From the NCBI GenBank assembly GCA_019639095.1, contig JAHBSN010000003.1, positions 1 through 38,957 on the forward strand: a DNA stretch of 38,957 nt, written 5' to 3'. Position numbers and translations under genes: made by a program. The notes under the pieces were generated by a model. It searched no databases. It had not been told where the DNA came from and saw only the letters and a list, made by a program, of their open reading frames with translations. The DNA comes from Actinomycetota bacterium (lineage in GTDB: Bacteria > Actinomycetota > Acidimicrobiia > Acidimicrobiales > Iamiaceae). Positions within the stretch are counted from its first letter, which is position 1, and each line of letters begins with the position of its first letter. Positions 1 to 38,957 of the stretch are shown here, piece by piece.

Positions 1-28
1 CCACCGGCGGCGGACCGCCGCGCCGGCC

Positions 29-1387
29 TCAGCTGCCGGTGGGCACCCAGTTCCCGTGGAACCCGAGCGGGATCCGCCCCGGCAGCAGCACCCGGGCCAC
101 GGCGCCCTCGGCCGGCGCCGCGGCATCGAGCACCACGAGCTCGCCCCGGTCGGTGGCGCGGTCGTGGGCGAGGGTGAGGTACCAGCCGTCGTCCTCGGCC
201 GCGTCGGGCGACCGGGGCACGAACACGAGCTCGCCGCCGATGCGGCCCTCGCCGAGCGACACCTCCTCCGACGCGCCGGTGAGCCGGTCGTAGCGGACCA
301 TCGAGAACCCGTCGAAGCCCACGTCGGGTCCGCTGGCGTCGAGGCCGGTGGCCCAGCCGAAGCGGTGCGGGCGCCCCACGAGGCGCTCGTCGACCCGCGG
401 GAACTCGATGGCCCGGTCGTCGAGCTGCTCCTCGCGCACGGTGCCGGCCTCGGTGTCTATCGTCCAGCGCCACAGCACCGGCGGGCCCTCGTTCGGGCCG
501 CGCGTGTCGTGGTCGAACATCTTCGGGTGGCGCACGACGTCGAGCACCACGCGGGGTCCGTCGTCGAAGGCGTTGAGCGGGTGGAACACGTAGCACGGGC
601 CCACCTCGAACCACCGCACCTCGTCGGGGTGGCCGCCCTTGGGCATGAGCCCGACGCGGGCCCCGTAGCCCTCGTCCCAGGTGTAGGGGAAGCCGCGTCC
701 GGTCATCGCCTGGTCGAGGTCGAAGGTGACCGGCAGGTCGTAGAGCACCACGTGCCGCTCGGTGATGGAGCAGTCGTGCACCATCGGGTTCCCGGGCACC
801 GGCACGTCGACGCGGTGGCGCACCCGCGCGTCGGTGCCGATCACGGTGTACTCGAGGACCTCGGGCCGGGCCCAGTGGTAGCCCACGGCGTGCAGCTCGC
901 CGGTGTCGGGGTCGCGCTTGGGGTGGGCGGTGTAGCCGTGGGGCAGGGTGCCGTCGAGGTCGGTGTGGCAGATCGTCTCGAGCTCGTCGGTGAGCTCCAC
1001 CGGGCGGGCGCCCGCCTCCACGAGGGCGAAGGTGCGCCCGGCGTGGCCGATCACGTTGGTGTTGGCGGTGTCCATGCCGTTGTAGCGCTCGCCGGGCCGC
1101 GGCTCCTCGCCGAGCGCCTCGGAGACGGCGGTGGAGCGCACCCACCGGTTGCGGTACCACTCGGCCCGGCCGTCGCGCAGGCGCACGCCGTGCACCATCC
1201 CGTCGCCGAGGAACCAGTGGTGGGTGGCGGGATCGACCGCCCCCAGCGGGTTCGGGCCGTTGCGCAGGTAGCGCCCGTCGAGCTCGGCGGGCAGGTGGCC
1301 GGCCACGGGCAGGTCGACGCCGGTGCGCTCCTCGGCCACCGGTGCGTAGGGCCCGCTCAGGTAGCGGTTGGCGACGACGTCGGACAT
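29..1387 (-). CDS. Carotenoid cleavage oxygenase family protein (RPE65/lignostilbene dioxygenase type)
   Basis: 452-residue protein of the carotenoid oxygenase family, non-haem Fe(II) enzymes that oxidatively cleave a C=C bond in carotenoids, apocarotenoids or stilbenes. The four iron-binding histidines expected on a seven-bladed propeller are all visible: H155 (TAHPKRD), H204 (MVHDCSI), H269 (VFHPLNAF) and H444 near the C-terminus (GFHGNW). The N-terminal RNGPNP motif and GDGMVHGV (61-68) are also typical. Length is usual for bacterial members and the protein is complete. It starts at an ATG preceded by a good AGGAGGT-like site. It stands alone on the minus strand after the HU gene; the substrate cannot be told from sequence. 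Confidence 0.9.
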   Translation of the reverse strand: MSDVVANRYLSGPYAPVAEERTGVDLPVAGHLPAELDGRYLRNGPNPLGAVDPATHHWFLGDGMVHGVRLRDGRAEWYRNRWVRSTAVSEALGEEPRPGERYNGMDTANTNVIGHAGRTFALVEAGARPVELTDELETICHTDLDGTLPHGYTAHPKRDPDTGELHAVGYHWARPEVLEYTVIGTDARVRHRVDVPVPGNPMVHDCSITERHVVLYDLPVTFDLDQAMTGRGFPYTWDEGYGARVGLMPKGGHPDEVRWFEVGPCYVFHPLNAFDDGPRVVLDVVRHPKMFDHDTRGPNEGPPVLWRWTIDTEAGTVREEQLDDRAIEFPRVDERLVGRPHRFGWATGLDASGPDVGFDGFSMVRYDRLTGASEEVSLGEGRIGGELVFVPRSPDAAEDDGWYLTLAHDRATDRGELVVLDAAAPAEGAVARVLLPGRIPLGFHGNWVPTGS

Positions 1388-1457
1388 GGCGGGACCTCCT
1401 GGGGCGGTGGTCCCCTTCTACACCGAGCGCCGCGGCGCACGGGCCGAAAACGACGAA

Positions 1458-1479
1458 CGAGGGCCTCGAGAGGCCCTCG
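1458..1479 (-). terminator. Intrinsic terminator of the HU gene
   Basis: Perfect 9-bp stem (1458-1466 with 1471-1479) closed by a CGAG tetraloop, about 40 bases past the HU stop codon on the minus strand. It is followed on that strand by a T-rich stretch, TTCGTCGTTTT (1457-1447), as expected of a Rho-independent terminator. Confidence 0.75.
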
Positions 1480-1516
1480 CTGTCGCATCGTCGGGCCGGC
1501 CGGAGCCGGCCCGGGA

Positions 1517-1831
1517 TCACACCTTCGCCAGCTTGGGAGCCGGAGCTTCCTTGTTGACGACCTTCTTGAAGCTCGCGCCGAGGGTGGCCTTGGGCGCCTT
1601 CTTGGCCTTGACCTTCACGGTCTCACCGGTGCGCGGGTTGCGAGCGGTGGTGGCGGCCTTGGCGACCTGCTGGAACGTGATGAAGCCGGTCAGGGACACC
1701 TTGTCGCCGGCGGCGACCATGGCGAACACGGTCTCCTCGAACGCGTTCAGCACGGCCGCAGCCGTGGTCTTGTCGGTGCCGGCCTGCGCGGCGACCTGGG
1801 CGACCAGCTCGGCCTTGGTGATGTTGGCCAC
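1517..1831 (-). CDS. hup: HU family DNA-binding protein
   Basis: 104-residue histone-like HU protein, a dimeric nucleoid protein that bends DNA. It opens with MANITKAELV and carries the arm signature RNPRTGE near residue 66, followed by a Lys/Ala-rich end (VKVKAKKAPKATLG). It lacks the long PAKK-repeat tail of mycobacterial HupB and is close to a plain HU in size. An AGGAGG site (1838-1843) lies six bases from the GTG at 1831 and abuts a possible upstream TTG at 1837, so the GTG is preferred. A terminator follows at 1458-1479. Confidence 0.93.
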   Translation of the reverse strand: MANITKAELVAQVAAQAGTDKTTAAAVLNAFEETVFAMVAAGDKVSLTGFITFQQVAKAATTARNPRTGETVKVKAKKAPKATLGASFKKVVNKEAPAPKLAKV

Positions 1832-1837
1832 AGCCAA

Positions 1838-1843
1838 CCTCCT
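1838..1843 (-). promoter_or_regulatory. Shine-Dalgarno deciding the HU start
   Basis: AGGAGG on the minus strand with a six-base spacer (TTGGCT) to GTG 1831. It directly touches TTG 1837, which rules that codon out as the main start. Confidence 0.7.
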
Positions 1844-1962
1844 GGGGTTCGTAGGGGTAGGGCGCCCGCGTCGTTGCGGAGCGCTGGAGCCAAGTATTTC
1901 CCCGTTCGGCGCGCGATTGGGGGATACCCCGCCCCGGTCGCGCCCCGCCGTACGGTGAGCGG

Positions 1963-2184
1963 GTGCTCGAGGACGGGACCTACGACGCCATCGTGGTCGA
2001 CGCCGACCACGGACCCGAGGCCGGGTCGCTCGTGGTGGAGCTCGCCATCGCCGCCGGCGAGCACAAGGGCGAGGTGGTCTCGATCACCGCACCCGACACC
2101 GGGCGGGACCCGCTCGACCTGCTGGCCGTGCCGGCCACCATCGTGGTGGCCGACGGCCGACCCCGCCTCACGCTGGAGGGCTGA
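1963..2184 (+). CDS. Small hypothetical protein (73 aa)
   Basis: Not recognised. A 73-residue acidic protein with alternating hydrophobic beta-like segments (YDAIVVDAD, SLVVELAIAAG, GEVVSITAP, ATIVVADGRPRLTL), suggesting a small beta-barrel or OB-like fold. The GTG start is the first in frame. It is convergent with the HIT gene and the two coding ends overlap by 17 bases. The codon pattern (G/C third positions) fits a real gene, but no function can be assigned. Confidence 0.55.
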   Translation: MLEDGTYDAIVVDADHGPEAGSLVVELAIAAGEHKGEVVSITAPDTGRDPLDLLAVPATIVVADGRPRLTLEG

Positions 2185-2611
2185 GCCGCTCCTCGGCCGC
2201 CCGGCCGATGCGCTGCGCCACCTCGGCGGCGTGGGCGTCGTCGTCGTAGCGGGTGCGCGGCCAGAAGAACCCGCGCAGGCCGTCGCCCTTGGTCCGGGGC
2301 ACCACGTGGGCGTGCAGGTGGGGCACGCTCTGGCTCACCCGGTTGTTCATGGCCACGAAGGTGCCCTGGGCGCCGGTGGCATCCCGCACGGCGGCGGCCA
2401 GGAGCTGCACCCGCTCGAAGAACGGCCCCACGTCGGCCACGGGCAGGTCGGGCAGCGTCTCCACGTGGTCGGGCGGGACCACCAGCACGTGGCCGGCGAA
2501 CAGGGGGCGGATGTCGAGGAAGCCCACGGCGACGCCGTCACGGTGCACCTCGTGGGCGGGCTCGCTCCCCGCCACGATCCGACAGAACGGGCACGACGGT
2601 TCGGCGCTCAC
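2168..2611 (-). CDS. HIT family nucleotide hydrolase/transferase
   Basis: 147-residue histidine triad protein, a family that hydrolyses AMP-linked or dinucleoside polyphosphate substrates. The active-site motif HLHAHVV is at residues 98-104, preceded by the conserved FVAMNNRVSQSVP segment. An N-terminal C7-x2-C10 pair (CPFC) is the usual start of the HIT zinc site. The reading frame is open far upstream, but homology begins at the GTG at 2611 (VSAEPSCPFC), which is taken as the start. It is divergent from the PIN-PhoH gene across about 190 bases. Confidence 0.9.
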   Translation of the reverse strand: MSAEPSCPFCRIVAGSEPAHEVHRDGVAVGFLDIRPLFAGHVLVVPPDHVETLPDLPVADVGPFFERVQLLAAAVRDATGAQGTFVAMNNRVSQSVPHLHAHVVPRTKGDGLRGFFWPRTRYDDDAHAAEVAQRIGRAAEERLSPPA

Positions 2612-2797
2612 CGATCGACGGTACCCCGACCTCCCGATCGCCCGAACGTGTCGGGACGGTGAACTCTGCGCGAGGGTCCACCGCTCGCGCCGCGGGCGGC
2701 GGAAGGATGGTCGGCGGTGACCCACCGCCCAGCCGTCAGCGACCCGGTCCACTGCGAGACCTCGCTCCCGGCGGCTGCCGACCGTCCAGGGGGCTCT

Positions 2798-4120
2798 GTG
2801 ACCGAACCGCTCGTTTCCGCTGATCCGTCGCGCCTGCGCACCTACGTGCTCGACACGTCCGTGCTGCTGGCCGATCCCGGTGCGCTCGTCCGCTTCGACG
2901 AGCACGCCGTGGTGCTGCCCATCGTGGTGCTGATGGAGCTGGAGGCGAAGCGGGACCATCCCGAGCTCGGGTGGTCGGCCCGCCAGACGTTGCGGCACCT
3001 CGAGCGCCTGCGGCTCGAGCACGGCTCGCTCACCGAGCCGATCCCGGTGAACGACCACGGCGGCACGCTCCGCGTGGAGCTGAACCACCAGTCGACCGAC
3101 GGGCTGCCGCCCACCATGGCCGCCGACAACAACGACCACCGGATCCTGGCCGTGGCGCACAACCTGCGTCGGGAGGGCCTGGCCGTCACCGTGGTCACCA
3201 AGGACCTCCCGCTGCGGCTGAAGGCCAGCATCGTCGACCTCGACGCCGACGAGTACCGCAACGAGCTGGCCTCGGACGCGTCGTGGACGGGCTTCGTCGA
3301 CCTCGTCGTGGAGCCCGACGACATCGACGAGCTCTTCGCCGAGCGCATCCTCGACCTCCCCGAGGCACGCGACCTGCCCTGCAACGCGGGCGTGGCCCTG
3401 CGATCGGGGAGCCAGTCGGCCCTCGGACGGGTGCACGAGGACAAGTCGATCCACCTGGTCCGCGGCGACCTCAGCCTGTTCGACGTGGTGGGCCGCAGCG
3501 CCGAGCAGCGCATCGCCCTCGACGTGCTGGCCGACCCGTCGGTGGGCATCGTGAGCCTCGGCGGCAGCGCCGGCACCGGCAAGAGCGTCCTGGCCCTGGC
3601 GGCCGGGCTGGAGGCGGTGCTCGAGCGCCGCACCCACAAGCGGATCCTCGTGTTCCGGCCGCTGTTCGCGGTGGGTGGGCAGGAGCTCGGGTTCCTGCCC
3701 GGCGACCGCGACGAGAAGATGGGGCCCTGGGCCGCCGCCGTCCACGACGCCCTGGAGTCGATCGCCGGTCCCGAGGTGATCGCCGAGGTCTTCGCCCGCG
3801 ACCTGCTCGAGGTGCTGCCGCTCACCCACATCCGGGGCCGCAGCCTGACCGACACCTTCGTGATCATCGACGAGGCCCAGAACCTGGAGAAGGCGGTCCT
3901 GCTCACCGCGCTCAGCCGCCTGGGCGAGGGCAGCCGGGTGGTGCTCACCCACGACGTCGCCCAGCGCGACAACCTCCGGGTGGGCCGCCACGACGGCATC
4001 GCCTCGGTGATCGACGCCATGAAGGGCCACCCGCTGTTCGCCCACGTGACCTTCACCCGCTCGGAGCGCTCGGCGGTGGCGGCGCTGGTGACCAGCCTGC
4101 TCGACGATCCGCTGGGCTAG
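2798..4120 (+). CDS. PIN domain-PhoH family ATPase
   Basis: 440-residue fusion of an N-terminal PIN nuclease domain and a C-terminal PhoH P-loop ATPase, probably acting on RNA. PIN acidic residues include D19 (YVLDTSVLL), E47 (VLMELE) and D113 (NNDHRILA). The PhoH half has Walker [10 protein letters not shown] (255-263) and Walker [10 protein letters not shown] (354-362). The GTG at 2798 follows AGGGGG by four bases and gives the usual family length. A GTG at 2717 (27 residues longer, Pro/Ser-rich, no homology) is the alternative. Proteins of this kind are widespread, YlaK-like, and poorly characterised. Confidence 0.9.
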
Positions 4121-4129
4121 GAGCTCCCG

Positions 4130-5848
4130 CTAGCCCACGCGGAAGCCCACGGTGGCCCGCTGCTCGGTGAAGCGGTCGGGCTTCACGATCACCGTGAGCG
4201 TCCAGTCGCCGGCGAGCTCGAGGTCGGTGCCCACGAGGATGAAGTGGCCCGGGCCGGCGCGCACCGGCGTGCGCACCAGCGGGCCCACGTCCTCGGCGGG
4301 CACCGCGAGCTCCATCTCGGCGCTGTCGAAGCGGTCGTCGGGACGGCCCTTCGAGTCGAGCAGGTACGCGTGGACGTCGTTGCGGCCCGGTCGCGCCGGG
4401 TCGACCAGCACCTCGAGGGTGCCCGAGCCGAGCGGGGCGCTGGCCGACTGCACGCCCGGCACCACCGACGTGCGCGCCGGAGTGGTGTTGGCGAGCTGCG
4501 CGGTGAGCCCGAGCACGACCACCAGTCCCACCACCTCGAGGCGCACCACCCGCTGCAGCACCCGCCACCGTCGCGCCGCGTCGAGCGCGGCGTCCTCGTC
4601 CTCCTCGTCGGCCTCGGCATCGGCATCGGCATCGGCATCGGCGACGATGGCGGGCACGAGCCGGAACCGGTTCCACGCTGCGCCGGCCACCACGGCGAGC
4701 GCCACCGCCACCTTGGCCATCAGGTAGCGGCCGTAGGTGGTGGAGGTGAGGGCGCGCAGGCTGCCGACCTCCAGCCACGTCAGCGCCAGCCCCGCGGCCA
4801 CCACCACGGCCACCACCGCGCCGGCCCAGCCCGAGAACGTCGCCAGCGCCCGCGCCGCACCGGCCACGTCGTCGTCGGCCCGGCGCCGGCGCACCACGGC
4901 GAGCAGCGCGCCCAGCCCACCGATCCACACCGCGCCGGCGGCCACGTGGGCCGCATCGGCCAGGTAGCCCACCACCGCCGGCGACATCGTGCGGGTGTGC
5001 CCGGTGACCACCAGGCCGAGCGGGGCCAGCGCCGCACCGGCGAGGGCGAGGAGGCGGACGTTCGACCGGAACGGGAGCCCGGCGGTCACGAGCAGGGCGA
5101 TCAAGCCGATCCCGCTGATGGCGATCGACCACCCCACGCCGTCGGCCAGGGCGATGCCGAGCACGCCCTCCTGCCCGATGGCCCCCAGGCCCTGCCCGGT
5201 GGCCAGCGACGCCTGCACCGGCACCTGGAGCACCACGGCCAGCAGCCCGACGGCGCTCAGCCCCGTGACCACCCGGCCCACCGGCGTCGGCTCGTCGTCG
5301 CGGCGCAGCGCCGCCCCCATCCACACCGCACCGGCGCTGGCGAGGATGGCGACGTAGGCCACGGCGCGCAGGATCGCCCCCAGGAGCTCGTCGCGGCCGT
5401 CGGCGCTACCGGCGAAGGCGTTGGCCACCACGTCGTCGGACACCTCGGTGCGCGTGCCCACCGAGAACGAGAACGCCCCGTGCACGGGATGGCCGTCGGC
5501 GGAGACCACCCGCCACGCCACCACGTAGCCCCCCGGCGGCAGGGGCTGGTCCACCGGCGCCACCACCACCGATCCCTGGGCCTCGGCCACGCCACCGTCG
5601 ACCCGGGTCGCGTCGCGGTCGAGGACGCGCACGCCGTCGGGCTGCACGGTGACGCCCTCGGAGAACCGAAGGGTGACCTGCGCCGGGGCCACGTCGAGCA
5701 CGGCGCCGTCGGTGGGATCGCTGGCGGTGAGCTGGGCATGGGCCGATGCCGGCGCCGCCGGACCCAGCACCAGCACGGCCAGGACCGCCACGGCGAACGC
5801 GGCGCGGACCACGCCACCGAGCCGTCTCGACGCCCGCCCGACGGTCAC
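4130..5848 (-). CDS. CopC-CopD-YtkA fusion copper protein (YcnJ-like)
   Basis: 572-residue membrane protein related to YcnJ, proposed to bind or import copper. A signal peptide (about residues 1-36, ending APASA) would leave His as the mature N-terminus (HAQLTASDP), the classic CopC copper ligand. The CopC domain also keeps SADGHPVHGAFSF. A CopD-like domain with about eight membrane helices follows, then a C-terminal YtkA-like beta domain (about residues 470-572). Between the last helices is an acidic run, DADADADADAEADEEDED, encoded by a GGCATC hexanucleotide repeat at 4615-4642. The start is uncertain: GTG 5848 is used, GTG 5812 would shorten the signal peptide. It is convergent with PhoH, nine bases apart. 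Confidence 0.87.
   Translation of the reverse strand: MTVGRASRRLGGVVRAAFAVAVLAVLVLGPAAPASAHAQLTASDPTDGAVLDVAPAQVTLRFSEGVTVQPDGVRVLDRDATRVDGGVAEAQGSVVVAPVDQPLPPGGYVVAWRVVSADGHPVHGAFSFSVGTRTEVSDDVVANAFAGSADGRDELLGAILRAVAYVAILASAGAVWMGAALRRDDEPTPVGRVVTGLSAVGLLAVVLQVPVQASLATGQGLGAIGQEGVLGIALADGVGWSIAISGIGLIALLVTAGLPFRSNVRLLALAGAALAPLGLVVTGHTRTMSPAVVGYLADAAHVAAGAVWIGGLGALLAVVRRRRADDDVAGAARALATFSGWAGAVVAVVVAAGLALTWLEVGSLRALTSTTYGRYLMAKVAVALAVVAGAAWNRFRLVPAIVADADADADAEADEEDEDAALDAARRWRVLQRVVRLEVVGLVVVLGLTAQLANTTPARTSVVPGVQSASAPLGSGTLEVLVDPARPGRNDVHAYLLDSKGRPDDRFDSAEMELAVPAEDVGPLVRTPVRAGPGHFILVGTDLELAGDWTLTVIVKPDRFTEQRATVGFRVG
4615..4642 (+). repeat. CGGCAT hexanucleotide repeat inside the CopC-CopD gene
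   Basis: Four perfect copies of CGGCAT plus a partial fifth, read on the minus strand as alternating Asp-Ala codons. It lies in a loop between membrane helices. A multiple of three keeps the frame if copies are gained or lost. Confidence 0.8.
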
Positions 5849-6013
5849 GGTGGGGGCGTGGGGGTGGGCTGCGGGCACGGGCGGCGATCGATCCAGGTGG
5901 GGTGATCGGGCGACCCGAGTTGGGCCGACCGGCGGGTTGACCCTACGATGGCACGTCCGCACGAGCACGGTCCCGGCCGGCCCGCTGCCTCCGCCACCTC
6001 CGGGAGACGAACG

Positions 6014-6178
6014 ATGGCCAAGAGCGACAAGCGTCCGATCATCAAGCTGAAGTCCACCGCGGGCACGGGGTACACCTACGTCACCCGCAAGAACAAGACC
6101 AACACGCGCGAGCGGATCGAGATCAAGAAGTACGACCCGAAGATCCGCCAGCACGTGATGTTCAAAGAGGAGCGCTGA
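6014..6178 (+). CDS. rpmG: 50S ribosomal protein L33
   Basis: 54-residue L33 of the large ribosomal subunit: starts [20 protein letters not shown] and ends [15 protein letters not shown], both highly conserved. It has no cysteine at all, so it is the zinc-independent (C-minus) type. ATG 6014 is preceded by GGGAG at 6002-6006. In many actinobacteria C-minus ribosomal proteins are Zur-controlled paralogues, but no Zur box was recognised here and this may be the only copy. Confidence 0.95.
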
Positions 6179-6183
6179 CCCCA

Positions 6184-6252
6184 CCGAGGGTCGCCCTCGG
6201 CGGCGCCGCCGCCACCACAGCCCGTCCGATCTCGCTCCCCGGAGCGAGATCG
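6184..6252 (+). terminator. Two hairpins downstream of rpmG
   Basis: First hairpin CCGAGGG-TCG-CCCTCGG (6184-6200), six bases after the stop. Second is a perfect 12-base inverted repeat, CGATCTCGCTCC (6227-6238) with GGAGCGAGATCG (6241-6252). Neither has a clean T tract. Termination of rpmG is the likely role. Confidence 0.5.
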
Positions 6253-6361
6253 TTCGCGTCCGGCCACCTGCGCATTCGCGCGGCGCGTGAGGTATCCACC
6301 ACCTGACGCTGCGTGCTCCGTACCCTTTTCTGCCACAGGGGTCAAGCGTCCGGGAGGGCGG

Positions 6362-7051
6362 ATGGGGCACACAGCGGTCATCTACGGGCTCGACATCGAG
6401 ACCGACACCAGCTGCGACGGCTGGGACCCCGCGGTGGCGCGGGTGCGCACCGTGGCCCTCTCGGGCCGCTCGCTCGACGAGGTCTTCACCGGGCCCGAGG
6501 ACGACCTGCTCGAGGCGCTCGACCGCCGCCTGGCCGCCCTGCCCCCCGGCATCATCGCCACGTGGAACGGGGCCACCTTCGACCTCCCGTTCATCGCCGA
6601 CCGGGCTCGCCTCCTGGGCGTCGACCTCGGCCTGCGGCTCTGCCTCGACCGGCGCCTCACCCTGGACCGCGCCCCGCTGCCCGGCCACGCCGGCGCCTAC
6701 CGCGGGGCGTGGGGCCACCACGCCCACCTCGACACGTTCCGGCTCTACGGCCAGGGATCGCCCTCGCCCACGTGGACCTCGCTGCGCACGATCGGCCGCC
6801 TCCTCGGACTGGGCCCCGCCGCCGGTCCGTGCGACCGCACCCACGACCTCGCCAACGAGGTCCTCCACGCCCACGCCGCCAGCGATGCCCGGCTCGCCCG
6901 GGTCCTGGCCGAGCGGCGGATCGGGGCGGCCCTGCGCCTGGTGGACCGGCTCGCCCCCGAGGACGCCGAGGTGGTCACGGTGGCGGCGCGGCGCCTCGAG
7001 CGCCTGGCCCGCCACGACCGGGTCCTGCACCCGTCGGTGGCCACCGCCTGA
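6362..7051 (+). CDS. Predicted 3'-5' exonuclease, RNase H-like DEDD fold
   Basis: 229-residue protein with the three exonuclease motifs of the DnaQ/PolB-type superfamily: Exo I D11-I-E13 (YGLDIETDT), Exo II around D74 (TWNGATFDLPFI) and Exo III around D175 (HAHAASDARLA). The general-base position before the last Asp is His (HAASD, three residues between), where YprB-like members often have Tyr. The frame opens earlier, but ATG 6362 follows GGGAGG by four bases and starts just before the first motif. It stands alone between rpmG and a hypothetical gene. Substrate unknown. Confidence 0.75.
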   Translation: MGHTAVIYGLDIETDTSCDGWDPAVARVRTVALSGRSLDEVFTGPEDDLLEALDRRLAALPPGIIATWNGATFDLPFIADRARLLGVDLGLRLCLDRRLTLDRAPLPGHAGAYRGAWGHHAHLDTFRLYGQGSPSPTWTSLRTIGRLLGLGPAAGPCDRTHDLANEVLHAHAASDARLARVLAERRIGAALRLVDRLAPEDAEVVTVAARRLERLARHDRVLHPSVATA

Positions 7052-7192
7052 CCGACCCGGGCCCCACGGCTCCCGCGGGCCGCCGGCCGATCCGACTGCC
7101 ACCCCCCTGCGCGAAGCTCGTCCCGAGGTTCGCCGTCCCCTCGCCCACCCGCACCAGGACCGCCGGTCAGCCCATCGCTCCGGAGGTCCCCC

Positions 7193-8050
7193 GTGTCCCC
7201 GTCGTCCCCGTCGTCCACCCTCCCCTCGCTGCGCCAGCTCGCCGAGGTCGTCCACCGCGGCGCCGCCACCTGGCCCGGCTCCCTGCTGCTCACCGCGGCC
7301 CCCGGCGAGGCCGACGTCGCCATCGGCACCTGGCCGATCCCCACGGAGGTCCACCACCCGGCCGACCCGCTCGTCGGGTTCCTGGCCCCGCCGCACTGGA
7401 CCGTCCTCGGGCTCACCACCACGGGTCGGGCCTGGCGCGCCGTCCCCGGGCCGGAGGGCCCGCCCGAGGCCGTGCGCATCACCACGCTCTTCGATCGCCA
7501 TGGCGAGGCCAGCACGATCCTCACCACGGCCGACGGAGGGGAGGAGGCGATCGAGGAGGCCCCCGGCGGCTGGGTGGCCGACGTCGTCGCCCGCGCCCTC
7601 GGCCGACCCACCCCGGCCCCCGACGTGTCGCTGTCGGCGTGGGTCGAGGCGGCCTGGCTGGACCGCATCGCCGAGCTGGTGCTGGACCAGCCCGGCCAAG
7701 TCCGCCGATGGGCGGCCCTGGCCCGGCTCCACCCCCTGGCTCCCACGGGCCCCGCCCGGCCCGGGGTGCTCCTGGCCGTGGAGACCCGGGCCCTGGACCT
7801 CGAGTCCTCGTGGGGGCGGATGCGTCGCCTCTGGCGTAGCGGGCCGCCCGTGCCCGCCGGGCTCGCACCACCCGGGGGCGTGCCGGTGGAGCTGCCGGAC
7901 TGGTTCGACGACGGCTCGTTCTCGCGCTGGGTCACCCGAGACCTCGTCCCGGCGGCCGAGCTCCTGCCGGCGGTGCTCGACGCCCTGCCCGATGCCGTGG
8001 GCCGGGAGCTGGTGGAGGCGCTGGTCACCCCGCCGGGGCCGGCCGGCTGA
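7193..8050 (+). CDS. Hypothetical protein (285 aa)
   Basis: Not recognised. A soluble-looking protein without signal peptide or membrane helix, rich in Trp and Pro. The N-terminal half has beta-like segments (GSLLLTAAPGEADVAIGTW, HWTVLGLTT) and the line TTLFDRHGEASTILT. The C-terminal half is helical (AWLDRIAELVLDQPGQVRRW, AELLPAVLDALPDAVGRELV). Start is a GTG after a weak AGG. It is convergent with the ParA-type gene, 15 bases apart. Consistent codon usage supports a real gene. Confidence 0.7.
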   Translation: MSPSSPSSTLPSLRQLAEVVHRGAATWPGSLLLTAAPGEADVAIGTWPIPTEVHHPADPLVGFLAPPHWTVLGLTTTGRAWRAVPGPEGPPEAVRITTLFDRHGEASTILTTADGGEEAIEEAPGGWVADVVARALGRPTPAPDVSLSAWVEAAWLDRIAELVLDQPGQVRRWAALARLHPLAPTGPARPGVLLAVETRALDLESSWGRMRRLWRSGPPVPAGLAPPGGVPVELPDWFDDGSFSRWVTRDLVPAAELLPAVLDALPDAVGRELVEALVTPPGPAG

Positions 8051-8065
8051 GGCCGCCCCGCGGTG

Positions 8066-8815
8066 TCAGAGCCCCGCGCGCTCGGTGGCCTCGGCCCAGA
8101 GCTTGCGGTACTCGGCGGCGGCCAGGCTCAGGGGGGCGCTGATCACCACGGGCACCTGCTCCTCGCCCATGCGCGCCACCGCGGAGGACTCGGGCACGGC
8201 AGCGCCCAGGAACCCGCCCCGGGCCCGGATCTCGGTCTCCACCCGTCGGTGCACGGGCTTGCGCCGGTCGATCATGGAGATGAACGGCGCCACGATCTTG
8301 GGCGACGCCGACCGCGTCTCCTCCAGGAAGTCGGTGAAGCGGTCCAGGGCCCGGAAGGGCAGGGGCTCGGGGACCACGGGCACCAGCAGCACGTCGGCCA
8401 CCGAGGCCACCGCCTCCACCACGGCCGACAGACCGGGCGGGCAGTCCAGGATCACCACGTCGGCGGTGCCCTTGGTGCCGGCGAGCAGCCGGCGCAGGGG
8501 CTTGGCCGGCTTGGCGGTGATCGACAGGACCTTCTCGATCTCGCGCACGCTGGAGTCGGCCGGAACCACCTCCAGGTGCTCGATGTCCGACGTGCGGGCC
8601 ACTGCGGCCAACCCGCCTCGGCCCCCACCGATCAGGCGCCGTCCGCCGCCACGCAGCTTGGGCTTGAGGTCGAGGCAGTAGGTGGCCGCGCCCTGGGGGT
8701 CGAGGTCCCAGAGCAGGGTGCGCATGCCGCTCGTGGCGGCGAGCGCCGCCAGGTTCACCGCGGTCGAGGTCTTGCCCACCCCGCCCTTGAGTCCGGTGAC
8801 GGCCACCACGCGCAT
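8066..8815 (-). CDS. ParA/Soj-type ATPase (orphan)
   Basis: 249-residue deviant-Walker ATPase of the ParA/MinD family, which organise plasmids, chromosomes or other cargo. The deviant Walker A KGGVGKTS is at 10-17, with Walker A' LLWDLDPQGA (35-44) and Walker B VVILDCPPGL. No ParB, parS-like repeat or cargo gene is adjacent, so its cargo is unknown. It lies 65 bases behind the ABC lipoprotein gene on the same strand and may be read through from it, though function gives no link. Confidence 0.85.
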   Translation of the reverse strand: MRVVAVTGLKGGVGKTSTAVNLAALAATSGMRTLLWDLDPQGAATYCLDLKPKLRGGGRRLIGGGRGGLAAVARTSDIEHLEVVPADSSVREIEKVLSITAKPAKPLRRLLAGTKGTADVVILDCPPGLSAVVEAVASVADVLLVPVVPEPLPFRALDRFTDFLEETRSASPKIVAPFISMIDRRKPVHRRVETEIRARGGFLGAAVPESSAVARMGEEQVPVVISAPLSLAAAEYRKLWAEATERAGL

Positions 8816-8880
8816 GGCCCCATCATGGCCCGGTCAGCCGGTGCGAGGAGCCATCCCCGCACCGGCCCGACGGGTGGCGG

Positions 8881-10398
8881 CTAGCCGCCGTTGTAGTCCT
8901 TCAAGATGGCGTTCACGTTGTCCTGGGCCTTGCCGAGCGCCTGCTTGGGATCGGCGCCGCTGAACAGCACGCTCTCCATGGCGCCCTGGATCTCGTCCTG
9001 GAACTTCGTGTACGGGCCGATCAGCGGGCCCGCCTGGTCGGGGTCGGCGGCGGCCAGCTGGTCCACGGCCGGCTTCAGCAGCAGGCCCACCAGGTCCTCC
9101 TCCTGGAACTTCCGGACCTCGGGGTCGTCCACCACCTCCTTGACCATCGGGAGGTAGCCGCCCACCAGGTGCCAGGTCTTCACGTTCTCGGGCTGCAGCA
9201 TGAACTGGAGGAACTTCCACGACGCGGCCTGCTGGGCCGGATCGGAGGTGTTGAGGATGTAGAACGCGCCACCCGAGGCGTAGACCTTGCCGGGAGCCTT
9301 CACCCCCGGGAACTGGCCGGAGGCCGGCACCAGCTTGGTGGTGTCGATGGCGGCCACGTCGAAGTCGATCCCGGCCTCGGCGGCGGTGATGTCGCCGCCC
9401 AGCGCCTGGGCGATGGTGCCCGAGGCCGTGGAGGTCTCCACCAGCATCGAGCTCTGCTCGGTGACCAGGGCCAGGTAGTGGTCGATGCTGCCGTCGGTGA
9501 CCGGGAACGGGTTGAGCAGCCCGGCCTTGTTCATCGAATCGAGCTTGCCGAGGATCGCCTCGGTCTCGGGCGTGTCGAAGGTGGCCTCGGTGGGCACCTT
9601 GTCGCGGCCGTTGTTGTTGTTGACCACGTCCTGACCGATGCCGGCCATCCAGGTGGAGAAGAACCACTGGTTCGCCAGGAACGACAGCGGCTTGGACGCC
9701 ACGCCGGCGGCCTTGATCTTCTTGGCCGCCTCCTCGATCTCGTCGAGGGTCTGCGGCGGGTCGTTCGGGTCGAGCCCGGCCTTCTGGAAGTGGACCTTGT
9801 TGTAGTAGAGCACCGGCGTCGACACGTTCATGTAGCCCGGGTACAGCACGCCGTCCACGGAGTAGGCGGCCCGGGCGGAGGGGATGATCTGGGTCGGGTC
9901 GTAGTCGTCGGCCTCCATGCAGGCCTGGGCCGGCAGCACCTGGCCCTTGTCGACCATCTCGCCGAGGGCGGTGTCCTCGAGGTAGATGATCTGCGGGAGC
10001 TGGGCGGGGGTGGCCGAGGCTCCCTCGTACTTGCGCAGCACCTCGGCGTAGGCGTTGCCCTGGTAGTCGGCGGTGACCTCGATCTTGTCCTGGCTGGCGT
10101 TGAACGCCTTGACCATGTCGGTGAACACGGTCTTGGGCGGGTCCACCAGCCCGCCGTACCAGACGTTGACCTTCACCTTGCCGGTGGCCTTCTCGAGGGC
10201 GTCGAGCGGGCAGTCCTTGGGATCGACCTTGTTGTCGGAGGCGGCGTCCTCACGCCCGCCCGAGCCGCCGCCGGAGCTCGGCGGCGAGCCGCAGGCCGAC
10301 ACGAGCAGGCCGCCCGCGGCCACCACGGCCACGAGGAGCTCGAGGCGGTGACGCCGGCGCGGGCTGCGGGAGCTGGTGGGGCGGGGTCGGTCGGACAT
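8881..10398 (-). CDS. ABC transporter solute-binding lipoprotein (carbohydrate type)
   Basis: 505-residue extracellular binding protein of family 1 (UgpB/MalE type). It has an Arg-rich n-region, hydrophobic stretch and lipobox LVSAC with the lipidated Cys at 36, followed by a Ser/Gly linker. Later segments such as LPQIIYLEDTALGEMVDKG and VLYYNKVHFQKAGLDP are typical of the fold. ATG 10398 follows GAGGGGGA; an upstream ATG at 10425 is less likely. It is the last gene of the importer operon, 32 bases after the second permease. The sugar or polyol is not evident. Confidence 0.92.
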   Translation of the reverse strand: MSDRPRPTSSRSPRRRHRLELLVAVVAAGGLLVSACGSPPSSGGGSGGREDAASDNKVDPKDCPLDALEKATGKVKVNVWYGGLVDPPKTVFTDMVKAFNASQDKIEVTADYQGNAYAEVLRKYEGASATPAQLPQIIYLEDTALGEMVDKGQVLPAQACMEADDYDPTQIIPSARAAYSVDGVLYPGYMNVSTPVLYYNKVHFQKAGLDPNDPPQTLDEIEEAAKKIKAAGVASKPLSFLANQWFFSTWMAGIGQDVVNNNNGRDKVPTEATFDTPETEAILGKLDSMNKAGLLNPFPVTDGSIDHYLALVTEQSSMLVETSTASGTIAQALGGDITAAEAGIDFDVAAIDTTKLVPASGQFPGVKAPGKVYASGGAFYILNTSDPAQQAASWKFLQFMLQPENVKTWHLVGGYLPMVKEVVDDPEVRKFQEEDLVGLLLKPAVDQLAAADPDQAGPLIGPYTKFQDEIQGAMESVLFSGADPKQALGKAQDNVNAILKDYNGG

Positions 10399-10430
10399 GG
10401 TGTCCCCCTCGTTGTCGGACGGCATCCGGG

Positions 10431-11708
10431 TCACTTCACCGCGCCTGCGGTGAGGCCGCGGATGATCTGTCGTTGGAAGGCGATCAGCAGGATCACCACG
10501 GGCACCGCCGCCACCAGGGCGGCGGCGATGGCCTGGTTGGCGTTGGCCACCTCGCCGGCGGCCACGGCCCGCAGCTGGATCTGCAGGGTGTTGAACTCGT
10601 TCTTCTCGATCACGGCGCGCGGCCACAGGTACTGGTTCCACGCCTGCAGCCCGGCGATCACGGTGAACGAGGCCACCACGGGGCGGGTGAGCGGCACCGC
10701 GAACTTGGTGAGGAAGGCGACGTGGCCGTAGCCGTCGAGGCGGGTGGCGTCGCGGATCTCGGTGGGCAGGCCGCGGAAGCCCTGGCGGATGAGGAACGTG
10801 CCGAGCGCCGACGCACCGAAGGGCAGCACGAGCGCCTGCATCGTGTTGGTCCACTCGAGCTGGCGGATGGTGGCGATGTTGCCCACCAGGGTGACCTCGA
10901 GGGGCAGCAGCAGCGTGGCCATGAACATCGCGAACAGGATGCGCTTGAAGGGGAACCGCAGGAACACGAACGCGTAGGCGGCCATGATCGAGGTGACCAC
11001 CTGGCTGATGGTGATGATGATCGCCATGGTGAGGCTGCGGCCCATGGCCCCGCCGAGGTCGTAGCGCGACCACGACACCGTCCACACCGCCGGGCCGGCC
11101 ATGAGCACGGCCAGGATCACCATGCCCACGCCGGTGAGGATGGCCACCACGGCGCCGAGCGCCGCCGAGCGCTCGCCGGCGATGAAGCTCCAGGCCTGGG
11201 TGGCGCTCACCAGCGCCATCGAGAGCAGCACCAGCCCGAGCGTGGAGCCGTCGGCGGCGTGCAGCGAGCCGAAGATCGGCGAGGTGGTGGCGGCGAGCAC
11301 GAGCGTGCCGCCCACGATGGCCACCACGCCCGCCGGGTCGAGCAGGTCGCGCCAGTCCCGCCACGAGAAGCCGCGGGCCACCTTGTGGAGCCAGGCGAAC
11401 AGGAACGCCACCACCAGCGTGCGGCCGGCCACCGAGACGAACCCGCCGGTGAACCAGGTCCGGTCCTTCCACGCCACGTCCACCGGGTGCAGGGGCTTGC
11501 CCGCGTTGACGTACTGGAACGGCGGGGACAGGGCCTGGATCACGATCAGGACCAGCGGGCCGAGGACCACCAGCGCCAGCAGCGTGAGCAGCGCGTACTG
11601 GCCGATCATCCCCCAGGTGCGGCGCGAGCCCGACCGGCCCGCGATGTCGCCCAGGCCCTCGCCCTGGTGGCGCCGGATGCCGATCCGGTGCGTCTCACTC
11701 GTCGCCAT
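10431..11708 (-). CDS. Carbohydrate ABC transporter permease, MalG/UgpE type, with N-terminal insertion
   Basis: 425-residue inner-membrane permease. The C-terminal part is a standard MalG-type domain with the ATPase-contacting EAA loop (IRDATRLDGYGHVAFLTKFA). Family members are usually near 280 residues. Here some 120-140 extra residues lie between the first helix (GQYALLTLLALVVLGPLVLI) and the core, adding about four hydrophobic segments (for example VVAIVGGTLVLAATTSPIFG and VILTGV-like stretches around 190-200). Its start overlaps the end of the first permease gene by 14 bases. It works with the other three genes of this importer. Confidence 0.9.
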   Translation of the reverse strand: MATSETHRIGIRRHQGEGLGDIAGRSGSRRTWGMIGQYALLTLLALVVLGPLVLIVIQALSPPFQYVNAGKPLHPVDVAWKDRTWFTGGFVSVAGRTLVVAFLFAWLHKVARGFSWRDWRDLLDPAGVVAIVGGTLVLAATTSPIFGSLHAADGSTLGLVLLSMALVSATQAWSFIAGERSAALGAVVAILTGVGMVILAVLMAGPAVWTVSWSRYDLGGAMGRSLTMAIIITISQVVTSIMAAYAFVFLRFPFKRILFAMFMATLLLPLEVTLVGNIATIRQLEWTNTMQALVLPFGASALGTFLIRQGFRGLPTEIRDATRLDGYGHVAFLTKFAVPLTRPVVASFTVIAGLQAWNQYLWPRAVIEKNEFNTLQIQLRAVAAGEVANANQAIAAALVAAVPVVILLIAFQRQIIRGLTAGAVK

Positions 11709-12567
11709 AGTGGACCCTCCGGTCGAGGATCACGAACTGCAGGAACGTGATGACCATCGTGGCGAAGAACAGGCCCACCGAGAGCACGGCGCCCTTTCCG
11801 TAGTCCTGGGACTGGCGGAAGATCTTGAACACGAGCGTCTCGGACGCGCCGGCCGGACCGCCGTTGGTGATGATCTCGATCTGCGGGAACGCCTGGAACG
11901 CCACGATCACCAGGATCACCAGCAGGAACATCAGCACCGGCGAGATCAGCGGCAGCGTGATGCGGGTGAGCCGGCGCCACGGGCCGTAGCCGTCGAGGGT
12001 GGCCGCCTCGAGCACCTCGTCGGGCACCGCCTGCAGGCCGGCCAGCACGATCACGAACGCCAGGCCCAGGTTCTGCCAGATGAACGGCAGGGCGGCGGCG
12101 AACAGCGCCATGTCGGGGTCGCTGCGCCAGTTCACCTGGAACGTGCCGATGGCGGGGTTGAAGAGGAAGAAGAAGATCACCGACGACACCGCCACCGAGC
12201 TGGCGAGCGTCGAGGAGAAGATCGCCTGGTACACCTTGATGCCCTTGAGGCGACGGTGGGCGGCCACCGCGAGGAGGGTGCCGAGCACCAGGCCGGCGGG
12301 CACGGTGAGCAGCACGTACTGGACGCTGTGGATCAGGCCCTGGCGGAACTCGTCGCCGCCGAGCACCTCCCGGTACTGGTCGAGCCCCACCTGCTTGTAG
12401 GACTCGCCGCCGCGCACCGACTTGTACGTGCCCCACTGCAGGAGCCGGAAGAACGGGATGTAGAAGAACACCACGAACACCGCGAGCGACGGGGCGAGGA
12501 AGAGGGTGGCGAGGCCCACCTCCTTGGCGTCGTAGCGCCCCAGGCGGCGACGGGTGCCGTCGCTCAC
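11695..12567 (-). CDS. Carbohydrate ABC transporter permease, MalF/UgpA type
   Basis: 290-residue permease with six predicted membrane helices, beginning near LATLFLAPSLAVFVVFFYIP, and the EAA loop LEAATLDGYGPWRRLTRITL that docks on the ATPase. The GTG start at 12567 overlaps the ATPase stop as GTGA, a translational coupling arrangement. An open frame extends upstream through the ATPase gene but has no homology. Normal length for the family. Confidence 0.93.
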   Translation of the reverse strand: MSDGTRRRLGRYDAKEVGLATLFLAPSLAVFVVFFYIPFFRLLQWGTYKSVRGGESYKQVGLDQYREVLGGDEFRQGLIHSVQYVLLTVPAGLVLGTLLAVAAHRRLKGIKVYQAIFSSTLASSVAVSSVIFFFLFNPAIGTFQVNWRSDPDMALFAAALPFIWQNLGLAFVIVLAGLQAVPDEVLEAATLDGYGPWRRLTRITLPLISPVLMFLLVILVIVAFQAFPQIEIITNGGPAGASETLVFKIFRQSQDYGKGAVLSVGLFFATMVITFLQFVILDRRVHYGDE

Positions 12568-13670
12568 GTGAGGCGCTCGGTGGTCTCGGCGTCGAAGAGG
12601 TGCACGTCGGCGGCGTCCACGGCCACCTTCACCTCGGCGCCGGGCTCGAGGATGGCCATGCCGGCCTGGCGGAGCGTGACGAGCCGGTCGTCGAGGTCGG
12701 CGGCGATCAGGCACTCGTGGCCGAGCCACTCCACGGCGCGCACCACCGCGGTGAGGCTGCCGGCGGGATCGAGGGTGAGGTGCTCGGGCCGCACGCCCAG
12801 CACCACCGGCGCGCCGGCCGCGGGCCGGGCCTGCAGGCCGGCGGGCAGCGGGAGCCGACCGGCAGCACCGAGGTCGACGGCGGTGCCGTCGGCGGCGATG
12901 GCGGCGTCGACGCAGTTCATCGGCGGCGTGCCGATGAACTGGGCCACGAAGGTGTTGATCGGCTTGGCGTAGACGTCCTGGGGCGTGCCCACCTGCTGCA
13001 GCTTGCCCATGGACATGACCGCCACCCGCGTGGCCATGGTCATGGCCTCCACCTGGTCGTGGGTCACGTAGACCACCGTGGTGCCCACCCGGCGGTGGAG
13101 GTCCACCAGCTCGATGCGGGTCTGGGCCCGGAGCTTGGCGTCGAGGTTCGACAGCGGCTCGTCCATGAGGAACGCCTGGGGCCGGCCCACGAAGGCGCGC
13201 GCCAGCGCCACGCGCTGGCGCTGGCCGCCGGAGAGGGCGGCGGGCTTGCGCTTGAGGTAGGGCTCGAGGTCGAGCACGCGCGCGGCCTCGGCCACCCGCT
13301 CGGCCCGCTCGGCCGAGGTGAGCTTGCGGGCCGGCTGGTCGGGCCCGTCGAGGTGGTAGTGGCGGGCCAGCAGCGGCGACTCGATGTTTCGCTGCACCGT
13401 CATGTGGGGGTAGAGCGCGTAGCTCTGGAAGACCATCGAGATGTCGCGACGGGCGGGGTCGACGTCGTTGACCACGCGGTCGCCGATGCGCAGGGTGCCG
13501 TCGGAGATGTCCTCGAGGCCGGCGATCATGCGCAGCGCGGTGGTCTTGCCGCAGCCCGACGGGCCGAGCAGCACCATGAACTCGCCGTCGACGATCTCCA
13601 GGTCGAGGGAGTCGACCGCCACCACGTCGCCGTAGCGCTTCGTCACCGCGTCGAACGTGACGCTGGCCAT
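12564..13670 (-). CDS. Carbohydrate ABC transporter ATPase, UgpC/MsmK/MalK type
   Basis: 368-residue ATPase that powers the importer. Walker A GPSGCGKTT (36-44), Q-loop Gln 82, signature LSGGQ (146-150), Walker B FLMDEP (167-172) and switch His 204 are all present. The C-terminal TOBE/OB region (VLGVRPEHLTL) is that of MalK-type subunits, which can serve several importers. It is the first gene of the operon, an unusual order since the binding protein comes last. The upstream 227-base region to the divergent hypothetical gene must hold the promoter; no confident operator seen. Confidence 0.94.
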   Translation of the reverse strand: MASVTFDAVTKRYGDVVAVDSLDLEIVDGEFMVLLGPSGCGKTTALRMIAGLEDISDGTLRIGDRVVNDVDPARRDISMVFQSYALYPHMTVQRNIESPLLARHYHLDGPDQPARKLTSAERAERVAEAARVLDLEPYLKRKPAALSGGQRQRVALARAFVGRPQAFLMDEPLSNLDAKLRAQTRIELVDLHRRVGTTVVYVTHDQVEAMTMATRVAVMSMGKLQQVGTPQDVYAKPINTFVAQFIGTPPMNCVDAAIAADGTAVDLGAAGRLPLPAGLQARPAAGAPVVLGVRPEHLTLDPAGSLTAVVRAVEWLGHECLIAADLDDRLVTLRQAGMAILEPGAEVKVAVDAADVHLFDAETTERLT

Positions 13671-13897
13671 GCACCCTCCCGGATCGGGACCACTGTGAGC
13701 CGGACCCTACGGACCGGGCCGGAACGACGGATGACGAGGAGGTGACGCCCCGGAGGCCAACACGTGTACTCGTCGGAACCCACCCTAAACCGTCGACGCG
13801 GAACAACCCGACAGGGTCGACGGAGCCGCCGGAGCCGCTCCCGCGTCGCGACGCTTCGGTAGATTCGCCCCGCCCCACCCCCTGCCGTGGACCTCCC

Positions 13898-14704
13898 ATG
13901 TCGATCCCCTCCGCCCTGCACGACCGCCGCTACGACCCGCTCGATCCCACGGCGTCGTTCGCCGCCGCCGCCGCCCACCTGTTCGAGGCGTTCGCCGACG
14001 TGGCCTTCGACCCGAACATGGCCCACGCGCCCACCGTGAGCGAGGCCGAGGTGGCCGCCCTGGGCGCTCCCGTGGCCGAGCTGGCGCCCGAGCTGGTGGC
14101 CCGGTTCGCCCTCCGGGCCGGCTCGTCGTGGGGCACCGCGGAGGACCTGCGGCGCGTCGCGCCCCGAGCCCTGGTGCTGGCCGCCGACCACGCCCTGCCC
14201 CTGGATCGCACGGTGCTGTGGGAGCGCCTGCGCGCCGCCGGCTGGCCGGCCTGGCCCGATCACCAGGTGGAGGCGGTGGCCCGGTTCCTGCGCGCCGAGT
14301 GGGCGCGCCTGGTGCGCAGCGAGCCCCGACCTGCCCACGCCGTGCACCGCTGGCTGCCGCCGGTGTCGAGCGCCACGCACGACCTGAGCCCGTTCCTCGA
14401 CGACTGGCACGAGGCCCTCGGGCCGCTCACCCCGCCCGCCCACCAGCATGCCGCCGTGGGCCACCTCGTGGCCCTGCTGCTCGACAGCCCGCTGCGTCCC
14501 GACCTGCCCGACACCGTGGCCGACCTCGTGGCGCCCGGCGAGGATGCCGCGGCCCTCCAGCTCACGAACTGGCTCACCGGCCCGGCCATCGCCCACCAGC
14601 TGCAGCAGGCCGCAACCGAGCTCGACGGCACCCAGGCCGGCCGCCGCACGGCGCTTGCCGTCGAGCGCCTCGGTCGCTTCACGCGGGCCACCGCCACCCG
14701 CTGA
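13898..14704 (+). CDS. Hypothetical protein (268 aa)
   Basis: Not recognised. An Ala/Leu-rich, mostly helical soluble protein starting MSIPSALHDRRYDPLD, with conserved-looking aromatic and charged segments (AHLFEAFADVAFDPNM, HDLSPFLDDWHEALGPL). No signal peptide, membrane helix or catalytic motif is visible. The frame opens at GTG 13742, but the extra 52 residues are Pro/Arg-rich and low in complexity, so ATG 13898 is used. Divergent from the importer operon. Confidence 0.7.
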   Translation: MSIPSALHDRRYDPLDPTASFAAAAAHLFEAFADVAFDPNMAHAPTVSEAEVAALGAPVAELAPELVARFALRAGSSWGTAEDLRRVAPRALVLAADHALPLDRTVLWERLRAAGWPAWPDHQVEAVARFLRAEWARLVRSEPRPAHAVHRWLPPVSSATHDLSPFLDDWHEALGPLTPPAHQHAAVGHLVALLLDSPLRPDLPDTVADLVAPGEDAAALQLTNWLTGPAIAHQLQQAATELDGTQAGRRTALAVERLGRFTRATATR

Positions 14705-14744
14705 CCCCCCGGTCGTCGCCCGGCCCCCCGTCGGCCGGCGCCGA

Positions 14745-14789
14745 ATTCCTGTCGATGGGGTCCGCCAGGCGAGCCCGATCGACAGGAAT
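14745..14789. terminator. Hairpin between convergent genes
   Basis: Perfect 12-base arms ATTCCTGTCGAT (14745-14756) and ATCGACAGGAAT (14778-14789) around a 21-base loop, between the hypothetical gene and bsaP that end towards each other. A bidirectional terminator is plausible, but there is no T tract. The arm core GATCGACAGGAA recurs in the palindrome at 30565-30694. Confidence 0.45.
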
Positions 14790-14818
14790 CCCGTGGGCGA
14801 GGGGTCGGCGGCGCCGAC

Positions 14819-14998
14819 TCAGGCGGTGGCCACCACGCCGTGGTGCTTGCAGCGGCCGACCCAGCCGCCGGGGCTCACCCGCACGGCGAGGCGCGTGCCG
14901 CACGTGGCGCAGAACCGCGGCGGGTCGAGCGGGCGACCGCACCCGGCGCACTCGGCGGCCGGGCGGCCGCAGCTGGTGCAGTGCTCGACGTCGATCAG
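14819..14998 (-). CDS. bsaP: Biotin synthase auxiliary protein BsaP
   Basis: About 59 residues with seven cysteines (C7, C10, C17, C20, C30, C33, C50), including CTSC, CAGC and CATC pairs, and the block LDPPRFCATCGTRL...GGWVGRCKHHG that matches my memory of mycobacterial BsaP (Rv1590). BsaP supports biotin synthase, probably through an Fe-S cluster. No ATG, GTG or TTG lies in frame nearby. The likely start is a CTG at 14998 that overlaps the bioB stop as CTGA, with AAGG four bases before it. Its place directly after bioB supports the call. Confidence 0.82.
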   Translation of the reverse strand: MIDVEHCTSCGRPAAECAGCGRPLDPPRFCATCGTRLAVRVSPGGWVGRCKHHGVVATA

Positions 14999-16074
14999 AT
15001 GACCTTGCTCAGCGCGCCGATGGGCATCTTGAGGTCCTCCAGCATCTGGAGGTCCTCGTCGGGGGTGCGGCCGAGGGTGGTGAGGTAGTTGCCCACGATC
15101 AGCGCGTTGATGCCCGACGTCATGCCCATCACCTGGAGGTCGCGCAGGGTGATCTCGCGCCCGCCGGCGTAGCGCAGGATCACCGACGGCAGGCCGAGGC
15201 GGAACAGGGCGATCCACCGGACGGCCTCGAGGGCCTCCACGATGGGCGCATCGCCGAGCGGCGTGCCGGGGCGGGGGTTGAGGAAGTTGAGCGGGACCTC
15301 GGCGGGGTCGACGTCGCGCAGCTGGCCGATGAGCTCCAGGCGCTGCTCCACCGACTCGCCCATCCCGAGCAGGGCCCCGCAGCACAGCTCCATGCCGTGG
15401 CGGCGCACGAGCTCGCAGGTCTCGAGCCGCTCCTCCCAGCGGTGGGTGCTCACCACCTTGGGGAAGAACGACGCCGCCGTCTCGAGGTTGTGGTTGTAGC
15501 GGTGGACGCCGCCCTCGGCGAGGCGCCGGGCCTGGTCCTCGGTGAGGATGCCGGCCGAGACCGCCACGTTGAGCCCGGTCTCGTCCCGCACGATCGGCAC
15601 CAGCTCGAGGATGCGGCCGAGGGTGCGCTCGTCGGGCCCGCGCACGGCGAGGACGATGCAGAACTCCGAGGCGCCGAGCGCCGCGGTCTCCCGGGCGGCC
15701 TCCAGGACCTCGTCGGTGTCGAGGAAGGGGGTGGCCTTCACCGGCGTGTCGAACGCCGCCGACTGGCTGCAGAAGTGGCAGTCCTCGGGGCAGCCGCCGG
15801 TCTTGGCCGAGAGGATCCCCTCCACCTCCACCTCGGGCCCGCACCACGCCAGGCGCACCTCGTGGGCCAGGGCGGCCAGCGACGGCACCGACGCATCGGG
15901 TACCCGTGCGAGGGCGGCGAGCTCGTCGGCGGTGAGCTGGCGGCGCTCGTCGAGCAGGGCCTCCTCGGCGGCGCGGATCGCCGCTCGGGCCTCGGCCGGC
16001 GCCAGCGGCGGGAGCGCCGAGGTGGCCGGTGCGGGGCGGGGCGAGAGCGAGACCGGCTGCGACGTGTCCGACAT
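14995..16074 (-). CDS. bioB: Biotin synthase
   Basis: 359-residue radical SAM enzyme that inserts sulfur into dethiobiotin to form biotin. The SAM-cluster motif is C95-x3-C99-x2-C102 (GGCPEDCHFCSQS). Other signatures are YNHNLETAASFF (here HRYNHNLET) and FLNPRPGTPLGD. An Ala/Pro-rich N-terminal extension of about 25 residues precedes the core. ATG 16074 (MSDTSQ) is chosen although the frame opens further upstream. It is followed by coupled bsaP; no bioA, bioF or bioD is in the window. Confidence 0.96.
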   Translation of the reverse strand: MSDTSQPVSLSPRPAPATSALPPLAPAEARAAIRAAEEALLDERRQLTADELAALARVPDASVPSLAALAHEVRLAWCGPEVEVEGILSAKTGGCPEDCHFCSQSAAFDTPVKATPFLDTDEVLEAARETAALGASEFCIVLAVRGPDERTLGRILELVPIVRDETGLNVAVSAGILTEDQARRLAEGGVHRYNHNLETAASFFPKVVSTHRWEERLETCELVRRHGMELCCGALLGMGESVEQRLELIGQLRDVDPAEVPLNFLNPRPGTPLGDAPIVEALEAVRWIALFRLGLPSVILRYAGGREITLRDLQVMGMTSGINALIVGNYLTTLGRTPDEDLQMLEDLKMPIGALSKVI

Positions 16075-16146
16075 GGAGCGCGACCCTACCGAAGGGCGTC
16101 TGCCCCACCCCAACGGAGCCGATGCGCCCGTCGTGCCCGACCTCCG

Positions 16147-16182
16147 TTGCGAATACTCGGTTTCGGATACTACGATTCGGAC
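16147..16182 (+). promoter_or_regulatory. Promoter/operator region of the PadR operon
   Basis: The 36 bases before the PadR start hold two similar direct blocks, GAATACTCGG (16151-16160) and GGATACTACG (16165-16174), in locally AT-richer DNA. GATACT (16166-16171) could be a -10 box 11 bases before ATG, implying a very short leader. PadR regulators commonly bind ATAC-containing repeats at their own promoter, so this is a reasonable operator candidate. Confidence 0.4.
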
Positions 16183-16821
16183 ATGGCTCGTCGGCGTCGT
16201 GGCAACCCGCTCGCCCTGGCGATCCTCTCGACGCTGCACGAGGGGCCGAGCCATCCCTACGACGTGGCCGCCACGCTCAAGCAGCGCCACGTCCACGAGG
16301 CGATCCGGCTCAACTACGGGTCGCTCTACTCGGTGGTCGACAACCTCGAGGCCGACGGCCTCATCGAGGCCCGGGAGACCGTGCGCTCCGGACGACGGCC
16401 GGCGCGCACCGTCTACGCCATCACCGAGGCCGGCACCCGGGAGCTGACCGACTGGCTCTCGGACCTGGTGGCCACGCCCCAGAAGGAGTACCTCCAGTTC
16501 GAAGCCGCCCTCGCCCTGGTCTGCTCCCTGCCGCCCGACGACGTGACGCACCTCCTGCGCCGCCGGCTAGCCGCCCTCGACGTGGACCTGGCCCGCCAGC
16601 GCGCCGACCTCGCGATGGTGCGGGACGAGCTCGGCCTGCCCCGCCTGTTCGCCTTGGAGGGCGAACACCGGGTCGCGGTGGTGGCCGCCGAGCGCACCTT
16701 CGTGGCCGCACTGCTGGACGACCTGGAGCAGGGCCACCTCGACGGCCTCGACCTCTGGCGGACCCTCTACCCCCCTCCCGACGATCCCGGACCGGATCCG
16801 GACAACACGGACAAGAACTGA
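16183..16821 (+). CDS. PadR family transcriptional regulator
   Basis: 212-residue PadR regulator: N-terminal winged helix (LALAILSTLHEGPSHPYDVA, then LNYGSLYSVVDNLEADGLI and the wing SGRRPARTVYAIT) plus a C-terminal helical dimerisation half. It heads an apparent operon with a DrrA/DrrB-like exporter; this arrangement usually means repression of the exporter, relieved by its substrate. ATG 16183 lies at the start of homology. The end is acidic and Pro/Asp-rich (PPPDDPGPDPDN). Confidence 0.92.
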   Translation: MARRRRGNPLALAILSTLHEGPSHPYDVAATLKQRHVHEAIRLNYGSLYSVVDNLEADGLIEARETVRSGRRPARTVYAITEAGTRELTDWLSDLVATPQKEYLQFEAALALVCSLPPDDVTHLLRRRLAALDVDLARQRADLAMVRDELGLPRLFALEGEHRVAVVAAERTFVAALLDDLEQGHLDGLDLWRTLYPPPDDPGPDPDNTDKN

Positions 16822-16887
16822 CCGCATCGTCAGAGACGATGCGGAGACCGCTCGGCGGACACCAGACAGCGACCATTGGAGCCACCC

Positions 16888-17865
<978 letters not shown>

Positions 17866-17878
17866 AGGAGCACACGCC

Positions 17879-18730
17879 ATGACCACCACCTCCGTCGACG
17901 CCGCGGCCGCCGCGGCCCGATCCGCCGAGCCCCGCGCCGCCGCCCCGGGCGCCGGGTTCGCCACCACCGCGGTCACCACCTCTCGCCGCACCGTGCTGCA
18001 GTTCTTCCGCACCCCCCAGATCCTGTTCATGGGATCCATCCAGGGCGCGCTGTTCCTCTTCATGTTCCGCTACGTGTTCGGCGGCGCCATCCAGACCGGC
18101 GAGGGCCTCAGCTACGTCGACTTCCTCGTGCCGGGCTTCCTTGTCACGGTCATCCTGTGGTCGGGCATGAGCGCGGCGGCAGGCGTGGCCGAGGACTCCG
18201 CCACTGGCGTCTACGACCGCCTGCGGTCCCTGCCCATCCCCCGCGCTGCGGTCATGGCCGGCCGGTCGATGGCCGACGGCACGCTGGTGGCCTGGGGCAT
18301 CTTCGTCACGGCCATCATCGGCCTGCTCGTGGGCTGGCGGCCCGACGGGGGCGCCGGCAGGGTGGCGCTCGGGATCGCGCTGATGCTGGTGGCCGGCTAC
18401 GCGTTCACCTGGGTGTTCATCACGATCGGCCTGGTCTCGGGCAACGCGCAGGCGGCGCAGGGGATGTCGATGCTGGTGATCCCGTTCTCGTTCATCTCCA
18501 GCGCCAACGTGCCGGTGGCCACCATGCCCGGCTGGATGCAGCCCTTCGCCGCCAACCAACCGGTGAGCGTGATCATCAACGCCGTGCGGTCGCTCATGGT
18601 GGGCGGCACCGAGACGCTCGGCATCGGCCACACCACGGGCTACTGGGTGGTGCTCAGCCTCGTCTGGTGCGCTGGCATCTTCGCGGTGTTCGGCCTCCTG
18701 GCCGTGCGCCGGTTCTCGAAGATGAAGTAG
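17879..18730 (+). CDS. DrrB-like ABC-2 exporter permease
   Basis: 283-residue membrane protein of the ABC-2 (DrrB) family with about six helices; FLVPGFLVTVILWSGMSAAA and the family line EDSATGVYDRLRSLPIPR are visible, as is the FISSANVPVATMPGWMQPFA region. An Ala-rich cytoplasmic N-terminus of about 40 residues precedes the first helix. ATG 17879 follows GAAGGAG closely. Third gene of the padR operon, forming the exporter with the ATPase before it. Confidence 0.92.
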   Translation: MTTTSVDAAAAAARSAEPRAAAPGAGFATTAVTTSRRTVLQFFRTPQILFMGSIQGALFLFMFRYVFGGAIQTGEGLSYVDFLVPGFLVTVILWSGMSAAAGVAEDSATGVYDRLRSLPIPRAAVMAGRSMADGTLVAWGIFVTAIIGLLVGWRPDGGAGRVALGIALMLVAGYAFTWVFITIGLVSGNAQAAQGMSMLVIPFSFISSANVPVATMPGWMQPFAANQPVSVIINAVRSLMVGGTETLGIGHTTGYWVVLSLVWCAGIFAVFGLLAVRRFSKMK

Positions 18731-18734
18731 GCGC

Positions 18735-19790
18735 TCACCCCCGCACGAGGTCGGCCACCAGGCGCAGGTGGTCGGGCGTGCCGTTCACCAGGAGGGTGGT
18801 CATGGCGGTCTTGCGCCACTTCTCGTCGAGCTCCTCGCGGACCTTGTCGAGGGGTCCCACCATGGCCACGTCCTCCACCAGCGCCAGCGGCACCCGCTTG
18901 ATGGCCTCGTCCTTGCGGCCGGCCAGGAAGAGGTCCTGGATCTCCTCCACCTCGTCGCCGTAGCCCATCCGGGCGAACAGGTTGGCGTGGAAGTTCACCT
19001 CCTTGGCCCCCATCCCCCCGATGTAGAAGCCGAGGAACATGCGGACCGCGTCGGCGGCGCGCTCCACGTCGTCGTCCACCACGATGTTCACCATGTTCGG
19101 GATCTCGAAGGTGTCGAGGCTCGTGTGGCGGGCCCCGGGCCGGGCGAAGCCCTCGGCCAGGCACTCGCGGTAGTGGACGTCGAGCTCGGGCGACAGGAAG
19201 ATCGGCAGCCAGCCATCCGCGATCTCGGCGGCCAGCGCCACGTTCTTCGGGCCCTCGGCGCCGAGCAGGATCGGCAGGTCGGCCCGCAGCGGGTGGGTGA
19301 TCGACTTGAGCGGCTTGCCCAGGCCCATGGTGCCGTCGCCCCGGTTGGGCAGCTGGTAGTGCTCGCCCTGGAAGTCGAGCGGCTCCTCGCGGGCGAGGAC
19401 CCGGCGGATGACCTCGATGTACTCCCGCGTGCGGGCGAGGGGCTTGGGGTAGGGCTGGCCGTACCAGCCCTCCACCACCTGGGGGCCCGAGGCACCGAGG
19501 CCGAGCACGAAGCGCCCGCCGCTCAGGTGGTCGAGGGTGAGCGCCGACATCGCCGTGGCCACCGGGGTGCGGGCCGACATCTGGCACACCGCGGTGCCCA
19601 GCTTCAGACGGCTGGTGGCGGCGCCGTACCACGACAGCGGGGTGAAGCAGTCCGAGCCGTACGCCTCGGCCGACCACACCGAGTCGAACCCGAGGTCCTC
19701 GGCCGCGGCGATGGCCTCGGGGACGCCCACCGGGGGCCCGGCGAACCAGTAGCCGAGCACGAGTCCGAGCTTGAGATCGTCGTCTGCCAT
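18735..19790 (-). CDS. LLM class (luciferase-like) F420-dependent oxidoreductase
   Basis: 351-residue TIM-barrel flavin/F420 oxidoreductase. It has the family segments AEDLGFDSVWSAEAYG, LDHLSGGRFVLGLGASGPQV and EGPKNVALAAEIADGWLP. F420-dependent LLM proteins of this kind (Rv3520c in the M. tuberculosis cholesterol cluster) occur beside ltp genes. The start is 20 bases from a KstR-like palindrome (19810-19831), shared with the divergent amidohydrolase-fold gene, so both are probably KstR-controlled. Exact reaction unknown. Confidence 0.88.
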   Translation of the reverse strand: MADDDLKLGLVLGYWFAGPPVGVPEAIAAAEDLGFDSVWSAEAYGSDCFTPLSWYGAATSRLKLGTAVCQMSARTPVATAMSALTLDHLSGGRFVLGLGASGPQVVEGWYGQPYPKPLARTREYIEVIRRVLAREEPLDFQGEHYQLPNRGDGTMGLGKPLKSITHPLRADLPILLGAEGPKNVALAAEIADGWLPIFLSPELDVHYRECLAEGFARPGARHTSLDTFEIPNMVNIVVDDDVERAADAVRMFLGFYIGGMGAKEVNFHANLFARMGYGDEVEEIQDLFLAGRKDEAIKRVPLALVEDVAMVGPLDKVREELDEKWRKTAMTTLLVNGTPDHLRLVADLVRG

Positions 19791-19809
19791 GGGGTGAACG
19801 TAGCGCCCG

Positions 19810-19831
19810 GAACGAGAACGTGTTCTCGTTC
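19810..19831. promoter_or_regulatory. KstR-like operator between LLM and amidohydrolase-fold genes
   Basis: Perfect 10-base arms GAACGAGAAC / GTTCTCGTTC around a GT spacer. It lies midway, about 20 bases from each of two divergent start codons. Confidence 0.85.
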
Positions 19832-19850
19832 GTCACCTAGGGTCGCCGCC

Positions 19851-20723
19851 ATGCCCATGCCCACCGACATCGGGATCGTCGACCTCATGCTCGACATCCC
19901 GGGGCCCGACCAGGCCCATTGGTACGAGTTCCTGAAGCCGCAGCTGCGCGAGGCGTCGCGCGACCACGAGTTCCCGGCCCAGTACATGTTCACCCACGTC
20001 CCGCACGTGGACGGCGGGCCCGATCCGGTGGCCACCGTGCTGACGATGATGGACCACCACGGCATCGAGAAGGCCATGGTGGGCGTGGGCTTCGGCGACG
20101 ATCGCGACGTGAAGCGCCGGGCCCTGCGCGACCACCCCGATCGGTTCATCGGGTCCTTCAGCGTGGACCCGAACCGCGGCATGGCCGGGGTGCGAGACCT
20201 CGTGAAGGCCTACGAGACGCTCGGCATCAAGGCGGCCATCGCCTTCCCGGCCGGCTGCCTCCCGCAGGTCCCGATCAACGACCGCAAGTTCTTCCCGCTC
20301 TACGCCAAGTGCATCGAGCTCGACATCCCGATCTGCGTCTGCACCGGCATCTGCGGCCCCCGGGTGCCCTCGGCCTGCCAGGACACGATGCTGATCGACG
20401 AGGTGTGCTGGTTCTTCCCCGAGCTGAAGTTCGTGATGCGCCACGGCGCCGAGCCCTGGGCCGACGTGGCCGCCAAGCTCCTGCTCAAGTGGCCGAACCT
20501 CTACTACTCCACCTCGGCGTTCGCGCCGAAGTACTACCCCAAGGCCATCGTCGACTTCGCCAACACCCGCGGGGCCGACAAGGTGATGTACGCCGGCTAC
20601 TTCCCGATGGGCCTCGGCCTGGACACGATCTTCGAGCAGCTGCCGAACGTGCCCTTCCGCGACGAGGTGTGGCCCGGCTTCCTGCGGGACAACGCCGTCC
20701 GGGTGTTCAAGCTCGACACCTGA
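19851..20723 (+). CDS. Amidohydrolase-fold protein lacking most metal ligands
   Basis: 290-residue protein with the amidohydrolase-2 (ACMSD-like) layout: HPDRFIGSFSVDPNRG, GIKAAIAFPAG and LKFVMRHGAEPW. The expected N-terminal DxHxH is VDLMLD (10-15), the beta-5 His is replaced in ICVCTG (161-166), and the GSDFP-type aspartate is Tyr 250 (YAGYFP). Only H198 of the usual ligands remains. It may therefore be metal-independent or non-catalytic. The frame is open far upstream but ATG 19851 is 20 bases past the KstR-like site. Related proteins lie in steroid clusters; role unknown. Confidence 0.82.
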   Translation: MPMPTDIGIVDLMLDIPGPDQAHWYEFLKPQLREASRDHEFPAQYMFTHVPHVDGGPDPVATVLTMMDHHGIEKAMVGVGFGDDRDVKRRALRDHPDRFIGSFSVDPNRGMAGVRDLVKAYETLGIKAAIAFPAGCLPQVPINDRKFFPLYAKCIELDIPICVCTGICGPRVPSACQDTMLIDEVCWFFPELKFVMRHGAEPWADVAAKLLLKWPNLYYSTSAFAPKYYPKAIVDFANTRGADKVMYAGYFPMGLGLDTIFEQLPNVPFRDEVWPGFLRDNAVRVFKLDT

Positions 20724-20762
20724 CCACGCCTCGCACTTCCACCCGGCCGCCGGGATCGCTAG

Positions 20763-20780
20763 ACTAGAACGTGTTCTAGT
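20763..20780. promoter_or_regulatory. KstR-like operator before the Rieske oxygenase gene
   Basis: Perfect 8-base arms ACTAGAAC / GTTCTAGT around GT. It fits the published KstR core TnnAACnnGTTnnA exactly and ends 25 bases before ATG 20806. Confidence 0.88.
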
Positions 20781-20805
20781 TCTTCCTCGAGAACAGGTGC
20801 CCGCC

Positions 20806-21864
20806 ATGTCCGATGCGCCCGCCAACCGCTACCCCTTCACCATGCCCTTCGGCTGGTTCGCGGTGGCCGAGACCCCCGACGTCTCCGTCGGCGACGCAAA
20901 GGCCGCGTACTACTTCGACACGCACCTCGTGCTGTGGCGCGACGACACCGGCGAGGTGCACGTGCAGGACGCGTTCTGCCCGCACCTCGGCGCCCACCTC
21001 GGCCACGGCGGGATCGTCGACAACTGCCAGATCGTCTGCCCCTTCCACGGCTGGAAGTTCGACGCCGAGGGCGCCAACACCGAGATCCCCTACTCCGAGC
21101 GGATCAACCGCAGCGCCAAGCTGCGCACCTACCCCGTGGCCGAGCGCAACGGGTTCATCTACGCCTGGTACCACCCGCAGGAGGAGCCGCCCTCCTACGA
21201 GATCCCCGAGGTGGACGAGCTCGTGAACGGCGAGTTCAGCGGGCCCACCAAGACCAACCACATCGTGGAGACGGGCATCCAGGAGATGGCCGAGAACGGG
21301 GTGGACTCGGCCCACTTCCGCTACGTCCACAACGTCGACGAGGTGCCGGTGATCCAGCGCTACGACATCGACGGGCACCGCACGATCATGGAGTCCAAGC
21401 AGCGCTTCCCCACGCCCCGAGGCGTGGTCGACGGTCGCATCGATGCCACCGCCGAGGGCCCCGGCGTCAGCGTGGTGCGCTTCAGCGGGATCATCGACAC
21501 GGTGCTGGTCACGGCGTCGACGCCCATCAGGTCCGACCAGACCGAGACCCGCTTCCACTTCTACGTGCGCAACATGGGCGACGAGGCCACCAACTCCACC
21601 GTTGGCCAGGCCTTCGCCGCCGAGGTCGACAAGCAGTTCGTGGAGGACATGCCGATCTGGGAGCACAAGGCCCACCTGGTGCGCCCGGCGCTCGCCGACA
21701 CCGACGGCCCGTTCATGAAGTTCCGCAAGTGGTACTCGCAGTTCTACGCCGAGGACATCAGCGACGACCGCACGGTGTTCCCGCCGCCCTACTGGCCCGA
21801 GAAGATGGACGAGACGCCGGCCAAGGCCACCGCCTCGGCCAAGTACGGCTCGCCCACCACCTGA
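20806..21864 (+). CDS. Rieske non-haem iron oxygenase (KshA-like)
   Basis: 352-residue terminal oxygenase. The Rieske [2Fe-2S] motif is C58-x-H60 and C78-x2-H81 (FCPHLGAH, CPFHGWKF). Mononuclear iron ligands fit N164-x2-D167-x2-H170-x4-H175 (ENGVDSAHFRYVHN). In a KstR-type regulon the natural candidate is 3-ketosteroid 9-alpha-hydroxylase oxygenase (KshA), which opens the sterol ring with reductase KshB. Another sterol-acting Rieske enzyme (a 7-desaturase type) is possible. No reductase gene is nearby. ATG 20806 is used; GTG 20797 would add three residues. Confidence 0.87.
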   Translation: MSDAPANRYPFTMPFGWFAVAETPDVSVGDAKAAYYFDTHLVLWRDDTGEVHVQDAFCPHLGAHLGHGGIVDNCQIVCPFHGWKFDAEGANTEIPYSERINRSAKLRTYPVAERNGFIYAWYHPQEEPPSYEIPEVDELVNGEFSGPTKTNHIVETGIQEMAENGVDSAHFRYVHNVDEVPVIQRYDIDGHRTIMESKQRFPTPRGVVDGRIDATAEGPGVSVVRFSGIIDTVLVTASTPIRSDQTETRFHFYVRNMGDEATNSTVGQAFAAEVDKQFVEDMPIWEHKAHLVRPALADTDGPFMKFRKWYSQFYAEDISDDRTVFPPPYWPEKMDETPAKATASAKYGSPTT

Positions 21865-21885
21865 TCGGCGGCGCCGGGCCGCCGG

Positions 21886-23418
21886 TCAGCGCGGGCCGAG
21901 CACCAGCACCTGGTCGTCGGGGCCCAGGCTCACCACGGCCGCCTTCGCCGGGTTCACCACCACCTCGCCCGTGGCTCCCACGCGCCACCCGAGCGCGCTC
22001 TCGCCGAGGGCCGAGGCCACCGCCACGATCGTGGCGAACGACGTCGGTTCCGGCGGCGCGTAGCGCGCCGCCGGGCGCAGCGACACGAACGCGCCGCCGG
22101 CGTCGAAGAGCTCGTCGAAGACCCGGTGCAGGTCGAGGCGCTCGGACACCTGGGCGATCATCAGGCTCGACAGCTCGTCGCTCACCACCACGTCGTCCCC
22201 GCCGGTGGCCGCCACCACGGCGACGTTGGCGCGGTCCACCATCTCGACCACCACGCGCGGGCCGCCCGCGGCGGCACGCAGGCCCTGGTCGATCGCGAGC
22301 AGGGTGAGCATGGTGCGGGCATCGGCCTCTCCCGCCGCCAACCGGTCCCGGTAGCCGAGCACGATCACCTGGTCCACCGACCCGTCCTGGCGCTCGAGCA
22401 GCGCCTCGGGCCCGCCCCGCAGGGCCTCGATGCGCACGGGGGCGTTGACGGTCTCGGGCACCGGCGGCTCCAGGGCGGCCGGATCCACCAGTGCCGGGTC
22501 CACCAGCACCTCGATGGTCGAACCGGGCACGAGGAACTCGTCCAGCTCGGTCAGGACCCGCGGGGCGAGGGTGCTCCACCCGATCACCAGGACCTGCAGC
22601 GGAGCCGGCTCGTAGGGGTCCGTGGGCGCCACCACCACCGGCGGCGGCACCATCGGGCCGGTGAACAGCAGGGCGTCGTCGTCCTCGGCCACCGCCACCA
22701 CCTGGTAGCCCGGGCCGAAGGTGGCGTGGGGCGGCGGGTTGAGGACCAGCCCGCCGCCGGCGTCCACCCAGCCCATGACCGCGCTGCCGGCGAAGGCCAG
22801 GACCAGCTCGGCGTAGGTGAGCCCCTCCGCCTCGGGCACGGCGCGGAAGTAGATCTCGCCGCCGTCGAAGTCCATGAGCTCGCGGAACACGGCGGCCAGG
22901 CCGGCCTGGTGGCACGACTGGGCCACCACCTGGGCGATCACGTCGTCGGCCTCCACCGTCACGATCCGCCCGTCGGTGAGCGCCCGCAGGGTGGCGGCGT
23001 GCCGGGCGCTCTCGAGCTCGGCCACCACGTGAGCCCGCCGGAAGCCCGGGTCCAGGCTGCGCACGGCGAGCACCGCCTTCACCACGCCGGCGTCGCCGTC
23101 CTCGCCGGCCAGGACGATGATCGACCTCGCCTCCTCGGCCGCCACCATCGCGAGGTCGGCGAGCCGGGACGGATCACCGGTGCGGCACACCACCCGCGTG
23201 CTGCGCAGGTCGGGCACCTGGATGCGCAGCTCGTCCTCCATGCGGTCCTTGGCCACGTCGGCCAGCACCACCACCGCGGCGCGGCGCTGGTTGGCGTTGG
23301 CGTCCACCAGCTCGTGGAGGATCGTGGGGAGCCGGGGCGACCACCCGAGCACCAGCGTGTGGCCCTGCTCGATCACCGTGGAGCGACCCTTGCGGAGCTG
23401 CTCCACCTGCTGGTCCAT
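21886..23418 (-). CDS. CASTOR/POLLUX-like channel, cytoplasmic RCK-type part (split gene)
   Basis: 510-residue soluble protein with two RCK/TrkA-N-like nucleotide-binding halves (HTLVLGWSPRLPTILHEL near 20-37; LQVLVIGWSTLAPRVLTELD in the second half), as in CASTOR/POLLUX ion channels. It starts MDQQVEQLRKGRSTVIEQGH, which in homologues is the segment directly after the last pore helix. The pore part is in a separate frame 13 bases upstream (23432-23767). The pair is either a frameshifted gene or a true two-subunit split. Convergent with the Rieske gene. Confidence 0.8.
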   Translation of the reverse strand: MDQQVEQLRKGRSTVIEQGHTLVLGWSPRLPTILHELVDANANQRRAAVVVLADVAKDRMEDELRIQVPDLRSTRVVCRTGDPSRLADLAMVAAEEARSIIVLAGEDGDAGVVKAVLAVRSLDPGFRRAHVVAELESARHAATLRALTDGRIVTVEADDVIAQVVAQSCHQAGLAAVFRELMDFDGGEIYFRAVPEAEGLTYAELVLAFAGSAVMGWVDAGGGLVLNPPPHATFGPGYQVVAVAEDDDALLFTGPMVPPPVVVAPTDPYEPAPLQVLVIGWSTLAPRVLTELDEFLVPGSTIEVLVDPALVDPAALEPPVPETVNAPVRIEALRGGPEALLERQDGSVDQVIVLGYRDRLAAGEADARTMLTLLAIDQGLRAAAGGPRVVVEMVDRANVAVVAATGGDDVVVSDELSSLMIAQVSERLDLHRVFDELFDAGGAFVSLRPAARYAPPEPTSFATIVAVASALGESALGWRVGATGEVVVNPAKAAVVSLGPDDQVLVLGPR

Positions 23419-23431
23419 GGAAAAGCTGGCA

Positions 23432-23767
23432 TCAGTCGATGAGCTGCTGTGGCCAGAAGATCCTGGCCACGGTGATCACCAGGCTCACCTCTGCCACCCG
23501 CGGCCCGGTGGCATCGCCGGCGAAGGTGCCGGGTCGAGCACCGAGCAGGGCCTGCCAGAACGCGTCGAACGGGCTGTCGATCCGGTCGCCCCCGTTCACG
23601 CCCTTGAGCTGGAGCAGCCAGATGGCCGACGACGCCGCCACGATGATGGCGAGCATCACCAGGCCGAGGTAGCCGATGACCACCATGGGCCCGCGGGCCA
23701 GGGCCAGGTCGAAGCGGTACCGCAGGCGCGCGGCGGACCCGTGCCGCCGCTGCTCCACGTCCACCAC
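23432..23767 (-). CDS. CASTOR/POLLUX-like channel, transmembrane/pore part (split gene)
   Basis: 111-residue fragment: basic RYRFDLALARG, a membrane helix (MVVIGYLGLVMLAIIVAASS), a pore-like loop (FDAFWQALLGARPGTFAGD), then the beginning of a second helix (VSLVITVARIF) that degenerates to WPQQLID and a TGA. In complete channels this helix runs on into DQQVEQLRKG-like sequence, which here begins the next frame. GTG 23767 follows GGGAGGAG; ATG 23803 is an alternative. Likely broken by a one-base change near 23440. Confidence 0.7.
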   Translation of the reverse strand: MVDVEQRRHGSAARLRYRFDLALARGPMVVIGYLGLVMLAIIVAASSAIWLLQLKGVNGGDRIDSPFDAFWQALLGARPGTFAGDATGPRVAEVSLVITVARIFWPQQLID

Positions 23768-23860
23768 CCTGCTCCTCCCGGCTCCCGACGACCTGCGGTC
23801 CACCTGGACCGCACGGATCCATCGGCAGGAGCGGGGGCGCCGGGAGGCCGGCGGCGCAGA

Positions 23861-25030
23861 TCAGGGCTTCTCGGTGCCCACCACCCACATGGCGAAGAAC
23901 TGCGAGCCGCCGCCGTAGGCGTGGCCCACGGCCTTGCGGACGCCGTCGATCTGATGCTCGCCGGCGGTGCCGCGCACCTGCATGGCGGCCTCGGCGAAGC
24001 GCAGCATGCCCGATGCCCCGATGGGGTTGGTGCAGAGCACGCCGCCCGACATGTTCACCGGGAGGTCGCCGTCCATGGCGGTGGCGCCGGCCTCGGTCAT
24101 CTTCCAACCCTCGCCGGGCTCGGCGAAGCCGAGGTTCTCGAGCCACATCGGCTCGAACCACGAGAACGGCACGTACATCTCGACGGCGTCGACGTCCTTG
24201 CGGGGGTTGGTGATCCCCGCCTGGCGGTAGACGTCGGCGGCGCACAGCGCCCCGCCGAGGGGGAGCACGGTGTCGCGCTCGGCCGACAGCGTCGGCTCGG
24301 AGCGCATGGCCGTGCCCTGCACCCACGCCGGGGTCCGGCCCTGCGCCTTGGCCTCGTCGGCCACCTTCTCCGACCCGAGGACGAGTGCGCACGCGCCGTC
24401 GCTCGAGGGGCAGGTCTCGGCGTAGCGGATCGGGTCCCACAGCATCATCGACTCCTTGATGGAGTCGAAGGAGATGTCGTGCTCGTGGAGGTGGGCGTAG
24501 GGGTTCTTCAGCCCGTTCTGGCGGTCCTTGAGCGCCACCAGCATGCCGATGTGGTCAGGCGCCTTGGCCCGCCGGATGTAGCTGCGGATGTGCGGGGCGA
24601 AGTAGCCGCCGGCGCCGGCGTGGAGCGGCGGGGTGAACGGGATCGGCAGCGAGAGCGCCCACATGGCCTCGCTCTCGGACTGCTTCTCGAACGCCACGGT
24701 GAGCACCCGCTCGTGGATGCCGGCCGAGATCAGCTGGCTGGCCACGATGGCGGTGGAGCCGCCGACCGACCCGGCGGTGTGCACCCGGAACATCGGCTTG
24801 CCCGTGCAGCCCAGCGCGTCGGCCAGGAACAGCTCGGGCATCATCACGCCCTCGAAGAAGTCGGGGGCCTTGCCGATGACCACGGCATCCACGTCGGTCC
24901 AGGTCATCTCGGCGTCGGCGAGGGCGCGCTGGGCGGCCTCGCGGAGCAGGCCGGCCACGGAGACGTCGCCCCGGGTGGCCTCGTGCTTGGTCTGGCCGAT
25001 GCCGACCACGGCGACGCGTTCGTGGCCCAT
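23861..25030 (-). CDS. ltp3: Thiolase-fold steroid aldolase/lipid-transfer protein, Ltp3-like
   Basis: 389 residues, close to mycobacterial Ltp3 (Rv3523, 394 residues as I recall). Thiolase superfamily: DVDAVVIGKAPDFFEGVMMP, AGSVGGSTAI and GGVLCTNPIGASG. The segment that holds the nucleophilic Cys in thiolases (FRVHTAGSVGGSTA, 81-94) has no Cys, and the usual HPxG is NPIG. This fits the Ltp2/Ltp3/Ltp4 group, which cleave sterol side chains by a retro-aldol step with DUF35 partners, rather than true thiolases. Start overlaps the Ltp4 stop (TGATG). Confidence 0.85.
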   Translation of the reverse strand: MGHERVAVVGIGQTKHEATRGDVSVAGLLREAAQRALADAEMTWTDVDAVVIGKAPDFFEGVMMPELFLADALGCTGKPMFRVHTAGSVGGSTAIVASQLISAGIHERVLTVAFEKQSESEAMWALSLPIPFTPPLHAGAGGYFAPHIRSYIRRAKAPDHIGMLVALKDRQNGLKNPYAHLHEHDISFDSIKESMMLWDPIRYAETCPSSDGACALVLGSEKVADEAKAQGRTPAWVQGTAMRSEPTLSAERDTVLPLGGALCAADVYRQAGITNPRKDVDAVEMYVPFSWFEPMWLENLGFAEPGEGWKMTEAGATAMDGDLPVNMSGGVLCTNPIGASGMLRFAEAAMQVRGTAGEHQIDGVRKAVGHAYGGGSQFFAMWVVGTEKP

Positions 25031-26088
25031 CAGTTCTCACCTTCCAGGACGCAGACCAGGTTCTGTTGCAGGCAGGGCCCGCTGGTGGCGTGGGCCACGC
25101 CGCGGTTCGCCTCGCCCGACCAGATCCGGGAGGCGACCTCGCCGATGCGGATCAGCCCGGCGGTCATCATCGGGTTGGCGGCGAGCGCTCCGCCCGAGGG
25201 GTTGATCGCCGTGCCGTCGCCCAACCCGAGCGCCTCGCGCAGGATGAGCTCCTGGTGCGAGAACGGGGCGTGCAGCTCGGCCACGTCGACCTCGCCTCCG
25301 GCCACGCCGGCCTTCTCGCCGGCGATGCGGGTGCTCTCGCTGACCGTGAGGTCCCGCAGGCCGAGGTGGATCGGCTCCACGCGGTGGTCGATGCCCCGGA
25401 TCCACGCCGGGCGGGACACCTTGGACCGGGCGACGTCGCCGGCGGCCAGGATCACGCAGGCGGCGCCATCGGTGATCGGGGGGCAGTCGCTCTTGCGGAG
25501 CGGGGCGATGTGGTACCCGTCGGCGAGCAGGTCGTCGGCGGGGCGATCCCACGCCAGCTGCGCGTTGGGGTTGTCCAGGGCGCTGCGGCGGCTGCGGGCG
25601 GCCACCTCGGCGAGGTCGGCCTCGGTGGCCTTGCCGGCGTCGAGCAGGGCCCGGGCCTGCAGGGCGGCAAGGCTCACCGAGTCGGCCCACAGGGGGGCCA
25701 CGGTGATGGGGTCGAGCTGGCGGGTGAGGACCATGGGCAGGTCGCCCGGAGACGACTTGGCGTAGGCGTACACCAGGGCGGTGTCGATCTCGCCGAGCTG
25801 GAGCTTCACCCAGGCCTCGTAGAGCGCCCAGGCGCCGTCCATCTCCACGTGGCTCTCCTGGATGGGAGGCCACGGGCCCACGCCGTCGAGCGTGGACACG
25901 AAGCTGAAGGCGGTGCCGGCCAGGTAGTCGGTGGAGCCCGAGCAGGTGAAGCCGATGTCGTCGATGGTCATGTCGACCTTGGCCAGCGCGCCGTGGATGG
26001 CGGGCATCAGCATCTCGACCTCGTTGAGCTCGGGGACGCTGCGCCGGGCCGGGGTCTGGTCGAACGAGATGATCGCGATGTCTCGCAT
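25030..26088 (-). CDS. ltp4: Thiolase-fold steroid aldolase/lipid-transfer protein, Ltp4-like
   Basis: 352 residues, matching Ltp4 (Rv3522, about 354). Thiolase fold beginning MRDIAIISFDQTPARR; segments IGFTCSGSTDYLAG, PITDGAACVILAAGD and SGGALAANPMMTAGLI. The catalytic Cys segment (IQESHVEMDGAWAL) has none and HPxG is NPMM, so it is unlikely to be a conventional thiolase. In Rhodococcus, Ltp3 and Ltp4 are needed to remove C24-branched (plant sterol) side chains. The gene joins its neighbours by one-base TGATG overlaps, implying equal production. Confidence 0.85.
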   Translation of the reverse strand: MRDIAIISFDQTPARRSVPELNEVEMLMPAIHGALAKVDMTIDDIGFTCSGSTDYLAGTAFSFVSTLDGVGPWPPIQESHVEMDGAWALYEAWVKLQLGEIDTALVYAYAKSSPGDLPMVLTRQLDPITVAPLWADSVSLAALQARALLDAGKATEADLAEVAARSRRSALDNPNAQLAWDRPADDLLADGYHIAPLRKSDCPPITDGAACVILAAGDVARSKVSRPAWIRGIDHRVEPIHLGLRDLTVSESTRIAGEKAGVAGGEVDVAELHAPFSHQELILREALGLGDGTAINPSGGALAANPMMTAGLIRIGEVASRIWSGEANRGVAHATSGPCLQQNLVCVLEGEN

Positions 26089-26717
26089 CAGCCCTCACCT
26101 CCGTCGGCCTCGGTGCCGCCCACGCCGGTGCGGGGGTTGCGCACCACCAGCTCGGTGGGGGCCACGCCACCGACCCACGAGCCGAGGCCGGTGCCGCGCT
26201 TCTCGCCGGGGATGCGCACGTTCACGTCGTCGGGCTCGCCGGTGGGGCGGAACCACTTGATCGATTCGAGGGTGGGCTCGATGTCGGCGTCGTCGCGCCA
26301 CACCGCCTCCACCCGCATGCCGATGCGCACCTGGTCGGCGGGGATCTCCTGGATGAGGTGCATGATCGAGAGGTCGGCGCCGTCCAGCAGGATCAAGGCG
26401 CTCGTGTAGGGGATCTCCATGCCCGAGCCGTAGAACTGGAGGTTCACGACGCAGAACGAGGTGACGGTGCCCACCTGGGCCACCTCGACCTCGATGGGGG
26501 TGGCGGCGCCCAGCTCGGGGTCGGCGCCGCGAGGCGGCACGTAGACCTTGCTCTGGGGCGTGGCCTGCTGGCCGATGATCTTCTTCTGGGTGATGCCCCG
26601 GAGGAAGCGGCTCGTGGCGTCGCCGGCGGTGAAGGTGTAGTCGAGCTGCGCCGGCGTGCGGACCGAGCGCACCGGCTCGACGTCGCGCAGCGAGGCGGGC
26701 AGTTGGATCTCGGGCAT
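26088..26717 (-). CDS. DUF35 OB-fold protein, second copy (Ltp partner)
   Basis: 209-residue protein with the rubredoxin-like stub and OB fold of DUF35 (ChsH2-C type), which bind thiolase-like aldolases and help position CoA substrates. The conserved VYVPPRG is present (FLRGITQKKIIGQQATPQSK before it), but the four zinc-ribbon cysteines expected around it are missing. The OB strands follow (EVEVAQVGTVTSFCVVNLQF, IRIGMRVEAVW). It overlaps both neighbours by one base. In M. tuberculosis the single gene Rv3521 occupies this position. Confidence 0.85.
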   Translation of the reverse strand: MPEIQLPASLRDVEPVRSVRTPAQLDYTFTAGDATSRFLRGITQKKIIGQQATPQSKVYVPPRGADPELGAATPIEVEVAQVGTVTSFCVVNLQFYGSGMEIPYTSALILLDGADLSIMHLIQEIPADQVRIGMRVEAVWRDDADIEPTLESIKWFRPTGEPDDVNVRIPGEKRGTGLGSWVGGVAPTELVVRNPRTGVGGTEADGGEG

Positions 26718-27190
26718 CAGGCCCGGCCTCCTTCGGGGTCGACGAGGGTCCAGTGGGCGATGTCGTCGATGTGGCCCTCGCGCTCGTCGGCCCACACCGG
26801 CTCCACGCGGGCGCCGGTGGAGACGGCCTCGATGCCGGGGGCGGCCAGGGCGCCCAGCATCGGCGTGTCGGCGCCATCGAGCTTGACCAGCACCCAGGCG
26901 AAGGGCTCGTCGAGCGGGTGCTTGGCGTGCGGCTGGGTGACCCAGGCCCACGTGGTGATGACGCCCTGGGGCCCCACCTCCACCAGCTCGGTGAGGTCCT
27001 CGCCCGACACGGGGTCGAACTCGGCCGGCGGCACCAGCACCCGGCCGTCCTCGGCGCGCGATCCCACCAGGACCCGCTCGCGCAGGCCGGTGAGGAAGGC
27101 GCCGATCACCGGTCCGGTGGTGCGCTTGAACGGGTATTCGATGATGAGCGGGGCGGAGAGGATCTCCCCCGGGTCCTGACGATCCGTCAC
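26717..27190 (-). CDS. DUF35 OB-fold protein, first copy (operon leader)
   Basis: 157-residue DUF35-type protein: IGAFLTGLRERVLVGSRAEDGRVLVPPAEFDP resembles the linker/zinc-ribbon region, again without cysteines, followed by OB-fold strands (LTELVEVGPQGVITTWAWVT, PFAWVLVKLDGADTPMLG). GTG 27190 is 10 bases from a KstR-like site, which implies a very short leader. It heads the four-gene operon DUF35-DUF35-ltp4-ltp3; all three junctions are TGATG. With the next gene it may form a heteromeric OB platform. Confidence 0.85.
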   Translation of the reverse strand: MTDRQDPGEILSAPLIIEYPFKRTTGPVIGAFLTGLRERVLVGSRAEDGRVLVPPAEFDPVSGEDLTELVEVGPQGVITTWAWVTQPHAKHPLDEPFAWVLVKLDGADTPMLGALAAPGIEAVSTGARVEPVWADEREGHIDDIAHWTLVDPEGGRA

Positions 27191-27199
27191 GCGGCGAAT

Positions 27200-27217
27200 A
27201 CTAGAACACGTTTCACT
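27200..27217. promoter_or_regulatory. KstR-like operator before the DUF35-ltp operon
   Basis: ACTAGAAC-AC-GTTTCACT: perfect left arm, degenerate right arm. The AAC-NN-GTT core is kept. It is 10 bases from the GTG start of the operon. Confidence 0.65.
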
Positions 27218-27244
27218 TTTCGCAAGTCGGGGCCGGAACGCCCA

Positions 27245-27275
27245 ACGCCCGCACCCCGATCGGGGGTGCGGGCGT
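27245..27275 (-). terminator. Strong hairpin after the alcohol dehydrogenase gene
   Basis: Perfect 13-base stem ACGCCCGCACCCC (27245-27257) with GGGGTGCGGGCGT (27263-27275), loop GATCG, about 40 bases past the stop on the minus strand and before the DUF35 operon promoter. No T tract follows. Confidence 0.55.
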
Positions 27276-27314
27276 CGAGCGGTTCGCCGGGGCCCCGCGT
27301 GGGGGGGCGGAGCG

Positions 27315-28394
27315 TCAGAAGGTGATGACCTGGCGGATGACCTCGCCGCGCTTCATGGCGTCGAAGGCGTCGTTGATGTCGTCGAGCTTCATCTTCGTGG
27401 TGATCATGCCCTCGAGGTCGAGCTGGCCGGCCTTCCACAGGCGCAGCAGCTTGTGGAAGTCCGAGCGCACGTCCACCGAGCCGTAGTAGCTGCCCATGAA
27501 GGTCTTCTCGGAGAAGAAGAGCTCGAACCCGTTGAACGAGACCTCCTTGTCCATGGCGCCCACGCCGATGATGCAGGCGGTGCCCCCGCGGCGCACCGCG
27601 TCGAACGCGGCGCGCATGGTGACGGGCAGGCCGATCGCCTCGAAGGCGTAGTCGAAGCCGTCGCCGGTGAGCTCGGCCTGCAGCGCGGCGAGGTCGTCGG
27701 GCTTGCAGGCGTGGGTGGCGCCGAAGGTCTTGGCGGTCTCGAGCTTCTCGTCCACCAGGTCGACCGCCACGATGATGGCGGCGCCGGCCACGTGGGCGCC
27801 CTGGATGGCGGAGATGCCCACGCCGCCGCAGCCGAAGACCACCACCGACGAGCCCGGCTTCACCTTGGCGGTGTTGATGGCGGCACCCACGCCGGTGCTC
27901 ACGCCGCAGCCGATCAGCGAGGCGATCTCGAAGGGGACGTCGTCGTCGATCTTGATCGCCGCCTCCTGGGGCAGCGTGAGGTACTCGGCGAAGGTGCCGG
28001 TGCCGGCCATGCCGAACACGGGCTCGCCGTTGCGGGTGAACTTGGGCGTGCCGGCGATGGTGAACTGGATCATTACGCACAGGTGCGGCGACTTGCGCTC
28101 CACGCAGTTGTTGCACTTCCCGCAGGGGGGCGACCAGGCCACGATCACGTGGTCGCCCTCGGCCAGTCCGGTGACGCCCTCGCCCACCTCGGTCACGATC
28201 CCGGCGCCCTCGTGGCCGGGCACGAACGGCGCCGGCTGCGGGAGTGAGCCGTTCATCGCGTGGAGGTCGGAGTGGCAGACGCCGGTGGCCTCGATCTTGA
28301 CGGTGACCTCGCCGGGCCCGGGCGGGAGGACCTCCAGGTCGTCGACGATCTCGAGCTTCTCGTCGCCGGTGTTGAGCAGCACGGCTGCGCGCAT
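27315..28394 (-). CDS. Zinc-dependent alcohol dehydrogenase (class III/NDMA-dependent type)
   Basis: 359-residue medium-chain dehydrogenase. Catalytic zinc ligands C40 and H61 (GVCHSDLH, GHEGAG), structural zinc cysteines C91, C94, C97 and C106, and the NAD-binding GCGGVGISAIQGA are present. Segments such as LIGCGVSTGVGAAINTAKV mark the class III-like branch. ATG 28394 follows AAGGGGAG; the longer frame upstream is a His/Thr-rich translation of GGTGGTGTGG repeats and is rejected. A KstR-like site lies 68 bases upstream. It could oxidise the terminal alcohol of the sterol side chain. Confidence 0.92.
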   Translation of the reverse strand: MRAAVLLNTGDEKLEIVDDLEVLPPGPGEVTVKIEATGVCHSDLHAMNGSLPQPAPFVPGHEGAGIVTEVGEGVTGLAEGDHVIVAWSPPCGKCNNCVERKSPHLCVMIQFTIAGTPKFTRNGEPVFGMAGTGTFAEYLTLPQEAAIKIDDDVPFEIASLIGCGVSTGVGAAINTAKVKPGSSVVVFGCGGVGISAIQGAHVAGAAIIVAVDLVDEKLETAKTFGATHACKPDDLAALQAELTGDGFDYAFEAIGLPVTMRAAFDAVRRGGTACIIGVGAMDKEVSFNGFELFFSEKTFMGSYYGSVDVRSDFHKLLRLWKAGQLDLEGMITTKMKLDDINDAFDAMKRGEVIRQVITF

Positions 28395-28462
28395 GGTGGG
28401 ACTCCCCTTGTGGTGCGGACCCCGGGTGGTGTGGACCCTGGTGGTGTGGTGGCGGGGAGCGT

Positions 28463-28480
28463 ACTGCAACACGTTCTAGT
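28463..28480. promoter_or_regulatory. KstR-like operator between alcohol dehydrogenase and deacetylase genes
   Basis: ACTGCAAC-AC-GTTCTAGT, two mismatches between the arms, AAC-NN-GTT core intact. It could serve either or both divergent genes. Confidence 0.65.
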
Positions 28481-28519
28481 GAGGGACCCGGCCCGGCAGG
28501 CGGGACGAGACCGATCGCT

Positions 28520-29566
28520 ATGCTCCGCCGGGCACGCGCCGAGAGGGCCAGGAGTGCGTTGGACGTGGCACGAGAGCACCCCACCGGCCGGCCCGCGTGG
28601 CCCGGCGGCGCCCGGTTCGCCTTCACCGTCTTCGACGACACCGACCTCTCCACGCTCGAGACGGCCGCGCCGGTCTACGACCTGCTGACCGACCTCGGGT
28701 TGCGGGTCACCAAGTCGGTCTGGCCGGTGGCGCCCACCCGGCCGGTGCACACCACCGGATCCACCTGCGCCGAGCCCGACTACCTCACCTGGGTCCTGCG
28801 ACTCCAGGAGGCCGGCCACGAGATCGGCTACCACAACGCCACCGACCACTCCTCCACGCGCGCCGAGACCATCGCGGCACTGGACCGGTTCCGTGAGCTC
28901 TTCGGCCACGATCCCCGCACCGGCGCCGACCACTCGGGCAACCGCGAGGCGATCTGCTGGGGCCCGGCGCGGCTGAGCGGGGTGCGCGCCCGCGCCTACG
29001 CCCTGGCGCTGGCCGCCGCCCGTCCCGGCCAACCGGTGGGCGCGGGCGCCGAGCCCACCAGCCCGTACTTCTGGGCCGACGTGCTGCGCGACCGCATCGA
29101 CTACTGGCGCAACTTCTCCTTCCCCCGGATCGACACGCTGGCGGCCTGCCCCGAGATGCCGTACCACGATCCCCGCCAGCCCTACGTCAACCGCTGGTTC
29201 GCCGCCACCCACGCCCCGCATCGCACGCCGTTCCTGCGCGTGGTGACCCCCGAGGCCCTCGACGAGCTCGAGGACGCCGGCGGGGCGTGCATCGTCTACA
29301 CGCACTTCGGCGTCGAGTTCGCGGAGGAGGGGCGGCTCGACCCGCGCTTCGTCCGGGTCATGGAGGACCTCGCCTCGCGCCGGGGCTGGTTCGTGCCGGT
29401 GGCCACGCTGCTCGACCACCTCCGGGCCCGGCCCGGCCACGTCGACGTGCTCGACGACCGCCGGCGGGCCCGGCTCGAGACCCGCTGGGCGCTCGACCAC
29501 CTGCGCACGCGCGCCGGCAGCGAGCTCGACAAGGCGCGGGCCCGCCGTGCCGGGCATCCGGTGTGA
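28520..29566 (+). CDS. NodB-type polysaccharide deacetylase family protein
   Basis: 348-residue carbohydrate esterase 4-like protein: acid pair D39-D40 (FTVFDDTD) and His pair H105/H110 (IGYHNATDHSS, four residues between). It would remove acetyl groups from sugars, but the metal triad is not textbook. No signal peptide, so cytoplasmic. ATG 28520 is given; TTG 28559 or GTG 28565 are plausible because AGGAG (28550-28554) precedes them. It overlaps the next gene as GTGTGA. Its role next to sterol genes is unclear. Confidence 0.75.
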   Translation: MLRRARAERARSALDVAREHPTGRPAWPGGARFAFTVFDDTDLSTLETAAPVYDLLTDLGLRVTKSVWPVAPTRPVHTTGSTCAEPDYLTWVLRLQEAGHEIGYHNATDHSSTRAETIAALDRFRELFGHDPRTGADHSGNREAICWGPARLSGVRARAYALALAAARPGQPVGAGAEPTSPYFWADVLRDRIDYWRNFSFPRIDTLAACPEMPYHDPRQPYVNRWFAATHAPHRTPFLRVVTPEALDELEDAGGACIVYTHFGVEFAEEGRLDPRFVRVMEDLASRRGWFVPVATLLDHLRARPGHVDVLDDRRRARLETRWALDHLRTRAGSELDKARARRAGHPV

Positions 29567-30549
29567 TCCGACTCGAGCGGGTGGCTGCGCCCGACGTGCC
29601 GTGGGCCGAGCTCGACGACGCGCCCGACCGCACCGTGGCCCAGACCCGTGCCTGTCTCGACTTCCTGGTGGAGACCCAGGGCGCCGAGCCGGTGCTGGCC
29701 CGGGTGCTCCACGGCACCGACCCCGTCGGCTGGTTCGGCGGCGCGATGGTCCGCCGGTTCGGCCTGCGGATCCTGGGCAGCCCGCTGCGCGGCTGGACCA
29801 CGGCCGCCATGGGCTTCGTGCTGGACCCGGGCGTGGATCGGGCGGCGGCCACGGAGGCGCTCGGCCGGTTCGCCTTCGGCGAGTTGCGCTGCGTGCACCT
29901 CGAGGTGGCCGACCGGGCGTGCCGTGACGGGGATCGCCCACCGACCGGGTTCCACGTCGGCCACCTGCCGGGCTGGGAGCTGGACCTGCAGCGCGACGAC
30001 GACGCGCTGCTCGCCGCCATGAAGCCCAACGGCCGGCGAGACGTTCGGCGAGCGCTGCGCAACGGGATCGTGGTCGAGGAGGTCGACCCCACCGCTCCTG
30101 GGGACTTCGTGGCCGAGTACTACGCGCAGGTGGCGGCGGCGTTCGCCAAGCGCGGCCGCACCCCCACCTACCCGCCCGAGCGCGTGGCGGCCCTGCTGCG
30201 CCACCTCGGCCCCACGGGGCACCTGCTCGTGCTGCGGGCGAGGACGCCGGACGGCGAGCCGGCGGCCACCGGCATCTTCCCCGGACTGCCAGGGGGCACG
30301 GCCGAGTTCTGGATGGGCGCCAGCGTGCGCGCCCACCAGCACCTCCTGCCCAACGAGGCCCTGATGTGGTCGGCGCTGCGCGCCTGGCGCGACCGCGGCG
30401 CCGCCCGCATGAACTTCGGCGGCGGCGGGTCCTACAAGGCCAAGTACGGCGGCGAGCCCCACCGGCTCCCCCAGTTCCGCCGCTCGCGCCCCGCCGTCCT
30501 GGAGCACGCGAGGGCCGCCCTCCTCCGCGCCCGCCACCTCCGCCCCTGA
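29563..30549 (+). CDS. FemAB/GNAT-like acyltransferase
   Basis: 328-residue protein with the double-GNAT pattern of FemAB-like enzymes: first half LGSPLRGWTTAAMGFVLDP, then LPGWELDLQRDDDALLAAMK, NGRRDVRRALRNGIVVEEV and the second-half core ATGIFPGLPGGTAEFWMGAS and NFGGGGSYKAKYGGEPHRL. Such enzymes transfer acyl or aminoacyl groups to cell-wall or exopolysaccharide acceptors. GTG 29563 overlaps the deacetylase stop, indicating coupling. Together they suggest modification of a surface glycan. Confidence 0.78.
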   Translation: MIRLERVAAPDVPWAELDDAPDRTVAQTRACLDFLVETQGAEPVLARVLHGTDPVGWFGGAMVRRFGLRILGSPLRGWTTAAMGFVLDPGVDRAAATEALGRFAFGELRCVHLEVADRACRDGDRPPTGFHVGHLPGWELDLQRDDDALLAAMKPNGRRDVRRALRNGIVVEEVDPTAPGDFVAEYYAQVAAAFAKRGRTPTYPPERVAALLRHLGPTGHLLVLRARTPDGEPAATGIFPGLPGGTAEFWMGASVRAHQHLLPNEALMWSALRAWRDRGAARMNFGGGGSYKAKYGGEPHRLPQFRRSRPAVLEHARAALLRARHLRP

Positions 30550-30564
30550 TCCCGTCCCCCCCCG

Positions 30565-30694
30565 GGCGAATGTGCGGTACCCCAGCCGCATTCGCGCCGA
30601 TTTCGCGCGTGAAGTTCGCTGCGGCGTTGCGGGAGCCCGGCGAACCTCACGCGCCAGATCGACAGGAACGTTGCTCTGGTACCGCACATTCGCC
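30565..30694. repeat. Nested 130-base palindrome
   Basis: Outer arms are 17-base perfect complements, GGCGAATGTGCGGTACC (30565-30581) and GGTACCGCACATTCGCC (30678-30694). Inner arms GCGCGTGAAGTTCGC (30605-30619) and GCGAACCTCACGCGC (30640-30654) have one mismatch. It is non-coding, between the FemAB-like gene and a KstR-like site. It could be a terminator, a mobile mini-element or a structured RNA. Confidence 0.75.
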
Positions 30695-30725
30695 GACGAG
30701 GTGGACGCGCTGGGGGCGGTGGCGG

Positions 30726-30745
30726 AACTGCAACGTGTTCTCGTT
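30726..30745. promoter_or_regulatory. KstR-like operator before an acyl-CoA synthetase gene
   Basis: AACTGCAAC-GT-GTTCTCGTT, two mismatches between arms; ends 20 bases before ATG 30766. Confidence 0.72.
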
Positions 30746-30765
30746 TTCTCCTACAGTCCCCGGCC

Positions 30766-32313
30766 ATGGCTGACCTCGGATTCTGGCGACTGGCGGAAGC
30801 GGACCCGGCGCACCTCGCGCTCGTGGGCCCCGACGGGACGGAGCGCACCGCAGGTGAGCTGCTCGCTGCGTCGCATCGGGCGGCCAACGGGCTCCGGGCG
30901 CTCGGCCTCGAGAACGGCGACACCGTGGCGCTCCTGCTGCCCAACTCCATCGAGCTGATCGAGATCTACCTGGGCGCCCTCGAGATCGGCCTGTACGTGA
31001 CGCCGATCAACTGGCACCTCGTGGGTCCCGAGGTGGCCTACATCCTGGGCGACAGCGACGCGAAGGTCTTCGTGGCCCACGAGCGCTTCGCCGAGGTGGC
31101 CCGCGCTGCGGCCGAGGAGGCCGGGTTCCCGGCCGACCGGTCCTTCGCCGTCGGGACCGTGGACGGCTTCCGGCCGCTGGCCGAGCTCACCGACGGCCAG
31201 CCCGACACCGCACCTGAGGGTCGCACCACCGGTGCCGCCATGCACTACACCTCGGGCACCACCGGTCGGCCGAAGGGCGTCAAGCGCGGGCTGTTCGAGA
31301 TCGACCCGTCGGACATGGGCGAGCTGCTCACCATGCTCCCGGGGCTGTTCGGCGTGGGCGCCCACGACGGCCACGTGCACCTCACGGTGTCGCCGCTCTA
31401 CCACACCGCGGTGCTGATGTGGACCGGCTGCGCCCTGCACCTCGGCCACACCGTGGTGCTCATGGACAAGTGGACCGGCGAGGAGACGCTCCGCCTGATC
31501 GATCGCTACCAGGTCACGTACTCCCACATGGTGCCCACCCAGTTCGTGCGGCTGCTCGACCTCCCCGAGGAGACCCGCGCCGGCTACGACGTCAGCTCGC
31601 TGCGCAACATGATCCACGGCGCCGCGCCCTGCCCCCAGGAGATCAAGCACCGCATGATCGACTGGTGGGGCGACACCATCCAGGAGTACTACGCGGCCAC
31701 CGAGGGCGGCGGCACGGTGATCACCGCGGCCGAGTGGAAGGAGCGTCCGGGCTCGGTGGGCACCGCCTGGCCCGGCAGCGAGATCCGCATCTACGACGAC
31801 GAGGGCAACCAGCTCCCCGCCGGCAAGATCGGCACCGTCTACATGCAGCTCATGGCCGACTTCGAGTACAAGGGCGACTCGGCCAAGACCAAGGCCAACC
31901 GCATCGAGAACTTCTTCACCGTGGGCGACCTCGGCGAGATGGACGAGGCCGGCTACCTGTACCTGCGGGACCGCAAGGCCGACATGATCATCTCGGGCGG
32001 AGCCAACATCTACCCGGCCGAGATCGAGGGCGAGCTCATCAACCACCCGGCCGTCCAGGACGTGGCCGTCTTCGGCATCCCGAACGCCGACTGGGGCGAG
32101 GAGATCAAGGCCGTGGTGGAGCTCCACGAGGGGTTCGAGCCGAGCGACGAGCTCGCCACCGAGATCCTGGCGTGGGCCGGCACCCGGATGGGCAAGTTCA
32201 AGCTGCCCCGCTCGATCGACTTCGTCGACGCGCTGCCCCGCGAGCCCAACGGCAAGCTGATCAAGCGGAAGCTGCGCGACCCGTACTGGGAGGGCGTCGA
32301 CCGCCAGATCTGA
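30766..32313 (+). CDS. Acyl-CoA synthetase (FadD, possibly FadD17-like)
   Basis: 515-residue ANL-superfamily ligase that activates a carboxylic acid through an acyl-adenylate to a CoA ester. P-loop YTSGTTGRPKG (161-171), adenine-binding YYAATEGGG, hinge DRKADMIISGGANIYPAEIE and the catalytic Lys in PNGKLIKRKL are all present. It is controlled by its own KstR-like site. Substrate may be a sterol side-chain acid or a fatty acid; FadD17 is the family member in equivalent mycobacterial clusters, but this is a guess from context. Convergent with kstR, 33 bases apart. Confidence 0.92.
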   Translation: MADLGFWRLAEADPAHLALVGPDGTERTAGELLAASHRAANGLRALGLENGDTVALLLPNSIELIEIYLGALEIGLYVTPINWHLVGPEVAYILGDSDAKVFVAHERFAEVARAAAEEAGFPADRSFAVGTVDGFRPLAELTDGQPDTAPEGRTTGAAMHYTSGTTGRPKGVKRGLFEIDPSDMGELLTMLPGLFGVGAHDGHVHLTVSPLYHTAVLMWTGCALHLGHTVVLMDKWTGEETLRLIDRYQVTYSHMVPTQFVRLLDLPEETRAGYDVSSLRNMIHGAAPCPQEIKHRMIDWWGDTIQEYYAATEGGGTVITAAEWKERPGSVGTAWPGSEIRIYDDEGNQLPAGKIGTVYMQLMADFEYKGDSAKTKANRIENFFTVGDLGEMDEAGYLYLRDRKADMIISGGANIYPAEIEGELINHPAVQDVAVFGIPNADWGEEIKAVVELHEGFEPSDELATEILAWAGTRMGKFKLPRSIDFVDALPREPNGKLIKRKLRDPYWEGVDRQI

Positions 32314-32346
32314 GCGGTCGGCCGGCCGGGCCTCCCCGGTGCCGGC

Positions 32347-32949
32347 TCAGCGGTCGTACTGGTCGAGCACCAGGTGGGCGGCGAGGTCGACCTCGTCGGC
32401 CACCTTCGACATGCCCGACCAGCCGTTGACCCAGCCGATCAGGGCCGAGAACCACACGTGGCCGAGGGTGCGGGTGACGTGGGCCTGGAACTCGGGATCG
32501 AAGTCGTCGCCGAGGGCGGTCGACAGGATGCGCACCATGGAGGCCGACACGTCCTCCTGGCAGGCCGCTGCGCCGCGATCGGGCGACAGCAGGGCGGTGA
32601 CCACGGCCTCGGACAGCTCGGGCTCGCGCTCCATGGCCCGGGTGGCCCGCCGGAGCACGTCGAGCACCCGCTCGACGGTGGTGTCGCCTCGCGGGGGCCG
32701 CTGGCCGACCCGGCGCTCCAGGTCGTTCACCCACTCCACCATGGCCGCCGCCAGGAGGTGGTCCTTCGACGAGAAGTAGCGGTAGATCGTGCCGAGGGCG
32801 ACGCCGGCGGTGGTGGCGACGTCGCGCATCTGCACCGCGTCGTAGCCACCCGACGCACCGAGCTCGAGGGCGGCGCGCAGCACGCGCTCGCGCCGCGCCG
32901 CCTGGCTCTTGGTGAGCGTGAGGGACTCGGCCTCGGGACCGGCGCTCAT
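32347..32949 (-). CDS. kstR: TetR family regulator, KstR-like repressor of sterol catabolism
   Basis: 200 residues, as in mycobacterial KstR (Rv3574). The DNA-binding region (about 34-66) reads GGYDAVQMRDVATTAGVALG followed by TIYRYFSSKDHLL, nearly the KstR sequence I recall (GGYDAVQMRAVAERADVAVG, TLYRYFPSK). KstR is released from DNA by 3-oxo-cholestenoyl-CoA type ligands. The ATG overlaps the fadE stop by four bases (ATGA), so it is co-transcribed from a promoter carrying a KstR-like site and is probably autoregulated. Seven similar sites in the window are its likely targets. Confidence 0.9.
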   Translation of the reverse strand: MSAGPEAESLTLTKSQAARRERVLRAALELGASGGYDAVQMRDVATTAGVALGTIYRYFSSKDHLLAAAMVEWVNDLERRVGQRPPRGDTTVERVLDVLRRATRAMEREPELSEAVVTALLSPDRGAAACQEDVSASMVRILSTALGDDFDPEFQAHVTRTLGHVWFSALIGWVNGWSGMSKVADEVDLAAHLVLDQYDR

Positions 32950-34181
32950 GCGCCCGAGCCCTTGCGGGCGAGGTCGCGGAAGGGGACCTCGCGGTCCACC
33001 TGCGGCTCCCGGGGCAGCCCGAGCACGCGCTCGCCCATGATGTTGCGCTGCACCTCGTTGGAGCCGCCGGCGATGCGGATGGCGGGGGCGTAGAGGAAGC
33101 GGTTCTGCCAGTCCATGCCGGCGGGGGCGTCGGCGGAGAGCAGGGCGCCCTCGGGGCCGAGCAGCATCAGCGACGTGTCGCCGAGGCGGCGCAGGTACTC
33201 GGCGGCGAACAGCTTCATGACCGACGTCTCGGGCCCCGGCGGGACGCCCTTGCTGAGCGCGGTCTGGAGCCGGAAGCCGTGGTAGCGCTGGATCTGCTGG
33301 CGGATCCAGCAGTCGACGAGGGCCTGGCGCAGCAGGGGGTCGTCGGAGCGACCCCGCTTGCGGGCCAGGTCGATGAGCGCCGCGGTGTCGCTCGACTTGT
33401 TGGCGCCGGCGATGAGGCCCCGCTCGTTGGAGAGGGTGGTGATGGCGCACGCCCAGCCGCCGTCGACCTCGCCCAGCACGTTGGCGGCGGGGATCCGCAC
33501 CTCGTCGAGGAAGACCTCGTTGAAGTGCTCGGCACCGGTCATCTGGCGCAGCGGCCGGATGTCGAACCCCGGCGTGCGCATGTCGACGAGGAAGTACGTG
33601 ATGCCCTTGTGCTTGGGGGCGTCGGGGTTGGTGCGGGCGAGCAGGATGCCCCAGTCGGACTCGGCGGCGCCGGAGGTCCACACCTTCTGGCCGGTGACCA
33701 CCCACTCGTCGCCGTCTCGCACGGCACGGGTGGCGATGTTGGCGAGGTCGGACCCGGCGTCGGGCTCGCTGAAGAGCTGGCACCACACCTCGTCGCCGCG
33801 CAGCATCGGGCGGAGGTAGCGGTCCTTCTGCTCCTGGGTGCCGTGGCGCAGGATCGTGGGGCCGGCCATGCCGATGCCCACGGCGAAGGTGTTGACGGCC
33901 ACCCCGAAGCGGCTCGCCTCCTGCCCCCAGATCACCGACTGCATCGCGGTGCCGCCGCGGCCGCCCACGGCCTTGGGCCAAGTGATGCCGGCCCAGCCCT
34001 CGTCGACCAGCAGCCGCTGCCACGCCTTGGTGCGGGCCATGAACTCGTCGGGATCCATGGAGCCCTCGACGAAGCCGGTGGAGAAGTCGTCGGGGCTGCC
34101 CTTGGCCGGCGCGTGCGCCTCGAGCCACGAGCGCGCCTCGACCCGGAACGCTGCCTCTTCGGGGGTGTCGTCGAAGTCCAC
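32946..34181 (-). CDS. Acyl-CoA dehydrogenase, FadE26/ChsE4-like subunit
   Basis: 411-residue flavoprotein that introduces an alpha-beta double bond in acyl-CoA esters. Segments: CQLFSEPDAGSDLA, VVTGQKVWTSGA and the C-terminal IAGGSNEVQRNIMGERVLGL. Glu 253 in LSNERGLIAG sits where ChsE4 and isovaleryl-CoA dehydrogenase keep the catalytic base, so this looks like the catalytic subunit of an alpha2-beta2 steroid enzyme. No partner (FadE27-like) is in the window. GTG 34181 starts nine bases after the operator; the upstream frame is not conserved. Confidence 0.9.
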   Translation of the reverse strand: MDFDDTPEEAAFRVEARSWLEAHAPAKGSPDDFSTGFVEGSMDPDEFMARTKAWQRLLVDEGWAGITWPKAVGGRGGTAMQSVIWGQEASRFGVAVNTFAVGIGMAGPTILRHGTQEQKDRYLRPMLRGDEVWCQLFSEPDAGSDLANIATRAVRDGDEWVVTGQKVWTSGAAESDWGILLARTNPDAPKHKGITYFLVDMRTPGFDIRPLRQMTGAEHFNEVFLDEVRIPAANVLGEVDGGWACAITTLSNERGLIAGANKSSDTAALIDLARKRGRSDDPLLRQALVDCWIRQQIQRYHGFRLQTALSKGVPPGPETSVMKLFAAEYLRRLGDTSLMLLGPEGALLSADAPAGMDWQNRFLYAPAIRIAGGSNEVQRNIMGERVLGLPREPQVDREVPFRDLARKGSGA

Positions 34182-34189
34182 GGCGCAAA

Positions 34190-34209
34190 GGGTAGAACAC
34201 GTTCTCGTT
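34190..34209. promoter_or_regulatory. KstR-like operator before fadE-kstR
   Basis: Core TAGAAC-AC-GTTCTC (34193-34206), right arm extends to GTTCTCGTT. It is nine bases from GTG 34181, and about 100 bases before the divergent WS/DGAT gene. Confidence 0.78.
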
Positions 34210-34310
34210 CCGGGGGGTGGTCGGGCCGGACGTCCGGACCCGTGCCGCACCCGTCACACGGGCCTGCCGCCTGGCAGACTCCCCGGGCGGATCGACACCA
34301 CGGAGCGCAC

Positions 34311-35744
34311 ATGGAACGACTGACCGGGCTCGACGCGGCATTCCTCTACCTCGAGAACCCCACCAACCACATGCACGTGGCCATGACCATGGTGGTCGAC
34401 CCCTCCACGGTCCCCGGCGGGTACTCCTTCGAGAACCTCAAGGAGTTCATCCGCGGCCGGATCCACCTGGTGCCGCCCTTCCGGCGCCGGCTGGTGGAGG
34501 TGCCGCTCAACCTCGCCCACCCGGTGTGGATCGAGGACCCCGACTTCGACATCGACTTCCACATCCGCCGCATCGGCTGCCCGGCGCCGGGCGGTCGGCG
34601 CGAGCTGGGCGAGATGGCCGGCCAGATCGCCAGCACCCCGCTCGACCGGACCCGACCGCTCTGGGAGCTGTGGGTGATCGAGGGCCTGAAGCAGGACCGC
34701 GTGGGCGTGGTGACCAAGGTCCACCACTCGGCGATCGACGGATCGTCGGGCGCCGAGCTCATGGTCCACCTCTTCGACCTCGAGCCCACGCCCCCGGAGC
34801 AGCCCCCGGCGGTGGAGCTCGAGCCCGACCACATCCCGAACGACCTCGAGCTGCTCGGGCACGCCGTGGCGTCGCGGGTGCGCAAGACCCTGGCGCTCCC
34901 CCGCCTGATCGGCGACACCGTGGGCGCCGTGACCCGGGTGGTGGAGGGGCGGCGGGACCCCACCCGGCCCTTCGGCGCCGCGCCGCTGAACGCACCGCAC
35001 ACGTCCTGGTGCGGGCCGCTCAGCCCGCTCCGCTCGGTGGGGTTCGCCCGCGTCCCCCTGGCCGACGTGCGGGCCCTCAAGGACGCCTTCGGGTGCACGG
35101 TGAACGACATCGTGCTCGGGCTGTGCGCCGGCACGCTGCGCAGCTACATGCTCGACCGCGACGAGCTGCCCGACCAGCCGCTGGTGGCGGCCTGCCCGGT
35201 CTCGGTGCGGGACGAGGGCGACGCCACGGTGGGCAACAAGGTGTCGGCCATGTTCACCACGCTCGACACCCACCTGGCCGACCCGACCGAGCGCATCCGG
35301 GCCATCCAGGCCTGCACCGTGGGCGCCAAGCAGGAGCACAAGGCGGTGGGCGCCGACATGCTCCAGAACTGGGCCGAGTACGCCGCACCCAACACGTTCA
35401 ACCTGGCCTCGCGCCTGTACTCCAGCTGGGGCCTGGCCGGCAGCCACCGCCCCATCCACAACGTGATCATCTCGAACGTGCCCGGCCCGCCGTTCCCCCT
35501 CTACTACGCCGGCGCCGAGATGGTGGCGGCCTACCCGATGGGCCCGGTGATGGAGGGCGTGGGGCTCAACATCACCGTGTTCAGCTACCGCGGCTCGGTG
35601 GACTTCGGCTTCATGGTCGACCGGGAGCTCGTGCCCGACGTCTGGAACATGGCCGACCGGGTCAAGGGAGCCCTCCTCGAACTGCAGGAGGCGGCGGGCC
35701 TGGAGCCCAGCGGTTCGACGCAGCCCGCCACCTCCGGCGCCTGA
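34311..35744 (+). CDS. Wax ester synthase/diacylglycerol acyltransferase (WS/DGAT)
   Basis: 477-residue bifunctional acyltransferase family member that esterifies fatty alcohols or diacylglycerol with acyl-CoA to make storage lipid. Active-site HHSAIDG is at 138-144 (HHxxxDG), with N-terminal MERLTGLDAAFLYLE, RPLWELWVIEGL and C-terminal VSNVPGPP-type motif (IISNVPGPPFPLYYAGAEM). ATG 34311 is the start of the family homology. Lying among sterol genes it may store acyl-CoA derived from side-chain breakdown. Confidence 0.94.
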   Translation: MERLTGLDAAFLYLENPTNHMHVAMTMVVDPSTVPGGYSFENLKEFIRGRIHLVPPFRRRLVEVPLNLAHPVWIEDPDFDIDFHIRRIGCPAPGGRRELGEMAGQIASTPLDRTRPLWELWVIEGLKQDRVGVVTKVHHSAIDGSSGAELMVHLFDLEPTPPEQPPAVELEPDHIPNDLELLGHAVASRVRKTLALPRLIGDTVGAVTRVVEGRRDPTRPFGAAPLNAPHTSWCGPLSPLRSVGFARVPLADVRALKDAFGCTVNDIVLGLCAGTLRSYMLDRDELPDQPLVAACPVSVRDEGDATVGNKVSAMFTTLDTHLADPTERIRAIQACTVGAKQEHKAVGADMLQNWAEYAAPNTFNLASRLYSSWGLAGSHRPIHNVIISNVPGPPFPLYYAGAEMVAAYPMGPVMEGVGLNITVFSYRGSVDFGFMVDRELVPDVWNMADRVKGALLELQEAAGLEPSGSTQPATSGA

Positions 35745-35745
35745 C

Positions 35746-35773
35746 GCCGAACGAGAACACGTTCTCGTTCGGC
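35746..35773. promoter_or_regulatory. KstR-like operator before fadD19 (best palindrome)
   Basis: 28 bases with perfect 13-base arms GCCGAACGAGAAC / GTTCTCGTTCGGC around AC. It ends 16 bases before ATG 35790 and is the longest symmetric copy. Confidence 0.88.
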
Positions 35774-35789
35774 TGCTAGAAACCCCGCC

Positions 35790-37427
35790 ATGGGGTTCAA
35801 CATCGCTGACCTGTTCGAGCGCGCCGTCGACGCGGTGCCCGACCGGCTGGCACTGGTCTGCGGCGACCGCCGCCTCACCTACGCCGAGTTCGAGGAGGAG
35901 GCCAACCGGCTGGCCAACCACCTGCTCGCAGAAGGCTTCGGGCACGGCGACCACATCGGCATCTACGGCCAGAACTCCGCCGAGTGGCTGGTGGCGATGG
36001 TGGCGATCTTCAAGATCCGCGCCGTGCCGATCAACATCAACTTCCGCTACGTGGAGGACGAGCTCGCCTACCTGTTCGACAACGCCGACCTGGTGGCGGT
36101 GGTGCACGACCGCCAGTACGGCCCCCACATCGCCGCCGTCCGACCCCGCGTGCCGGGGCTGCGCCACCTGATCGAGGTCGACGACGGCAGCGACGTGGAC
36201 ACGTCGGCGCTGGGCACGGTGGCGTGGGACGACGTGATGGCGTCGTCGTCGCCCGAGCGACCGGTGCTCGAGCGCTCCGACGACGACCACTACGTGATCT
36301 ACACCGGCGGCACCACCGGCATGCCCAAGGGCGTGGTCTGGCGCCACGAGGACGTCTTCTACGCGCTCGGCGGTGGGGTCGACGCCTACACCAACGAGCG
36401 CGTCACCCACGGCTTCCAGCTGGCCGAGAAGGCGGCGTCCACCGAGAACCCGATGATCAGCCTGAACACCCCGCCGCTCATGCACGGCGCCGCGCAGTGG
36501 GGCGCGCTGCGGTTCCTCTTCGAGGGCGGCACGGTCGTGTTCGTGCCGCGCTTCGACCCGGCGGCGGTGTGGACGGCGGTGGAGCGGGACCACGTGAACA
36601 CGCTGATGATCACCGGCGACGCCATGGCCCGACCGCTGGTGGAGGCGCTCGAGGAGCACCCCGACGCCTGGGACCTCTCGTCGCTGTTCGTGCTGTCGTC
36701 GAGTGCGGCGATCTTCTCGCCAACCGTGAAGGAGCAGATGCTCGACCTGCTGCCGAACATCATCATCGTCGACGCCATCGGCTCGTCGGAGAGCGGCATG
36801 AACGGCATGGCGGTGCAGACGAAGGGCCAGACCGCCACCCACGGCGGTGGCGGGCCCACGGTGCAGGCCGGCCGAGACGCGGTGGTGCTCGACGACGACC
36901 TCAACCCGCTGCCACCGGGCACGGGGGTGGTGGGCAAGCTCGCCCGGGGCGGCAACATCCCCATCGGGTACTACAAGGACCCCGAGAAGACCGCGGCCAA
37001 CTTCGTGGTGGCCCCCGACGGCAACCGCTACGTGGTGGCCGGCGACTTCGCCCTCCACGAGGCCGACGGCACCATCACCCTCCTCGGGCGGGGCTCGGTG
37101 TGCATCAACTCCGGCGGCGAGAAGATCTACCCGGAGGAGGTGGAGGGCGTCCTGAAGGACCATCCCGAGGTCTACGACACGCTCGTGGTGGGCGTGCCCG
37201 ACGACCGCTGGGGCCAGGCCGTGTGCGCCGTGGTCCAGCCCCGCCACCCCGAGGCCCCGCCGTCGCTCGACGAGCTGAACGCCCACTGCCGCCAGCACCT
37301 GGCCGCCTACAAGACGCCCAAGCACCTGGTGGTGGTGGACGAGGTCGTCCGCTCCCCCGCCGGCAAGCCCGACTACCCCTGGGCCGCCGAGGTGGCGAAG
37401 GCCGCCCTGGCCTCGGCCGAGGCCTGA
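35790..37427 (+). CDS. fadD19: Steroid side-chain CoA ligase FadD19-like
   Basis: 545 residues versus about 548 in FadD19 (Rv3515c), which activates the C26/C27 carboxyl of cholesterol and C24-branched sterol side chains. Long shared stretches as I recall them: DAVPDRLALVCGD, YTGGTTGMPKGVVWRHED (from 171), TGDAMARPLVEAL, GGNIPIGYYKDPEKTA, GRGSVCINSGGEKIYPEEVE and VVRSPAGKPDY. All adenylate-forming motifs are intact. With Ltp3/Ltp4 it suggests use of C24-branched plant sterols as well as cholesterol. Confidence 0.92.
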   Translation: MGFNIADLFERAVDAVPDRLALVCGDRRLTYAEFEEEANRLANHLLAEGFGHGDHIGIYGQNSAEWLVAMVAIFKIRAVPININFRYVEDELAYLFDNADLVAVVHDRQYGPHIAAVRPRVPGLRHLIEVDDGSDVDTSALGTVAWDDVMASSSPERPVLERSDDDHYVIYTGGTTGMPKGVVWRHEDVFYALGGGVDAYTNERVTHGFQLAEKAASTENPMISLNTPPLMHGAAQWGALRFLFEGGTVVFVPRFDPAAVWTAVERDHVNTLMITGDAMARPLVEALEEHPDAWDLSSLFVLSSSAAIFSPTVKEQMLDLLPNIIIVDAIGSSESGMNGMAVQTKGQTATHGGGGPTVQAGRDAVVLDDDLNPLPPGTGVVGKLARGGNIPIGYYKDPEKTAANFVVAPDGNRYVVAGDFALHEADGTITLLGRGSVCINSGGEKIYPEEVEGVLKDHPEVYDTLVVGVPDDRWGQAVCAVVQPRHPEAPPSLDELNAHCRQHLAAYKTPKHLVVVDEVVRSPAGKPDYPWAAEVAKAALASAEA

Positions 37428-37509
37428 ACCACCACGCCGGAGGGATCGGCGTGCTCGCGCCGTACCCTCCTCCCGAACACCGACCGACCACCCGCTGAGG
37501 AGCACCGCC

Positions 37510-37935
37510 ATGCCCATCCGATCCGCCGACGCCACCTGGAACGGAACCCTCAAGGACGGCGACGGCTCGTTCTCCACCCAGAGCGGGGCCGTGTCCGGGG
37601 CCTACTCGTTCTCCACCCGCTTCGAGGACGCCGCCGGCACCAACCCCGAGGAGCTCGTGGCCGCCGCCCACGCCTCGTGCTACTCGATGGCCCTCTCGAA
37701 CGAGCTGGCCAAGGCCGGCCACGAGCCCCAGTCGGTGAGCACGTCGGCCAAGGTGGTGCTGGAGAAGGGCGACACCGGCTTCGGCATCACCCGCATCGAC
37801 CTCGTGGCCACCGCCACCGTGGCCGGCATCGACGACGCCGAGTTCCAGGAGCTGGCCGCCGCCACCAGCAAGGCGTGCCCGATCTCCAAGGCGCTCGCCG
37901 CTGTGGAGATCACCCTCTCGGCCTCGCTGGCCTGA
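37510..37935 (+). CDS. OsmC/Ohr family peroxiredoxin-like protein
   Basis: 141-residue OsmC-family protein that reduces organic hydroperoxides with two active cysteines, C57 (AAAHASCYSMAL) and C123 (SKACPISKAL). N-terminal half has the usual Gly-rich strand pairs and GTNPEELVAAAHA. Strong GAGGAG precedes ATG 37510. No regulator is adjacent. It lies between the sterol block and the accessory tail. Confidence 0.92.
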   Translation: MPIRSADATWNGTLKDGDGSFSTQSGAVSGAYSFSTRFEDAAGTNPEELVAAAHASCYSMALSNELAKAGHEPQSVSTSAKVVLEKGDTGFGITRIDLVATATVAGIDDAEFQELAAATSKACPISKALAAVEITLSASLA

Positions 37936-38043
37936 TCCGGACGCCCCCCTTACGAGGGCAATGACTTACTTGACTCACCCGGCCTAAGTTACAGGGGTGT
38001 GACTCTCGCTGTACTGATCCATCTTTTCGTGCGAGAGTGCGGT
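37936..38043. other. Boundary into less GC-rich accessory tail
   Basis: Between the OsmC stop and the next gene the base composition becomes noticeably poorer in GC (GCAATGACTTACTTGACTCA, CTAAGTTACAG). A TTGACT (37970-37975) could be a -35 box, but no -10 sits at the proper spacing. No attachment site or tRNA was seen. Confidence 0.3.
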
Positions 38044-38316
38044 ATGGCACTTGCGATGGGGAGCGAACGCAGCGTCATCGTGAAGACGGCGCGTGCGGCT
38101 GACTGGGTGGTCACGACCGTGCGCGGCCGAGTCGGGCGTCAACTCGACAGCCTCCACGTGACGCTACGACGCCTCGAGGCCCAGCACGATCCCGCAACGG
38201 CGGCTTGGATTAGCGAGGTCCGGTCAGCCGCACGCGACGGGTCTCTACGCGCCTCCGTCGAGGCCCAGCGGGACATTCGGGAAATCGTTGACGAGTACCG
38301 CGCCCAGCTCGCCTGA
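38044..38316 (+). CDS. Hypothetical protein (about 90 aa)
   Basis: Not recognised. A basic, helical protein (SERSVIVKTARAADWVVTTV, LDSLHVTLRRLEAQHDPATA, VEAQRDIREIVDEYRAQLA) with a coiled-coil-like end. ATG 38044 is used; GTG 37999 would add 15 residues. Its end overlaps the next open frame by 29 bases. Codon usage is less GC-biased than the rest of the window, as in acquired DNA. Confidence 0.5.
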   Translation: MALAMGSERSVIVKTARAADWVVTTVRGRVGRQLDSLHVTLRRLEAQHDPATAAWISEVRSAARDGSLRASVEAQRDIREIVDEYRAQLA

Positions 38317-38575
38317 GCCGAAGCCCAAGCCCGAGTGGCAGGTCAGCTACCAGGACGCACTGATGCGGTGGCTTGCCACGCGTCCGCCCTTCCTCTTGGT
38401 CGCGCCGGTCACCGGGTGGTGCCAAGGCATCGAGACCTTCGGCCCGCCTGAAGGCGCCCCCGACAACGACGGAGAGTTGGGCATCTCGGTGGTGCCGGGC
38501 ACGAAGGGGCGCGTCACCATCGAGTACCTCGTGGTCCCCTACGAGCGCATGGTGATCGTGAAGCCGATCGGCTGA
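38288..38575 (+). CDS. Hypothetical protein (up to 95 aa)
   Basis: Not recognised. Pro/Lys-rich start (SSPEPKPKPEWQVSYQDALM) then a compact region with VAPVTGWCQGIETFGPP and VTIEYLVVPYERMVIVKPIG. The only starts are TTG 38288 or an internal ATG at 38363, so the N-terminus is unsure. It ends three bases before the convergent small gene. Confidence 0.4.
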   Translation: MTSTAPSSPEPKPKPEWQVSYQDALMRWLATRPPFLLVAPVTGWCQGIETFGPPEGAPDNDGELGISVVPGTKGRVTIEYLVVPYERMVIVKPIG

Positions 38576-38578
38576 GGG

Positions 38579-38752
38579 TCAGCCCTTGGCGAGACGTTCC
38601 CGCTCGCGAGCCTCGTCCAGCTCCCGCTTCGGGACTCCCACAAGCTTCTTCGCCAGGTCGGCGAAACGGTCGAACTCAGCAACCGTCGACTTCATCGGTG
38701 CGGAGACAGTCGCCTCCGACTTCTGGATGGTGAGGGTCTTGTGCGTGGTCAT
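38579..38752 (-). CDS. Small partner of the HicA-like toxin, possible antitoxin
   Basis: 57 residues, charged and helical, ending LVGVPKRELDEARERERLAK. The ATG at 38752 overlaps the HicA-like stop by four bases (ATGA) and is preceded by GAGGAAG. HicB antitoxins are normally longer with an RNase H-like fold; no such pattern is seen here. Position suggests an antitoxin, but this is inference. It could also be a truncated relic. Confidence 0.55.
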   Translation of the reverse strand: MTTHKTLTIQKSEATVSAPMKSTVAEFDRFADLAKKLVGVPKRELDEARERERLAKG

Positions 38753-38957
38753 GGCTTCCTCTTCTTCCGTCCTGCCTCGTTCCACTCATCGGTCGTGATG
38801 CCAGCTTGCCTGAGGATCACTGCGATGAGTCCGACGCCGACTTGCGCTCCCTTGTGGGGGTTCGGCATCTTCACCTTCTTCGTTCCGTTGTGCATGAACG
38901 CATGGTCACCGCCCCTGCGGGGACCATCCCATCCCAAGACTCGGAACCGCTTGATGA
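38749..38957 (-). CDS. hicA: HicA-like mRNA interferase toxin, 5' end outside the window
   Basis: The open frame runs off the right edge. Visible residues start IKRFRVLGWDGPRRGGDHAF, then KMPNPHKGAQVGVGLIAVIL and RQAGITTDEWNEA, the dsRBD-like HicA/YcfA pattern (RGSHHxF...VPxH...GTLRxILxQAGLT) with His in GGDHAFMH at the catalytic place. HicA cleaves mRNA. A TTG at 38937 gives a shorter frame, but homology continues upstream of it. The downstream coupled gene is the expected antitoxin position. Confidence 0.8.
   Translation of the reverse strand, partial: IKRFRVLGWDGPRRGGDHAFMHNGTKKVKMPNPHKGAQVGVGLIAVILRQAGITTDEWNEAGRKKRKP

Follow-up and report, generated by a model that had tools for sequence, protein, structure and literature searches.

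An Acidimicrobiia ortholog of the Ltp3-Ltp4 sterol aldol-lyase is encoded with a conserved pair of DUF35 modules

Four minus-strand genes in a 38,957-nucleotide contig segment of an actinomycetotal genome from the family Iamiaceae (the entire stretch analyzed, hereafter the window) are the Acidimicrobiia ortholog of the known Ltp3-Ltp4 enzyme. We consider it probable that their products form a heteromeric CoA-dependent retro-aldolase for C24-branched sterols, in which Ltp3 would be the catalytic subunit, Ltp4 an adapted thiolase-fold partner, and two DUF35 proteins, designated D1 and D2, the scaffolds. For this reading, gene order, protein families, residue conservation, the history of fusion and zinc, and the operator were computed; the pathway step and the need for both ltp3 and ltp4 were taken from the literature. 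We infer the complex, for which the analysis covered gene linkage and fusion, as well as its division of labor and its proton donor. The Ltp3-Ltp4 aldol-lyase is already known; for paired, often zinc-free scaffolds and a missing proton donor, we found no description in the accessible literature.

Operon layout and sterol regulatory context

The four open reading frames (ORFs) span positions 27190-23861, are transcribed in the order D1, D2, ltp4, ltp3, and read as one-base TGATG overlaps at all three junctions, as a preliminary description of this DNA had reported. D1 (26717..27190, minus strand, GTG start) encodes a 157-aa DUF35/OB-fold protein without zinc ribbon cysteines, and D2 (26088..26717, minus strand, ATG at 26717-26715) encodes a second such protein of 209 aa, in which the ribbon cysteines are replaced by A, Q, D, and L. 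The third gene (25030..26088, minus strand) encodes a 352-aa thiolase-fold protein that matches NCBIfam PRK07937 (538 bits; cut-off, 419), and the fourth (23861..25030, minus strand) encodes a 389-aa thiolase-fold protein that matches PRK08313 (686 bits; cut-off, 514). Because of gene order and length, we assign the PRK07937 protein as Ltp4 and the PRK08313 protein as Ltp3; with both scores far above their cut-offs, the identity proposed in the preliminary description stands.

A KstR-type operator, TAGAACACGTTTCA (consensus TnnAACnnGTTnnA, from PMC1995591), lies at 27202..27215, its final base 12 bp before D1. The window holds four KstR boxes against 0.02 expected; others precede a KshA-like Rieske oxygenase gene (20765-20778) and overlie the start of an alcohol dehydrogenase gene (28465-28478). 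Across the whole source genome, a related KstR pattern gave 37 matches versus 5 with a reversed control. Among homologous loci, a box is found 5′ of D1 in 27 of 107 (the window and 26 others), with approximately none expected after shuffling. Ten loci, all from a single actinobacterial family (L006-L014 and L028), carry the box as TAGAACCTGTTCTA; this is the published operator between Rv3520c and Rv3521, reported to bind KstR, and because of this match we refer to these ten loci as mycobacteria-like. The window thus carries the adjacent ltp4-ltp3 pair, the upstream DUF35 genes, and the KstR box that identify an Ltp3/Ltp4 aldol-lyase locus.

As described in PMC6678751, which cites Wilbrink 2012, Ltp3-Ltp4 is a heteromeric aldol-lyase acting on the C24-C25 bond of C24-branched sterols, and in Rhodococcus rhodochrous both ltp3 and ltp4 are required to cleave the CoA esters of these sterols. 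Phytosterol induces ltp3 and ltp4 approximately 97-fold (PMC6593523). In Mycolicibacterium neoaurum (M. neoaurum), deletion of ltp3 or ltp4 leaves 4-HBC formation unblocked (PMC10398937); this result concerns a different bond, yet it shows that the role of Ltp3/Ltp4 is narrow, and we count it against the model proposed below.

Two DUF35 modules, split or fused

We assembled 110 homologous loci, 30 from genomes and 80 further loci. The order D1-D2-ltp4-ltp3 is present in 108 of them, and the remaining two (L029 and L064) end at contig edges. The conserved set of two thiolase-fold proteins and two DUF35 modules that had been proposed earlier is therefore found in every locus with sufficient flank (108/108). 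D1 and D2 form one fused ORF in 66 of these 108 loci and two ORFs in 42 (Aquihabitans sp. G128 is split like the window), and parsimony on a 76-locus Ltp4+Ltp3 tree requires at least four changes of fusion state. In Tsukamurella tyrosinosolvens, a single 309-aa gene (WP_068523306.1) carries OB stretches twice and the zinc ribbon once. The predicted structure of a fused mycobacteria-like protein (mean pLDDT, 89) likewise has two tandem modules, each consisting of a strand-helix-strand and a barrel, although its pTM of 0.55 means that the mutual placement of the two modules is not fixed by the model. This model resembles the scaffolds of Ltp2 (6ok1_B), Sal (9myr_B), benzoylsuccinyl-CoA thiolase (7pxp_A), and an archaeal thiolase complex (6esq). 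Together, the two DUF35 modules are a universal pair of Ltp3-Ltp4 loci, merged in Mycobacteriales.

The preliminary description had contrasted a seemingly single mycobacterial DUF35 gene (Rv3521) with the two OB platforms encoded here. We reject this contrast, which is true of genes and most likely not of modules: both modules occur everywhere, in tandem within a single gene in Mycobacteriales. Since the single Tsukamurella gene holds two OB domains and the mycobacteria-like loci share the identical operator, Rv3521 is most likely also a fused pair of aldolase scaffolds. A homolog of Rv3521 has been treated as a hypothetical protein, perhaps DNA binding (PMC9782250); sequence and operator comparisons favor fused aldolase scaffolds over that suggestion.

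Both DUF35 proteins of the window match the OB domain model PF01796 (OB_ChsH2_C; 52.5 and 41.7 bits; gathering cut-off, 27.1), and neither matches PF12172 (zf-ChsH2), the model of the rubredoxin-like zinc ribbon. That model does score in two fused genes, at 58.9 bits in Tsukamurella and at 31.3 bits at locus L017. D2 retains VPPRG and D1 retains VPPAE. The earlier claims that both OB proteins lack ribbon cysteines and keep a PPRG-like stub agree with these results. The zinc finger of Ltp2/Sal-type DUF35 partners is thus missing from the window, where the OB domain is present and D1 and D2 have no ribbon Cys. In a search of PDB sequences, the best match of D2 was the ChsH2 DUF35 protein (6ok1_B; E, 9e-5), while D1 alone gave no match.

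Among 109 relatives, a CxxC..CxxC ribbon was found in D1 of no lineage, and the only partly conserved Cys near the ribbon site of D1 is at position 53 (17/109). For D2, 57 of the 109 relatives have the full set of four ribbon Cys, a further 16 (Asp or His usually taking the fourth place) have three, and the other 36, the window among these, have at most two; the D2 of Streptomyces is of the ribbon-bearing type. Because D1 is ribbonless everywhere and 73 of 109 relatives keep three or four of these Cys in D2, the loss of zinc from D2 is confined to certain lineages. The presence (at least three Cys) or absence (fewer than three) of the D2 ribbon changes at least eight times by parsimony on the 76-locus tree, which indicates repeated loss if the ribbon of other DUF35 proteins is taken as ancestral, as the tree alone does not separate gain from loss. 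A link between zinc loss and gene splitting was rejected: ribbons are both present and absent in fused as well as in split genes.

Partial correlations of evolutionary distances for D1 and D2 were 0.35 and 0.37 with Ltp3 and 0.11 and 0.00 with Ltp4, values weakened by sequence relatedness and gene length. In this weak test D1 and D2 both followed Ltp3, with no separate thiolase-fold partner for each; we list the result against the model proposed below but base no pairing on it.

Active sites of Ltp3 and Ltp4

Neither thiolase-fold protein has a nucleophile Cys, and NP replaces HP in both, as noted previously from the sequence: the nucleophile slot is G87/S88 in Ltp3 and E82 in Ltp4, and the HP site is N335-P336 and N305-P306, respectively. 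Aligned to PDB chain 6ok1_A, Tyr294 of Ltp2 corresponds to Tyr286 of Ltp3 (YDHF versus YVPF), which is present in 109 of 109 sequences. Ltp3 therefore combines a non-Cys nucleophile slot with a Tyr at the HDCF/YDHF position, as Ltp2 and Sal do. The catalytic residues are Tyr302/Cys304 in CtSal and Tyr294/Tyr344 in TcLtp2 (PMC12329534), and neither form of the second residue was found in Ltp3. The alignment puts Tyr344 of Ltp2 on the HP site, give or take one column, where Asn-Pro is nearly invariant in both Ltp3 and Ltp4, and the position of CtSal Cys304 is Pro in both Ltp3 (P288) and Ltp4; N335/P336 and P288 of Ltp3 are invariant or nearly so across the 109 sequences.

In Ltp4, the residue aligned with Ltp2 Tyr294 is His273, within HAPF, so Ltp4 lacks the Tyr of the Ltp2/Sal type. 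Ltp4 is also approximately 17 residues shorter after HAPF in every member (23 to 26 versus 40 to 42 residues). Its predicted structure is nonetheless a complete thiolase fold (pLDDT, 90; pTM, 0.91), and the nearest fold is 6et9, from the archaeal complex of thiolase and DUF35 (349 residues superposed with an rmsd of 2.0; Z, 47.5). Invariant residues (E78, H80, D84, H333, Q341, and N343) lie around the cleft loops. That Ltp4 keeps so many invariant cleft residues, and so may have a chemistry of its own, is a further observation that we count against the model.

The preliminary description had named merely displaced cysteines as grounds for refutation. Conservation across families of 109 and 110 sequences leads us to reject a displaced nucleophile: only C207 of Ltp3 and C49 of Ltp4 are near-invariant, both outside the nucleophile loop, and position 339 of Ltp4 holds Cys in no more than 84 of 110 sequences. 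It is hardly likely at all that the pair is a genuine thiolase or acyltransferase whose catalytic Cys has moved, as the thiolase fold and the conserved C207 and C49 might suggest. The SCP2-type set of nucleophile Cys, HDCF Cys, and HP His is absent, approximately 110 relatives have no conserved Cys at any of the nucleophile, HDCF, and HP sites, and C207 aligns with C226 of SCP2-thiolase, which is not a nucleophile. Catalysis by both subunits is a better prospect, albeit an unlikely one; here Ltp3 would act via Tyr286, and Ltp4 would use E78, H80, D84, and H333 for a second step, e.g., on the branch carbon, or the two subunits would differ in substrate. The clustering of Ltp4 invariants at the nucleophile loop and the C-terminal HATSG loop fits this idea, as does a proposed pathway with an unassigned C28 carboxylation before cleavage (PMC6678751). 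However, the Tyr/His-equivalent residue of Ltp4 varies (93 His, 7 Tyr, 6 Cys, and 4 other residues among 110 sequences), and the adjoining 17-residue segment is gone in all Ltp4 proteins; both features would be expected if the partner no longer had to carry out that chemistry.

It is very improbable that D1 and D2 instead represent a separate OB-fold protein, e.g., one with a regulatory role or one that binds nucleic acid, a function suggested for the homologs in S. hirsuta and at Rv3521. The DNA-binding proposal of PMC9782250 and the RefSeq title of the fused protein ("OB-fold nucleic acid binding domain-containing protein") speak for such a function, but the modules find their closest counterparts, by sequence and by fold, among the DUF35 proteins that accompany thiolase-fold enzymes (6ok1_B, 9myr_B, 7pxp_A, and 6esq), and they always lie immediately 5′ of ltp4-ltp3.

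Proposed enzyme and comparison with known systems

The residue pattern and the known heteromeric aldol-lyase make one catalytic subunit with one adapted partner the most economical model. The side chain of a C24-branched sterol would first be oxidized at C26, activated with CoA, desaturated, and hydrated, and this retro-aldolase would then cut its C24-C25 bond. Tyr286 of Ltp3 would deprotonate the tertiary 24-hydroxyl, and C-C cleavage would give a ketone and an acyl-CoA enolate that is then reprotonated, with release of propionyl-CoA from sitosterol or acetyl-CoA from campesterol. Tyr286 and the published Ltp3-Ltp4 aldol-lyase support the retro-aldolase role suggested by the preliminary description; of the two substrates named there, only the 24-hydroxy sterol-CoA, not the 22-hydroxy one, agrees with the C24-C25 bond assigned by published genetics (PMC6678751).

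Ltp4 would be a partner of thiolase fold whose active site has degenerated, like ChsH2 beside ChsH1, a pair with one inert subunit (PMC11321319). Its probable role is to shape the steroid pocket, perhaps with a contribution across the dimer interface. D1 and D2 would dock on the thiolase-fold subunits as the ChsH2 DUF35 protein does on Ltp2, with no need of the zinc ribbon, and the scaffolds would be made as two chains here and as a single fusion polypeptide elsewhere. The positions of Ltp2 Tyr344 and CtSal Cys304 hold Asn/Pro and Pro in Ltp3, so the proton donor would have to differ from both, and the Ltp4 invariants E78, H80, D84, and H333 are candidates by conservation. We tentatively raise the possibility of an obligate heteromer with two nonequivalent, zinc-dispensable DUF35 scaffolds, in which invariant residues of an otherwise inert Ltp4 would supply the general acid across the Ltp3/Ltp4 interface. 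If true, the thiolase-fold aldolases would have a third way of catalysis, beside those of Ltp2 and Sal.

The Ltp3/Ltp4 step is among the less characterized in phytosterol side-chain removal, a process used industrially for steroid drugs, and the operon belongs to the KstR regulon of Mycobacterium tuberculosis. The comparison predicts which subunit is catalytic (Ltp3) and gives the unannotated Rv3521 a specific assignment, most likely that of a fused aldolase scaffold pair. Natural variants, in which the scaffolds are either split or fused and either zinc-bearing or zinc-free, make the role of the zinc finger testable by comparison.

Among known systems, the closest is Ltp3-Ltp4 with Rv3521 (M. 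tuberculosis Rv3521-Rv3523; R. rhodochrous ltp3/ltp4), an orthologous PRK07937/PRK08313 pair in the same order with DUF35 and a KstR operator ahead; DUF35 is encoded by two genes here and, as inferred for Rv3521, by one fused gene there. Ltp2-ChsH2(DUF35) (6ok1) shares the absent nucleophile Cys, the Tyr294/Tyr286 equivalence, and a DUF35 partner. Unlike the window set, it is homodimeric, has one DUF35 type with a four-Cys zinc finger, and acts on a C3 side chain, and its acid Tyr344 is without a counterpart in Ltp3 or Ltp4. Sal-Shy(DUF35) (9myr) is likewise a thiolase-fold aldolase with a Tyr base (Tyr302) and a DUF35 scaffold, and its Gln352 occupies the place of the Ltp3 Asn-Pro; however, it is a homodimer with a Cys3His1 zinc finger that acts on the C5 side chain of bile acids, and its acid Cys304 is replaced by Pro288 in Ltp3. 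The benzoylsuccinyl-CoA thiolase BbsAB (7pxp) and the archaeal thiolase/HMG-CoA synthase/DUF35 complex (6esq/6et9) are also assemblies of thiolase-fold and DUF35 proteins, but these are named thiolases or a synthase and have one thiolase-fold type per DUF35.

KstR-type boxes and possible sterol-related genes in the window

Directly upstream of the D1-D2-ltp4-ltp3 operon lies a Zn alcohol dehydrogenase gene on the minus strand (27315-28472). Its product is nearest to the NDMA-dependent alcohol dehydrogenases, with a score under the family cut-off, and a further KstR-type box (28465-28478) overlaps its annotated start. A perfect palindromic KstR-type box, TAGAACGTGTTCTA (20765-20778), sits just upstream of a plus-strand Rieske oxygenase gene (20797-21864) encoding a KshA C-terminal domain (132.6 bits). 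Also nearby, on the plus strand, is an acyl-CoA synthetase gene (35790-37427) whose product matches PRK07798 (753 bits; cut-off, 543) and is possibly the enzyme that activates sterol side chains with CoA; a second acyl-CoA synthetase is encoded at 30766-32313 (plus strand).

Ltp3-Ltp4 loci outside Actinomycetota and on plasmid-labeled records

KstR-type boxes are found upstream of D1 in Ltp3-Ltp4 loci of Deltaproteobacteria/Myxococcota metagenome-assembled genomes (L070, L072, L083, L087, and L098). The presence of these sequence motifs outside Actinomycetota suggests that the regulator, or the entire regulon, was transferred along with the operon. The ltp4-ltp3 aldolase genes also occur on plasmid-labeled records, namely, Tsukamurella tyrosinosolvens plasmid 4 (L126; 86.6 kb) and Nocardia farcinica plasmid 2 (L125).

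Other thiolase-fold and DUF35 loci in the genome that contains the window

On contig C112, locus L036 encodes an Ltp2-like protein (1495-2676) with YDSF and THP motifs, which scores 260 bits against PRK07855, below the cut-off of 469, and has the putative thiolase 4u4e as its nearest solved structure; after it, a DUF35 protein that retains its zinc cysteines is encoded. On contig C423, locus L037 encodes a protein that by eye is HMG-CoA-synthase-like, with an apparent C-terminal DUF35 fusion (42-1487). Immediately after it lies the gene for an SCP2-type thiolase (1489-2688) in which HDCF and HP motifs are present. This pair looks like a bacterial counterpart, in fused form, of the archaeal thiolase/HMG-CoA synthase/DUF35 complex.
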